In this document: positions 1 to 48,202 of the stretch, one piece after another
How the letters are laid out: each line of letters begins with the position of its first letter
Numbering within the stretch: position 1 is the first letter of the stretch
DNA from: Thermodesulfovibrionales bacterium
GTDB lineage: Bacteria > Nitrospirota > Thermodesulfovibrionia > Thermodesulfovibrionales > SM23-35
Length of the DNA: 48,202 bases
Assembly (NCBI GenBank): GCA_030019415.1
Contig: JASEEX010000011.1
Coordinates: 1 to 48,202 of the forward strand
Reading direction: 5' to 3'
Translations under genes and position numbers: made by a program
Notes under the pieces: generated by a model
Databases searched by the model: none
Told to the model about the DNA's origin: nothing
What the model saw: only the letters and a program-made list of their open reading frames with translations

Positions 1-53
1 TTTACATGAGGCAACGAATAGTCATTTCGTGTAGATTTTTACGTGAGGCAACA
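1..53. repeat. Short direct repeat at the window edge
   Basis: The 15-base unit tttacRtgaggcaac occurs at 1-15 and again at 39-53, differing at one base. The 23 bases between the copies show no clear structure. No gene reaches this stretch from the left, so it may be the end of a longer element outside the window. Two copies only; no CRISPR-like regularity can be claimed. Confidence 0.45.
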
Positions 54-106
54 GGGTAATAAAATGCAAGATTTATAAATAATGACGTCTGTGTTAGTAT
101 TTTATT

Positions 107-742
107 ATGCTTCGGATGCTAATCTCTAAAGCAAGTATGGAGCGGGTTTTAGTCCAAGCGGTTGAGATACTCAAAAAGGGCGGCATTATCGCATATCCAA
201 CGGAGACATTTTATGGCGTCGGGGTAAAATTTGATATGGAAGATTCACTAAAAAAACTTTATGATATAAAACAAAGGCCAAAAGACAAGGCGACGCCTCT
301 GATTATAGGCAACAAAGGATTGCTTCCTCTTGTTACAAAAGCTGCAGATCGTAAGGCTACTTTACTTATGGACAGGTTCTGGCCGGGCCCCCTTACCTTA
401 ATCCTTCCTGCAAAAGAAAATATATCGAGATACATCACTACTGGCGCTGGCAGGGTTGCAATCAGAATACCAGGGGAGTCTTTTGCCCTTTACCTTGCAA
501 AAACGGCCAATTTCCCTATTACTGCAACAAGTGCCAACCTATCAGGCATGCCACCCGCAAAAGATGCGGAGACTGTCATAAGTTATTTTGGAGATAAGAT
601 GGACCTCATTATTGATGGAGGCCCTACCCCTGGCGGCCTCCCCTCGACGATTGTGGATGTCACAGGAGAAGAGATTAAAATTCTGAGGGAGGGAGCAATA
701 AGCAGGGAATCGTTAGAAAAATTTTTAAAAAAGAATTCTTGA
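107..742 (+). CDS. tsaC: Threonylcarbamoyl-AMP synthase (Sua5/YrdC/TsaC family)
   Basis: This 211-residue protein matches the YrdC/TsaC family, which makes threonylcarbamoyl-AMP from threonine, bicarbonate and ATP for the t6A37 modification of ANN-decoding tRNAs in the cytoplasm. Visible family motifs are GGIIAYPTETFYGVG near residues 25-39, IKQRPKDKATPLI near 53-65, the FWPGPLT segment near 91-97 and the SANLSG segment near 142-147. The length fits the short TsaC/YrdC type without the C-terminal Sua5 domain. The start is uncertain: ATG codons at 107, 116 and 137 are all possible and none has a clear ribosome binding site; the longest is given. It stands alone, followed by the first cobalamin riboswitch, so it is probably not part of the B12 operon. 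Confidence 0.9.
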   Translation: MLRMLISKASMERVLVQAVEILKKGGIIAYPTETFYGVGVKFDMEDSLKKLYDIKQRPKDKATPLIIGNKGLLPLVTKAADRKATLLMDRFWPGPLTLILPAKENISRYITTGAGRVAIRIPGESFALYLAKTANFPITATSANLSGMPPAKDAETVISYFGDKMDLIIDGGPTPGGLPSTIVDVTGEEIKILREGAISRESLEKFLKKNS

Positions 743-841
743 CTTTCATCTATTTTTAGGTAAAAGATATATAAATTTAAATTACTAAGCTTAAAACTGA
801 AGGGGGTGATATTAACTGATTTAAGATTTAGGATTCCAGAT

Positions 842-1005
842 TGGCTGGAAGTCAGGGAAGGGGAGTGAGCCATTAAGGTGATTCTCCCGCTGCCCCGCAG
901 CCGTGATGGGAACGAAAGCCTAAAACAAGCCACTGTTATGGGTAATACCATGATGGGAAGGCGGGCAAGTAGGTTTAGCCCTGAGCCGGAAGACCTGTCC
1001 AGACC
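842..1005 (+). promoter_or_regulatory. Cobalamin riboswitch 1
   Basis: The stretch has the conserved core of the adenosylcobalamin-binding leader. There is a P1 pairing of ggctgga (843-849) with tccagacc (998-1005), the segment gctgccccgcagccgtga, then gggaacgaaagcc, gccactg, gggaaggcg, and the B12 box ending gagccggaagacctg. It lies directly upstream of a btuB-like receptor gene, the usual target. B12 binding is expected to lower expression of the downstream transport and salvage genes. The exact 5' boundary is approximate. Confidence 0.93.
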
Positions 1006-1105
1006 TTAAAAAGTTTAAAGTTCCAAGTTTAAAGTTTAAAGTTTAAAGCCGAGAACTGTAAAACTTGGACAAACACTCTAAAAAAAATTTCTCGAGGGAG
1101 GAAAA
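998..1105 (+). promoter_or_regulatory. Leader/expression platform of riboswitch 1 (copy 1 of duplicate)
   Basis: About 108 bases from the end of the riboswitch to the btuB start are nearly identical to 12191-12299 before the second receptor. The segment holds a heptad-type tract (aagttta units, 1008-1048). It can form a 9-bp helix between 1022-1030 (tccaagttt) and 1061-1069 (aaacttgga), and a 6-bp helix between 1050-1055 (cgagaa) and 1089-1094 (ttctcg) that ends next to the gggagga ribosome binding site at 1096-1102. The two helices interlock, so they may be alternatives. The switching role is inference. Confidence 0.55.
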
Positions 1106-3127
1106 ATGAAGCAGTCAAAAAAATTTCAAACATCTTTAGCTATTACATCTTTAAACCGTTTCGCTTTTTACTTCTTAATCTTAATCTTTATCTTATTCTC
1201 CTCTTCTGTTCTGGCTGAGGAGATAAAGATTGAGGAGATTGTTGTTACTGCCACAAGGATCGAAGAACCAAAAAAGGATGTCCCTGCCTCTGTGCAGATA
1301 ATTACCCACGAAGACATTAAAAATTCAACTGCAAAAAATGTCGGTGATTTAATTTCAGAGGGATCAATTGGTCATGTTCATAAATATCCTGGTGCACTCA
1401 CCAGCAGCATCGGACTGAGGGGATTCAGGACGGATCTTTTCGATGACCTTAAAAGCAGAGTTCTTGTCCTCATCAATGGCCATCGTGCAGGCACTGTCAA
1501 CCTTGCAAAGATACCTGTTGAGGATATTGAAAGGATAGAGATAGTCAAAGGTCCTGCATCAGTCCTTTATGGTTCTTCTGCCATGGGCGGTGTAATAAAC
1601 ATAATCACAAAGGAAGGTAAAGAAGAAGGTATACATGGATCCATTGGTGGTGAGATTGGCTCATGGGAATACTGGAAGACTCAAGCAGAATTGAATGGAA
1701 AAAAAGGGGCATTCGATTTTTATTTTACAGCCAGCCGTTCTGCATCAGATGATTATGATGCAAAGGACTACGGAAAGATTGAAAACACTGGATACAATGA
1801 TGAGACAGTATCAGCCCGTCTTGGCTACAGGTTTTTTGATAAACACCATATATCATTAGGATTTCAGCACTGGAAGGGATGGAAGATAGGCTCTCCTGGT
1901 CCAAGATATTCTCCAGACCCTGACGATTATACAGATAAGGGAAGGGATGGCTTTGATATTGGATATAAGACAGAAACATTCAATGCAAAATATTATCTCA
2001 CCAAGGACAGGGATGAATGGCATGAGGGTCCAACTGCAGGTCCCTGGGAGACACCATGTAGTATATATTTAAAAAAAACAGATACACAGGGAGCAAGCCT
2101 TCAAAAGACATTCTCGATAGGTGACCACAGAATCGTTATTGGTGGACAGTGGGATCGGATAGAGGTTGATAGCTCAAGCAGCACAGGCGCTCCCTATAAT
2201 CCGAATTCAAGATATGATAGTTATGGGGCATTTACTGAAGGCAGGCTGAGCCTTTTTAACAAAAGACTCCTTTTAAGTGCTGGAGTTCGTTATGACTATT
2301 TCGAAAATGAAATACTTGAAACACCAGGCATCACAAGCCTTAAACCGAGAAAGGAAGACATTGACCATGTAACTGTAAGGGGCGGATTAGTATACAAACT
2401 TACAGATAACCTAAATCTCAAAGGTAATGTGGGCACAGCCTTTAGAGCACCTGCACCTGATGAGCTTGCAACGGATTATGTCTCATGGGGAATTCACTGG
2501 ATGGGAAATCCTGATCTAAAACCCGAAAAGAGCACATCTTACGATATAGGGATTAATTACACAAAGGAGCTGTTTAAGAGTGAGCTTACATTCTTCCATA
2601 CAGAATTTAAGGACAAAATCCTGAGTTATTATGATGGAGCACTCGCTGCATGGACATTCAAGAATGTTGACGGCGCTATCCTCCAGGGCATAGATGCAAG
2701 CCTCTCATATGATGCTGGACCGGCTTCGGGTCTTAAATTCTCCATAGAGCCATTTGCAAACATCACCTATCACACAAGGTATTCAAGCAAGGACGACCTT
2801 GAGATAAAGGAATACGGAAAGACCCTTCTTTATACACCCAAGTGGACAGGTGCTTTTGGATTAAGGGCGGGGAAGGATAAATGGGATGTCAGGCTAATTG
2901 CCAATTACACAGGAGATGAAAAGGTTCAGGATTTGTCAACTTATCCATCTCCAGTTGTAGAAAAGAAGGATTTTACAGTTCTAAATCTTAAAGGCTCATA
3001 CAGACCTATTAAGAACCTTGAGATTACGGCATCCATAGAGAACCTTTTTGACAGGGCATACGAGTATGCTCAGTATTACCCGATGCCCAGAAGGACGGCT
3101 GTGGCAGGAATAAAATGGGTGTTTTAG
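1106..3127 (+). CDS. btuB: TonB-dependent outer-membrane cobalamin/corrinoid receptor (BtuB-like), copy 1
   Basis: The 673-residue protein has a signal peptide (hydrophobic run near residues 19-36, cleavage after SSSVLA), then a TonB-box-like IEEIVVTATRIEEP, a plug domain (PASVQIITHEDIKN, GLRGFRT, RVLVLINGHR, VEDIERIEIVKGPASVLYGSSAMGGVINIITK) and a long beta-barrel ending in a C-terminal aromatic (GIKWVF), as expected for barrel insertion. Ligand is inferred from the cobalamin riboswitch upstream and the cbiB-cobD-btuFCD-cobUTS genes downstream. ATG 1106 follows the strong ribosome binding site gggagg. cbiB starts inside its last codons. Unlike copy 2 at 12300, with which it shares the leader and the first mature residues, the barrel is otherwise quite different, so the two may prefer different corrinoids. 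Confidence 0.92.
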   Translation: MKQSKKFQTSLAITSLNRFAFYFLILIFILFSSSVLAEEIKIEEIVVTATRIEEPKKDVPASVQIITHEDIKNSTAKNVGDLISEGSIGHVHKYPGALTSSIGLRGFRTDLFDDLKSRVLVLINGHRAGTVNLAKIPVEDIERIEIVKGPASVLYGSSAMGGVINIITKEGKEEGIHGSIGGEIGSWEYWKTQAELNGKKGAFDFYFTASRSASDDYDAKDYGKIENTGYNDETVSARLGYRFFDKHHISLGFQHWKGWKIGSPGPRYSPDPDDYTDKGRDGFDIGYKTETFNAKYYLTKDRDEWHEGPTAGPWETPCSIYLKKTDTQGASLQKTFSIGDHRIVIGGQWDRIEVDSSSSTGAPYNPNSRYDSYGAFTEGRLSLFNKRLLLSAGVRYDYFENEILETPGITSLKPRKEDIDHVTVRGGLVYKLTDNLNLKGNVGTAFRAPAPDELATDYVSWGIHWMGNPDLKPEKSTSYDIGINYTKELFKSELTFFHTEFKDKILSYYDGALAAWTFKNVDGAILQGIDASLSYDAGPASGLKFSIEPFANITYHTRYSSKDDLEIKEYGKTLLYTPKWTGAFGLRAGKDKWDVRLIANYTGDEKVQDLSTYPSPVVEKKDFTVLNLKGSYRPIKNLEITASIENLFDRAYEYAQYYPMPRRTAVAGIKWVF

Positions 3128-4071
3128 CTATGCCTCTATTAATCTCTGCATATCTTGCCGACATTATCTTTGGCGACCCTGAGTGGCTTCCCCATCCAGT
3201 AAGAGGAATGGGGAAATTGATAAATTTACTGGGTAAAGGTTTGAACAAAAAAGGTGAATTCTGGATAAAAAAGCGAATAAAAGGGGTTTTATTAGCTTTT
3301 GTGATAACAGGGATAAGTGCCTGCTCTGTATATCTTCTTTTAGAGCTATCAAGGAGATTGAATCTCTTCTTATACTATTTGGCCTGGGTATGTATGGGTT
3401 ACACCACTATTTCTATCAGAGATTTAGAGATTAAGGCGAGGGCGATATATAAAGAACTTGAAAGGGGTGAAATCTTTAAGGCACGAAAGGAACTATCCAG
3501 AATTGTGGGGAGGGATACCCAGGATTTGAGTGGGGATGAGATAAAAAGGGCAACAATCGAAAGTATTGCAGAAAGCACCAATGATGGCATTGTTGCACCT
3601 TTGTTCTACCTGATTTTAGGGGGTCCGGTTCTGGCAGTAGCTTATAAAGCAATAAATACCCTTGATTCAATGGTAGGGTATAAAAACGATGAGTATTTAG
3701 ATTTTGGCTGGTTTTCTGCAAGACTGGATGATGTGGCTAACTACATTCCTGCACGTATCTCAGGATTTTTGATCTCGATATCTTCTTTTATTCTGGGTAA
3801 AGGTTTTAAGGATTCTTTTAAAACAATGTTTATCGATGGTAAAAAACATCCATCTCCAAATAGCGGTATATCAGAGGCAGCAATGGCTGGTGCCTTAGGG
3901 ATAAGACTTGGTGGAGGGGCCTTTTATCAAGGCAAATTCGTAGAGAAACGATATATTGGTGAGGATAGAAGAAAAGTTGATGCCTTTCTCATAAATGAGA
4001 CACTTAAGATCAGTTTTGTAACTTCGGTTTTAATGCTCATTATCGGGGTGTTATTTAAATGGTTGATATAG
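3115..4071 (+). CDS. cbiB: Adenosylcobinamide-phosphate synthase CbiB
   Basis: CbiB (called CobD in Pseudomonas nomenclature) joins adenosylcobyric acid to (R)-1-amino-2-propanol or its O-phosphate to make adenosylcobinamide (phosphate) at the membrane. The 318-residue length is typical. The N-terminal AYLADIIFGDPEWLPHPVRGMG motif region, the ESTNDGIVAPLFYL segment, the NTLDSMVGYKN motif and HPSPNSGISEAAMAGALG are family hallmarks, with several hydrophobic membrane spans. ATG 3115 overlaps the receptor stop by 13 bases and has an aggaa site; ATG 3130, just after the receptor stop, is an alternative. From here to btuD the bases become markedly more AT-rich than the flanking genes. Confidence 0.93.
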   Translation: MGVLAMPLLISAYLADIIFGDPEWLPHPVRGMGKLINLLGKGLNKKGEFWIKKRIKGVLLAFVITGISACSVYLLLELSRRLNLFLYYLAWVCMGYTTISIRDLEIKARAIYKELERGEIFKARKELSRIVGRDTQDLSGDEIKRATIESIAESTNDGIVAPLFYLILGGPVLAVAYKAINTLDSMVGYKNDEYLDFGWFSARLDDVANYIPARISGFLISISSFILGKGFKDSFKTMFIDGKKHPSPNSGISEAAMAGALGIRLGGGAFYQGKFVEKRYIGEDRRKVDAFLINETLKISFVTSVLMLIIGVLFKWLI

Positions 4072-5114
4072 ATTTTCTTCATGGTGGAAATATATACGAG
4101 ATCAAAAGGAGATACAAAAAAGAAGTAATTGATTTTAGTGCAAACGTCAATCCTTTAGGCTTAACAAAAGCGGTTAAAAGAGAGCTTTCTAAATGTTATA
4201 GATTGATTCCTCATTATCCTGATCCCGAAGCAAAAGATCTGATCGGGCAGATTGCCGAATACTGGGCAATAGAGGAGCAAAATATACTTATTGGAAATGG
4301 CTCAATAGAGATCATCTATTTAATAGCCCATGCCTTTAAGCCAGAAAAGACACTCATTCCTGCACCGACCTTTTCAGAGTATGAAAGGGCAGTTAAGTCA
4401 GTTGGAAGTAAGATAGAATTTTTAAAACTCAGAGAAATGGATTCTTTTACATTAAACATAACTAATTCAGATAAGGCTGATATATCTTTTATCTCTAATC
4501 CCAATAACCCTACGGGAAATTTACTCGTAGAAAATAAAAAATTAGTTCTAAACAGTAAATTAAATGTTATTGATGAGGCATTTATGGATTTCTTACCTGA
4601 TGAGAGAAAGCGCACCTTTATCTGGGAGGCAGTAAAGGATAAAAGATTCATAGTGCTGAGGAGCTTTACCAAATTCTTCGCCTTACCCGGCTTGAGGATT
4701 GGATATCTGGTTGCCCATAAGGACTTAATTAAAAGGTTAAAGCAAATCCAACCTCCCTGGAGTGTAAATAGCATTGCTCAACATTTAGCACGGATTCTCT
4801 TAAATGACAGAGATCACATAGAAAAGACACGCAGGTTAATTAATGAGGAGAGAGAATTTCTTTTTAATAAATTGGCCGCCCTCAAGAGACTGAAACCGTA
4901 TCCCTCTGTGGCAAATTTCTTTCTTGTAAATATTATTGATAGTCGGCTTGACTCTTCAATTTTAACCGGCAGGCTTATTCAGGAAGGAATCCTCATAAGG
5001 GATTGCAGCAATTTCAGAGGCTTAGATGGCAAGCATTTCCGGGTAGCAGTTCGTTCACACAGGGAAAACATAAAACTTATCAATGCATTAAGAGAAATTT
5101 TATGCAGAAGTTAA
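4059..5114 (+). CDS. cobD: L-threonine-O-3-phosphate decarboxylase (CobD-type PLP aminotransferase fold)
   Basis: This PLP-dependent fold-type I protein (351 residues) resembles histidinol-phosphate aminotransferase but in B12 context is CobD, which decarboxylates threonine phosphate to (R)-1-amino-2-propanol phosphate, the CbiB substrate. Visible motifs are HGGNIYEI at residues 7-14, IDFSANVNPLGL near 24-35, ISNPNNPTG, the IDEAFMDF aspartate-containing stretch, SFTKFFALPGLRIGY with the Schiff-base lysine, and the C-terminal FRVAVR motif. It overlaps cbiB by 13 bases and the next gene by 13 bases, indicating translational coupling. A histidinol-phosphate aminotransferase activity cannot be fully excluded, but the HGGN start and cbiB neighbour favour CobD. 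Confidence 0.9.
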   Translation: MVDIDFLHGGNIYEIKRRYKKEVIDFSANVNPLGLTKAVKRELSKCYRLIPHYPDPEAKDLIGQIAEYWAIEEQNILIGNGSIEIIYLIAHAFKPEKTLIPAPTFSEYERAVKSVGSKIEFLKLREMDSFTLNITNSDKADISFISNPNNPTGNLLVENKKLVLNSKLNVIDEAFMDFLPDERKRTFIWEAVKDKRFIVLRSFTKFFALPGLRIGYLVAHKDLIKRLKQIQPPWSVNSIAQHLARILLNDRDHIEKTRRLINEEREFLFNKLAALKRLKPYPSVANFFLVNIIDSRLDSSILTGRLIQEGILIRDCSNFRGLDGKHFRVAVRSHRENIKLINALREILCRS

Positions 5115-6025
5115 TACTTGCTTTAAGAGAGAAGCTCGAGGTAGCAGTTAAGAGAAATATTGCAACTTGTTTGCTTTTCTCCGGAGGGCTGGATACAAGC
5201 ATTCTGGCTTTCTTAAATCCGGATGCTCTGGCAATAACTATCAGTTTAGAGTCTTCAGGTGAGGATATTAAATATGCTGAATCTCTGGCAAAGAGGTTAA
5301 ATTTGAGACATTATCACAAAAATATAGGCATTGATGAGGCCATAGATTCTATACCAACAGTAATAAAGATCCTTAAGAGTTTTGACCCTGCTATCCCAAA
5401 TGACTTGGTGGTCTATTTTGGCTTAAAGACTGCTAAAGAGTTGGGGGTAAGGGAGATAATGACAGGAGATGGTGCCGATGAACTTTTCGCAGGATATAGT
5501 TATATGAAGTATATAAAAGACCTGGAGGGATACATAAAGAGGATTGCTTCATCCCTGTCTTTCAGTTCTAATGAATTGGGTGATTTCTTTGAAATTAAAA
5601 TAATTCAGCCATATCTTGATAGAGATTTTCTAAATTTCGCCTTACAGATACCCGCTGATTTAAAAATAAAAAAGGAAAATGACAAAATCTGGGGGAAATG
5701 GATTTTGCGCAAAGCCTATGAGGATGTGTTGCCACCCAAAATTATCTGGCAGAGTAAGAGGCCTTTAGAATATGGCTCGGGCATGACGGGGCTACGGCAG
5801 ATTGTATCTTGTAAGGTATCCGATGAGGAGTTAAAAGGTAATACATACCCTGTAAGATTTATGAGTAAAGAACATTTCTATTACTACAAAATCTACAAAA
5901 AGGTTGTGGGGGAAATTCCGGAGCCTAAGGGCAACGAAAAAGTTTGTCCTGGTTGCAGTGCAGGAATAGATAAAAGCAGCTTTCACTGTAAAATTTGTGG
6001 ATATGTCTTAGACTGGAGAAGATAA
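5102..6025 (+). CDS. Asparagine-synthase-like PP-loop ATPase with C-terminal zinc ribbon, unknown substrate
   Basis: The 307-residue protein corresponds to the AsnB C-terminal synthetase domain alone. It has the PP-loop SGGLDT at residues 27-32 and the second signature TGDGADELFAGY at 121-132, but no N-terminal glutaminase domain. The C-terminus ends in a four-cysteine zinc-ribbon motif (Cys282, 285, 296, 299). An upstream in-frame ATG at 5003 lies inside cobD; ATG 5102, overlapping the cobD stop by 13 bases, is more likely. It is tightly packed between cobD and a Dph6-like PP-loop gene in the cobamide salvage operon. The family adenylates a carboxylate and transfers an amine; acting on a corrinoid side chain or linker is a guess. 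Free asparagine synthesis is unlikely from context but not ruled out. Confidence 0.82.
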   Translation: MQKLILALREKLEVAVKRNIATCLLFSGGLDTSILAFLNPDALAITISLESSGEDIKYAESLAKRLNLRHYHKNIGIDEAIDSIPTVIKILKSFDPAIPNDLVVYFGLKTAKELGVREIMTGDGADELFAGYSYMKYIKDLEGYIKRIASSLSFSSNELGDFFEIKIIQPYLDRDFLNFALQIPADLKIKKENDKIWGKWILRKAYEDVLPPKIIWQSKRPLEYGSGMTGLRQIVSCKVSDEELKGNTYPVRFMSKEHFYYYKIYKKVVGEIPEPKGNEKVCPGCSAGIDKSSFHCKICGYVLDWRR

Positions 6026-6688
6026 ATGAGGGTATTTATTTCCTGGAGTGGTGGTAAAGAAACATCTTTAGCCTGCTATAGGGCAATAAAGATATGGAAT
6101 CTTGAGATTAAATATCTTTTGAATATGGTATCAGAAGATGGCATGCATTCTCGTTCTCATGGAATTAGCTCTGATTTACTGATAGCACAAGCAGAAGCGA
6201 TAGGGATTCCTATTGTTCAAAGAAAGACAGCCTGGCAGAACTACGAAGAAGAATTTAAAAGAGCAGCCTCTGATTTTAAAAATGAAGGTGTTCAGGCAGG
6301 TGTTTTTGGCGATATAGACCTTCAAGAACACAGAGATTGGGTAGAAAAAGTTTGTAAGGAGATAGACATAAAGCCAATTCTGCCTCTATGGGAAGAAGAA
6401 AGAGAGAGACTCCTTGAAGAATTTATCCGGGTAGGTTTTAAGGCCGTAGTTGTAGCTACTAACAGTGACTTTTTAGGTGAAGAATGGCTGGGCCGAGAGA
6501 TAGATAAGAAGTTTGTAGAAGATTTAAAAGCCCTTAGCAATATTGACCTCTGCGGTGAAAGAGGCGAATACCATACCTTTGTCTACGATGGCCCTATTTT
6601 TAAGAGACCTGTTGAGTTTACTGTTGGGAAAAGTGTTTTAAAAGATAAACAGTGGTTTTTGGAACTTAAAGAAAAAGGAGAAGACTGA
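6026..6688 (+). CDS. Dph6-like PP-loop ATPase (diphthine-ammonia ligase family), unknown substrate
   Basis: The 220-residue protein belongs to the MJ0570/Dph6 family of ATP pyrophosphatases. It shows the PP-loop SGGKET at residues 8-13, the GDIDLQEHRDWVE segment at 95-107, ATNSDFLGEEWLGREID near 144-160 and the family signature GERGEYHTFVYDGP at 177-190. The eukaryotic member amidates diphthine on EF2, but bacteria lack diphthamide, so the bacterial substrate must differ. The gene starts right after the stop of the AsnB-like gene. Two consecutive ATP-dependent amide-forming folds among cobamide genes suggest a shared role in corrinoid modification, which is inference. Bases are AT-rich like its neighbours. 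Confidence 0.85.
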   Translation: MRVFISWSGGKETSLACYRAIKIWNLEIKYLLNMVSEDGMHSRSHGISSDLLIAQAEAIGIPIVQRKTAWQNYEEEFKRAASDFKNEGVQAGVFGDIDLQEHRDWVEKVCKEIDIKPILPLWEEERERLLEEFIRVGFKAVVVATNSDFLGEEWLGREIDKKFVEDLKALSNIDLCGERGEYHTFVYDGPIFKRPVEFTVGKSVLKDKQWFLELKEKGED

Positions 6689-6733
6689 AAAGCAGGGAAT
6701 GAAAGTAAAGTATAAGGTGGAAAGGATATATTG

Positions 6734-7588
6734 ATGAAGAAGTTAGAAGTAAGAACTAAGATTATTATTTGTGTTTGGGTGTTTTTGTTCCTTAGTGGTT
6801 TTATTGGATATACACAAGAAGATTATCCCCAGAGAATAATTTCCTTAGGCCCTTCTATAACTAAGGCACTATATCTATTAGGTGTAGGAGACAAACTGAT
6901 TGCTAATACTGTATATTGCGATAGTCCACCTGAAGCGAAGACTAAAGAAAAGATTGGTACAGTAGTAGAGATAAACATAGAGGAGGTGTTTAATCTCAAG
7001 CCCGATTTAGTCCTGGCAACATCATTAACCGACCCTAAGACAAAAGAGAAATTAAAAAATTTAGGGATAAAGGTGATCACTTTTTCTACACCAAAAGATT
7101 TTTCTGATTTATGTAGGCAGTTTTTAGAACTGGGCAGGGTCGTCGGTAAAGAGAAGGATGCAGAAAAGATTGTAAAGACTGCTAAATATGAAATAAATCT
7201 TATTAAGAAAAAGGTTAAAGACTTGCCAAGGCCTAAAGTCCTTATCCAGGTAGGAGCAATGCCTTTGTTTGTAGCCACAGATCGTTATTTTGTTAATGAC
7301 TATATTGAGTTTGCCGGTGGAGTAAATATTGCTAAAGATGCAAAGGAAGGTATTTACTCAAGAGAAAAGGTCTTAGAGGCAAATCCTGATGTAATAATTA
7401 TTCCTGAAATGGGCATTACAGGAGGGGAAGAGAAAAAGGTCTGGAAAAAATATAAGACCTTGAGCGCGGTAAAGGATGACCGAATTTATATTATAGATGC
7501 TGATAAGCTCACCAGCCCTACACCAATGAGCTTTATAAAGACCCTGAAGGAAATTGTTCATATTTTACATCCAGGAAAAATAAAATGA
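6734..7588 (+). CDS. btuF: Periplasmic corrinoid-binding protein of ABC importer (BtuF)
   Basis: The protein (284 residues) has an N-terminal hydrophobic signal peptide (IIICVWVFLFLSGFIGY, roughly residues 10-26) without a lipobox cysteine, so it should be soluble in the periplasm. The mature part begins PQRIISLGPSITKALYLLG, typical of the BtuF/FepB class III binding fold, and continues with FNLKPDLVLATS, the FAGGVNIAKDA segment and NPDVIIIPEMG. It delivers corrinoid from the outer-membrane receptor to BtuCD. A TTG at 6731 sits just before ATG 6734; the ATG is chosen, with aagg at 6723-6726 as ribosome binding site. The stop overlaps the btuC start by 4 bases. Confidence 0.92.
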   Translation: MKKLEVRTKIIICVWVFLFLSGFIGYTQEDYPQRIISLGPSITKALYLLGVGDKLIANTVYCDSPPEAKTKEKIGTVVEINIEEVFNLKPDLVLATSLTDPKTKEKLKNLGIKVITFSTPKDFSDLCRQFLELGRVVGKEKDAEKIVKTAKYEINLIKKKVKDLPRPKVLIQVGAMPLFVATDRYFVNDYIEFAGGVNIAKDAKEGIYSREKVLEANPDVIIIPEMGITGGEEKKVWKKYKTLSAVKDDRIYIIDADKLTSPTPMSFIKTLKEIVHILHPGKIK

Positions 7589-8601
7589 GAAAGAAAACTA
7601 TTCGTTGGGCTTTCTGGATATTGGGTTTATGCAGTTTGCTTTTGGTAACAACACTTTTTGCCTTATGTACAGGTTCAGTGGGTATGTCTTTAAAGAAAAT
7701 TCTAAGAGTGATTTTTGAAGGCAAAGGCAGCATCGAATATAGCATCCTTTTTGATATTCGCCTGCCTCGCATTGTCTTGGGTTTTACTATTGGTGGGGCA
7801 TTGAGCCTGGCCGGTGTAATCCTTCAGGGAATGTTTCGTAATCCTTTAGTTGAACCATATACACTTGGTATTTCAGGTGGAGCTGCTTTGGGTGTGTCTC
7901 TGAATATTGTCCTTGGATTAAATTCTACATTGGGGATTTTATCCTTGCCAATCTCTGGGTTTTTAGGAGCAGTCCTGGTAATTCTTTTAGTTTATTCCTT
8001 AAGTTTAAGAAAAGGGATATTGAAAATCCAGGGACTCTTGCTTACAGGTGTAATGATAAGTTTTATCTCTTCATCTTTAATCATGCTCATTATGGCTATA
8101 TCTCGAACGGAGGACCTCCATGGCATCGTCTTCTGGATAATGGGTTCTTTGGAGGAACCAAATTGGTTACTTATAAAAGTAGCAGTCCTGGTATCTATCT
8201 CTATCCTGATTATCTCTTATCTTTTTAGCCTTGACCTTAATGCCCTTTCCCTGGGAGAGGAAGAGGCACAACACTTAGGTATAAATATAGAAAAGACCAA
8301 GCGACTACTTTTTGTCCTTGCATCAGCACTCACAGGTTTGAGCGTGTCTGTTTGTGGCATAATTGGGTTCGTTGGACTGGTTGTTCCGCATTTTGTACGG
8401 ATGTTTGTGGGGACAGATCACAGGATTCTTCTGATAGGGTCTTATTTATTAGGTGCGGCATTTTTAATCTTTTGTGATACCTTAGCCAGAACGATTATTT
8501 CTCCCTTAGAGTTACCAGTGGGTGTAATCACAGGCATTTTAGGAGGAAGCCTTTTTGTCTACGCCATGACAAAAAGGCAGGTCCTTTTGGGAGGAAGATA
8601 G
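7585..8601 (+). CDS. btuC: Corrinoid ABC transporter permease (BtuC, FecCD family)
   Basis: The 338-residue, very hydrophobic protein shows the FecCD pattern of about ten membrane spans. Recognisable pieces are the DIRLPRIVLGFTIGGALSLA region near residues 57-76, GVILQGMFRNPLVEPYTLGIS, the cytoplasmic loop LSLGEEEAQHLGINIEKTKR that contacts the ATPase, and GFVGLVVPHFVRMFVGTDHR followed by LELPVGVITGILGGSLFVY. It forms the inner-membrane channel with BtuD. The start overlaps btuF by 4 bases and the stop meets the btuD start at a single base, so btuFCD is one translationally coupled unit. Confidence 0.95.
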   Translation: MRKKTIRWAFWILGLCSLLLVTTLFALCTGSVGMSLKKILRVIFEGKGSIEYSILFDIRLPRIVLGFTIGGALSLAGVILQGMFRNPLVEPYTLGISGGAALGVSLNIVLGLNSTLGILSLPISGFLGAVLVILLVYSLSLRKGILKIQGLLLTGVMISFISSSLIMLIMAISRTEDLHGIVFWIMGSLEEPNWLLIKVAVLVSISILIISYLFSLDLNALSLGEEEAQHLGINIEKTKRLLFVLASALTGLSVSVCGIIGFVGLVVPHFVRMFVGTDHRILLIGSYLLGAAFLIFCDTLARTIISPLELPVGVITGILGGSLFVYAMTKRQVLLGGR

Positions 8602-9422
8602 TGCTTGAAAAAATAAGAGACTTAACCTGTGGGTATGATTCGGGATTTCTCCTTCAGGATATAAATTTTGAAGTAAAACACAAGGAACTTATTGGGATAA
8701 TCGGACCTAATGGCTCAGGAAAAACAACACTACTCCGGGCAATAACCCGCCTGCTTAGACCTAAAAAAGGGGAGATTTTCTTCGAGGGAAAAGACATCTG
8801 GCAGATTCCTCTTAAAGAATTTTTTAAGAAGATAGCCGTGGTTACCCAGAATCCACCGGTAAACTCTATGAGTGTAGAGGAGTTTGTCCTTTTAGGCAGA
8901 ATCCCGCATTATAAGAGATTCCAATTTTTTGAGACCAGAGAAGACTTAGAGGTTTCCAGAAGATGCATGGCCTTAACTAATACCCTAAGGCTTAAAGATA
9001 AATCTATAAATCAGCTAAGTGGTGGGGAAAGGCAGCTCGTCTCTATCGCACGTGCATTAACGCAGGATCCGAAGTTGCTTTTATTAGATGAACCAACCGC
9101 GCATCTTGACATAACCCACCAGGTAGGAATTTTAGATCTTATAAAAAGATTAAATAAAGAATTTGGACTCACAGTAATCATGGTCTTGCATGACCTTAAT
9201 TTAGCCAGTGAATATTGTGATAGACTGCTTCTCCTTAATAATGGGAAAATGCATAAGACTGGAACACCTCAGGAGGTATTAACATATCAAGTCATAGAGG
9301 AGATATATAACACTATTGTAATTGTGAAGGAAAATCCTGTAAGTCTCAAACCCTATATTTTTTTAGTCCCCGAGGAAGAGAGGCAGAAAGGTATAACAGG
9401 GAGAAGAGGGATTGAATATTAG
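8601..9422 (+). CDS. btuD: Corrinoid ABC transporter ATPase (BtuD)
   Basis: The 273-residue ATPase energises BtuC. All ABC motifs are intact: Walker A GPNGSGKTT (Lys41), Q-loop Gln83, signature LSGGERQ at residues 139-145, Walker B LLLDEP (Asp163, Glu164) and switch His197 in VLHDLN. A short C-terminal extension after residue 235 has no recognised domain. The start is GTG at 8601, with aggaag just upstream inside the btuC end. The stop lies within the beginning of cobU. This is the last gene of the AT-rich block; composition shifts back in cobU. Confidence 0.95.
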   Translation: MLEKIRDLTCGYDSGFLLQDINFEVKHKELIGIIGPNGSGKTTLLRAITRLLRPKKGEIFFEGKDIWQIPLKEFFKKIAVVTQNPPVNSMSVEEFVLLGRIPHYKRFQFFETREDLEVSRRCMALTNTLRLKDKSINQLSGGERQLVSIARALTQDPKLLLLDEPTAHLDITHQVGILDLIKRLNKEFGLTVIMVLHDLNLASEYCDRLLLLNNGKMHKTGTPQEVLTYQVIEEIYNTIVIVKENPVSLKPYIFLVPEEERQKGITGRRGIEY

Positions 9423-10044
9423 CAAAATAGTCTTTATCACAGGTGGTGCGAGGAGTGGCAAGAGTTCATTCGCCCTTAAAGAGGCATCAAACATTTCTGG
9501 TAAGAAGGCATACATTGCCACTGCAGAGGCACTTGATGGAGAGATGAGGGAACGGATAGAAAATCATAAACGCTTAAGAGGCGATAAATGGGTTACATAC
9601 GAAGAGCCATTAAAAATCACTGATTTGGTTGAAGATATAAAAGGCAAATTCAGTATTATGTTGATTGACTGTCTTACATTGTGGCTATCGAATCTAATGA
9701 AAGCTGGTTTGAATATAGAAGCTGAAATTGAACATTTTATCTCGTCACTCGTCACTCCCCGGCCTCGCTCCCCGGCCTCGCTCCCCGGCCTCGCTCCGCG
9801 AAGCGGGGCAGGCCGCGAAGCGGGGCAGGCCGCGAAGCGGGGCAGGCGCCACTCGTCACTGGTATATATTGTCTCCAACGAAGTCGGTATGGGAATCGTG
9901 CCAGAGAATGAATTCGCAAGAAGATTCAGAGACATGGCAGGGATACTCAATCAGAAAGTGTCTGAGGTCTCGGATGAAGTATATATGGTTGTAGCAGGAA
10001 TACCTGTAAAGATAAAGGAGAAATATGATACAGGAGACAATTGA
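9412..10044 (+). CDS. cobU: Adenosylcobinamide kinase / guanylyltransferase CobU carrying an in-frame palindromic insert
   Basis: CobU phosphorylates adenosylcobinamide and converts it to adenosylcobinamide-GDP. The protein has the P-loop GGARSGKSS at residues 11-19, [12 protein letters not shown], the [19 protein letters not shown] guanine-site region, [12 protein letters not shown] and the C-terminal [12 protein letters not shown] and [12 protein letters not shown] motifs. It is 210 residues against about 175 usual. The excess is an Arg/Pro/Ala-rich stretch (about residues 114-150) encoded by a GC-rich inverted repeat at 9750-9860; removing those 111 bases restores a normal protein in frame. 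The start is TTG 9412 inside the end of btuD, the only codon that keeps the P-loop region. Whether the insert tolerates activity is unknown, but the frame is kept. Confidence 0.92.
9741..9860. repeat. GC-rich palindromic element inserted in frame in cobU
   Basis: The nine-base ctcgtcact occurs at 9741-9749 and 9852-9860, exactly 111 bases apart. Between them lie three ccccggcctcgct-type units and three gcgaagcggggcaggc-type units that are inverse complements, so the RNA or single strand would fold into a strong hairpin. The GC content far exceeds that of the surrounding gene. 111 is a multiple of three, and collapsing the direct repeat joins FISSL directly to VYIVSNEVG. Confidence 0.9.
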
Positions 10045-11143
10045 AAAGATAGTGCCTATTAATCTCGAGTTCGCTGTAAAAGCGCAGAGGAGGCTTGATA
10101 ATCTCACAAAACCTCCGGGAAGCCTCGGAAGGCTCGAGGAGTTTGCAAAAAGGCTTGTGGCAATTACAGAAAACGTCATGCCGGTGCTCGATAAAAAAGT
10201 CATCTTTACATTTGCAGGAGACCACGGAGTGGCAGATGAAGGGGTTTCAGCTTTCCCAAAAGAGGTCACAAGACAGATGGTCTTTAACTTTCTCCAGGGA
10301 GGAGCCGGGATAAACGTGCTTGCACGCCATGCAGGCGCCGAGGTTGTTGTTGTTGACATAGGAGTTGATTTTGATTTTACCAAAGCTGGGGACAGCCCCG
10401 ATTCTACGGCTTCGCTTCGCTTCGCCCGTAAATCTTGGGACAGTCCCCTTACAGCTTTTATTTCAAAAAAGGTCGTCATGGGGACGAAGAATATGCGACA
10501 AGGTCCTGCAATGGCAAGGGATGAGGCTATCAGATGCATTGAGGTTGGGATAGAGCTTGCCAATGAGTATACAAAGAAAGGTTATAAAATCTTTGCTACT
10601 GGCGATATGGGTATCGCAAACACAACCCCGTCATCTGCTATAGCAGCAGTGCTAACAGGTAAGCCCGTCTCAGAAGTAACAGGTAAAGGTACTGGCATAG
10701 ATGAAAATAGTTTTAAAAATAAGATTAAAGTTATTGAGGATTCAATTGCCATAAATAGGCCTGATTCAAAAGATCCGATTGATGTCCTTTCAAAAATTGG
10801 AGGAGCCGAGATAGGAGGCATTGCTGGCTTAATCATAGGTGCAGCATCAAACAGGATCCCTGTTATTGCAGACGGATTTATTTCGACCGCAGGTGCCTTA
10901 ATAGCTTATTGCATCGAACCAAAGACAAAAGACTATATGTTTGCAGCACACAACTCTGCTGAGATCGGTCATAAAGCAATGCTTGAGAAAATTGGATTGA
11001 GACCAATTCTTGACCTTGACTTAAGGCTCGGTGAAGGCACAGGAGCAGCCCTCGCAATACTTATGATTGAGGCAGGCCTTAAGATTTATAAAGAGATGGC
11101 AACATTTGGTGAGGCAGGGGTATCGAAAAAGAATAACCAATAA
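10025..11143 (+). CDS. cobT: Nicotinate-nucleotide--dimethylbenzimidazole phosphoribosyltransferase CobT with in-frame repeat insert
   Basis: CobT transfers phosphoribose from nicotinate mononucleotide to the lower-ligand base, giving alpha-ribazole phosphate. Family motifs are [18 protein letters not shown] (near residues 27-44), [74 protein letters not shown] and [11 protein letters not shown] with the catalytic-type Glu337. At 372 residues it is about 20 longer than usual; the excess is a palindromic element at 10384-10456. The start ATG 10025 overlaps cobU by 20 bases and has an aaggagaa site. The last residues, Asn-Asn-Gln and stop, come from an aataaccaata repeat that begins at the 3' end. 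Confidence 0.94.
10384..10456. repeat. Palindromic element inserted in frame in cobT
   Basis: The arms ggggacagccccgatt and aatcttgggacagtcccc are imperfect inverse complements around a tcgcttcgct core, bounded by aaagctg and its inverse cagcttt. The short repeat agct at 10384-10387 and 10453-10456 is 69 bases apart, a multiple of three. Removing one unit would join DFTKA to FISKKVVMG, matching the spacing expected in CobT. It adds about 23 residues between the DFDF and KKVVMGTKN segments. Confidence 0.82.
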
Positions 11144-11192
11144 CCAAATTACAATAACCAGACATTTTGGAATTTGGTCATTGGAATTTAAT
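11131..11192. repeat. aataacca-type repeat with inverted arm at the cobT 3' end
   Basis: Three copies of aataacca-like units (11131-11160) are followed by ttggaatttggtcattggaattt (about 11168-11190), which is roughly their inverse complement, so the RNA can fold into an AT-rich stem. The repeat supplies the cobT stop codon and fills the cobT-cobS gap. Similar sequences occur at 22690-22912 and 38856-38945. Confidence 0.75.
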
Positions 11193-11981
11193 ATGAGACA
11201 ATTGCTTCTTGTATTTCAGTTTCTGACGATAATACCACTGAGGGTTAAGGGTAAGATTTCTGAGAAGGAGATTGGAAAGGCGTCTGCATTCTTTCCATTA
11301 GTAGGTGTTTTTCAAGGGGCCTTGCTTGTTACTGCGAATTTCATTTTAATAAAGGTATTTCCTGTAGAACTGACAAATGGACTGCTTGTTCTTTTGCTTG
11401 TATTGAGCAATGGAGGCTTCCACCTTGATGGACTTGCAGACACCTTTGACGCCATTGCGGCAAAAGGAGATAAAGAGAAAAAACTTTCAATTATGAAAGG
11501 TGGCACAATCGGCCCGGTCGGCGTAATTGTCATAGTCCTTACACTTCTATTGAAATTTCTTGCTTTAAATAGTTTATCTAACTTTTCGCTTTCCATTTTT
11601 CACTTATCACTTTTTCTGATGCCGATACTGCCAAAATGGACTATGGTCATATCGATGTTTCATGGTAAGCCAGCGAGAGAGGAGGGACTTGGAAGGATTT
11701 TTATAAACAGGATTGGCTTTAAAGAAGTTGTCATCTCCACCTCGACACTTTTAATGTTATTAATATTGCCGCTGGTATTTTTCAGTAGTTATATTTCAAA
11801 TAGCCGGTATGCCTTTTATGCGGTTTTAGTAGTAACAATGTATTTTTCCTGTCGCATGTGGGTCAGTTTCTTCAATAGAAAATTTGGTGGGCTTACCGGA
11901 GATACACTCGGCGCAATTAGCGAGATTACAGAGATAATCTTTCTATTAACGGTGATAGTATGGTCACGACTCTTTATTTGA
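11193..11981 (+). CDS. cobS: Adenosylcobinamide-GDP ribazoletransferase (cobalamin synthase) CobS
   Basis: CobS is the membrane enzyme that joins adenosylcobinamide-GDP and alpha-ribazole (phosphate) in the last assembly step. The protein (262 residues) starts with FQFLTIIPLRVKG, has FFPLVGVFQG, the metal-binding NGGFHLDGLADTFDA segment, KLSIMKGGTIGPVGVI, and the late GGLTGDTLGAISEITE motif, between several membrane spans. An upstream in-frame start at 11067 lies inside cobT; ATG 11193 gives the normal N-terminus. It lies 49 bases after cobT, across a repeat. A heptad-like tract ttttcgctttccatttttc at 11583-11601 encodes part of a membrane span. Confidence 0.92.
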   Translation: MRQLLLVFQFLTIIPLRVKGKISEKEIGKASAFFPLVGVFQGALLVTANFILIKVFPVELTNGLLVLLLVLSNGGFHLDGLADTFDAIAAKGDKEKKLSIMKGGTIGPVGVIVIVLTLLLKFLALNSLSNFSLSIFHLSLFLMPILPKWTMVISMFHGKPAREEGLGRIFINRIGFKEVVISTSTLLMLLILPLVFFSSYISNSRYAFYAVLVVTMYFSCRMWVSFFNRKFGGLTGDTLGAISEITEIIFLLTVIVWSRLFI

Positions 11982-12045
11982 GGCTTTTCAATCAAGAGTT
12001 TTAGATGACAAAGAGCAAAAGGGGGTGGAATACTTAAAGACCGTG

Positions 12046-12198
12046 CTGGCTGGATGTCAGGGAAGAGAGGTGAAAATCCTCCGCTGCCCCGCAGCCGTGA
12101 AGGGAACGAAAGCCTAATTAAAAGCCACTATTATGGGTAACACCATAATGGGAAGGCTGGTAAGTAGGTTGCCCTGAGCCGGAAGACCTATCCAGACC
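12046..12198 (+). promoter_or_regulatory. Cobalamin riboswitch 2
   Basis: A second complete cobalamin aptamer, with P1 arms ggctgga (12048-12054) and tccagacc (12191-12198), gctgccccgcagccgtgaa, gggaacgaaagcc, gccactattatggg, and the B12 box gagccggaagacct. It precedes the second btuB-like receptor and tonB. The core matches riboswitch 1 closely, while the 5' region and variable stems differ, so the aptamers have diverged more than the downstream leader. The stretch 11982-12045 holds no clear promoter. Confidence 0.93.
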
Positions 12199-12299
12199 TT
12201 AAAAAGTTTAAAGTTCCAAGTTTAAAGTTTAAAGTTTAAAACCGAGAACTGTAAAACTTGGACAAACACTCTAAAAAAAATTTCTCGAGGGAGGAAAAA
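12191..12299 (+). promoter_or_regulatory. Leader/expression platform of riboswitch 2 (copy 2 of duplicate)
   Basis: This copy differs from 998-1105 only at one base (aaaaccgag versus aaagccgag) and one additional A before the start codon. The same 9-bp helix (12215-12223 with 12254-12262) and the interlocking cgagaa/ttctcg helix next to the gggagg ribosome binding site can form. Near-identity of a non-coding leader beside diverged aptamers and coding regions suggests recent duplication or gene conversion, or strong functional constraint. Confidence 0.55.
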
Positions 12300-14246
12300 A
12301 TGAAAGCAAGTCTTCAGTTTTTAAAACTCATTATTTGTATTCTACTACTTTTCATTTTTCACTTTTCATTTATCGCTTCTCTATTTGCAGAAGAGGAGAT
12401 AAAGATTGAAGAGATTGTTGTCACTGCTACCCGAATAGAAGAACCGGTGAAAGAGGTTGCGAGTTCGGTCACGGTAATCACGGAAAAGGAGATAGAAAGT
12501 AAGAAGGCAAAGACGATTCTGGAGGTTTTAAAGGACGTTCCAGGGGTAGACATTTCTCAGAGCGGAGGGTTTGGTCAATTAACCGATATTTTTATTAGAG
12601 GGGCTAAACCCGAACATACCCTGATCATGATTGATGGGGTTGAGATGAACGATCCTATGAGTCCAGGTCGCTCTTATGATATTGCCCACCTCTCAGTAGA
12701 TAATATCGAGCGAGTTGAGATTGTTCGCGGTCCCCAGAGCACTCTTTACGGCTCTGATGCTATTAGCGGTGTGATAAACATCATTACAAAAAAAGGGGAG
12801 GGAAAACCAAAATTCTCCATCTCTGGCGGGGGAGGAAGTTACAATACCTTCAGAGAGACAGCCGGCCTTAGCGGCGGAACAAAATGGGTAAATTACTCAC
12901 TTGGCATTTCCCGCCTTGATACCAAAGGCTTCTCCGCTGCCCATGAGAGGTATGGAAACACAGAAAAAGACGGATACAAAAACACCTCTCTCTCGGCAAG
13001 GGTTGGGTTTACACCCACGGAGTATCTCAATATTGACTTTATTGTAAGGCACATTAATGCCGAGACCGATCTCGATACAAAAGGAGGAAGAGGTGGAGAC
13101 GACCCCAACTACGTTTCGGATTCAAAGCAACTTTTTCTCAGAACCCAAGGTAGTCTTCTTCTTTTCAATGGCCTGTGGGAGCAAAAATTGGGCTTTTCTC
13201 TTAGTAACCACGATCGAGATTACCGCGACGATAAAGATGCCCAGCACCCCCATGACTCATCAAGAGGTTTCTATAATGGTAAGATGCGGAAGGTTGACTG
13301 GCAACATAACCTCTATCTCCATAAGACAAATACCTTGACCATTGGGGTTGAATATGAGGAAGAAAGAGGAGAGTCGGAATATTCCTGGGAGAGTGCATGG
13401 GGACCTGGCAAGAGTGTTTTCCCTGAGAAAAGCGCCAATACAAAAGGGGCTTACATCCAGGATAAGATAGCGCTCTATGAGAGCTTTTTTGTCACCCTTG
13501 GCATTAGAGTAGATGACCACAGCCGCTTTGGCAGTGAAACTCTTTATCGTATAGCCCCCGCTTATCTTTTTAAGAAGACCGGTACAAAGATTAAAGCAAC
13601 CTATGGTACGGGCTTCAAGGCACCTTCTCTTTATCAGCTCTATGCTCCAGCTACTGCATGGGGTCCAATAGGCAATGAAAATCTTAAACCCGAGAGGAGC
13701 AAAGGGTGGGATGTTGGGATGGAACAATATCTTTTCCAGGGTAGGTTGACACTTGGCGCTACTTACTTTCGAAATGACTTTGAAGATCTTATTGATTTTG
13801 ATTGGGCTAAAGGGTACATCAATATTGCTGAAGCGAAGACCGAAGGTGCGGAAATCTTCGCCTCAGTCCGGCCTATTATCAAAGATCTGAGCGTCCGGTT
13901 AGGTTATACTTATACTGACACTGAAGACAAGAAAACCGGGCAGAGACTCTTAAGGAAGCCAATGAACAAAGGCAGCCTGAATTTAAATTATCTTTTCCTT
14001 AAAAAAGGGAGTGTTAATGTTGACATTATCTATGTGGGGAGGAGAGATGATCTAAACCCCGATACCTACGAGCGGGCTAAGGCTGGTGATTACACCCTGG
14101 TCAACCTGGCTGCTTCCTATGATATTTCGAAAAACATCCAGGTCTTCGGCCGTGTGGAAAACTTACTTGACAGAGATTACGAGGAGGTCTCGGGTTATGG
14201 GACACCAAGGTTTACCCTTTTTGGAGGCATTAAAATAACACTTTAA
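12300..14246 (+). CDS. btuB: TonB-dependent outer-membrane cobalamin receptor (BtuB-like), copy 2
   Basis: The 648-residue protein has a signal peptide (LIICILLLFIFHFSFIASLFA) and then IEEIVVTATRIEEP, the same mature start as copy 1. The plug is BtuB-like: SVTVITEKEIES, VLKDVPGVDISQSGG, FIRGAKPEHTLIMIDGVEMND, VDNIERVEIVRGPQSTLYGSDAISGVINIITKK. The barrel follows, including FKAPSLYQLYAP and LKPERSKGWDVG, and it ends in GGIKITL. The plug is closer to classical BtuB than copy 1. A TTG-initiated extension back to 12258 is possible, but ATG 12300 sits behind gagggagg. tonB follows four bases after the stop, so receptor and energiser are probably co-transcribed under the riboswitch. Confidence 0.93.
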   Translation: MKASLQFLKLIICILLLFIFHFSFIASLFAEEEIKIEEIVVTATRIEEPVKEVASSVTVITEKEIESKKAKTILEVLKDVPGVDISQSGGFGQLTDIFIRGAKPEHTLIMIDGVEMNDPMSPGRSYDIAHLSVDNIERVEIVRGPQSTLYGSDAISGVINIITKKGEGKPKFSISGGGGSYNTFRETAGLSGGTKWVNYSLGISRLDTKGFSAAHERYGNTEKDGYKNTSLSARVGFTPTEYLNIDFIVRHINAETDLDTKGGRGGDDPNYVSDSKQLFLRTQGSLLLFNGLWEQKLGFSLSNHDRDYRDDKDAQHPHDSSRGFYNGKMRKVDWQHNLYLHKTNTLTIGVEYEEERGESEYSWESAWGPGKSVFPEKSANTKGAYIQDKIALYESFFVTLGIRVDDHSRFGSETLYRIAPAYLFKKTGTKIKATYGTGFKAPSLYQLYAPATAWGPIGNENLKPERSKGWDVGMEQYLFQGRLTLGATYFRNDFEDLIDFDWAKGYINIAEAKTEGAEIFASVRPIIKDLSVRLGYTYTDTEDKKTGQRLLRKPMNKGSLNLNYLFLKKGSVNVDIIYVGRRDDLNPDTYERAKAGDYTLVNLAASYDISKNIQVFGRVENLLDRDYEEVSGYGTPRFTLFGGIKITL

Positions 14247-14250
14247 ATCT

Positions 14251-15024
14251 ATGGCTATAGGAAATATATTACTCTCTGTTATCCTTCATGCAGCAATCAT
14301 CGCTGTCGCTTTTTCATTTAATGTCAGGGACACGACAAACCACATACCTGCAGACCATATAGTGGTCTCTCTCCTCAAAGAGATGACTGGCATTACATCC
14401 GTAAACTCTCAAGGCACAAAGAGAGATGAAGATAAAATTTCAGGTGTCATTGTAAAGAGCGAGACCCTTTTGCCTGTCATTGCGAGGGGCCCCGAACAAA
14501 GTGAAGGAACCCCGAAGCAATCTCAGCAATCCAGAGCAGACTCCACAGTCTCCAGAAATGAGATTGCTTCGCCCTTAGCTCGCAATGACACACCAACTCA
14601 ACACTCTTTCCTTAACCCCATCTCAGATAATAGTAAAAGTGATATAACTGGCTCAGCAGGTAAGCACGGAGGCATATCGGGAGAAATTATATTCAGCCAA
14701 AACACCGGCTTCCCCAATGTCGATACCAAACCAAAAGATGGTGGAAGTTCTTCTCTCCTTGAGGCAATCAGAACCTCTATAGAGAGGGCAAAGAGCTATC
14801 CTTTCCTTGCAAGGAAAAAGGGGATAGAAGGAACTGTGCTTGTCAGTTTTAAAATAGATAGGAAGGGCTCACCAAAAGATATAAAGATAATAAAGAGCTC
14901 AGGGTATCAGATACTCGATGATGAGGTCCCGAAGATGCTGAGAAAGGCTTCGCCCTTCCCTGAGGTCAAAGGAGAAATCGTCATACCCATTACCTTCAAA
15001 TTGACAGAATCTATGCCAGATTAA
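14251..15024 (+). CDS. tonB: TonB-family energy transducer with in-frame palindromic repeat
   Basis: The 257-residue protein has one N-terminal membrane segment (ILLSVILHAAIIAVAFSF, residues 5-22), a variable periplasmic linker, and a C-terminal TonB domain (about residues 170-253) with AIRTSIERAKSYPFLARKKGIEGTVLVSF, GSPKDIKIIKSSGYQILDDEV and a final strand IVIPITFKL. It should couple the proton-motive force to the adjacent receptor; no exbB or exbD is in the window. The linker (about residues 75-113) is encoded by a tgtcattgcgag palindrome at 14475-14590, giving an unusual ARGPEQSEGTPKQSQQS-type sequence. A disordered linker is a place where such an insert is easily tolerated. It ends tail to tail with the minus-strand hydrolase, overlapping by 4 bases. 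Confidence 0.88.
   Translation: MAIGNILLSVILHAAIIAVAFSFNVRDTTNHIPADHIVVSLLKEMTGITSVNSQGTKRDEDKISGVIVKSETLLPVIARGPEQSEGTPKQSQQSRADSTVSRNEIASPLARNDTPTQHSFLNPISDNSKSDITGSAGKHGGISGEIIFSQNTGFPNVDTKPKDGGSSSLLEAIRTSIERAKSYPFLARKKGIEGTVLVSFKIDRKGSPKDIKIIKSSGYQILDDEVPKMLRKASPFPEVKGEIVIPITFKLTESMPD
14475..14590. repeat. tgtcattgcgag/ctcgcaatgaca palindromic element inside tonB
   Basis: The outer arms tgtcattgcgag (14475-14486) and ctcgcaatgaca (14579-14590) are perfect inverse complements. The inner arms gaagcaatctca (14514-14525) and tgagattgcttc (14559-14570) are also perfect. The 116-base element can fold into a long nested hairpin, and it is read through by the tonB frame. Partial relatives lie at 22765-22830 and 35471-35509. 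Confidence 0.93.
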
Positions 15025-16034
15025 CTTATTCCCTCTATTGTTCTGACAAGAATATCTCTTACACCCTTATCAAACAATATCTGCGCATGGTTAAGGCCGA
15101 AATTATAATGTTCATTAGCCCAGGGAATCCTCGAACTCTCTGCAGATACCAACCCATCACCCTTCCCCTTTTTAATTTCCTCAGGGTAGAGATGTTGAGG
15201 AATCACCTTCGCGAAGATGTCAGGTATAGAGAAGAGTTCATCAGCCCTTAAAAACCAACGTTTCAATTTGCCCTCTTTCACAGGATCCCACTTCCACCGG
15301 TAGAGGGTGAGAAGAGTCGGGTCCGTACCTCCCGCAGAGATATAATGTACCCAATCTATGGGTCCATCTTTCAGGGATCTCAAAAAAGGCGATTCGGGAA
15401 GGAGTTCTTTAAGTGCTCTGCTTTTAAGGAAATCAAGGATGTGCTTTATAGTGGAAGAAAGTGTCCCTTTCTCTGCGCCACTAAAAAGAGGGTTTATCAG
15501 AGAGGCGAGGGGAGATAGGTAATTGGTGAGTTTAGCCATTGAACTCCCTCTATGGGGTGAGGAGATTGTGATGAGTCCTCTTATTGATTTATCCCTTCTC
15601 AGAAGATACTTCCTTCCGATAAGTCCTCCTCTGCTCTGGCCTATGAGTATCATTCCAGCCTTCGTCAACTTATTCACGATCTTTAAAACCTTTTCTAACT
15701 CGGAGACAGCAACTTCTATTGGTCCTGCAGGCCTTTCCTGGCTCCATGTCACCACAGTGTAACCCTTTTGCCAGAGGTCGTTAAACAGTGTTCCTATAAC
15801 ATCAGGCTGTTCTCCTGTCGAAAATGTCGGAACCTTCTTTGGAGCTTCTCTATTGAGTCCGAAGTCCCTCACAGAGGGTCTTTTACTCAGGAAGATTTTA
15901 AGAGGAAGTCTTCCACCGAGAATGCGTGATTGAGATGGATCTACCCATATATGCTTATCCATGCCGAGGCCATGGATGAATACAATAGCAGGTTTATCCG
16001 GGCTCCCTTTCCGGAGCTCTATATCGAGGCTCAT
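15021..16034 (-). CDS. Alpha/beta-hydrolase, lipase/PGAP1-like, unknown substrate
   Basis: The 337-residue protein has an oxyanion-hole type motif IVFIHGLGMDKHIW near residues 17-30, and the nucleophile elbow GQSRGG (the serine inside Gly-x-Ser-x-Gly) in MILIGQSRGGLIGRKYLL, followed by ISSPHRGSSMAKL, typical of triacylglycerol-lipase-like and PGAP1-like hydrolases. A late GDGLVSAESS segment and a C-terminal histidine in NHAQILFD would supply the acid and His of the triad. No signal peptide is seen. An insert-like stretch at residues 31-85 before the fold resumes is not typical. It is transcribed alone, convergent with tonB. The substrate is unknown. Confidence 0.8.
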   Translation of the reverse strand: MSLDIELRKGSPDKPAIVFIHGLGMDKHIWVDPSQSRILGGRLPLKIFLSKRPSVRDFGLNREAPKKVPTFSTGEQPDVIGTLFNDLWQKGYTVVTWSQERPAGPIEVAVSELEKVLKIVNKLTKAGMILIGQSRGGLIGRKYLLRRDKSIRGLITISSPHRGSSMAKLTNYLSPLASLINPLFSGAEKGTLSSTIKHILDFLKSRALKELLPESPFLRSLKDGPIDWVHYISAGGTDPTLLTLYRWKWDPVKEGKLKRWFLRADELFSIPDIFAKVIPQHLYPEEIKKGKGDGLVSAESSRIPWANEHYNFGLNHAQILFDKGVRDILVRTIEGIS

Positions 16035-16521
16035 GGTATTGGTGCTATAAATTTAGAAACTCATGAGATTTTATCATTTTCTACGTTGAAGGTTGAAGGT
16101 ACACAAAAGGGGCACAGTCTGCAAACATCTTTTAATATGTTGGGGAGGTCAAACGTTAGACATCTAAACAACCCTTTAAATATCTGGATATTTTTTGCAA
16201 TATATAAGAGGGGCAATAGCAGAAAGGGCGAAAGCCGTTTTAATAATAGAAGAATGGCTTAAAACACCAAGACGCCGGCGACTGAAAGTTTGAGGCGGTG
16301 TTGGAACAGCTTTTGATTATCTGTTGTGTTTTTACTTAAAACGCTTAAATCCGAAAGCGATTACTAATCCATGGGTTGCTGAGATACCGCTTATGTTACT
16401 GCATAACGAGTCCTTGCTTCTTCTACTAGTAACCGTGTGCGTTTTTGCACTTCCTTACTATAACTTTCTTTTTACTTTATTTTTAAAAGTGTTTTAACTT
16501 AATTATAGATTAAGAAAAAAA
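16035..16521. other. Intergenic region between hydrolase and tRNA-Glu
   Basis: About 490 bases without a convincing gene. A heptad-like gttgaaggttgaagg occurs near 16084-16098. One plus-strand open stretch, 16180-16293 (no start codon), reads as a basic peptide ending in EEWLKTPRRRRLKV, which looks more like the tail of a real protein than random sequence. The rest, 16294-16521, is AT-rich, with stop codons in all frames and no structure I recognise. It also holds the hydrolase promoter region at its left edge. Confidence 0.5.
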
Positions 16522-16599
16522 TGGCGTCCCCAACGGGATTTGAACCCGTGTTACCGGCTTGAAAGACCGATGTCCTAGGCCGTGCTAGACGATGGGGAC
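16522..16599 (-). tRNA. tRNA-Glu (UUC)
   Basis: Read on the minus strand, it has a 7-bp acceptor stem gtcccca/tggggac, discriminator G and an encoded CCA. The T-arm is acgggttcaaatcccgt. The anticodon loop ctttcaa carries TTC, decoding GAA/GAG. The D-arm tcgtctagcacggcctagga is typical of glutamate tRNAs. It lies three bases after tRNA-Lys and is probably co-transcribed. Confidence 0.96.
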
Positions 16600-16602
16600 G
16601 TA

Positions 16603-16678
16603 TGGTGAGCCGCGTTGGATTCGAACCAACCACACCCGCCTTAAAAGGGCGGTGCTCTACCAACTGAGCTAGCGGCCC
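16603..16678 (-). tRNA. tRNA-Lys (UUU)
   Basis: On the minus strand, acceptor gggccgc pairs with gcggctc, discriminator A, CCA encoded. The D-arm contains agctcagttggtagagc, the anticodon loop cttttaa carries TTT between ccgcc and ggcgg, and the T-loop is ttcgaat. All stems close. It is first of a two-tRNA unit with tRNA-Glu. Confidence 0.96.
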
Positions 16679-16690
16679 TGAAGTATTTTT

Positions 16691-16720
16691 ACTTTACCTG
16701 TTAAACGATTTTCTTGTCAA
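16691..16720 (-). promoter_or_regulatory. Candidate promoter for the tRNA-Lys/tRNA-Glu unit
   Basis: On the minus strand a perfect TTGACA (complement of 16715-16720) is followed after 18 bases by TAAAGT (complement of 16691-16696), with tRNA-Lys starting 12 bases further. It sits in the 70-base gap after aconitase. Confidence 0.5.
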
Positions 16721-16748
16721 ATAGTATGAGTGAGTTGGAATTTGGATG

Positions 16749-18710
16749 CTATTGAAGACTTTTCTTTGTGAATGGAAGGAGGCCACCGGTCAAAAGAACT
16801 TTCTTTTCCCGCTCATTGAGATCTGAAAATACCTCGAAGGAATAGTTCCTCGTCAGGTTATCTACCGTATAAGACTGATTTCCTCTCAATGATTTTTCCA
16901 AATCCTTAAGGAGCAGTCTGTCAGCTTCGTTGATTCTATCGTAGTCTTCTGGTCTTGAGAACTGAAGAGGCAGGATACCGAAATTGATCAGATTAGATCT
17001 GTGGATGCGTGCAAAGGACTTCGCAATTACTGTATGGAGCCCGAGATACATAGGTGCAATTGCAGCATGCTCCCTCGATGAACCCTGACCATAATTGTCA
17101 CCTCCTACAATGATTCCACCGCCCCTCGACTGTGCTTCCTTCGCCCTTTTACTGAATGTGCTATCAAGATTAGAAAAGACGAATTCTGACATAGTAGGTA
17201 TATTTGAGCGTAAAGGGAGAACAGCGGATCCGGCTGGCATTATCTCATCTGTAGTGATATTATCTCCAAGCTTAATGAGCACCTCTGCTTCAATCTTTTC
17301 CGGAAGCAGTCCTTTAAAGGGTACCTCTTTTATATTCGGACCTTTTATGACCTTTATATTTTTTGCATCTTCCTTTGGTGCAATGAGCATATTGTCGTTT
17401 ACAGGATAGCTTTCTGGTTCATCAGACACATCGGGATGAAGACCAGAATCACGAGGGTCTACTATCTTGCCCTTTATGGCAACTGCGGTACAGGAAAGAG
17501 CACTTGCGAGATAGACAAAGGCATCTTTATTACCGCTCCGGCCTCTGAAATTTCTGTTGTAAGACCTGACGGATATCTGACCCGTTCCGGGTGAGCCGCC
17601 CATGCCTATACAGGGGCCACAGGAACATTCGAGTATCCTTGCGCCTGCTGCAATCATGTCTGCCATAAGCCCCTCGCGTGAAAGCATCTCATATACCTGC
17701 TTTGAACCGGGATTTATCAAAAGGCTTACATTTTCTGCAACAGAATTACCCCTCAGGAGAGAGGCAACAGATTTCATGAGCTGGTATGAGGAGTTCGTGC
17801 AGCTCCCTATGCAGACCTGGTCTATTTTTGTGCCAGAAAGTTCCCTTAAGGGCACAACGTTATCAGGGCTATGGGGCTTGGCTATCAAGGGTTCGACAGA
17901 ACTGAGGTCTATCTCGAGAACGTCAGCATATTCTGCATCTTCATCGGCGTGAAGCTCAATCCAGTCAATCTCTCTTTCTTGGGCCTTAAGATAATGCCTT
18001 GTTCTCTCATCACTCGGGAATATTGAGGTTGTTGCGCCGATCTCAGCACCCATGTTTGTAATGGTAGCCCTTTCTGTTACACTTAAGTCCCTTACACCAT
18101 GGCCGCCATACTCAAGAATTTTGCCAATTCCTCCCCTGACAGTGAGCCTCCTGAGAATCTCCAGTATTACATCCATTGCTGTTACCCATGGTCTGTTCAG
18201 TCTACTCCGGAGTTCTATGAGCATAACTTGTGGCATAGTGATTTCAAAAGGAGCACCTGCCATGACTGTTGCTGCATCCAGTCCTCCAACCCCTATGGCT
18301 ATCATTCCTATTCCTCCGCCTGTTGGTGTATGACTGTCTGTGCCAAGGGCAATTTTGTTAGGGGCAGCAAACCGCTCGAGGTGTACCTGATGGCTTATTC
18401 CATTGCCGGGTTTTGAGAAGTAGGCCCCGTATCTTGCTGCAGCCGTTTGTAGAAAGAGGTGGTCATCAGGGTTCATATAATTTGACTGAATCATATTGTG
18501 GTCAACATAAGAGACAGCGAGCGACACCTTTACCCTCTCGACACCTATTGCCTCAAACTGGAGCCATGCCATTGTACCCGTTGCATCCTGGGTATATACC
18601 TGGTCAACCCTTAATCCAACAGGCTTACCTGCTTTTGATTCACCATATACTTTATGTGTTTCAAATATTTTCTCTACAATGTTCTTTCCCACAATATAGA
18701 AATTTAACAT
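16749..18710 (-). CDS. acnA: Aconitate hydratase
   Basis: The enzyme interconverts citrate and isocitrate through cis-aconitate with a [4Fe-4S] cluster. About 653 residues long, it belongs to the shorter prokaryotic/mitochondrial-like aconitase group. Visible are YVDHNMIQ and LGTDSHTPTGGGIGMIAIGVGGLDA, the cluster cysteines in CIGSCTNSS and in CSCGPCIGMGGSPGTGQ, then the swivel domain with GDNITTDEIMPAG, GDNYGQGSSREHAA and SFARIHRSNLINFGILPL. The frame extends to a TTG at 18731; ATG 18710 (MLNFYIVGKNIVEKIF) matches the usual N-terminus. No neighbouring TCA genes lie here. A 3-isopropylmalate or homoaconitase role is unlikely, given the fused swivel domain and cluster motif spacing. Confidence 0.93.
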   Translation of the reverse strand: MLNFYIVGKNIVEKIFETHKVYGESKAGKPVGLRVDQVYTQDATGTMAWLQFEAIGVERVKVSLAVSYVDHNMIQSNYMNPDDHLFLQTAAARYGAYFSKPGNGISHQVHLERFAAPNKIALGTDSHTPTGGGIGMIAIGVGGLDAATVMAGAPFEITMPQVMLIELRSRLNRPWVTAMDVILEILRRLTVRGGIGKILEYGGHGVRDLSVTERATITNMGAEIGATTSIFPSDERTRHYLKAQEREIDWIELHADEDAEYADVLEIDLSSVEPLIAKPHSPDNVVPLRELSGTKIDQVCIGSCTNSSYQLMKSVASLLRGNSVAENVSLLINPGSKQVYEMLSREGLMADMIAAGARILECSCGPCIGMGGSPGTGQISVRSYNRNFRGRSGNKDAFVYLASALSCTAVAIKGKIVDPRDSGLHPDVSDEPESYPVNDNMLIAPKEDAKNIKVIKGPNIKEVPFKGLLPEKIEAEVLIKLGDNITTDEIMPAGSAVLPLRSNIPTMSEFVFSNLDSTFSKRAKEAQSRGGGIIVGGDNYGQGSSREHAAIAPMYLGLHTVIAKSFARIHRSNLINFGILPLQFSRPEDYDRINEADRLLLKDLEKSLRGNQSYTVDNLTRNYSFEVFSDLNEREKKVLLTGGLLPFTKKSLQ

Positions 18711-18818
18711 ATCTGAGGCGAACAAATCCAAAGATGAGATTAGTACCTTGAGATAAAAGTGTAAATATGTAAAAATATAGAAAAATTAAGAAAAAATCAG
18801 CATAGAGGAAGACTTTCA

Positions 18819-20075
18819 ATGCATCTATTTAAGTATCATGGGCGTGAACTATTTGCCGAAGATATAGCCGTCACGGAACTCACGGAAAAATATGGCACAC
18901 CCCTTTATATCTATAGCTACAACACCCTTCTAAGACACTTCCAGGCTTATACAGATGCATTTAAGGATTATCCCCATATAATCTGTTTCGCCCTTAAGGC
19001 GAACCCGAACATTGCAATACTCAGGCTTTTTGCAAAGAATGGAGGAGGTGCTGACATTGTCTCCGGAGGAGAACTCTATAAGGCATTGAAGGCGGGTATA
19101 CCTCCAAAGAAGATAGTTTATGCCGGGGTTGGGAAGACAAAGGAGGAGATAAGGTTTGCTCTGAGGTCAAAAATCCTCATGTTCAATGTAGAATCTGAGG
19201 ATGAGCTCAGGGAGATAAACAGGATTGCGGGTGTAATGAGACTAAAGGCCCCTATTGCGCTTCGGATCAACCCTGACATTGACCCCGAGACACATCCTTA
19301 TATAGCAACTGGGCTCAAAAGGCATAAGTTCGGCATCCCAATAGAGGATGGCTTGGAGTATTACCGGGTTGCATCGAGGCTGAAGAATATCAAAGTTATC
19401 GGTATCCACAAGCATATAGGCTCACAAATAACAAAGGTCTCCCCCTTTGTTGATGCCTTAAGGAGAATACTCTTCCTTATGGATAAACTCAGTACTGAGG
19501 GACTGAATATCCAGTACCTCGATATCGGGGGAGGACTGGGTATCTCCTACAGGGATGAGGAGCCCCCTGTCCCTGAAGACCTTGCGAGGAATCTTATTCC
19601 TCTACTAAAAGGCAGAAGGCTTGCCCTGATAGTAGAACCCGGCAGGTCCATAGTAGGCAATGCAGGCATACTTGTTACAAAGACACTCTATCTTAAGAAA
19701 GGTGAGGAGAAGGAATTCGTAATTGTGGATGCAGGGATGAATGACCTGATAAGACCATCCCTTTATGGTGCATATCATCAACTGCTTCCTGTTGTCAGGA
19801 AAAAGAGGAATACCACTCTGTGCGATGTCGTTGGACCGGTATGCGAATCGAGCGATTTTCTTGCAAAGGAGAGAGAACTTAAAAGGGTAAAACAGGGAGA
19901 GTATCTCGCCGTGATGGGTGCTGGTGCATACGGATTTTCTATGAGTTCCAATTACAACAGCCGCCCGAGGGCTGCAGAGGTTATGGTCAGAGGCAGGGAG
20001 CATTTTCTGATAAGGGAGCGAGAGACATACAGAGACCTTATCAGAAGTGAGAGGATACAGGGGTTCTTGAAATGA
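18819..20075 (+). CDS. lysA: Diaminopimelate decarboxylase LysA
   Basis: LysA decarboxylates meso-diaminopimelate to lysine using PLP. The 418-residue protein has the PLP lysine at residue 60 in CFALKANPN, GGGADIVSGGELYKAL, the HIGSQITKVSPF motif, DIGGGLGI, EPGRSIVGNAG, and the C-terminal substrate motif GPVCESSDFLA with its conserved Cys, then GAYGFSMSSNYNSRPR. ATG 18819 follows gaggaag. Its stop overlaps dapF by 4 bases, so lysA-dapF-dapA is one operon for lysine and peptidoglycan precursor synthesis. Confidence 0.97.
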   Translation: MHLFKYHGRELFAEDIAVTELTEKYGTPLYIYSYNTLLRHFQAYTDAFKDYPHIICFALKANPNIAILRLFAKNGGGADIVSGGELYKALKAGIPPKKIVYAGVGKTKEEIRFALRSKILMFNVESEDELREINRIAGVMRLKAPIALRINPDIDPETHPYIATGLKRHKFGIPIEDGLEYYRVASRLKNIKVIGIHKHIGSQITKVSPFVDALRRILFLMDKLSTEGLNIQYLDIGGGLGISYRDEEPPVPEDLARNLIPLLKGRRLALIVEPGRSIVGNAGILVTKTLYLKKGEEKEFVIVDAGMNDLIRPSLYGAYHQLLPVVRKKRNTTLCDVVGPVCESSDFLAKERELKRVKQGEYLAVMGAGAYGFSMSSNYNSRPRAAEVMVRGREHFLIRERETYRDLIRSERIQGFLK

Positions 20076-20983
20076 AGATAAACTTCACAAAGATGCATGG
20101 TTTAGGCAATGACTTTATTCTTATAGATTGCCGTGAAAATAAATTCGAAATTCGTCCGCCTGAGGCGGAGAATTTCGAAATTTTAGCAAAAAAGCTATGC
20201 AATAGACGATTCGGCATAGGCGCTGATCAGCTACTGTTGCTTTATCCTTCAGAAATCGCTGATTTTAAAATGAGAATCTTCAATGCGGATGGCAGTGAAG
20301 TAGAGATGTGTGGGAATGGGATACGTTGCCTCGCAAAGTATATTTGGGACAGAAACCTTTCTGATAAGAAAATCCTCCATATAGAGACCCTTGTCGGCAT
20401 TATTAAACCAGAGAAATCAGGTGACATGGTGAAGGTTGACATGGGAGAGCCTACCTTTGAACCAGAAAAGATACCGGTAAGAATAGTTGAAACTTCAAAG
20501 TTGAAAGTTGAAAGTTCAAAAACTCAAAACTCAAAACTCAAAACTCAAAACTCAAAACTAATTATTGACTGCCCATTGCAGATTAAGGACAGGGAATTCA
20601 GAATCACCTGTGTCTCTATGGGAAATCCCCATACAGTTATTGTTGTTGAAGATATTTCTCATTTCCCTGTAACATATTATGGCCCTTTGATAGAGAGTCA
20701 ACCCATATTCCCCAAAAGAACAAACGTAGAATTCATAGAAGTGCTTACTCCTGCTGAGATAAAGATGCGTGTATGGGAAAGGGGCTCTGGTGAGACTATG
20801 GCATGCGGTACAGGTGCGTCAGCTGCAGCTGTGGCATCAAACATAAAGGGTCTTACCGGTAAAAACGTAACTGTACATTTACCTGGTGGAGACCTTTTTA
20901 TAGAATGGGCTGCTGACAACCACGTGTATATAATAGGTCCTGCTGTAGAGATTTTTGAGGGTATAATCGAGAATCAAAGGTAA
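20072..20983 (+). CDS. dapF: Diaminopimelate epimerase DapF with heptad-repeat insert
   Basis: DapF converts LL- to meso-diaminopimelate with a two-cysteine base pair. Both cysteines are present, in NADGSEVEMCGNGIRC and GSGETMACGTGASAAA, along with KMHGLGNDFILID at the N-terminus and TCVSMGNPHTVIVV. It is 303 residues against about 275-280 usual. The surplus is a Ser/Lys/Asn-rich stretch (about residues 140-164) encoded by tandem heptanucleotides at 20490-20560, between the FEPEKIPVRI and DCPLQIKDREFRI segments, a surface loop region. The insert keeps the frame. ATGA overlap with lysA; dapA follows after 15 bases. Confidence 0.95.
   Translation: MKINFTKMHGLGNDFILIDCRENKFEIRPPEAENFEILAKKLCNRRFGIGADQLLLLYPSEIADFKMRIFNADGSEVEMCGNGIRCLAKYIWDRNLSDKKILHIETLVGIIKPEKSGDMVKVDMGEPTFEPEKIPVRIVETSKLKVESSKTQNSKLKTQNSKLIIDCPLQIKDREFRITCVSMGNPHTVIVVEDISHFPVTYYGPLIESQPIFPKRTNVEFIEVLTPAEIKMRVWERGSGETMACGTGASAAAVASNIKGLTGKNVTVHLPGGDLFIEWAADNHVYIIGPAVEIFEGIIENQR
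20490..20560. repeat. Heptanucleotide tandem repeats inside dapF
   Basis: Units of aaagttg/aaagttc are followed by about five copies of caaaact. Because seven is not a multiple of three, the peptide repeats every seven residues (SKLKTQN). The frame is preserved through the tract. Confidence 0.9.
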
Positions 20984-20998
20984 CTAAAGGAGGAGGCC

Positions 20999-21871
20999 AT
21001 GATTAAAGGCTCGATAGTTGCGATCGTCACACCCTTTAAAAATGGAAAGGTTGATGAAAAGGCACTTGGTGATCTCATAGAGTGGCATATAGCTCAGGGG
21101 ACCAATGCCATTGTCCCGTGCGGGACGACAGGTGAGTCAGCAACACTCGATTACGAAGAACACTACAGGGTTATTGAATTTACCGTTGAGGCAGTGAACA
21201 AAAAGGTCCCCGTTATTGCAGGGACAGGTGCAAATTCAACAGATGAGACAATTATGATTACAAAAGAGGCAAAAAGATATGGTGCCGATGCAGCCCTGCT
21301 GGTAGCCCCTTACTATAACAAGCCGACCCAGGAGGGACTCTACAGGCATTATAAGGCTGTTGCAGAGGCGGTTGATATACCTATAGTCTTATATAACGTA
21401 CCTGGACGGACCGCAGTAAATATACTTCCGTCTACTGTTGCCCGCCTCGCAGAGATTGACAGGATCGTGGCAATTAAGGAGGCATCAGGAGATATGAAAC
21501 AGGTGAGCGAGATCATGCGGCTCTGCGGAGACAGGATTACTGTGATATCAGGTGATGATTTCACGACCCTGCCCCTTCTTGCTCTCGGTGGAAAGGGTGT
21601 CATATCTGTTTCGGCAAATGTTGCACCAAAGGATATGGCTGATATGTGTTCTCACTGGGAAAAGGGCCGTTACGATGATGCGAGAAAGATACACTTTAAA
21701 CTGGAACCCTTAAACCATGCGATGTTTATCGAGACAAATCCTATACCTGTTAAGACAGCTCTTGCGATGATGGGCAGGATAAAGGAGGAGTTCAGACTCC
21801 CGCTCTGCGAGATGTCTCCAGCTAATAAGGACAAACTAAGGAAGGTTCTGGTTGATTTAAAGCTGATTTAA
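20999..21871 (+). CDS. dapA: 4-hydroxy-tetrahydrodipicolinate synthase DapA
   Basis: DapA condenses pyruvate with aspartate semialdehyde, the first committed lysine/DAP step. The 290-residue protein has PCGTTGESATL at residues 40-50, Tyr132 in LYNVPGRT and the Schiff-base Lys160 in AIKEASGD, plus SGDDFTTLPLLALGGKGVISV. All catalytic positions are intact. The start ATG 20999 has a perfect aaaggaggagg ribosome binding site. Its substrate-producing gene asd is elsewhere in the window (35536). It converges with bioD, leaving 21 bases between stops. Confidence 0.97.
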   Translation: MIKGSIVAIVTPFKNGKVDEKALGDLIEWHIAQGTNAIVPCGTTGESATLDYEEHYRVIEFTVEAVNKKVPVIAGTGANSTDETIMITKEAKRYGADAALLVAPYYNKPTQEGLYRHYKAVAEAVDIPIVLYNVPGRTAVNILPSTVARLAEIDRIVAIKEASGDMKQVSEIMRLCGDRITVISGDDFTTLPLLALGGKGVISVSANVAPKDMADMCSHWEKGRYDDARKIHFKLEPLNHAMFIETNPIPVKTALAMMGRIKEEFRLPLCEMSPANKDKLRKVLVDLKLI

Positions 21872-21892
21872 CCCCGATAACGCAAAACATCA

Positions 21893-22654
21893 TCAGAGAT
21901 ATTTTTTAATCGTTTTAATATCAAGGTTTTTTACTGCAGCCTTTTCGATAGTACCGCTTTTCAAATCTTCAAGATAAGGGAAAATCCCTATAATCGGGAC
22001 AGGACTGAACTGTTTTATGACCTCTGGGTTAGTGTCTTCAGCAAGTGTACCTTCAGGAGGCAGGCTATAGTTAATAATAATTCCCGCAACATTGAGCCCT
22101 TCTTTTGTCGCATAATTGACAGTAAGCATAGTATGATTGATTGTACCAAGGCCTGGCCTTGAGACGACTACAATTGGCAATCCAAAGTCTTTTGCGAGGT
22201 CAAGAACAAAGTACGGGGTTTCAAAGGGGCTTCGCCCCTTTGTGATAGGAACAAGCAGCCCGCCAATTCCTTCAACAATAACCACATCGTAATTTTTTGA
22301 AAGTTCTCTATAGGCCTTTTGTATAACTTTAAGGTCAACGGGGACCCCTTCTATCTCAGAAGCGGGGAGAGGTGCAAGGGGGTTTTTAAAGCGAATTGGG
22401 GTAACTAAATCTATGGAATCATTCATACCTGCCATTTCTCTCAAAAACATTCCATCAGACGGTATTAATACTTCTTCTTTAACTTTTAACTTTGAACTTT
22501 TAACTTTTAACTTTGATTTAAGGCATCCCGTCTCTATCGGTTTCATTCCGCATACCTTGAGCCCTAAAAGCCTGATAGCTTTGATCAATGCAGCGGTTAC
22601 AACCGTCTTACCAACGCCTGTATCAGTGCCTGTTATGAAAAAACCTCTTGCCAT
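21893..22654 (-). CDS. bioD: Dethiobiotin synthetase BioD with heptad-repeat insert
   Basis: BioD carboxylates 7,8-diaminopelargonate to dethiobiotin with ATP. The P-loop GTDTGVGKTVVTAALIKA (residues 8-25), GMKPIETGC, VIVEGIGGLLVPI and VVVSRPGLGTINHTMLTV are diagnostic. The protein is 253 residues, about 15-20 above usual. The surplus follows GCLK and is a Lys/Ser/Val run (about residues 45-60) encoded by heptanucleotide repeats at 22477-22519. It follows bioF on the same strand across a 240-base repeat-rich gap; bioA and bioB are not in the window. Confidence 0.94.
   Translation of the reverse strand: MARGFFITGTDTGVGKTVVTAALIKAIRLLGLKVCGMKPIETGCLKSKLKVKSSKLKVKEEVLIPSDGMFLREMAGMNDSIDLVTPIRFKNPLAPLPASEIEGVPVDLKVIQKAYRELSKNYDVVIVEGIGGLLVPITKGRSPFETPYFVLDLAKDFGLPIVVVSRPGLGTINHTMLTVNYATKEGLNVAGIIINYSLPPEGTLAEDTNPEVIKQFSPVPIIGIFPYLEDLKSGTIEKAAVKNLDIKTIKKYL
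22477..22519. repeat. Heptanucleotide tandem repeats inside bioD
   Basis: On the minus strand the units are aaagtta and aaagttc, about six copies. They encode the LKSKLKVKSSKLKVKEE stretch right after the GCLK segment and keep the bioD frame. The unit is the same type as in dapF (20490) and atpF (24657). Confidence 0.88.
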
Positions 22655-22689
22655 ATTTAATCCTCGAAGAAATTCTCTTTAGGTGTTCT

Positions 22690-22912
22690 TCAGCTCCAAA
22701 TCACCAATAACCAATAATCAAACACCAAATAAGTTCCAATAACCAATCACCAAACTTTTTACATTGTCATTGCGAGCCTGCCCCCGAGCCAAAGAGATTG
22801 CTTCGGCTGATTTCGTCAGCCTCGCAATGGTACCCTTTCCCACATCCTCCCCCTTGAGGGTGTTTGTTTGTATTATGTTTGGTTATTGGAATTTGATCAT
22901 TGGTTATTCAGA
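22690..22912. repeat. Composite repeat between bioF and bioD
   Basis: The gap holds, in order, ccaataaccaataatcaaacacc-type units (about 22704-22755), a tgtcattgcgag/ctcgcaatgg hairpin (22765-22830), and tttggttattggaatttgatcattggttattc (about 22878-22909), the inverse of the first part. The whole can fold into a large stem with the second element as its inner branch. The right arm supplies the bioF stop codon. No gene or promoter is evident in it. Confidence 0.82.
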
Positions 22913-24042
22913 GGTTTAATTTCCCTGAGTGCTTCTATTAGTCTTTCAATATCCTCATCGGAATGTGAGGCAGTTACAGTAATCCTTATCCTCGGTTCCT
23001 TTACAGTAGGTGGTCTAATGGCGGGTGCAAAGATACCTTTTTTATGTAGATGCCTTGATATTCTTAATGTATTTTCTAAGCCCCCTGTTTTTATAGGAAT
23101 GATAGGTGTTTCACTTCCCATAATGTCATAGCCGATATCCTTCAGACGGCGAGAGAGCTCATCCCTGTTTTCCCAGAGCCTCTTTATTAATCCTGAGTCC
23201 TTTTCTATTAATTCCAGTGCAGCTATAGATGCGGCTACAATACATGTAGGTAAGGCTGTTGAGAATATAAGGCTCCTCGCAGTATTTAAGGTCCACTCGG
23301 TAACGTCAGAACTGCATGCAATGAAGGCACCAAAAGAACCGAGGGCCTTTGAAAATGTCCCCATCTGGATAATCCAGGGCTCAGGCTTGATATTGAACTG
23401 AGCAAGTGCACCCTTGCCATTACCGAGGACGCCTGTGCCATGGGCATCATCTGTATAAAGCATTGCATTGTTTTTCTTACATATCTTGTAAATATCACTT
23501 AAAGGGGCAATATCTCCGTCCATGCTGAAAACCGTATCTGTTATAACAATCTTCCTCTTTGCATTTTTTTTTATTAACCCTTCGAGATGAGATAAGTCCT
23601 TATGTCTGTATATCAATGTCTTTACCTTGCTCAGCCGGCATCCGTCTATAATGCTTGCGTGGTTCAGTTCATCGCTAAATATTGCAGTATCCTCATCCGC
23701 AAAGGCAGGTATGATGCCTGTGTTAGCTGAATAGCCTGAATTGAAGATGAGGGCAGCCTCTGTGTCCTTAAATTGTGCAATCTTATCTTCGAGCCCTTTA
23801 TGCAGGATGCTTCCACCACCGAGGAGCCTGGAGGCAGCAGAGCCATAGCCATACTCATCCATAGCCCTTTTCGCCCTATCAATTATATAAGGATGAATTG
23901 AAAGGCCGAGGTAGTCATTAGATGAGAAATTTATATATTCCCTCTCACCAAATTTTACCTTTGGCCCCTGCGGAGATACACGATCTTTTATCTCCCTTAA
24001 GAGCCCCTTTTCTTTTAAAATCTGGAGTTTTTGGGAGAACAT
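22897..24042 (-). CDS. bioF: 8-amino-7-oxononanoate synthase BioF
   Basis: BioF joins pimeloyl-thioester and alanine to give KAPA, the second part of biotin synthesis, using PLP. The 381-residue protein has INFSSNDYLGLSIHP, the GYGYGSAASRLLGGG and FNSGYSANTGIIPAF motifs, DELNHASIIDGCRLS, DDAHGTGVLG and the PLP lysine in MGTFSKALGSFGAF. All catalytic elements are intact. It ends in Leu-Asn-Asn-Gln-stop, whose codons lie in an aataaccaatga repeat. The 2-amino-3-ketobutyrate ligase paralogue is possible, but the bioD neighbour favours BioF. Confidence 0.94.
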   Translation of the reverse strand: MFSQKLQILKEKGLLREIKDRVSPQGPKVKFGEREYINFSSNDYLGLSIHPYIIDRAKRAMDEYGYGSAASRLLGGGSILHKGLEDKIAQFKDTEAALIFNSGYSANTGIIPAFADEDTAIFSDELNHASIIDGCRLSKVKTLIYRHKDLSHLEGLIKKNAKRKIVITDTVFSMDGDIAPLSDIYKICKKNNAMLYTDDAHGTGVLGNGKGALAQFNIKPEPWIIQMGTFSKALGSFGAFIACSSDVTEWTLNTARSLIFSTALPTCIVAASIAALELIEKDSGLIKRLWENRDELSRRLKDIGYDIMGSETPIIPIKTGGLENTLRISRHLHKKGIFAPAIRPPTVKEPRIRITVTASHSDEDIERLIEALREIKPLNNQ

Positions 24043-24090
24043 AGGTGTATTGTAACACAGTCAGCCTCTTCCTTAGGTATCCTTTCAATG

Positions 24091-24122
24091 ACCCTGTTAG
24101 ATAGGAGGCATCTAACGGGGTA
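24091..24122. repeat. Hairpin accctgttagat / atctaacggggt between bioF and the atp operon
   Basis: A 12-base arm (24091-24102) pairs with its near-perfect inverse (24111-24122) over a short loop. It sits in the divergent promoter region of bioF and atpF'. The same ccctgttaga/tctaacgggg arms recur at 31952-32096, so this is a repeat family rather than a unique operator. No T-run follows, so a terminator role is unlikely. Confidence 0.75.
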
Positions 24123-24167
24123 AATCTAAAATTTTGGAAAAACCTCTTTTTGTAACTATAAAAGGTC

Positions 24168-24197
24168 TTGACAATTTTTTTTGCTCTGTGATATGCT
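24168..24197 (+). promoter_or_regulatory. Candidate promoter of the ATP synthase operon
   Basis: A perfect -35 box TTGACA (24168-24173) is followed after 18 bases by TATGCT (24192-24197). The first gene begins at 24234. This is the only strong match to a sigma70-like promoter in the bioF-atp gap. Confidence 0.6.
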
Positions 24198-24233
24198 CTT
24201 TTGACTTTCTGGACTCCTTTAGAGAGGTAGGAT

Positions 24234-24653
24234 ATGTTAGAACTTAACAAGTGGTTTTTTGTTATGGCTGCAAATTTCTTCATTCTGTTTTTCATCTTAA
24301 ATTATCTTCTCTTCAAGCCTCTTCTTAAAATCTTCAAGGAAAGGGAAGATACTGTTAAGAACTCCCTCGATGCTGCGAAGGACATGACTAATAGGAGAGA
24401 GGAGGGCATCGCCAGATTGAACAGGGAACTTGTTGAGGCAAGAAACAGGGCAAAGGAGACATTCGAAACACGCAAGGCCGAAGGGCTGCAGAAGCAGAAG
24501 GAGATTCTCTCAGAGGCTGGGGCAGAGGCATCTGAAATACTCGAGAAGGCCAGATCAGAAATCAGGGCCGAGGCTGAAAGGGCAAGGAAATCGTTAAGGG
24601 TAGAGGTTGATAAATTCTCTGACGAAATCCTGAGAAAGTTGGTGAGGGTATGA
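24234..24653 (+). CDS. atpF': ATP synthase Fo subunit b' (AtpF-like)
   Basis: This 139-residue protein has one N-terminal membrane span (FVMAANFFILFFILNYLLF, residues 9-27), the FKPLLKIFKERED junction and a long charged coiled coil rich in Ala, Glu and Arg. That is the layout of a peripheral-stalk b-type subunit. It is followed with a 4-base ATGA overlap by a second b-type gene, so the pair is interpreted as b' and b forming a heterodimeric stalk. Start ATG 24234 has agagaggtagg upstream. It opens an operon b'-b-delta-alpha-gamma-beta-epsilon; the a and c subunit genes are absent here. Confidence 0.9.
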   Translation: MLELNKWFFVMAANFFILFFILNYLLFKPLLKIFKEREDTVKNSLDAAKDMTNRREEGIARLNRELVEARNRAKETFETRKAEGLQKQKEILSEAGAEASEILEKARSEIRAEAERARKSLRVEVDKFSDEILRKLVRV

Positions 24654-25261
24654 AAAAAGTTCAAAGTTCAAAGTTCAAAGTTCAAAGTTCAAAAATCTTC
24701 ATTATTTTTGCATTTTGCATTTTGCATTTTGCATTTACATCTATTGCCCTCGGTGTTGAAGCAGAAGAGGCAGCTCACACCCCTCTATGGAAGGATTACC
24801 TGTGGAAGATAATTAATTTTGGAATCCTGGTCTTTATCCTCTATAAATTCGGCAAAAAACCCCTTCAGTCATTTCTGAGGCAGAGGACTGAATTGATAGA
24901 AAAGACTCTTAAAGAGGCTAAGGAGGCAAAAGAAACTGCAGAAAAGGCACTTTGTGAGGTTGAGGAAAAGCTCAAAACAAAAGATGCGGAGATAGAAAAG
25001 ATTCTATCTGCATCGAGGCAGATGGGCGAAACAGAGCGTGAAAGTCTTATAGAAGAGGGTAATAAACTCAGAGAAAAGATATTAGAACAGGCAAAGGTAA
25101 ATATAGATTATGAGCTAAAGCATGCAAGAGAGGCGATTAAGGCAGAGGCAGTTGAGATTGCCCTTGAGCTCGCAGAAAAGAAGCTTAAAGAGAAGTTGAC
25201 AAAGGAAGAACAGGAAAAACTTCTCGAAGAATCTATTGCGAAGATAGGGGGTAGTAGGTGA
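24650..25261 (+). CDS. atpF: ATP synthase Fo subunit b with repeat-derived N-terminus
   Basis: The 203-residue protein has a hydrophobic N-terminal segment, a second membrane span (LWKIINFGILVFILYKFG, near residues 46-63) with KKPLQSFLRQRTE, and a long coiled coil ending in an amphipathic helix (EIALELAEKKLKEKL). The first 30 residues (Lys/Ser-rich, then FIIFAFCILHFAF) are encoded by heptanucleotide repeats and resemble a signal peptide, as some b subunits in related bacteria have (SIALGVEAEE would be a cleavage region). It overlaps atpF' by ATGA and atpH by 4 bases. It anchors the delta subunit to the membrane sector. Confidence 0.9.
   Translation: MKKVQSSKFKVQSSKIFIIFAFCILHFAFTSIALGVEAEEAAHTPLWKDYLWKIINFGILVFILYKFGKKPLQSFLRQRTELIEKTLKEAKEAKETAEKALCEVEEKLKTKDAEIEKILSASRQMGETERESLIEEGNKLREKILEQAKVNIDYELKHAREAIKAEAVEIALELAEKKLKEKLTKEEQEKLLEESIAKIGGSR
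24657..24738. repeat. Two heptanucleotide arrays at the 5' end of atpF
   Basis: The tract has about five copies of gttcaaa (24657-24693), followed after a short spacer by four copies of cattttg (24709-24738). They encode the first 30 residues of subunit b, including a hydrophobic stretch. Read-through in frame is preserved. Confidence 0.9.
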
Positions 25262-25797
25262 TAAGACCAGGGGAGGCAAAGAGATACGCAAAGGCATTCC
25301 TTGATAATGTTGGTATCGAAAATGCACCTCAGGCTCTTGCAGAGATTAATTCGATTAACGAGCTTATGGCCAGAAGTAAGGAATTCAAGAACCTACTCGT
25401 CAATCCTCAATTTTTATCAGAGGAGAGAGAAAACTCTCTAAAGCAGATTGCCGAAAGCATCAAGCTCTCTGATAAGGTTCTAAGATTTATTAAACATATA
25501 ATTGAATTGGGGCTTATTCTCCATCTTTCAGAGATCATCAGGATAGCAACGAGACTTTATCTTGAAAGGAAGAGGAGGGCAAAGGTAACGGTCATGACCC
25601 CAATCGAGATAGGCAAGGATTATGAAAATAGGCTTATTTCAACCCTGAAGAAACTTACAGACAGAGATGTGGAAATAGAGTATGTGATTGATCCTACCCT
25701 CTTAGGGGGGATACTTGTCAAAGTCGACAGTACAATGTATGATACAAGTATAAAAGGTCAATTAAGGCTTTTAAGAAATGAGCTTATAAGGAGGTAA
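25258..25797 (+). CDS. atpH: ATP synthase F1 subunit delta
   Basis: The 179-residue OSCP/delta protein links the alpha3beta3 head to the b/b' stalk. It begins AKRYAKAFLDN-like (residues 6-16), with NPQFLSEERENSLKQIAE in the middle, and ends with the conserved EIEYVIDPTLLGGILVKVDSTMYDTSIKGQLRLLRNEL region. The start is GTG at 25258, overlapping the atpF stop. Length and motifs are ordinary. The next gene, atpA, begins 6 bases on. Confidence 0.94.
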   Translation: MIRPGEAKRYAKAFLDNVGIENAPQALAEINSINELMARSKEFKNLLVNPQFLSEERENSLKQIAESIKLSDKVLRFIKHIIELGLILHLSEIIRIATRLYLERKRRAKVTVMTPIEIGKDYENRLISTLKKLTDRDVEIEYVIDPTLLGGILVKVDSTMYDTSIKGQLRLLRNELIRR

Positions 25798-25803
25798 GTA
25801 TTT

Positions 25804-27318
25804 ATGGCTATCGAGATTAAGCCAGAAGAGATAAGTGAGGTATTAAGGAAACAGATAACAGATTTCGAAAAGAGGGTCGATGTCAGCGAGATTGGAGTTA
25901 CCACCTTTGTCGGTGATGGTGTTGCGAGGATATATGGTATGGACAATGCAATGTACTCCGAGCTACTTGACTTTCCAAATAATGTCGTTGGAATGGTGCT
26001 AAACCTCGAGGAAGATGCAGTTAGTGCGGTTCTCTTCGGTGAAGATAAACTCATTAAAGAAGGGGATATAGTGAAACGCACCGGAAAGGTTATGTCATGC
26101 CCTGTTGGGAAAGAATTGTTAGGCAGAGTTGTGGATGCAGTAGGTAGACCGATAGATGGTAAGGGTCCTATAGAGGCTAAAGAGTGGAGGCAGGTAGATG
26201 TTGTAGCACCTGGTGTTATAATGAGGCAGCCCGTCAATACGCCCCTTCAGACAGGAATCAAGGCTATAGACTCTATGATCCCTATAGGAAGGGGACAGAG
26301 GGAGCTGATTATAGGCGACAGGCAAACTGGAAAATCTGCTCTTCTGATCGACACTATTATTAATCAAAAAGAAGAAGGTGTGTACTGTATTTATTGCATA
26401 GTCGGTCAGAGAAAGTCTGTTCTTGTCCGAACAATTGACATCCTTGAGAAATACGGCGCAATGGATCACACAATAATAGTTGCTGCAACAGCAAGTGAGC
26501 CTGCCCCGATGCAATATATAGCCCCTTATTCGGCATGCACAATGGGTGAGTACTTCAGAGATAACCGTATGGATGCCCTTGTCTGTTATGATGACCTATC
26601 AAAACAGGCCCATGCCTACAGGCAGCTTTCTCTACTTCTCAGGCGTCCTCCAGCCCGCGAGGCATACCCCGGTGATGTCTTCTATTTACACTCAAGGTTA
26701 CTCGAGAGGGCATCAAAGCTTTCTGATGCGCATGGTGCTGGCTCACTCACAGCGCTTCCAATAGTCGAGACATACGCTGGAGATATTTCCGGATATATCC
26801 AGACAAATGTTATATCCATTACAGATGGCCAGATATTCCTTGAGACAGAGCTTTTCTACGGCGGTATAAGACCTGCTATTAATGCTGGTCTCTCGGTCAG
26901 CCGTGTTGGAGGTGCAGCCCAGATAAAGGCTATGAGGCAGGTTGCTGGAATGCTCAGGCTTGACCTTGCTCAGTACAGGGAGCTCGCTGCATTTGCGCAA
27001 TTCGCCTCTGACCTTGACAAGGCAACCCGTGCCCAGCTTGAGAGGGGTATAAGGATGGTTGAACTCCTGAAGCAGGATCAGTATATACCAATGCCTGTTG
27101 ATGAACAGATAATGCTTATCTTTGCAGGGACAGAGGGGCACCTCGATGACCTGCCTGTTGGGTCAATAAAGGCCTTTGAGGATGGATTCCTCAGATATTG
27201 TAGGGCAGAAAAACAGGATCTGAAGAAAGAATTAAAGGAAAAGAGGATAATAGATGAGGACCTTAAAGCAAAGATGACCGAGGCAGTTACGACCTTTAAG
27301 AAGACATTTCAACCATAA
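25804..27318 (+). CDS. atpA: ATP synthase F1 subunit alpha
   Basis: The 504-residue regulatory (non-catalytic) nucleotide-binding subunit. It has the RPEEIS-like N-terminus ([14 protein letters not shown]), [19 protein letters not shown], the P-loop [15 protein letters not shown], the conserved [14 protein letters not shown] stretch, [30 protein letters not shown], and [12 protein letters not shown] with the alpha-subunit signature. Length is standard, with no inserts. The start ATG follows gaggtaagt. 46 bases separate it from atpG. Confidence 0.98.
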
Positions 27319-27364
27319 TTAATAACAGAACAATGACAGTTTATAGGAAGTTGAGGGAGGATAG

Positions 27365-28246
27365 ATGCCGACCTTAAGAGATTTAAGGAAGAAGATAAAG
27401 GCCATCCAGAGCACCCAGAAGATTACAAAGGCAATGAGAATGGTGGCTGCTGCGAAGCTGAGGAAGGTTCAGGACAGGATGCTGAATTTCAGGCCCTATG
27501 CCATGAGGATGGATGGAGTCCTTTCTGACCTTGCGAGGGTTGCAGAGAGGGAACTTCACCCCCTTCTTGCTGTCAGGCCGAGGAAGACTGTAGAGGTTCT
27601 TGTGATGACTGCTGATAGGGGTCTCTGTGGGGCCTTCAATATGAATATCCTTAGGGCTGCGACTAATTATATTGAATCCCGAAAAAGAGAAGGATTTGAA
27701 ATAAGTGCCAGTAGTATAGGCAGAAAGGCGCGAGATTACTTCCGCAGAAGGCATATCCCGACGAGGAAGATCTGGGTCGGGCTTTCCGGAAGGGTAACAT
27801 ATGCAAATGCTCAAGAGATCGCAAATGACCTCATAGAGAATTATATAAACGAGGTCTTTGATGAGGTCATCCTGATATACAATGAATTTAAGACAATTCT
27901 TGCACAGAAGCTTTCTGTCGTGAGGCTTCTCCCCATAGGGGAATTAGAGGCAGAGAAGGCTCCTGTTGAAAGGGCTATTACAGTTGATTTCCTCTATGAA
28001 CCTACGGTTGAGGTGCTGTTCGAAAGACTGCTGCCAAAACATATTGAGATTCAGATTTATAGGGCACTTCTTGAATCATCTGCAGCTGAAGAGGCGGCGA
28101 GGATGAACGCCATGGAGCTGGCATCAAAGAACTGCGATGATCTTATAAAAAGGATAACGCTTCAGGCTAACAAGGTAAGGCAGGCATCTATAACAAAGGA
28201 ACTAATGGATATCGTCGGCGGTGCAGAGGCACTGAAGGTGAAATAG
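27365..28246 (+). CDS. atpG: ATP synthase F1 subunit gamma
   Basis: The 293-residue central-shaft subunit. The N-terminal helix LRDLRKKIKAIQSTQKITKAMRMVAAAKLRK and the C-terminal helix RMNAMELASKNCDDLIKRITLQANKVRQASITKELMDIVGGA-like region are the highly conserved parts; the middle domain with MTADRGLCGAFN is also present. The start ATG 27365 has a gagggagga site. No regulatory cysteine insert of the chloroplast type is seen. Confidence 0.97.
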   Translation: MPTLRDLRKKIKAIQSTQKITKAMRMVAAAKLRKVQDRMLNFRPYAMRMDGVLSDLARVAERELHPLLAVRPRKTVEVLVMTADRGLCGAFNMNILRAATNYIESRKREGFEISASSIGRKARDYFRRRHIPTRKIWVGLSGRVTYANAQEIANDLIENYINEVFDEVILIYNEFKTILAQKLSVVRLLPIGELEAEKAPVERAITVDFLYEPTVEVLFERLLPKHIEIQIYRALLESSAAEEAARMNAMELASKNCDDLIKRITLQANKVRQASITKELMDIVGGAEALKVK

Positions 28247-28268
28247 AACAAAGATAAAAGGGGGTTAA

Positions 28269-29693
<1,425 letters not shown>

Positions 29694-29720
29694 AACAGGA
29701 CTGAGGCGTGAGGCTGAGAA

Positions 29721-30128
29721 ATGGAAAAGTTAAAATTAGAGATCGTTACTCCCGATGGCCTTGTTTTTAGTGATGATGTTGATGAGGTCACGGCCGCAGG
29801 AAGTGAGGGTGAATTTGGTGTGTTGCCGGGACATGCACCATTTCTTACAACCCTTAAGATAGGGATGCTTATCTATAAAAAAGGTAACGAAGTAAAGTAT
29901 GTCTTTGTGAATAGCGGATATGCTGAGGTAGGGCCTGATAAGGTCGTGGTGCTGGCTGATAGTGCAGAAAAGGCGGAAGACATTGATGTGGAAAGGGCAA
30001 AGGCTGCAATGAAGCGGGCTGAGGAAAGACTCAAAAAGGCGGAGGAGATAGATTTTGCAAGGGCAGAATCAGCTCTTGAAAGGGCAACAACAAGGATACA
30101 GATAGCGGGAAGAAAAACCACGAGATAA
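29721..30128 (+). CDS. atpC: ATP synthase F1 subunit epsilon
   Basis: The 135-residue subunit has an N-terminal beta-sandwich ([43 protein letters not shown]) and a C-terminal two-helix part rich in Ala/Arg/Glu ([16 protein letters not shown]), which in this family inhibits ATP hydrolysis by contacting the beta subunits. It closes the operon and is followed by a strong terminator at 30154-30180. Confidence 0.96.
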
Positions 30129-30153
30129 TCAGTTAAGATTAAAAAAATCTCGA

Positions 30154-30180
30154 AGGGCCATGCTTTGCATGGCCCTTTTT
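30154..30180 (+). terminator. Rho-independent terminator of the ATP synthase operon
   Basis: A stem agggccatg / catggccct around a short gctttg-type loop, followed by five T residues, 25 bases after the atpC stop. It overlaps an upstream in-frame ATG of the next gene (30165), which argues for that gene starting later. Confidence 0.85.
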
Positions 30181-30197
30181 CGTTTAGCTTTAAATGT

Positions 30198-31052
30198 ATG
30201 GATGTTACCCTCGACAGCATACGAGATATAAGATTATATCAGCCAAGAAAGGGGTACAGGTTTTCGGTAGACGCCCTTCTTTTGTATGATTTTGTGAACC
30301 TCAAAAATGTAGGGAGAATCGCTGACCTTGGCGCTGGGTCAGGTATTGTGGGAATCCTACTTGCAAAAAGATACCCTGATGCAGAGATTGCCCTCTTTGA
30401 GATTCAGGATAGCCTTGCCACGCTCGCAGATAAAAATATTACCCTGAACTCGCTTGAAGATAGGGTTAGGGTAATTAAGACGGATATAAGGATATTAACC
30501 AGTCAGCAGTCAACAGTCAATAGTCTTCAGTCGAAAGATGCCCATCAATTTTATGTTTGTGATAGACTATCGACTGACGACTGGAGACTAGCGGCTAACA
30601 GTTTCAACCTTGTTGTATCAAACCCTCCTTTCAGGAGGCCTAAGAGTGGTTTTATAAACATAGGAGAGGAGAAGGCCATTGCAAGGCATGAGATAAAGCT
30701 GAGACTCCATGAGCTCATTGATGCAGCATCATATCTCTTGAGGGCAAAAGGCAGGTTCTGCATGGTTTATCACCCTTGCAGGCTTTCAGAACTTATGGAG
30801 ATATTGAAAAAGAGAGGTCTGGAGCCAAAAAGGTTGAGATTTGTGCATTCAAACATATCATCAGAGGCGAAGATGATTTTGCTCGAGGCTATTAAGGGTG
30901 GAAAGGGAGGGATTAAAGTAGAGAAGCCTCTCTACATATATAGGGAAAATATAGGGAAAATGGCAGCTATACAGATGAGGTGGAGAAGATATACAATTTA
31001 TAGGGGATGTTTGTGGAACAAGTCAAGGATTTCCTTACATACCTATCAGTAG
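30198..31052 (+). CDS. TrmN6/YfiC-like tRNA1(Val) adenine-N6 methyltransferase with repeat insert
   Basis: The 284-residue protein has the YfiC-type start RLYQPRKGYRFSVDALLL, the SAM-binding motif IADLGAGSGIVGILLAKR, acidic FEIQDSLATLADKN, and the catalytic SNPPFRRPKSGF of N6-adenine methyltransferases, then AIARHEIKLRLHELIDAASYLLRAKGRFCMVYHP. In E. coli this enzyme methylates A37 of tRNA-Val. ATG 30198 is chosen because ATG 30165 lies in the terminator hairpin. About 33 residues before SNPPF (near 100-132) come from a heptad-type inverted repeat (30497-30592). The last 45 bases overlap xerD, and the C-terminal tail RYTIYRGCLWNKSR is atypical. Confidence 0.85.
   Translation: MDVTLDSIRDIRLYQPRKGYRFSVDALLLYDFVNLKNVGRIADLGAGSGIVGILLAKRYPDAEIALFEIQDSLATLADKNITLNSLEDRVRVIKTDIRILTSQQSTVNSLQSKDAHQFYVCDRLSTDDWRLAANSFNLVVSNPPFRRPKSGFINIGEEKAIARHEIKLRLHELIDAASYLLRAKGRFCMVYHPCRLSELMEILKKRGLEPKRLRFVHSNISSEAKMILLEAIKGGKGGIKVEKPLYIYRENIGKMAAIQMRWRRYTIYRGCLWNKSRISLHTYQ
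30497..30592. repeat. agtcaac-type repeat with inverted arm inside the TrmN6-like gene
   Basis: The left arm 30499-30534 repeats agtcagc, agtcaac, agtcaat and agtcttc. The right arm 30564-30590 (gactatcgactgacgactgg-type) is their inverse complement, so the whole can form a stem over about 30 bases of loop. It is read in frame and adds roughly 33 residues just before the catalytic NPPF motif. The same units recur at 38462-38490. Confidence 0.8.
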
Positions 31053-31891
31053 AGAGAGGACTCTCAAGAAACACTGTCGAGTCATATTCAATAGACCTCA
31101 GGAAATTTAAGGACTTTCTATCGTCAAGGGGCAGAGGGTTTGTTTCATTCTCGAGGGCTGATATAATTGATTTTATTGAGGGGCTCAGAAATGAAGGTTA
31201 CTCCATATCGAGTATCTGTAGGTTTATATCTTCGATAAGAGGTTTATGCAAATACCTCATTGTTGAGGATGTTATAAAGGAGGATCCATCAGAAAACCTG
31301 CAGTCACCAAAAAGGTGGGAAAGGCTTCCAAAGTCACTTAGCATTTCTGAGGTTAAGTCCTTTCTTGAGCTTAATTCATCTGTTAACAAGCCAACTACGG
31401 TAAGAGATTATGTAATGCTTGAACTTCTGTATTCATCGGGTCTCCGCGTCAGTGAGCTGGTCTCCCTTAAAATCGAGGATATTAATTTAGAGGCAGGCTT
31501 TTTAAGGGTTTTAGGAAAGGGTTCAAAGGAACGGGTTGTGCCAGTCAACACAAGGGCAATAGAAAAGCTAAAGAGATATATAAACCAGCAGAGGCCCGAG
31601 ATCCTGAAGAAGAGGCAGTCTTCATATCTTTTTGTTACAAGGAGAGGGAGATCTATGACAAGACAGCGTTTCTGGCAGACGATAAAGGCCTTGAGCAGGA
31701 AGAGTGGGATTAAGCTTTCACCACATACACTAAGGCACTCCTTCGCAACACACCTGCTTGAGGGTGGGGCAGACCTCAGGTCAGTGCAGAAGATGCTCGG
31801 CCACTCTGATATATCAACGACCCAGATTTATACAAAGGTAACAACGGGGAGGATAAAAAAGGTTTATACACAACACCATCCGAGGGCATGA
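31007..31891 (+). CDS. xerD: Site-specific tyrosine recombinase XerC/XerD
   Basis: This 294-residue protein has the SAM-like core-binding domain (residues 1-85; VERGLSRNTVESYSIDL) and the catalytic domain with the full set Arg147 (GLRVSE), Lys171, His240 and Arg243 (HTLRHSFATHLL), His266 (LGHSDISTTQIYT) and nucleophile Tyr275. It resolves chromosome dimers at dif with a partner recombinase. ATG 31007 directly abuts gggg, while GTG 31013 has better spacing to that site, so the protein may be two residues shorter. It overlaps the methyltransferase by 46 bases. No integrated element is seen nearby, so a housekeeping role is favoured over a phage integrase. Confidence 0.93.
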   Translation: MFVEQVKDFLTYLSVERGLSRNTVESYSIDLRKFKDFLSSRGRGFVSFSRADIIDFIEGLRNEGYSISSICRFISSIRGLCKYLIVEDVIKEDPSENLQSPKRWERLPKSLSISEVKSFLELNSSVNKPTTVRDYVMLELLYSSGLRVSELVSLKIEDINLEAGFLRVLGKGSKERVVPVNTRAIEKLKRYINQQRPEILKKRQSSYLFVTRRGRSMTRQRFWQTIKALSRKSGIKLSPHTLRHSFATHLLEGGADLRSVQKMLGHSDISTTQIYTKVTTGRIKKVYTQHHPRA

Positions 31892-31895
31892 AAGA

Positions 31896-32096
31896 CAGTA
31901 ACGAGTGACAAGTGATGAGTTTTTATTTTATATTTATAGCCACTACTTTTTACCCTGTTAGAAAGCCCTGCCATTTATGGCGGGGATGATATAAACCCTG
32001 TTAGAAAGCCCTGTCCTTTCTAACAGGGTAAACAAAATTTTGATTCCTTACAGAAAGGGCGAGGTAAAAGCCCCGTCCTTTCTAACGGGGTTTACT
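31896..32096. repeat. Repeat cluster after xerD: heptad tract plus ccctgttagaaag hairpins
   Basis: The stop of xerD is followed by a heptad-like acgagtgacaagtgatgag. Then come accctgttagaaagccctg near 31952, a full hairpin accctgttagaaagccctg with tcctttctaacagggt at 31994-32029, and an inverted partial copy ccccgtcctttctaacgggg at 32071-32090. The hairpins are long enough to act as a terminator for xerD but lack a clean T-tract. The whole fills the 226-base gap before the protease gene. Confidence 0.8.
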
Positions 32097-32117
32097 TTTC
32101 ATAAAGGGAGGTAATAA

Positions 32118-34535
32118 ATGCCTGATAGAGTGAGTATTGATGAGCTATATAAACGCTGTGACCCAAATATCTTTGCCTTTAATACGACAGATGAGCTGCC
32201 AGTCTTTACGGGGACTATAGGGCAGGAGAGGGCTTTGAGTTCCCTTGATTTTGGCCTGAGCCTCGAGAGCGCCGGGTTTAATATATTTCTCCTCGGTGAG
32301 AATGGTACAGGCAGGATAACCACCATAAGATCAATCCTTGCACAGAAGGCAATGAGCGAACCTGTACCTAAGGATTGGTGCTATGTCTACAATTTTAAAG
32401 ACCCTGATATACCCATGACTATTTCTCTTGAGCCAGGGAAGGCCGTGGTATTCCAGAAAGATATGGAAGAACTTATCAAAATACTAAGGGTTGAAATTCC
32501 AAAGGTTTTTGAATCAAAGGAATACGAGAAACAGAGAAACAAGATAATAGAGGAGGCTCAGAAGAAACAGAGAGACATTTTTTCCAGCCTCGAAGAAGAG
32601 GCTCAGGCGAAAGGTTTTTCAGTCAGGAAGACAGTCAGTGGCCTGATAATCATACCTGTAAAAAAGACAGGAGAACCGCTGACAGAAGAGGAGTATGAGT
32701 TACTCGATGAGAAGACGAGAAAGAGAATAGATGAGATAGGCAAGACTCTTCAGGAAAAGCTAAATGATGTCGTGCGTGTAGCACGGGAGGCTGAAAAACT
32801 GGTTAAGGACGAGCTTGCAAAGTTTGAGAAAGAGGCAGCCCTTGCAGCGGTAGGCCATCTCATTGATGAACTCAAGGGCAAGTATAGAGAACATGAGAAG
32901 ATTATTTCATATCTCGAGGATGTAAAAGAGAATATCCTCGAAAACCTCGCTGACTTTAAGGTTCAGGAGGAACAGGTTCCTGCCTTGCCCTTTATGAAGT
33001 TGCCAAAGGCAGAACCCGCATTCACGAGGTATACTGTAAATGTCCTCGTTAACAACAAGGATTGCAGGGGTGCACCCTGTATATTTGAAAGCAACCCAAC
33101 CTATTATAACCTCTTTGGAAGGATTGAACATAAAATACAGTACGGGATTGCAATAACTGATTTTTCAATGATAAAGGGGGGCTCACTGCATAAGGCAAAT
33201 GGAGGTTACATCGTAATCAATGCCCTTGACCTTTTGAGAAACATCTTTGCTTATGATGCATTAAAAAGAGCCATCCGTAATAAAGAGGCAAAGATAGAAG
33301 ATGTCTGGGAGCAGTATAGACTGATATCGACGACGACCCTGAAACCTGAGGCCATACCTTTAGATGTCAAGGTTATACTTGTGGGTAGCCCCTTTCTCTA
33401 TTATCTCCTCTATAACCTCGATGAAGAGTACAGAGAACTTTTTAAGGTTAAGGCCGATTTTGACAGCAGAATGGATAGGACAGATGAGAATATTCATAAG
33501 TATGCCTCTTTTGTTGCAACGAGGTGTAAGGAAGAAGAACTTTTTCCCTTTGACAGGACAGGCGTTGCAAAGGTAGTTGAGGTTGGTTCGAGGCTCGCAG
33601 AGCATCAAAATAAGTTATCTTCAAGGTTCAGCGATATCGCCGACATAATAAGGGAAGCAAGCTACTGGGCATCAAAATCCAATGGCAGGGTTGTGACCGA
33701 AAAACATGTGCAGAAAGCTATAGATGAGAGGATTTACAGGACAAACAGGATTGAAGAACGCTTGAGGGAGATGATCTTAGAAGGTACCTTAATTGTTGAT
33801 ACTGAGGGAGAGAAGCTCGGGCAGGTTAATGGTCTTGCCGTTGTTGACTTGGGCGACTACAGTTTTGGAAAACCTTCGAGGATAACAGCAAGGACATATG
33901 CTGGCAAGGCAGGTGTTGTGAATATAGAGCGCGAGACAAAGATGAGCGGCAGGATACATGAAAAGGCGATACTCATAATAGCGAATTATCTCGGGAGTAA
34001 ATATGCAACAAAAAAACCAATAAGCCTTTCGGCATCTATTACATTTGAACAGCTTTACGAGATGGTTGAGGGTGACAGCGCAACATGCGCAGAGTTATAC
34101 GCCCTCCTGAGCAGTATTGCAGACATTCCCTTGAAGCAGGGTATTGCCGTTACAGGCTCAATGGATCAGAATGGAGATGTCCAGCCCGTTGGCGGGATAA
34201 ATGAAAAGATTGAGGGCTTCTTTGATCTCTGCAAGTTGAGGGGGTTCGATAATAGCCATGGAGTCATAATACCGAGCAGAAATATTAAAAACTTGATGTT
34301 AAAAAAGGATGTAGTCGATGCCGTTAAGGAGGGGAAATTCACTATCTATCCTATAGATAGGGTCGAGGAGGGCCTTGAGATACTTACGGGTATGCCTGCG
34401 GGTGATCTAAAGGAAGATGGGACATATCCGGAAGGCACTGTCAATTATCTTGTTGTAAAGCGTCTTACAGAAATTTCAGAGGCGGTAAAGGAGAAGAAAG
34501 AGGAAGAAAAAGAGAAAAAAGAAAAGGAAGAATGA
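32118..34535 (+). CDS. Lon-like ATP-dependent protease (AAA_32/LonB-like family)
   Basis: The 805-residue protein has an N-terminal AAA-like part with GQERALSSLDFGL and a degenerate Walker A, GENGTGRIT, where Arg replaces the usual Lys (seen also in other members of this family). Next come a coiled-coil region (residues 125-270), HKANGGYIVINALDLL, and a C-terminal Lon protease domain with Ser654 in VEGDSATCAELYALLSS and Lys697 in GGINEKIEGFF, 43 apart as in Lon. It is soluble and cytoplasmic. The C-terminus is a Lys/Glu tail of about 20 residues. ATG 32118 follows gggaggtaat. The stop overlaps the next gene by 4 bases. It is not classical LonA, as the substrate-binding N-domain is missing. 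Confidence 0.9.
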   Translation: MPDRVSIDELYKRCDPNIFAFNTTDELPVFTGTIGQERALSSLDFGLSLESAGFNIFLLGENGTGRITTIRSILAQKAMSEPVPKDWCYVYNFKDPDIPMTISLEPGKAVVFQKDMEELIKILRVEIPKVFESKEYEKQRNKIIEEAQKKQRDIFSSLEEEAQAKGFSVRKTVSGLIIIPVKKTGEPLTEEEYELLDEKTRKRIDEIGKTLQEKLNDVVRVAREAEKLVKDELAKFEKEAALAAVGHLIDELKGKYREHEKIISYLEDVKENILENLADFKVQEEQVPALPFMKLPKAEPAFTRYTVNVLVNNKDCRGAPCIFESNPTYYNLFGRIEHKIQYGIAITDFSMIKGGSLHKANGGYIVINALDLLRNIFAYDALKRAIRNKEAKIEDVWEQYRLISTTTLKPEAIPLDVKVILVGSPFLYYLLYNLDEEYRELFKVKADFDSRMDRTDENIHKYASFVATRCKEEELFPFDRTGVAKVVEVGSRLAEHQNKLSSRFSDIADIIREASYWASKSNGRVVTEKHVQKAIDERIYRTNRIEERLREMILEGTLIVDTEGEKLGQVNGLAVVDLGDYSFGKPSRITARTYAGKAGVVNIERETKMSGRIHEKAILIIANYLGSKYATKKPISLSASITFEQLYEMVEGDSATCAELYALLSSIADIPLKQGIAVTGSMDQNGDVQPVGGINEKIEGFFDLCKLRGFDNSHGVIIPSRNIKNLMLKKDVVDAVKEGKFTIYPIDRVEEGLEILTGMPAGDLKEDGTYPEGTVNYLVVKRLTEISEAVKEKKEEEKEKKEKEE

Positions 34536-35416
34536 AAAGGGTGGTATGGTTAATCGAGGCGATTTTACTTCTCGCTCTCTCCATACCGCTGGCAATCCTG
34601 CCCTATAGATGCTCGATAAAGGCAGGTGAGTCTCTCGGCCTTCTACTTTTCTACGCATGGAGAAGCAGAAGAAGGGTAGCTATCGAGAACCTTAAAAGAG
34701 CCATATTATCTAAGGCGCTTACCATATCAGACGGGGTAGAAAAAACTATCAAGGACTTTTTCAAAAATTTTGGAAGGTCCTTTGCAGAAGTCATAAAGCT
34801 CTACTACGGATTTGGTAAAAGGATAATAGATTCGGTGGAGATCGAGGGTACCGAAAATTTAAATGGCGCTCAATCAAGGGGAAGAGGGATTTTGTTCGTA
34901 ACAGGCCACTGCGGAAACTGGGAGCTCATGGCAATTGCCACAGCAGTGAAACTCTCAGGTATAGCCATCGTAGCGAGACGAATTAATAATCCTTATATTA
35001 ACAGATTCATTGAGGACGCAAGGCAGAGATATGGCAACAGTCTGATCTATAAGCAGGGAGCACTGAAGGGCATTATGGATAGATTGAAGAAAGGCGGTAG
35101 TGTTGGGGTCCTTATGGATCAGGCTGTTTTGCCCAATGAAGGGTATGTAATAGATTTTCTCGGCAGGCGTGCATGGACAACAAAGATGCCTGCCCTCATA
35201 GCAAGAAAGACTGGTGCAGCAGTTCTGCCCGCATTCATACACAGAACTGATAAAGGTCACAAAATTAAAATATATCCAGAGGTAAAATTATCAAACATTA
35301 ATGGGGAAGATTCGATACTTGAAGATACAAAAATATTTTCTGAACATATAGAAAGATACATAAAGGAATACCCCTCAGAATGGCTCTGGATTCATAGGAG
35401 GTGGAAGAGGGTATAA
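34532..35416 (+). CDS. Lysophospholipid/lipid A acyltransferase (LpxL/HtrB family)
   Basis: This 294-residue inner-membrane protein starts with a membrane anchor (VVWLIEAILLLALSIPLAILP), then the family motifs FFKNFGRSFAEVIKLYYG, the catalytic His-x4-Glu in VTGHCGNWELMA, RRINNPYINRFIEDARQRYG, MDQAVLPNEGYVIDFLGRRAWTTKMPALIA, and a final WLWIHRRWKR. In Gram-negatives it adds secondary acyl chains to lipid A or a related lipid. It is translationally coupled to the Lon-like protease gene upstream. The precise acyl acceptor cannot be told from sequence. Confidence 0.88.
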   Translation: MKRVVWLIEAILLLALSIPLAILPYRCSIKAGESLGLLLFYAWRSRRRVAIENLKRAILSKALTISDGVEKTIKDFFKNFGRSFAEVIKLYYGFGKRIIDSVEIEGTENLNGAQSRGRGILFVTGHCGNWELMAIATAVKLSGIAIVARRINNPYINRFIEDARQRYGNSLIYKQGALKGIMDRLKKGGSVGVLMDQAVLPNEGYVIDFLGRRAWTTKMPALIARKTGAAVLPAFIHRTDKGHKIKIYPEVKLSNINGEDSILEDTKIFSEHIERYIKEYPSEWLWIHRRWKRV

Positions 35417-35470
35417 TATAATCTTTAGAGAAGTTATGATAAACTGATAAATGTACTAAATGTTTTCAAT

Positions 35471-35509
35471 TGTCATTGCGAGCACCCAAAGGGTGCGTGG
35501 CAATCTCAT
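35471..35509. repeat. Partial tgtcattgcgag palindrome upstream of asd
   Basis: It begins tgtcattgcgag and ends with tggcaatctca, with a gcacccaaagggtgc hairpin inside. It is a relative of the elements at 14475 and 22765. An in-frame ATG at 35470 would read through it, but the ribosome binding site lies further downstream, so the repeat is probably the leader of asd. Confidence 0.8.
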
Positions 35510-35535
35510 TTTTCAGAGGCAAGAGGGAAGAAGAG

Positions 35536-36555
35536 ATGCTGAGGAAGAAAGAAAGATATGTCGTTGCTGTTGTAGGGGCAACCGGGGCTGTTGGCAATGA
35601 GATGGTTACAGCGCTCGAGGAAAGAGACTTTCCAGTAGAAATGCTCAGACTCTTTGCATCAGAGCGTTCTGAAGGGAAGATTATGGAGTTCAGGGCAGCG
35701 GAGATTCCTGTTGAAACCCTGAAGGAGAATTCCTTTGAAGGTGTTGATATTGCCCTTTTCTCAGCAGGTGCAGAGAAGTCAAAGACATGGGCACCAGCGG
35801 CCGTTAGGTCCGGCTGTATCGTAATTGACAATTCAAGCTGCTGGAGGATGGATCCAGAGGTTCCCCTCGTTGTACCAGAGGTTAACCCCGATGACCTAAA
35901 GTGGCATAGGGGTATAATAGCGAACCCGAACTGCTCAACAATACAGATGGTGGTTGTGTTGAAGCCAATACATGATGTGGCAAGGATAAAAAGGGTTGTT
36001 GTAACAACCTTTCAGTCTGTCTCGGGGACTGGTCAGAAGGCTATGGATGAACTATTACAGCAGACAGCGGCTCTACTCAATTTTGAGGAGATCAAATGTA
36101 ATGTCTATCCTCACCAGATAGCATTTAATGTCCTTCCACATATAGATAAGTTTCTTGACAGCGGCTATACAAAGGAAGAGATGAAGATGGTAAATGAGAC
36201 AAGAAAGATTATGGGGGATAACTCAATAAGAATAACGGCAACAACAGTGAGGGTGTCTGTATTCAGAGGCCATTCGGAGAGTGTGAATATAGAGACGGAG
36301 AAAAAACTTACTGCCAATGAGGTGAGGGCGATTCTTTCAAGGGCCCCTGGCGTAGTAGTTTTTGATGCCCCGCATAAGAATGTCTATCCCTTTCCTATCA
36401 ATGTAGCTGGCAAGGATGAGACATATGTTGGAAGGATAAGAGAGGATGAATCTATAGAAAAGGGTATAAACATGTGGATAGTTGCAGACAATCTAAGGAA
36501 AGGAGCTGCCCTGAATGCAGTGCAGATAGCAGAAAGGCTGATTGAGATGACATGA
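35536..36555 (+). CDS. asd: Aspartate-semialdehyde dehydrogenase
   Basis: Asd reduces aspartyl phosphate to the semialdehyde that feeds DapA, threonine and methionine synthesis. From ATG 35536 (339 residues) it has the NADP motif VVGATGAVGNEM at residues 12-23, IDNSSCWRM, the catalytic Cys133 in NPNCSTIQM, VSGTGQKAMDEL and the RGHSESVNIET segment. An upstream start at 35470 would add 22 residues derived from a palindromic repeat and is rejected because gagggaagaagag lies right before 35536. It ends overlapping the next gene start by 4 bases. Confidence 0.96.
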   Translation: MLRKKERYVVAVVGATGAVGNEMVTALEERDFPVEMLRLFASERSEGKIMEFRAAEIPVETLKENSFEGVDIALFSAGAEKSKTWAPAAVRSGCIVIDNSSCWRMDPEVPLVVPEVNPDDLKWHRGIIANPNCSTIQMVVVLKPIHDVARIKRVVVTTFQSVSGTGQKAMDELLQQTAALLNFEEIKCNVYPHQIAFNVLPHIDKFLDSGYTKEEMKMVNETRKIMGDNSIRITATTVRVSVFRGHSESVNIETEKKLTANEVRAILSRAPGVVVFDAPHKNVYPFPINVAGKDETYVGRIREDESIEKGINMWIVADNLRKGAALNAVQIAERLIEMT

Positions 36556-37895
36556 TGCAAAGTGTTGATTATATTATTCACGCCGATTATGTCCTTCCTA
36601 TGGATGAAAGGCTTACTGTTATAAAGGATGGTGCAATTGCTGTAAAAGGCACCCAGATACTCGAGGTCGGGACCTCTGAAGGGATTTTCAGAAAATATGC
36701 CTCAAGGGCCATAATCAGTGGGAGAGAAAATGTTGTATTTCCAGGACTGATCAATACCCATACACACGCAGCAATGGTCTATTTCAGGGGGATAGCTGAT
36801 GACCTGCCTTTAAGAGAATGGCTTGAAAATCATGTATGGCCGGCAGAGAATAGATGGCTCAGCCCTGGATTCATTTCAGATGCAGTAGAGCTTGCCTGCC
36901 TCGAGATGCTCAAGGGAGGGGTTACAACTTATAACGATATGTACTTCTACGAGGATGCTGCGGCTGAGGCTACAAAGAAAGTGGGTATGAGGGCTGTTTT
37001 AGGCGCTGGCATTCTGGATTTCCCGACAAAATCTGCCAGCACTGCAGATGAGTACTTTGCCAATGCAGAGTCTTTTATAAAGGACTGGAAGGGAGACAAT
37101 TTGATAACTCCCTGTATTGCCCCTCATGCACTTTACACATGTGGCCCCGAGACATTAAAGAGGGCGAGGCATGTTGCTGATACTTATGATGTCCCGATTC
37201 ACATACATCTTTCCGAAACAAGATGGGAGGTGGAGGAGATTAGAAAAAGATACAGTATGATGCCTGTGGAATATCTTGACAGCCTCGGCTTTCTTGATGA
37301 GAGAGTTCTCGCTGCTCATTGTGTCTGGCTGACGGATCCAGAGATTAAGATACTTGCTCAAAAAGGAGTTGGCGTTTCTCACTGTATCGAGAGCAACCTC
37401 AAACTCTCTTCGGGAATTGCACCCGTGGTCAGTATGTTGAAGGCTGGAGTGAAGGTGACATTTGGCACGGATGGTGCCGCAAGCAATAATGATTTAAATA
37501 TCCTGAGCGAGATGTCCACAGCCGCAAAGCTTCACAAGGCTTACTCAGAAGACCCAACCGCCCTTGATGCGAAAACAGCCCTTCTTATGGCCACAAGATG
37601 GGGAGCCGAGGTTCTGGGTCTTGGAAGGGCCACAGGAAGTATTGAGGAGGGTAGGGCTGCAGACCTTGTCATGGCTAATCTCAACAAACCGCATCTTACA
37701 CCAATGTACAATATCTACTCTCACATAGTTTATTCAATGAGGCCATCAGATGTGGAAATGGTAATGGTTGATGGGAGGGTGGTTGTTAACGATGGGAAAC
37801 TCACGACCGCAGATGAGTCAGAAATTCTTTATAAGGCCAAAGAATGGTGCAAAAAGATTTCTACATCTCCCTTCTTCCCTCAAGGGCCTTACTGA
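36552..37895 (+). CDS. mtaD: 5-methylthioadenosine/S-adenosylhomocysteine deaminase (amidohydrolase)
   Basis: This 447-residue amidohydrolase has the metal-binding NTHTHAAMVYFRGIADDLPL, the HIHLSETRWEVEE substrate-recognition motif, AAHCVWLTDPEI, SHCIESNLKLSSG and FGTDGAASNNDLNILSEM, a set typical of MTA/SAH deaminases that turn methylthioadenosine or S-adenosylhomocysteine into inosine analogues. All zinc-type histidines and the final Asp are present. It is translationally coupled to asd. It runs 35 bases into the 3' end of recR on the other strand. A guanine- or cytosine-type deaminase is less likely because the motif matches MtaD. Confidence 0.9.
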   Translation: MMQSVDYIIHADYVLPMDERLTVIKDGAIAVKGTQILEVGTSEGIFRKYASRAIISGRENVVFPGLINTHTHAAMVYFRGIADDLPLREWLENHVWPAENRWLSPGFISDAVELACLEMLKGGVTTYNDMYFYEDAAAEATKKVGMRAVLGAGILDFPTKSASTADEYFANAESFIKDWKGDNLITPCIAPHALYTCGPETLKRARHVADTYDVPIHIHLSETRWEVEEIRKRYSMMPVEYLDSLGFLDERVLAAHCVWLTDPEIKILAQKGVGVSHCIESNLKLSSGIAPVVSMLKAGVKVTFGTDGAASNNDLNILSEMSTAAKLHKAYSEDPTALDAKTALLMATRWGAEVLGLGRATGSIEEGRAADLVMANLNKPHLTPMYNIYSHIVYSMRPSDVEMVMVDGRVVVNDGKLTTADESEILYKAKEWCKKISTSPFFPQGPY

Positions 37896-38454
37896 GCGTC
37901 ACCTCATCTGCAAACTCGATATCTCCACCCATTGGCAGGCCATAAGCAATCCGCGTGACTTTAACATCAAAGGGTTTCAGTAGCTCTCTGATATACTGGG
38001 CAGTCATTTCGCCTTTGGTATTAGGATTTGTTGCAAGGATTACCTCTTTTATTTCATCTTTCTCGACCCTTTTCATAAGCTCCCTTATCTTTAGCCTCTC
38101 AGGGGTTATGCCATCTATTGGAGAGAGTGCGCCTAAAAGTGTATGGTAGAGCCCTTTGAAGCTACCCGTCCTCTCAATAACGAGTATATTGCTCGGCTCC
38201 TCTACGACACAGAGTTTACTTCTGTCCCTTGAGCTGTTACTGCATATACCGCAAATCTCAGTCTCTGTGATGTTGAAACACTCACTGCAGAACCTTGCCT
38301 TCTCCTTTACTTCATTTATTGCCCTCGAGATACCTTTTGCGTCTTCCTCGGTCATGGCGAGTATAAAGAATGCAAGCCTCTGTGCAGTCTTCCTGCCTAT
38401 GCCGGGAAGCTTTGTTAATTCTTGTATGAGATTTTCTATAATACCTTCTTCCAT
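37861..38454 (-). CDS. recR: Recombination mediator RecR
   Basis: RecR (197 residues) acts with RecF/RecO to load RecA at gaps. It has a helix-hairpin-helix LTKLPGIGRKTAQRLAFFIL (residues 13-32), a four-cysteine zinc finger (CSECFNITETEICGIC), the Toprim domain with CVVEEPSNILVIERTGSFKGLYHTLLG and GGDIEFADEVTLSKALEGR at the C-terminus. It is last in the dnaX-ebfC-recR series. Its 3' end overlaps mtaD by 35 bases in convergent orientation. Confidence 0.96.
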   Translation of the reverse strand: MEEGIIENLIQELTKLPGIGRKTAQRLAFFILAMTEEDAKGISRAINEVKEKARFCSECFNITETEICGICSNSSRDRSKLCVVEEPSNILVIERTGSFKGLYHTLLGALSPIDGITPERLKIRELMKRVEKDEIKEVILATNPNTKGEMTAQYIRELLKPFDVKVTRIAYGLPMGGDIEFADEVTLSKALEGRREM

Positions 38455-38461
38455 TTTAGTT

Positions 38462-38490
38462 TCGACTAATGACTATTGACTGATACTGTC
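38462..38490. repeat. Heptad-type tract upstream of recR
   Basis: The short gap between ebfC and recR holds cgactaatgactattgactgatactgtc, with three ttgact/atgact-type units. It matches the units in the TrmN6-like gene (30497-30592). Confidence 0.6.
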
Positions 38491-38497
38491 TTTTGTG

Positions 38498-38839
38498 TCA
38501 TTTCCCAAAAATGTTTCCTAATCCCCCGAGTCCTGGAAGCTGCAACCCTCCTGTCAGTTTTGACATTTCACCGCTGACCATCTCATGAGCACGGCGTAAG
38601 GCCTCATTTGCTGCTGCAATGATGAGGTCCTGAAGCATTTCAACGTCATCAGGATTCACAACTTCCTTCTCTATCTTTAGAGATACGAGTTCACCTGCAC
38701 CGTTTGCAACGGCTGTAACCATGCCGCCCCCTGCTGTTGCCTCAACGGTCTTTGTCTTTGCCTCTTCCTGCATCCTCATCATTTCGGCCTGAAGCCTCTG
38801 GGCCTCACGCATTATGTTTCCAAGCATCTTTTTCGACAT
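38498..38839 (-). CDS. ebfC: Nucleoid-associated protein YbaB/EbfC
   Basis: The protein (about 113 residues) has the NIMREAQRLQAEMMRMQEEA helix, the VEATAGGGMVTAVANGAGELVSLKI core and the Gly-rich GGLQLPGLGGLGNIFG tail typical of YbaB/EbfC, a dimeric DNA-binding protein. The frame extends upstream to 38872, but ATG 38839 has ggagg in the right position. It is between dnaX and recR, the usual place. Its function in this organism is unstudied; DNA binding is inferred from homologues. Confidence 0.93.
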   Translation of the reverse strand: MSKKMLGNIMREAQRLQAEMMRMQEEAKTKTVEATAGGGMVTAVANGAGELVSLKIEKEVVNPDDVEMLQDLIIAAANEALRRAHEMVSGEMSKLTGGLQLPGLGGLGNIFGK

Positions 38840-38855
38840 CTCATCCTCCATCTCC

Positions 38856-38945
38856 AAATCACCAATAACCAATAATCAAACACCAAGTAAGCTCCGCTCA
38901 TCAAACAATGTTTGGTTATTATAATTTGGTTATTGGTTATTATTT
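38856..38945. repeat. aataacca-type repeat between dnaX and ebfC
   Basis: Left arm caccaataaccaataatcaaacacc (38863-38884 region) and right arm tttggttattataatttggttattgg (38911-38938 region) are inverse complements around a short gctccgctcat loop. The right arm, read on the minus strand, provides the last codons (Asn-Asn-Asn-Gln) and the stop of dnaX. It is the same family as at 11131 and 22690. Confidence 0.85.
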
Positions 38946-40456
38946 TTTATAGGAATTACCTCTACAATCCTCCCCTCAAAGAGTTCGAGGGCCTCTTTAA
39001 TAATTGGCTCTTCCATCACCTTTTCCTTCAGGTCTTTTTTACTTATTTTCTTTTCTTTTACAGTCTCTATCTTTACCTTGACCTCTGTCCCGATTTCTTC
39101 CGAAAAAATCCGTTCTATCACTTTCAGATTTTTTCCAATAGAGTCGGCAAAGAGTGAATCACCGCCATTCAGAATGATGTTCAGCTCATCTCCATTAAGT
39201 TTAAACTCTGCCCTCGATAGCTTAGAGGCAAGGGGTACATCCATCTTTTTTATAGCCCTTTCCCAGAAACTCTCTCCTTCAAGTTCAGGGGACACGTATT
39301 TTTTGACCTCAGGCAATGAATCTCTTATACGTGCCTCTATATTTTCCAGGATCTCTTTCAGGGGTTTAATGTTGCTTAAGAAACTTGCCTTGATAAGAGA
39401 CATCTCGAGGGCAAGCCGTGGCGACGATGCATTTCTAACATCTATCTCTGTCTTCATTATTTCTGAGAGTAAAAGGGTGAGCTGGTCTTCGGATGTCCTG
39501 CCAACGATATCTTTTATCACGTCCATCTCCTCTTTACCTAAATCGAGTACTTCCTCTGGCTTTTTTATTACACTTGCAACCAGCAGATCTCTGAAGAACT
39601 GGACGAGCTCTTTTGTAAAGGATTTGATATCGGTACCCTTTTCAACAAGCTCCTCGATAATCTTCAGTATCTCCTCTCTCTTCCCTTCAATAAGTGCTGC
39701 TGATATCTGGGAAAGGAGTCCAAAGCCTGTTATCCCGAGTAGGTCTTTAACATCAGACTCCTTTATATCAGATGAGAAGGATGAGAGTTGCTCCAGGATT
39801 GTGAGTGAATCCCGGAGGCTTCCGTCAGCAGCCCTTGTAATCAATTCCAGTGCCGGGGCAGAGATGTTTATACCCTCGGCATGGGATATCTTTTTTAGCC
39901 TTTCCTTTATCTCCTGACCGGGTATTCTCCTGAAGGGTAGATGCTGACAACGTGAAAGTACGGTTGGTGGAATCTTTTTGGGAGCTGTTGTAGCGAGGAC
40001 AAAAACAACATGGGGTGGTGGTTCTTCAAGGGTTTTCAATAGCGCATTGAATGCAGCATCCGAGAGCATATGAGATTCGTCAATGATATAGACCTTATAT
40101 CTTCCGCCTGAGGGTGCATATTTTACCCTCTCCCTGAGATCTCTTATGTCATTGACGCTGTTATTCGATGCACCATCTATCTCCATCACATCAACGGAGT
40201 AACCATCTGTTATCGATATGCATGATATGCATGTATCACATGGATTAGACGCTGGTCCATTCTTACAGTTCAACGCCTTCGCGAGTATCCTCGCTGTGGA
40301 GGTTTTACCCACACCTCTCGGTCCAGAGAAGAGATAGGCATGCGCAACCTTTCCTTGATCTACCGAATTTTTAAGGATTCGGATTATGGGTTCCTGGCCA
40401 ATGAGGTCATCAAACCCCTGAGGCCTCCACTTCCTTGCCAGTACTAAATAGCTCAT
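38930..40456 (-). CDS. dnaX: DNA polymerase III subunit gamma/tau (DnaX)
   Basis: DnaX is the ATPase of the clamp loader. The 508-residue protein has KWRPQGFDDLIGQEPII, the Walker A LFSGPRGVGKTSTARILAKAL, four zinc cysteines in CKNGPASNPCDTCISC, the Walker B-like YKVYIIDESHMLSDAAFNALLKTLEEPP and sensor-like PTVLSRCQHL, then domain III helices. The C-terminal tau-specific part is short. No programmed frameshift motif is evident, but it cannot be excluded. ATG at 40456. The gene ends in a repeat-derived NNNQ-stop. The order SRP RNA-dnaX-ebfC-recR is a widely conserved arrangement. Confidence 0.96.
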   Translation of the reverse strand: MSYLVLARKWRPQGFDDLIGQEPIIRILKNSVDQGKVAHAYLFSGPRGVGKTSTARILAKALNCKNGPASNPCDTCISCISITDGYSVDVMEIDGASNNSVNDIRDLRERVKYAPSGGRYKVYIIDESHMLSDAAFNALLKTLEEPPPHVVFVLATTAPKKIPPTVLSRCQHLPFRRIPGQEIKERLKKISHAEGINISAPALELITRAADGSLRDSLTILEQLSSFSSDIKESDVKDLLGITGFGLLSQISAALIEGKREEILKIIEELVEKGTDIKSFTKELVQFFRDLLVASVIKKPEEVLDLGKEEMDVIKDIVGRTSEDQLTLLLSEIMKTEIDVRNASSPRLALEMSLIKASFLSNIKPLKEILENIEARIRDSLPEVKKYVSPELEGESFWERAIKKMDVPLASKLSRAEFKLNGDELNIILNGGDSLFADSIGKNLKVIERIFSEEIGTEVKVKIETVKEKKISKKDLKEKVMEEPIIKEALELFEGRIVEVIPIKNNNQ

Positions 40457-40496
40457 AAAAAAGTTGTAAGTTTAAAGTTTTGATAACTTCTTTGTG

Positions 40497-40605
40497 CAGC
40501 CAGGGAAAGACCTCCTATGTCACACAGATAAAGTGCTTACCGCTGCTTCCTTCCGGACCTGACGAGGTTCACACATATCCGTTGCATAGTGCCATCCCCT
40601 GGCTA
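40497..40605 (-). ncRNA. ffs: Signal recognition particle RNA (bacterial small type, 4.5S-like)
   Basis: On the minus strand the RNA runs from tagccagggg to ccctggctgc, whose ends pair. It contains the apical hairpin gtcaggtccggaaggaagcagc, the hallmark of the Ffh-binding domain, with its conserved internal loops (split here: gtcaggtccggaa and gaagcagcggtaa). Total about 109 nt. It lies 13 bases from tRNA-Ser and about 40 from dnaX. It pairs with Ffh to target membrane proteins. Confidence 0.95.
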
Positions 40606-40618
40606 CAGAAAGACGTGA

Positions 40619-40712
40619 TGGCGGAGAGAGAGGGATTTGAACCCTCGGTAAGGCTTTTAGGCCCCACACACGATTTCCAGTCGTGCCCCTTCGGCCTCTC
40701 GGGCATCTCTCC
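40619..40712 (-). tRNA. tRNA-Ser (GGA)
   Basis: The class II tRNA has acceptor ggagaga/tctctcc, discriminator G and encoded CCA. The anticodon loop ctggaaa carries GGA within cacga/tcgtg. A long variable arm (gtggggcctaaaagcctt-type) and T-loop ttcaaat follow. It is upstream of the SRP RNA on the same strand. Confidence 0.95.
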
Positions 40713-41048
40713 ACAATCTCTGTGATCTCTAGGCCCTATGTATAAAGGACAACAGATTTATCAGAGTTGGCTATCAAATTCTTACTTAAGATTAATGAAA
40801 AGGCAGCTATAAAATCAAGGTTATCTATGAGAGAGGTAAGCATCACTTTTTCCGTGATAAGGTTAACCATCAATCTATGAACGGCAATAAATGGCAGGAT
40901 ACAGTATTTTCGCTCATTCTCGTCCCGCACTATGTCATAGTGCGGGACTCCGAGGCTTTTGCCTCTTATTAATAAATTCTCAATGGACTATCGGCAAAAG
41001 AATCCGCTCAAACACTATATCCTGCCATAACGGAATTGGAGATGCTTC
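40713..41048. other. Intergenic region between tRNA-Ser and gatB
   Basis: About 335 bases with no gene I can support. Its right half is the inverted-repeat element at 40892-41027. The left half (40736-40890) is AT-rich with stops in all frames, and may contain the promoter for tRNA-Ser, SRP RNA and dnaX on the minus strand; no strong -35/-10 pair was found. Confidence 0.5.
40892..41027. repeat. MITE-like element with terminal inverted repeats
   Basis: The ends tggcaggatacag (40892-40904) and ctatatcctgcca (41015-41027) are near-perfect inverse complements, 10 of the outermost bases exact. The 136-base interior codes for nothing and contains a perfect 13-bp hairpin gtcccgcactatg / catagtgcgggac with a one-base loop at 40921-40947. 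No clear target-site duplication was identified. Confidence 0.65.
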
Positions 41049-42503
41049 CTATGAGAGTTTTTTCTTTAGTAGCTCGTTTACCATCTTAGGGTTTGCTTTG
41101 CCTTTAGTCAACTTCATAACCTGTCCTACAAAGAATCCGATGAGCTTTTCCTCGCCTGCTCTAAACCTCTCTACTTCTTTCGGGTGCATTGCAATCACAT
41201 CATCAATGGCCTTATCTATTGCGGCCTCATCACTTATTTGTTCAAGTCCCTTGTCCCTTACAATGTCTTCTGCATCTTTTCCAGTCTTGTACATTTCCTC
41301 AAAGACCGTCTTTGCTATCTTCCCGCTAATAGTGCCCTTTTCTATGAGTTTGAACATGTCAACAAGTTGTTTCGGTTTCAGGGTACACCCTTCGATAGAT
41401 TTATTCTCCTCATTTAATAATCTCATTAACTCAACCATAATCCAGTTTGAGACAGCCTTTGGCTGTCCTCCGAGCCTGACGGCCTCCTCATACCAATCAG
41501 CAAGGGGCCTTTCTGATGTAAGCAGGTCAGCATCATATTCGGCAAGCCCATATTCAGAGACAAAACGTTTTCTCTTTATATCGGGTAGTTCTGGAAGGGA
41601 TGCCTGTATCTCATCAATCCATTTCTGGTCAACTATTATTGGTACAAGGTCTGGCTCGGGGAAATACCTATAGTCATGTGCCTCTTCCTTTGTTCTCATG
41701 GACTCTGTTATCCCTCTCTCCGAGTTCCATAGCCTTGTCTCCTGCTTAATCTTTCCACCCTCCTCAAGAATCTTTACCTGGCGCTTTATCTCGTATTCAA
41801 GGGCCTTCTCAACAAATTTAAAGGAATTAAGATTTTTGATCTCTGTCTTTACACCAAATTCTTTCTGTTCCGCAGGCCTCACAGATACATTAGCATCGCA
41901 CCTCAGGGAGCCCTGCTCCATATTCCCATCACAGACTCCAAGATATCGTAGGATTGTCCTTAGCTTTTTCATATACTCCATCGCTTCCCTGGGGCTTCTG
42001 ATATCCGGCTCGGAGACTATCTCCATAAGCGGGACCCCTGCCCTGTTTAAATCAACGAGGCTGTAATTGCCCTCACCCTCATGTATGGTCTTACCAGCAT
42101 CCTCTTCCATATGGATCCTGATAATACCAATCCTTTTTATTTCTCCATCAACGGCGATCTCTACATATCCATGCTCGCATATCGGAAGCTCATACTGGGT
42201 GATCTGGTATCCCTTTGGAAGATCAGGGTAAAAGTAATTCTTCCTCGCAAACCTGCTATATGGAGAAATTTTGCAGTTCATTGTGAGACCCGTCTTTATG
42301 ATAAACTCAAGGGCCTTTTTATTTAAAACGGGAAGTGCCCCTGGCATTCCGATACATACTGGACATGTCTGTGTATCTGGCTCTGAGCCGAATTTTGTTG
42401 AACAACTACAGAATATCTTTGTGTCTGTGAGCATCTGTGCATGAACCTCAAGACCGATGACTGCTTCGTATTTCAGGACGTTGATAATATCTACGTCCTT
42501 CAT
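41049..42503 (-). CDS. gatB: Aspartyl/glutamyl-tRNA amidotransferase subunit B
   Basis: GatB (484 residues) binds misacylated Glu-tRNA(Gln) or Asp-tRNA(Asn) and activates it for amidation. Motifs are [21 protein letters not shown], the zinc cysteines in CSCSTKFG and QTCPVC, the [12 protein letters not shown]-like [46 protein letters not shown], and the C-terminal YqeY tail [34 protein letters not shown]. It overlaps gatA by 4 bases. gatC is not adjacent. The need for this complex implies no AsnRS or GlnRS, or their replacement, which the window cannot tell. Confidence 0.97.
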
Positions 42504-43960
42504 AAATTCGGCCTCCTCTTATGCCACTCTGTTGCCTGCTCGTAGGCATATGCGACCTTTAAGATTGATTCTTCATCGAAATGCCTTCCTATAAGTTGCA
42601 ATCCAATGGGCAGATTATTTGATGTAAACCCGCAAGGTATTGATATCCCGGGCACTCCAGCGAGGTTAACGGAAATCGTGAATATGTCGGACAGGTACAT
42701 CTGAAGTGGGTCAGCGATCTTTTCTCCGAGTTTGAATGCCGCAGTGGGTGATGTAGGCGTGACAATAACATCCACAACCTGAAAGGCCTTTTCAAAATCC
42801 TTTTTTATGAGCGTTCTCACCTGCTGTGCCTTCCGGTAGTATGCCTCATAGTATCCTGATGAAAGGGCATATGTGCCGAGCATGATTCTTCTTTTGACCT
42901 CTGCACCAAACCCATTAGCCCTTGTATTCATATATGTATCTACAAGATCTTTTCCTTCTACCCTCAAGCCGTATCTCATACCATCATATCTTGCGAGGTT
43001 GGATGAGGCCTCTGAGGTAGCGAGGACATAGTATGTTGCAACAGCGTACCCTGTATGGGGCAGAGATACCTCAACAGAGATTGCTCCGAGGGATTCGAGG
43101 TTCTTGATTGCCTCTTTCACCGAGACCTCTACCTCTCTGTCCATACCTTCAATAAAGTATTCCTTTGGAACACCTATTTTTATCCCCTTGATCTCTTGAC
43201 CGAGGACTGCTGTGAAATCAGGTACTGGTAGGGGCGCTGATGTGGAGTCGAGGGGGTCATGGCCTGAGATAATATTCATCAATATTACGGCATCTCTCAC
43301 ATTCTTGGTGATAGGCCCTATCTGGTCAAGGGATGATGCAAAGGCAACAAGGCCATATCTTGATACCCGGCCATAAGTTGGCTTTAATCCGACGACTCCA
43401 CATAAAGCCGCAGGCTGTCTGATTGAGCCTCCCGTGTCAGAGCCTAATGCCGCAATGCATTCATCTGAAGCAACTGCAGAAGCAGAGCCGCCGCTTGAGC
43501 CCCCTGGTATCCTCTCCAGATTCCAGGGATTCCTCGTGACCTGAAACCCTGAGTTCTCTGTTGATGAGCCCATTGCAAATTCATCCATGTTTGTCTTTCC
43601 AATAAGTACGTACCCCTGCTCAATTAGTCTTGATGTAGCAGTACTTTCATACGGTGATATGAAATTTGATAATATTTTTGATGAACAGGTTGTAAGGATG
43701 CCTTTTGTGCAGATGTTGTCCTTGATGGCAAGAGGGATCCCGATTAGAGGCCCGGTAACCTTTGTTTTTTCGGTGATCTCCTTCTCCACTTCCTCAGCCA
43801 TCTTAAAGGCCTCATCTCTTGTTATGGTAACAAAGGCCTTTACCCTTTCCTCAACAGCATCTACCCTTTCATAAAGGGATCTGACTAAGTCCTTAACAGA
43901 GATCTCCTTTCTATCGAGCAGATTCCTTGCCTCTGAAATCGTAAGACTGTAAAGCTTCAA
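42500..43960 (-). CDS. gatA: Aspartyl/glutamyl-tRNA amidotransferase subunit A
   Basis: GatA (486 residues) is the glutaminase that supplies ammonia to GatB. The amidase-signature catalytic triad is intact: Lys80 in [14 protein letters not shown], Ser155 in [13 protein letters not shown] and nucleophile Ser179 in [15 protein letters not shown]. The C-terminal half contains [14 protein letters not shown] and QLIGRHFDE. The length is typical. It begins 12 bases after the epimerase stop and overlaps gatB, so it may be co-transcribed with an unrelated sugar-nucleotide gene. Confidence 0.97.
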
Positions 43961-43972
43961 TCTTTTCTCCTA

Positions 43973-44929
43973 TCATCCTACCCCTAATAGCCAGTTCAGG
44001 GTCTTTATCAGGCCGGCCTTAAGGTCATATTTTGGACTCCAGCCAAGCAGGTTTTCTGCCTTTCTGGTGTCAAGACAGCTTTTTCTGATATCACCCGGCC
44101 TTGCAGGGCCTTTAAGGGGCTCATCATATACTGATTCCTTAGAATAACCGAAATCTCTCATCAGGTTGACAATGTTACGATACAGATCTGTCGTCACGGT
44201 CCCAACTCCTGTGCCTATATTGAACGTTTCTCCTGAACCTCTTTTGATGGCAAGAATATTTGCTCTGGCCACATCTTCCACATAGCAGTAATCTCTCATC
44301 ATTCCCTCAGGCTCATCTTCGTAATGGTAGATGGTAGGGATTTCTCCATTCAAGAGCTTCTCCATAAAGATAGCCACAACGCCTGCCTCAGCATGGGGTA
44401 CCTGTCTCGGTCCGTAAATATTGGAATATCTGAGAACCGTAAAATCAATGCCATACTGGTCTCTGTAAAAATTCAGGTATTGTTCCGAGACAAATTTGGT
44501 GATGGCATAGGGGGAGAGGGGGTGGGGTATATACTCCTCTGGTATCGGAACTTTTTCTACCTCTCCATATATTGCTCCGCCAGAAGAGCTGAATATGATT
44601 TTTCTGGTGCCATACTTCACAGAGCACTTGAGTAAATTAAGAAGGCCTAATACATTAACATCGGCATCAAAGAGGGGGTTTTCCACAGAGGCAGGCACCG
44701 AGGGCTGTGCAGCGTGGTGGTTAACGATTTCGGGCCTCTCAAGTTCAAAGACCTGTTCTAAAAGCTCCGACCTGATATCCATCAGATAGAAACGTGCAGA
44801 AGGATTGAGGTTCTGCCTTTTGCCTGTAACGAGGTTGTCCACCACCACAACATCATAGCCCTCTGCGATGTAGCTATCAACGACATGAGAGCCTATAAAG
44901 CCCGCCCCACCCGTAACTAATATCTTCAT
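43973..44929 (-). CDS. NAD-dependent sugar-nucleotide epimerase/dehydratase (UDP-glucose 4-epimerase-like)
   Basis: The extended-SDR protein (318 residues) starts with VTGGAGFIGSHVVDSY (NAD-binding), has the HHAAQPSVPASVENP region, the catalytic Ser/Tyr-x3-Lys set in FSSSGGAIYG and LSPYAITKFVSEQY, RYSNIYGPRQVPHAEAGVVAIF, and the C-terminal WSPKYDLKAGLIKTLNWLL. It resembles GalE-type and UDP-glucuronate epimerases. The start is ATG 44929 rather than TTG 44932, with aaggtgaaag upstream. It is divergent from manC, and together they point to nucleotide-sugar supply for a surface polysaccharide. The exact substrate is not clear. Confidence 0.87.
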   Translation of the reverse strand: MKILVTGGAGFIGSHVVDSYIAEGYDVVVVDNLVTGKRQNLNPSARFYLMDIRSELLEQVFELERPEIVNHHAAQPSVPASVENPLFDADVNVLGLLNLLKCSVKYGTRKIIFSSSGGAIYGEVEKVPIPEEYIPHPLSPYAITKFVSEQYLNFYRDQYGIDFTVLRYSNIYGPRQVPHAEAGVVAIFMEKLLNGEIPTIYHYEDEPEGMMRDYCYVEDVARANILAIKRGSGETFNIGTGVGTVTTDLYRNIVNLMRDFGYSKESVYDEPLKGPARPGDIRKSCLDTRKAENLLGWSPKYDLKAGLIKTLNWLLGVG

Positions 44930-45110
44930 CAAACTTTCACCTTCTGAAAAGTTTAACCTTTTTTCTTTTACTTTACAATATAATAGAAGGAGTAAGTAGC
45001 CCTAAAGAAATCTAAACCTCAAAATACTGTAGTATAATTCGAATTATGTAGGGCAATTCGGGTTTATATTGATAAAAAGAAAATCCTTATTTTTTAAAAA
45101 GGGGTAATTT
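44930..45110. promoter_or_regulatory. Divergent promoter region between epimerase and manC
   Basis: AT-rich 180 bases separating opposite-strand genes. Two TATAAT-like boxes (about 44989-44994 and 45033-45038) could serve manC, but no good -35 match at 17 bases was found. aaaaaggggtaattt at 45096-45110 is the manC ribosome binding site. No riboswitch or terminator is visible. Confidence 0.4.
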
Positions 45111-46499
45111 ATGAAGGCAATGATCCTTGCAGGTGGCTCTGGCACGAGGCTCTGGCCACTTTCGAGAAAAAATTATCCAAAGCAATTTCTGAAACTCAAT
45201 AGCAACCAGTCTCTTCTCCAACAGACAGCAGAGAGGCTCTTGCACGTCTTCTCTCCCGAAGACATTGTGGTGATGACCAATAATGAGTATAAGTTTCACG
45301 TTAAATCTGACCTTGAATCTTCGGCAATCACCAATATAGTTCTTGAACCGGCATGTCGGAATACCGCACCGGCGATCGCGCTCGGAGTTACGTTTTGTCT
45401 TGAACGTCTGGGATGCACAGAAGATGAATTCCTTCTTATCTCTCCCTGCGACCACATCATCAAACCTGTTGAGAAGTTCAAGGAGTATATAGCGCATGCA
45501 GAGGGTGTTGCTAAAGAGGGTTATATAGTCACGTTTGGTGTCAAGCCAACACGCCCTGAAACCGGCTATGGATATATCAAAGCAAAAAGCAAGGAGCAAA
45601 GAGCAAAGAGTCAGGATTACTTCATAGTAGAGAGGTTTACAGAAAAGCCGGGTGAAGAGATGGCAAAGGGATATTTGGAAGCAGGAATGTATTACTGGAA
45701 CTCAGGTATGTTTGCCTTTACAATAGGCTTGATAATTGAGGAATTTATGAGACATGCACCTGAAATTGGTAAGGCCTTTAAAATGAGCTTTGATGAATTT
45801 AGTTCGAGATTTCATGAGATGACCAATATATCTCTCGATTACGCCATAGTGGAGAAGTCAGACAAGGTGGCGGTACTCCCTATGGAACTATATTGGAATG
45901 ATGTCGGCTCCTGGGACTCATTGTATGACATCCTCGATAAAGACAAAAAAGGCAATGTGAAAGTCGGCGATGTGATCACCATAGGGACTAAATCAACTAT
46001 GGTAATAGGCGACAAGAGATTAATAACCACGATAGGTCTTAAAGACTGCCTCGTGGTCGGAACAGATGATGCCATATTGATAACAAAAAGGGGACAAACC
46101 CAGAAGGTGAAGGAGGTTGTAGAGAGGCTCATGTTGGAGGATCGTAGAGAGGTATCAGAGCATTTGACTACTTACCGTCCATGGGGTAGTTATACAGTGC
46201 TTGAAGAAGGTCCAAGGTATAAAATTAAGAGAATCGTTGTAAATCCATGTGAAAAGCTGAGCCTTCAGATGCATCACCACAGGTCTGAGCACTGGGTGGT
46301 TGTGAGGGGAGCTGCAAAGGTGACGATAGGTGATAAAGAGATATTCATCCATGAAAATGAATCTGCATATGTGCCAAAATCAACCCTTCACAGACTTGAA
46401 AATCCCGGCAAGGTGCCGCTGGAGATAATCGAAGTGCAGAATGGGGAGTATGTGGGAGAGGATGATATTTTGAGGATTGAGGACCATTATGAAAGGTGA
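45111..46499 (+). CDS. manC: Mannose-1-phosphate guanylyltransferase/mannose-6-phosphate isomerase
   Basis: The bifunctional protein (462 residues) makes GDP-mannose. The N-terminal nucleotidyltransferase has LAGGSGTRLWPLSRKNYPKQFL at residues 5-26, SPCDHII, the FVEKP-like VERFTEKPGEEMAKGY and YYWNSGMF. The C-terminal cupin is RPWGSYTVLEEGPRYKIKRI with LQMHHHRSEHWVVVRGAAKVT, the isomerase-type metal-binding histidines. Residues around 160-168 (SKEQRAKSQ) come from a short heptad tract at 45579-45612. It supplies GDP-mannose for polysaccharide. lhgO follows after 6 bases. Confidence 0.95.
   Translation: MKAMILAGGSGTRLWPLSRKNYPKQFLKLNSNQSLLQQTAERLLHVFSPEDIVVMTNNEYKFHVKSDLESSAITNIVLEPACRNTAPAIALGVTFCLERLGCTEDEFLLISPCDHIIKPVEKFKEYIAHAEGVAKEGYIVTFGVKPTRPETGYGYIKAKSKEQRAKSQDYFIVERFTEKPGEEMAKGYLEAGMYYWNSGMFAFTIGLIIEEFMRHAPEIGKAFKMSFDEFSSRFHEMTNISLDYAIVEKSDKVAVLPMELYWNDVGSWDSLYDILDKDKKGNVKVGDVITIGTKSTMVIGDKRLITTIGLKDCLVVGTDDAILITKRGQTQKVKEVVERLMLEDRREVSEHLTTYRPWGSYTVLEEGPRYKIKRIVVNPCEKLSLQMHHHRSEHWVVVRGAAKVTIGDKEIFIHENESAYVPKSTLHRLENPGKVPLEIIEVQNGEYVGEDDILRIEDHYER
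45579..45612. repeat. Heptad-type tract inside manC
   Basis: About four units of the type agcaaag (agcaaaa, agcaagg, agcaaag, agcaaag) encode a Lys/Glu/Arg/Ser-rich stretch between the GYGYIKAKS and DYFIVERFTEKP segments, in frame. Confidence 0.65.
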
Positions 46500-46505
46500 T
46501 AACAA

Positions 46506-47621
46506 GTGGAAGAAGTTGAAATTACAATTATAGGCGCTGGTGTAGTGGGATTAGCTATTGCGGCTGAACTGTCAGAACAGTACGAGAACATTGTTGTGCT
46601 TGAAAGACATGATAGTTTCGGGCAGGAAACAAGTAGCCGTAATAGTGAGGTAATACATTCCGGAATATATTATCCACAGGGTTCATTGAAAGCACGTTTA
46701 TGTATTGAAGGAGCTAAACAGTTATATGAAATTTGTGGAAGATATTCTATACCGTGCAAGAAAATAGGAAAATTGATTGTAGCTACAGAACAGGCAGAGC
46801 TATCAGCGATGGAGGAACTTTCTGAAAAAGGAAAAATTAATATGGTAAATGGTATAGTTCTTCTGGATAAAAAGGAAGTTGATAAAATTGAACCTAATAC
46901 CAATGCAATAGCGGCTATTTATTCGCCGAATACAGGTATTATTGATTCGCATTCTCTGATGAAACACTTTTTAAACATGGCCAGCGATAGAGGAGCTCTT
47001 ATTGCTTATGGTAGTGAGGTGGAGTCGATAGACAAAGAGGAAAATGGGTTTGTAGTTGCTATTAAACAGGAAAGGTATCGGTTTAAATCAAGGGTGGTGA
47101 TAAATTGTGCAGGACTTGCAGCAGATTATATTGCTGCTTTGACGGGTATTGATGTGCAGAGAAGCGGATATAAACTTAAATTCTGTAAAGGTTCATATTT
47201 TGCTTATGCAAAGCCTTCTCCAGTTAAGATGCTTATTTATCCTGTTCCACATAGAAAATTAATAGGTTTGGGTGTTCATGCGACATTGGATTTAGGAGGG
47301 CGTCTTCGTTTTGGCCCTGACACAGAGTATGTAGAATCCATCGATTACAAAGTAGATATTAATAAAAGAGATATCTTTTACAAGGGTGCTTTGAAAATTA
47401 TACCTAAACTTGAAAAAGATGCATTCATCCCGGATATGGCAGGAATTCGTCCTAAATTACAAGGTCCTGGTGAGGAAACGAAGGATTTTGTTATTACCAA
47501 TGAAACAGAAAAAGGGTTGCCGGGTCTTATAAACTTAATCGGTATTGAGTCTCCGGGCCTGACAGCCTCTCCGGCAATTGCAAAATATGTAGCAAATATA
47601 GTAGAGGAAAAAAGTTGTTGA
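46506..47621 (+). CDS. lhgO: FAD-dependent oxidoreductase, L-2-hydroxyglutarate oxidase-like (LhgO family)
   Basis: The 371-residue protein has an FAD-binding Rossmann start ITIIGAGVVGLAIAAELSE (residues 7-25), ERHDSFGQETSSRNSEVIHSGIYYP, NTGIIDSHSLMKHF, VINCAGLAADYIA, GYKLKFCKGSYFA and the C-terminal INLIGIESPGLTASPAIAKYV. These match the LhgO/DAAO-type family, which oxidises L-2-hydroxyglutarate or related 2-hydroxyacids. GTG start at 46506, six bases after manC, with aaaggtgataa upstream. Its bases are AT-rich (a sampled line is about one-third G+C) compared with manC, hinting at separate acquisition. Its presence in a polysaccharide locus is unusual, so its role may be different; a glycerol-3-phosphate-like substrate is possible. 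Confidence 0.82.
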   Translation: MEEVEITIIGAGVVGLAIAAELSEQYENIVVLERHDSFGQETSSRNSEVIHSGIYYPQGSLKARLCIEGAKQLYEICGRYSIPCKKIGKLIVATEQAELSAMEELSEKGKINMVNGIVLLDKKEVDKIEPNTNAIAAIYSPNTGIIDSHSLMKHFLNMASDRGALIAYGSEVESIDKEENGFVVAIKQERYRFKSRVVINCAGLAADYIAALTGIDVQRSGYKLKFCKGSYFAYAKPSPVKMLIYPVPHRKLIGLGVHATLDLGGRLRFGPDTEYVESIDYKVDINKRDIFYKGALKIIPKLEKDAFIPDMAGIRPKLQGPGEETKDFVITNETEKGLPGLINLIGIESPGLTASPAIAKYVANIVEEKSC

Positions 47622-47658
47622 CTGAGGCCCATGTCCTGCTATAGAATTTGTTCAAAAC

Positions 47659-48202
47659 ATGAACGCACTGGATGGACCATTATACCGAGACAGTGGCCTT
47701 ATAAAGAACTGGTACTGCATATATACAAAGCCAAAACAGGAAGACCTCGTATCGAGAAGGTTGACAGAGATCCCTGAAGTAGAGGTTTTTAACCCAAAAC
47801 TGAAACAGAAGAGGTATGTCAGGGGCAGGCTTAAGGAAGCTGTAGAAGAACTCTTCCCGTGTTATATCTTTTCAAAATTCAATCCAGACAGATATTACCA
47901 TATGGTGAAATATACAAGGGGCATAAGAAGGATAGTGGGTAATGAAGGAGTTCCTTTCATTGTTGATGAAGGCATCATAGCACTAATAAGATCAAGGATG
48001 AAAGAGGGATTTGTATATCTTGAGCCCCCTGCATTTAAGAGTGGTGAGCAGGTTGTCATAAAAGATGGTCCATTCAGTGGACTGGCAGGTATTTTCTTAA
48101 GAGAGCTAAAGGCAGAAGAAAGGGTTCTGGTTTTACTTAATACCATCGCATATCAGGCAAAGATAGAAATAGATAGATGTCTTGTATCTAAAGAGAAGAG
48201 GT
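47659..48202 (+). CDS. NusG/RfaH-family transcription antiterminator, truncated by the window edge
   Basis: The open frame from ATG 47659 runs 181 codons to the window end without a stop. It has the NusG N-terminal motif NWYCIYTKPKQEDLVSRRL near residues 17-35, LFPCYIFSKF, GIRRIVGNEGVPFIVDE, and a KOW-like C-terminal part FKSGEQVVIKDGPFSGLAGIF. This is a specialised NusG paralogue (RfaH/UpxY/LoaP-like), as often found at the head of long polysaccharide operons, where it lets RNA polymerase read through the long transcript. The neighbours (manC, epimerase) agree. It differs from housekeeping NusG by context and by the extended KOW linker. Few residues should remain beyond the edge. Confidence 0.85.
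   Translation, partial: MNALDGPLYRDSGLIKNWYCIYTKPKQEDLVSRRLTEIPEVEVFNPKLKQKRYVRGRLKEAVEELFPCYIFSKFNPDRYYHMVKYTRGIRRIVGNEGVPFIVDEGIIALIRSRMKEGFVYLEPPAFKSGEQVVIKDGPFSGLAGIFLRELKAEERVLVLLNTIAYQAKIEIDRCLVSKEKR

Follow-up and report, generated by a model that had tools for sequence, protein, structure and literature searches.

The window analysed here, a 48,202-nucleotide stretch of a contig from a Thermodesulfovibrionales bacterium, contains ATP synthase genes in the order b'-b-delta-alpha-gamma-beta-epsilon. The b gene, atpF, encodes a member of the F-type subunit b family, as both its place in the atp operon and its scores indicate: the product matches PF00430 with an E value of 1.8e-22 (80.3 bits, cut-off 28, residues 51-179) and TIGR01144 with 74.2 bits (cut-off 65.5). 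Just upstream lies the gene for a second b-type subunit, b', whose top NCBIfam match is PRK07353 (subunit B'), with a score under its cut-off. Where does translation of b begin? The stop codon of b' overlaps the start codon of b (ATGA). Including this one, 42 of the 50 atpF loci compared open with such an overlap, the ORF in front being 90 codons or longer. This argues against a start downstream of the two repeat arrays that fall within the first 35 codons of atpF, and translation very probably begins ahead of them. The protein then opens MKKVQSSKFKVQSSKIFIIFAFCILHFAFTSIALGVEAEEAA...

Each of these arrays is a perfect run of a 7-nucleotide unit (Table 1). In the sequence-only reading, the first encodes the basic beginning of a leader-like N terminus and the second its hydrophobic core, FAFCILHFAF, and both Tandem Repeats Finder (TRF) and translation bear this out. 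The layout is of the Sec type: MKKVQSSKFKVQSSK as the basic n-region, IFIIFAFCILHFAF as the hydrophobic core, and then TSIALG, with small residues at -3 and -1. The b leaders of relatives are laid out in a similar way. Judging from this layout, the leader is probably used and may be cleaved; it would act either as a cleaved signal peptide or as an uncleaved membrane anchor. Given the established topology of subunit b, a leader would assist the export of the acidic tail VEAEEAAHTPLWKD ahead of the membrane helix.

Could the repetition simply follow from the peptide? To put a figure on this, the peptide was held fixed and codons were drawn according to the usage of the genome itself in 20,000 draws. 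The 7-nucleotide self-match of the n-region is 0.85 against a null mean of 0.42, a value reached in none of the 20,000 draws, and that of the core is 0.92 against 0.58, reached in 0.0002 of them. The period-7 signal of both arrays therefore exceeds what the peptide demands. With homogeneous tandem units beyond chance, both are heptanucleotide simple sequence repeats.

Table 1. Features in the window, with coordinates counted from its first nucleotide
Feature	Position	Strand	Basis or remark
F0 subunit b' (second b-type subunit)	24234-24653	+	PF00430, E 3.4e-20
F0 subunit b (atpF) with N-terminal leader	24650-25261	+	PF00430, TIGR01144
Heptad array 1, (AAAGTTC)5.4, perfect	24656-24693	+	TRF, 100% match; encodes basic n-region KVQSSKFKVQSSK
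Heptad array 2, (TTTTGCA)4.4, perfect	24706-24736	+	TRF, 100% match; encodes hydrophobic core FAFCILHFAF
c-region TSIALG, putative cleavage site	24737-24754	+	Aligned to the AFA/AFG cleavage-like motif of relatives
Predicted RNA hairpin, the two arrays paired in register	24664-24736	+	About 6/7 bases pair (GU allowed); functional role weakly supported
In-frame heptad array inside DapF	20485-20559		
In-frame heptad array inside BioD-like protein	22478-22514		
In-frame heptad array inside mannose-1-phosphate guanylyltransferase type protein	45579-45610		

Period 7 across the genome

The preference for a 7-nucleotide unit is not confined to atpF. A sample of 409 kb from the same genome, made up of the window and 40 stretches not picked for arrays, holds 18 period-7 arrays (6 of them within the window); every other unit length between 4 and 15 yields 0 to 2, and a Markov control none. 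A genome of another family (G030) is similar, with 12 period-7 arrays in 400 kb and 0 to 2 for other periods. At a looser threshold the number of arrays collected from the own genome rises to 67, of which 48 lie inside ORFs; in the sample not picked for arrays, the figure is 21 of 29. As read, 40 of the 48 in-ORF arrays are hydrophilic and 8 hydrophobic, and six of these eight are leader cores by inspection (atpF, TolB, SpoIID-like, DacA, TPR lipoprotein, and LptE). One unit class, AAAATGC, is read both ways, giving FAFCILHFAF in atpF and KMQNAKCKMQN at another locus (L131). In addition to the three host proteins in Table 1, of which the BioD-like protein is an AAA_26 member, array hosts include a fumarase C-terminal domain, LpxK, an RNA methyltransferase, UvrA, a DUF1015 protein, and leucyl-tRNA synthetase. 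The idea of a single repeat family spread across the phylum was rejected on the one unit examined, TTTTCAC, which reaches three exact copies in 2 of 198 genomes, the own genome among them.

Several further repeats were seen along the way. The leucyl-tRNA synthetase array (L140:6591-6627) sits before the motif YWMPVDQ, and different heptads lie at seemingly the same site in a similar-sized protein of G030 (L187:2008-2038). Imperfect clusters of AATAACC-type heptads are found at 11132-11160, 22699-22753, and 38857-38941, two of them sharing some 40 near-identical bases. A CobU-like gene (9412-10044) carries GC-rich tandem repeats at 9741-9850, a 13-mer in 3.3 copies followed by a 17-mer in 3.1 copies (both 100%), flanked by CTCGTCA heptads; a 173-position model spans 199 residues of its product, which suggests an in-frame insertion.

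What about the two TonB-dependent receptors of the window, whose leaders had been credited with a similar periodicity? The claim stands, as a weak heptad, for the leader near 12330-12380 (P of 0.006 for the leader and 0.02 for the core). It fails for the one near 1150-1200, where period 6 outdoes period 7 (leader, 0.009 against 0.04; core, 0.015 against 0.15). Near-identical AAAGTTT heptad arrays are also present at 1010-1048 and 12203-12240, each lying between a cobalamin riboswitch (813-1016 and 12035-12209) and its receptor gene.

Heptads in the leaders of relatives

The search for b genes covered 61 genomes, including the own genome, which is the only one of its genus among them. A b protein was present in 60, and 50 of these (the own genome and 49 relatives) were analysed, the ten omitted being weaker matches. 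Each leader was tested against the synonymous null at P<=0.01, with windows from the mature protein as control. Two further genes, tolB (26 of 30 loci analysed) and dacA (30 of 30), were picked because the own genome carries arrays there. A period-7 excess is found in 20 of 50 atpF leaders (mature windows, 0 of 150), 12 of 26 tolB leaders (2 of 208), and 20 of 30 dacA leaders (7 of 239). Period 8 is in excess in 7, 1, and 5 leaders, respectively, and each remaining period in 0 or 1 for atpF and tolB and 0 to 2 for dacA.

The sequence-only reading proposed that repeat DNA had created the leader and raised the question of whether the leader is lineage specific. It is the arrays that are specific to lineages. 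The observation that this reading had itself named as refuting, the same leader in relatives without the repeats, is the one made here. In all 50 b genes the mature part is preceded by a hydrophobic segment, and 30 of the leaders show no period-7 excess at P<=0.01. At an AFA-like motif the cores of many relatives align gaplessly, among them array-free ones (FAVCILSLGLVSFAFA in L014, LVSCILNLVFVSFAIA, and FAFCVFTLATTAVAFA in L019, against FAFCILHFAFTSIALG) and that of the array-bearing L010 (FTFCILNFAFVSIAFA), in a comparison in which 2 of the 50 lacked the anchor and anchors were visibly off in L011, L027, L030, and L036. Leaders are present in other phyla as well: among named genomes, 18 of 80 loci had a testable leader, and 1 of the 18, from a deltaproteobacterium, was periodic. 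On these comparisons, the leader appears to be old and the arrays appear to be a lineage-specific overwriting of it.

The n-region itself changes rapidly. Array 1 of L010, from the nearest genus, is AAATTTC in 4.7 copies, differing from AAAGTTC by one base that is changed identically in all copies. In L012, of the same genus, unrelated sequence takes over after just 2.1 copies of AAAGTTC, and L013 resembles L012 by eye. Across the order, 19 of the 20 periodic atpF leaders yield consensus units that sort into at most 16 classes, several of these calls being weak or spanning two arrays. Array-bearing leaders are also longer (Mann-Whitney P of 0.0004, with kinship ignored).

How much of this recurrence is inheritance? 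In a quickly built tree of the mature b protein, with SH-aLRT support only, the array label requires 11 changes, at least 7 of them forced by the starred branches; arrays have thus been gained or lost repeatedly, with different units. The label is nonetheless clustered, 11 changes comparing with 15.9 after shuffling and a count as low being reached in 3 of 500 shuffles, so that part of the recurrence is inheritance. One could go further and propose that an array was ancestral to the order and has been kept by concerted evolution, recurrence then being mainly descent rather than repeated colonisation. The clustering fits this proposal, as do the return of the same three genes and the mildly periodic cores of three array-negative leaders from the own family (P of 0.030 for L015, 0.041 for L017, and 0.061 for L018). 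It is still rather unlikely, given the forced changes, the wide differences between units, and the 30 atpF leaders without signal.

Do heptads favor signal peptides in general? Three secreted proteins were picked because the own genome has no array there. The period-7 excess was found in 0 of 26 leaders of Pal-like OmpA-family lipoproteins (26 of 30 loci analysed), 2 of 26 of M16 peptidases (26 of the 28 loci given, 30 returned), and 0 of 14 of outer membrane efflux proteins (14 of the 14 loci given, 30 returned). These near-zero counts indicate that the effect is gene specific, some leaders being repeatedly or persistently written in repeats and others rarely or never, and they weaken the case for a general enrichment in signal peptides, an idea also examined with two crude predictors. 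With the first, predicted leaders contain 4 of 29 arrays of the own genome, where 0.46 would be expected (P of 0.003, atpF being missed), 5 of 38 in hit-chosen own stretches (0.55 expected), and 2 of 19 in G030 (0.39 expected, P of 0.07). With the second, some of whose signal-peptide calls look false, 6 of 68 own leaders are periodic against 5 of 658 interior windows (Fisher P of 0.0002), or 4 of 66 once two matches in the window are removed (P of 0.006), and in G030 6 of 87 against 10 of 689 (P of 0.005). Periodic non-signal N termini number 4 of 262 in the own genome and 3 of 260 in G030, fewer than among the leaders (P of 0.007 and 0.009).

Origin and upkeep of the arrays

The reading we favor, with a probability of roughly 0.7, is that b has an ancestral membrane-targeting or signal leader whose DNA was overwritten and homogenised by heptanucleotide slippage. 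The own genome and its relatives would generate 7-bp tandem arrays chromosome-wide, most of them intragenic and translated in frame, and the arrays would persist where the protein tolerates them. In leaders, a purine-rich unit on the coding strand would supply Lys, Ser, and Gln to the n-region, and a pyrimidine-rich unit would supply Phe, Leu, Cys, and Ile to the core. Charge and hydrophobicity could thus be preserved while the unit sequence turns over, with arrays renewed by concerted copy change where those properties are the main constraint. Slippage would be the generator, we infer, and relaxed constraint the filter. Plain tolerance leaves the preference for atpF, tolB, and dacA leaders unexplained.

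A more speculative reading starts from an inverted pair of heptads. Translated, the purine arm would give a Lys-rich n-region, and its reverse complement would give a core rich in Phe and Leu (AAA becoming TTT, and AAG becoming CTT), so that a stop-free, purine-rich heptad and its inverted copy would yield a signal peptide automatically, and slippage templated by a hairpin between the arms could give birth to leaders or renew them. We consider this quite unlikely. In the tolB leader of one genome (G017, L233), the consensus units AAAGTGA and TTTTCAC are exact reverse complements; the two units are reverse complementary at 6 of 7 positions in tolB and dacA of G006 and dacA of G005, and at 5 of 7 (6 with GU) in the own atpF.

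A related idea, that the arrays are retained for RNA or DNA structure in the form of a long in-register hairpin just inside the gene, is decidedly unlikely. The two arrays alone do fold well (z of -4.0, matched by 0 of 200 shuffles), and in 16 two-array leaders the units of one leader pair slightly better with each other than with units swapped in from another (5.44 against 5.07 of 7 bases, P of 0.011; 5.13 against 4.64 with Watson-Crick pairs only, P of 0.006). The fold falls to a z of just -1.39 with flanks included (13 of 200 shuffles) and to -1.97 against synonymous recodings. These 16, moreover, share ancestry and span several genomes, which means that swapping also mixes genomes; they are all the two-array leaders found, against 52 leaders that have a period-7 excess, and purine-rich and pyrimidine-rich units pair fairly well regardless. 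A hairpin between the arrays is suggestive only, and as a main function it was set aside for its weak support in sequence context.

Might the arrays be a selected contingency device for phase variation? Seven is not a multiple of 3, so a gain or loss of one unit would shift the frame and turn b off or alter its leader; array 1 opens 6 bases past the first base of the start codon, and the perfect, homogeneous units suggest recent slippage. We nevertheless hold this to be very unlikely: ATP synthase is in our judgement a poor target for a switch, and arrays also lie within enzymes of biosynthesis and repair, DapF, LpxK, and UvrA among them. Least credible is the proposal that repeat DNA made the leader de novo, because, although array-encoded DNA makes up most of the own n-region and core with a periodicity beyond the peptide's needs, the b genes of relatives all have a hydrophobic leader, most of them without period-7 excess, and share a recognisable core.

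Comparison with known heptamer repeats

Heptads in leaders are strongly gene specific, and those of atpF show at least seven gains or losses within one order, with different units. Such leaders offer a natural setting in which to ask what minimum of a leader's sequence is needed, whether slippage can furnish the material from which leaders are built, and whether one step suffices for an inverted heptad to make one. In the openly licensed literature searched, no report was found of heptads forming signal peptides.

Heptamer repeats as such are familiar. The excerpted text of PMC4692102, citing a 2007 survey, describes an excess of heptamers in bacteria and explains it by polymerase slippage. 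The GGGNATC heptamers of Xanthomonas and Nostoc treated there are, like the present arrays, dispersed 7-nucleotide units of variable copy number. They differ in being rich in G, in lying mostly between genes, and in being depleted from coding sequence, in contrast to the 48 of 67 own arrays in ORFs and the enrichment of certain leaders described here; AAAGTTC and TTTTGCA have no G-tract and do not belong to this G-quadruplex type. The same excerpts cite Lin and Kussell for simple repeats that are enriched near protein N termini and tied to phase variation. Here, too, repeats favor the N-terminal part of genes, but it is the n-region and core of specific leaders that they occupy, non-signal N termini being rarely periodic.

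In the portion of PMC4679880 consulted, the TAACTGA repeats of Beggiatoaceae are likewise direct repeats of a heptamer, some of them in ORFs, mostly at protein ends. Theirs is a single fixed unit, placed mainly just 5' of start codons and stop-rich in the forward sense, whereas many units occur here that are read through and encode leaders; with other units, and within coding sequence, the atpF arrays fall outside that family. Geobacter metallireducens has 49 copies of one GC-rich heptanucleotide element, for which a regulatory role is proposed in the part of PMC2700814 consulted. These are tandem heptads within and between genes, as here, and that part of the account does not link them to leaders. 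In the excerpts of these sources, then, the known heptamers are mostly intergenic or treated as regulatory, while in the present genomes they are the very text of the leaders of core envelope and energy proteins.
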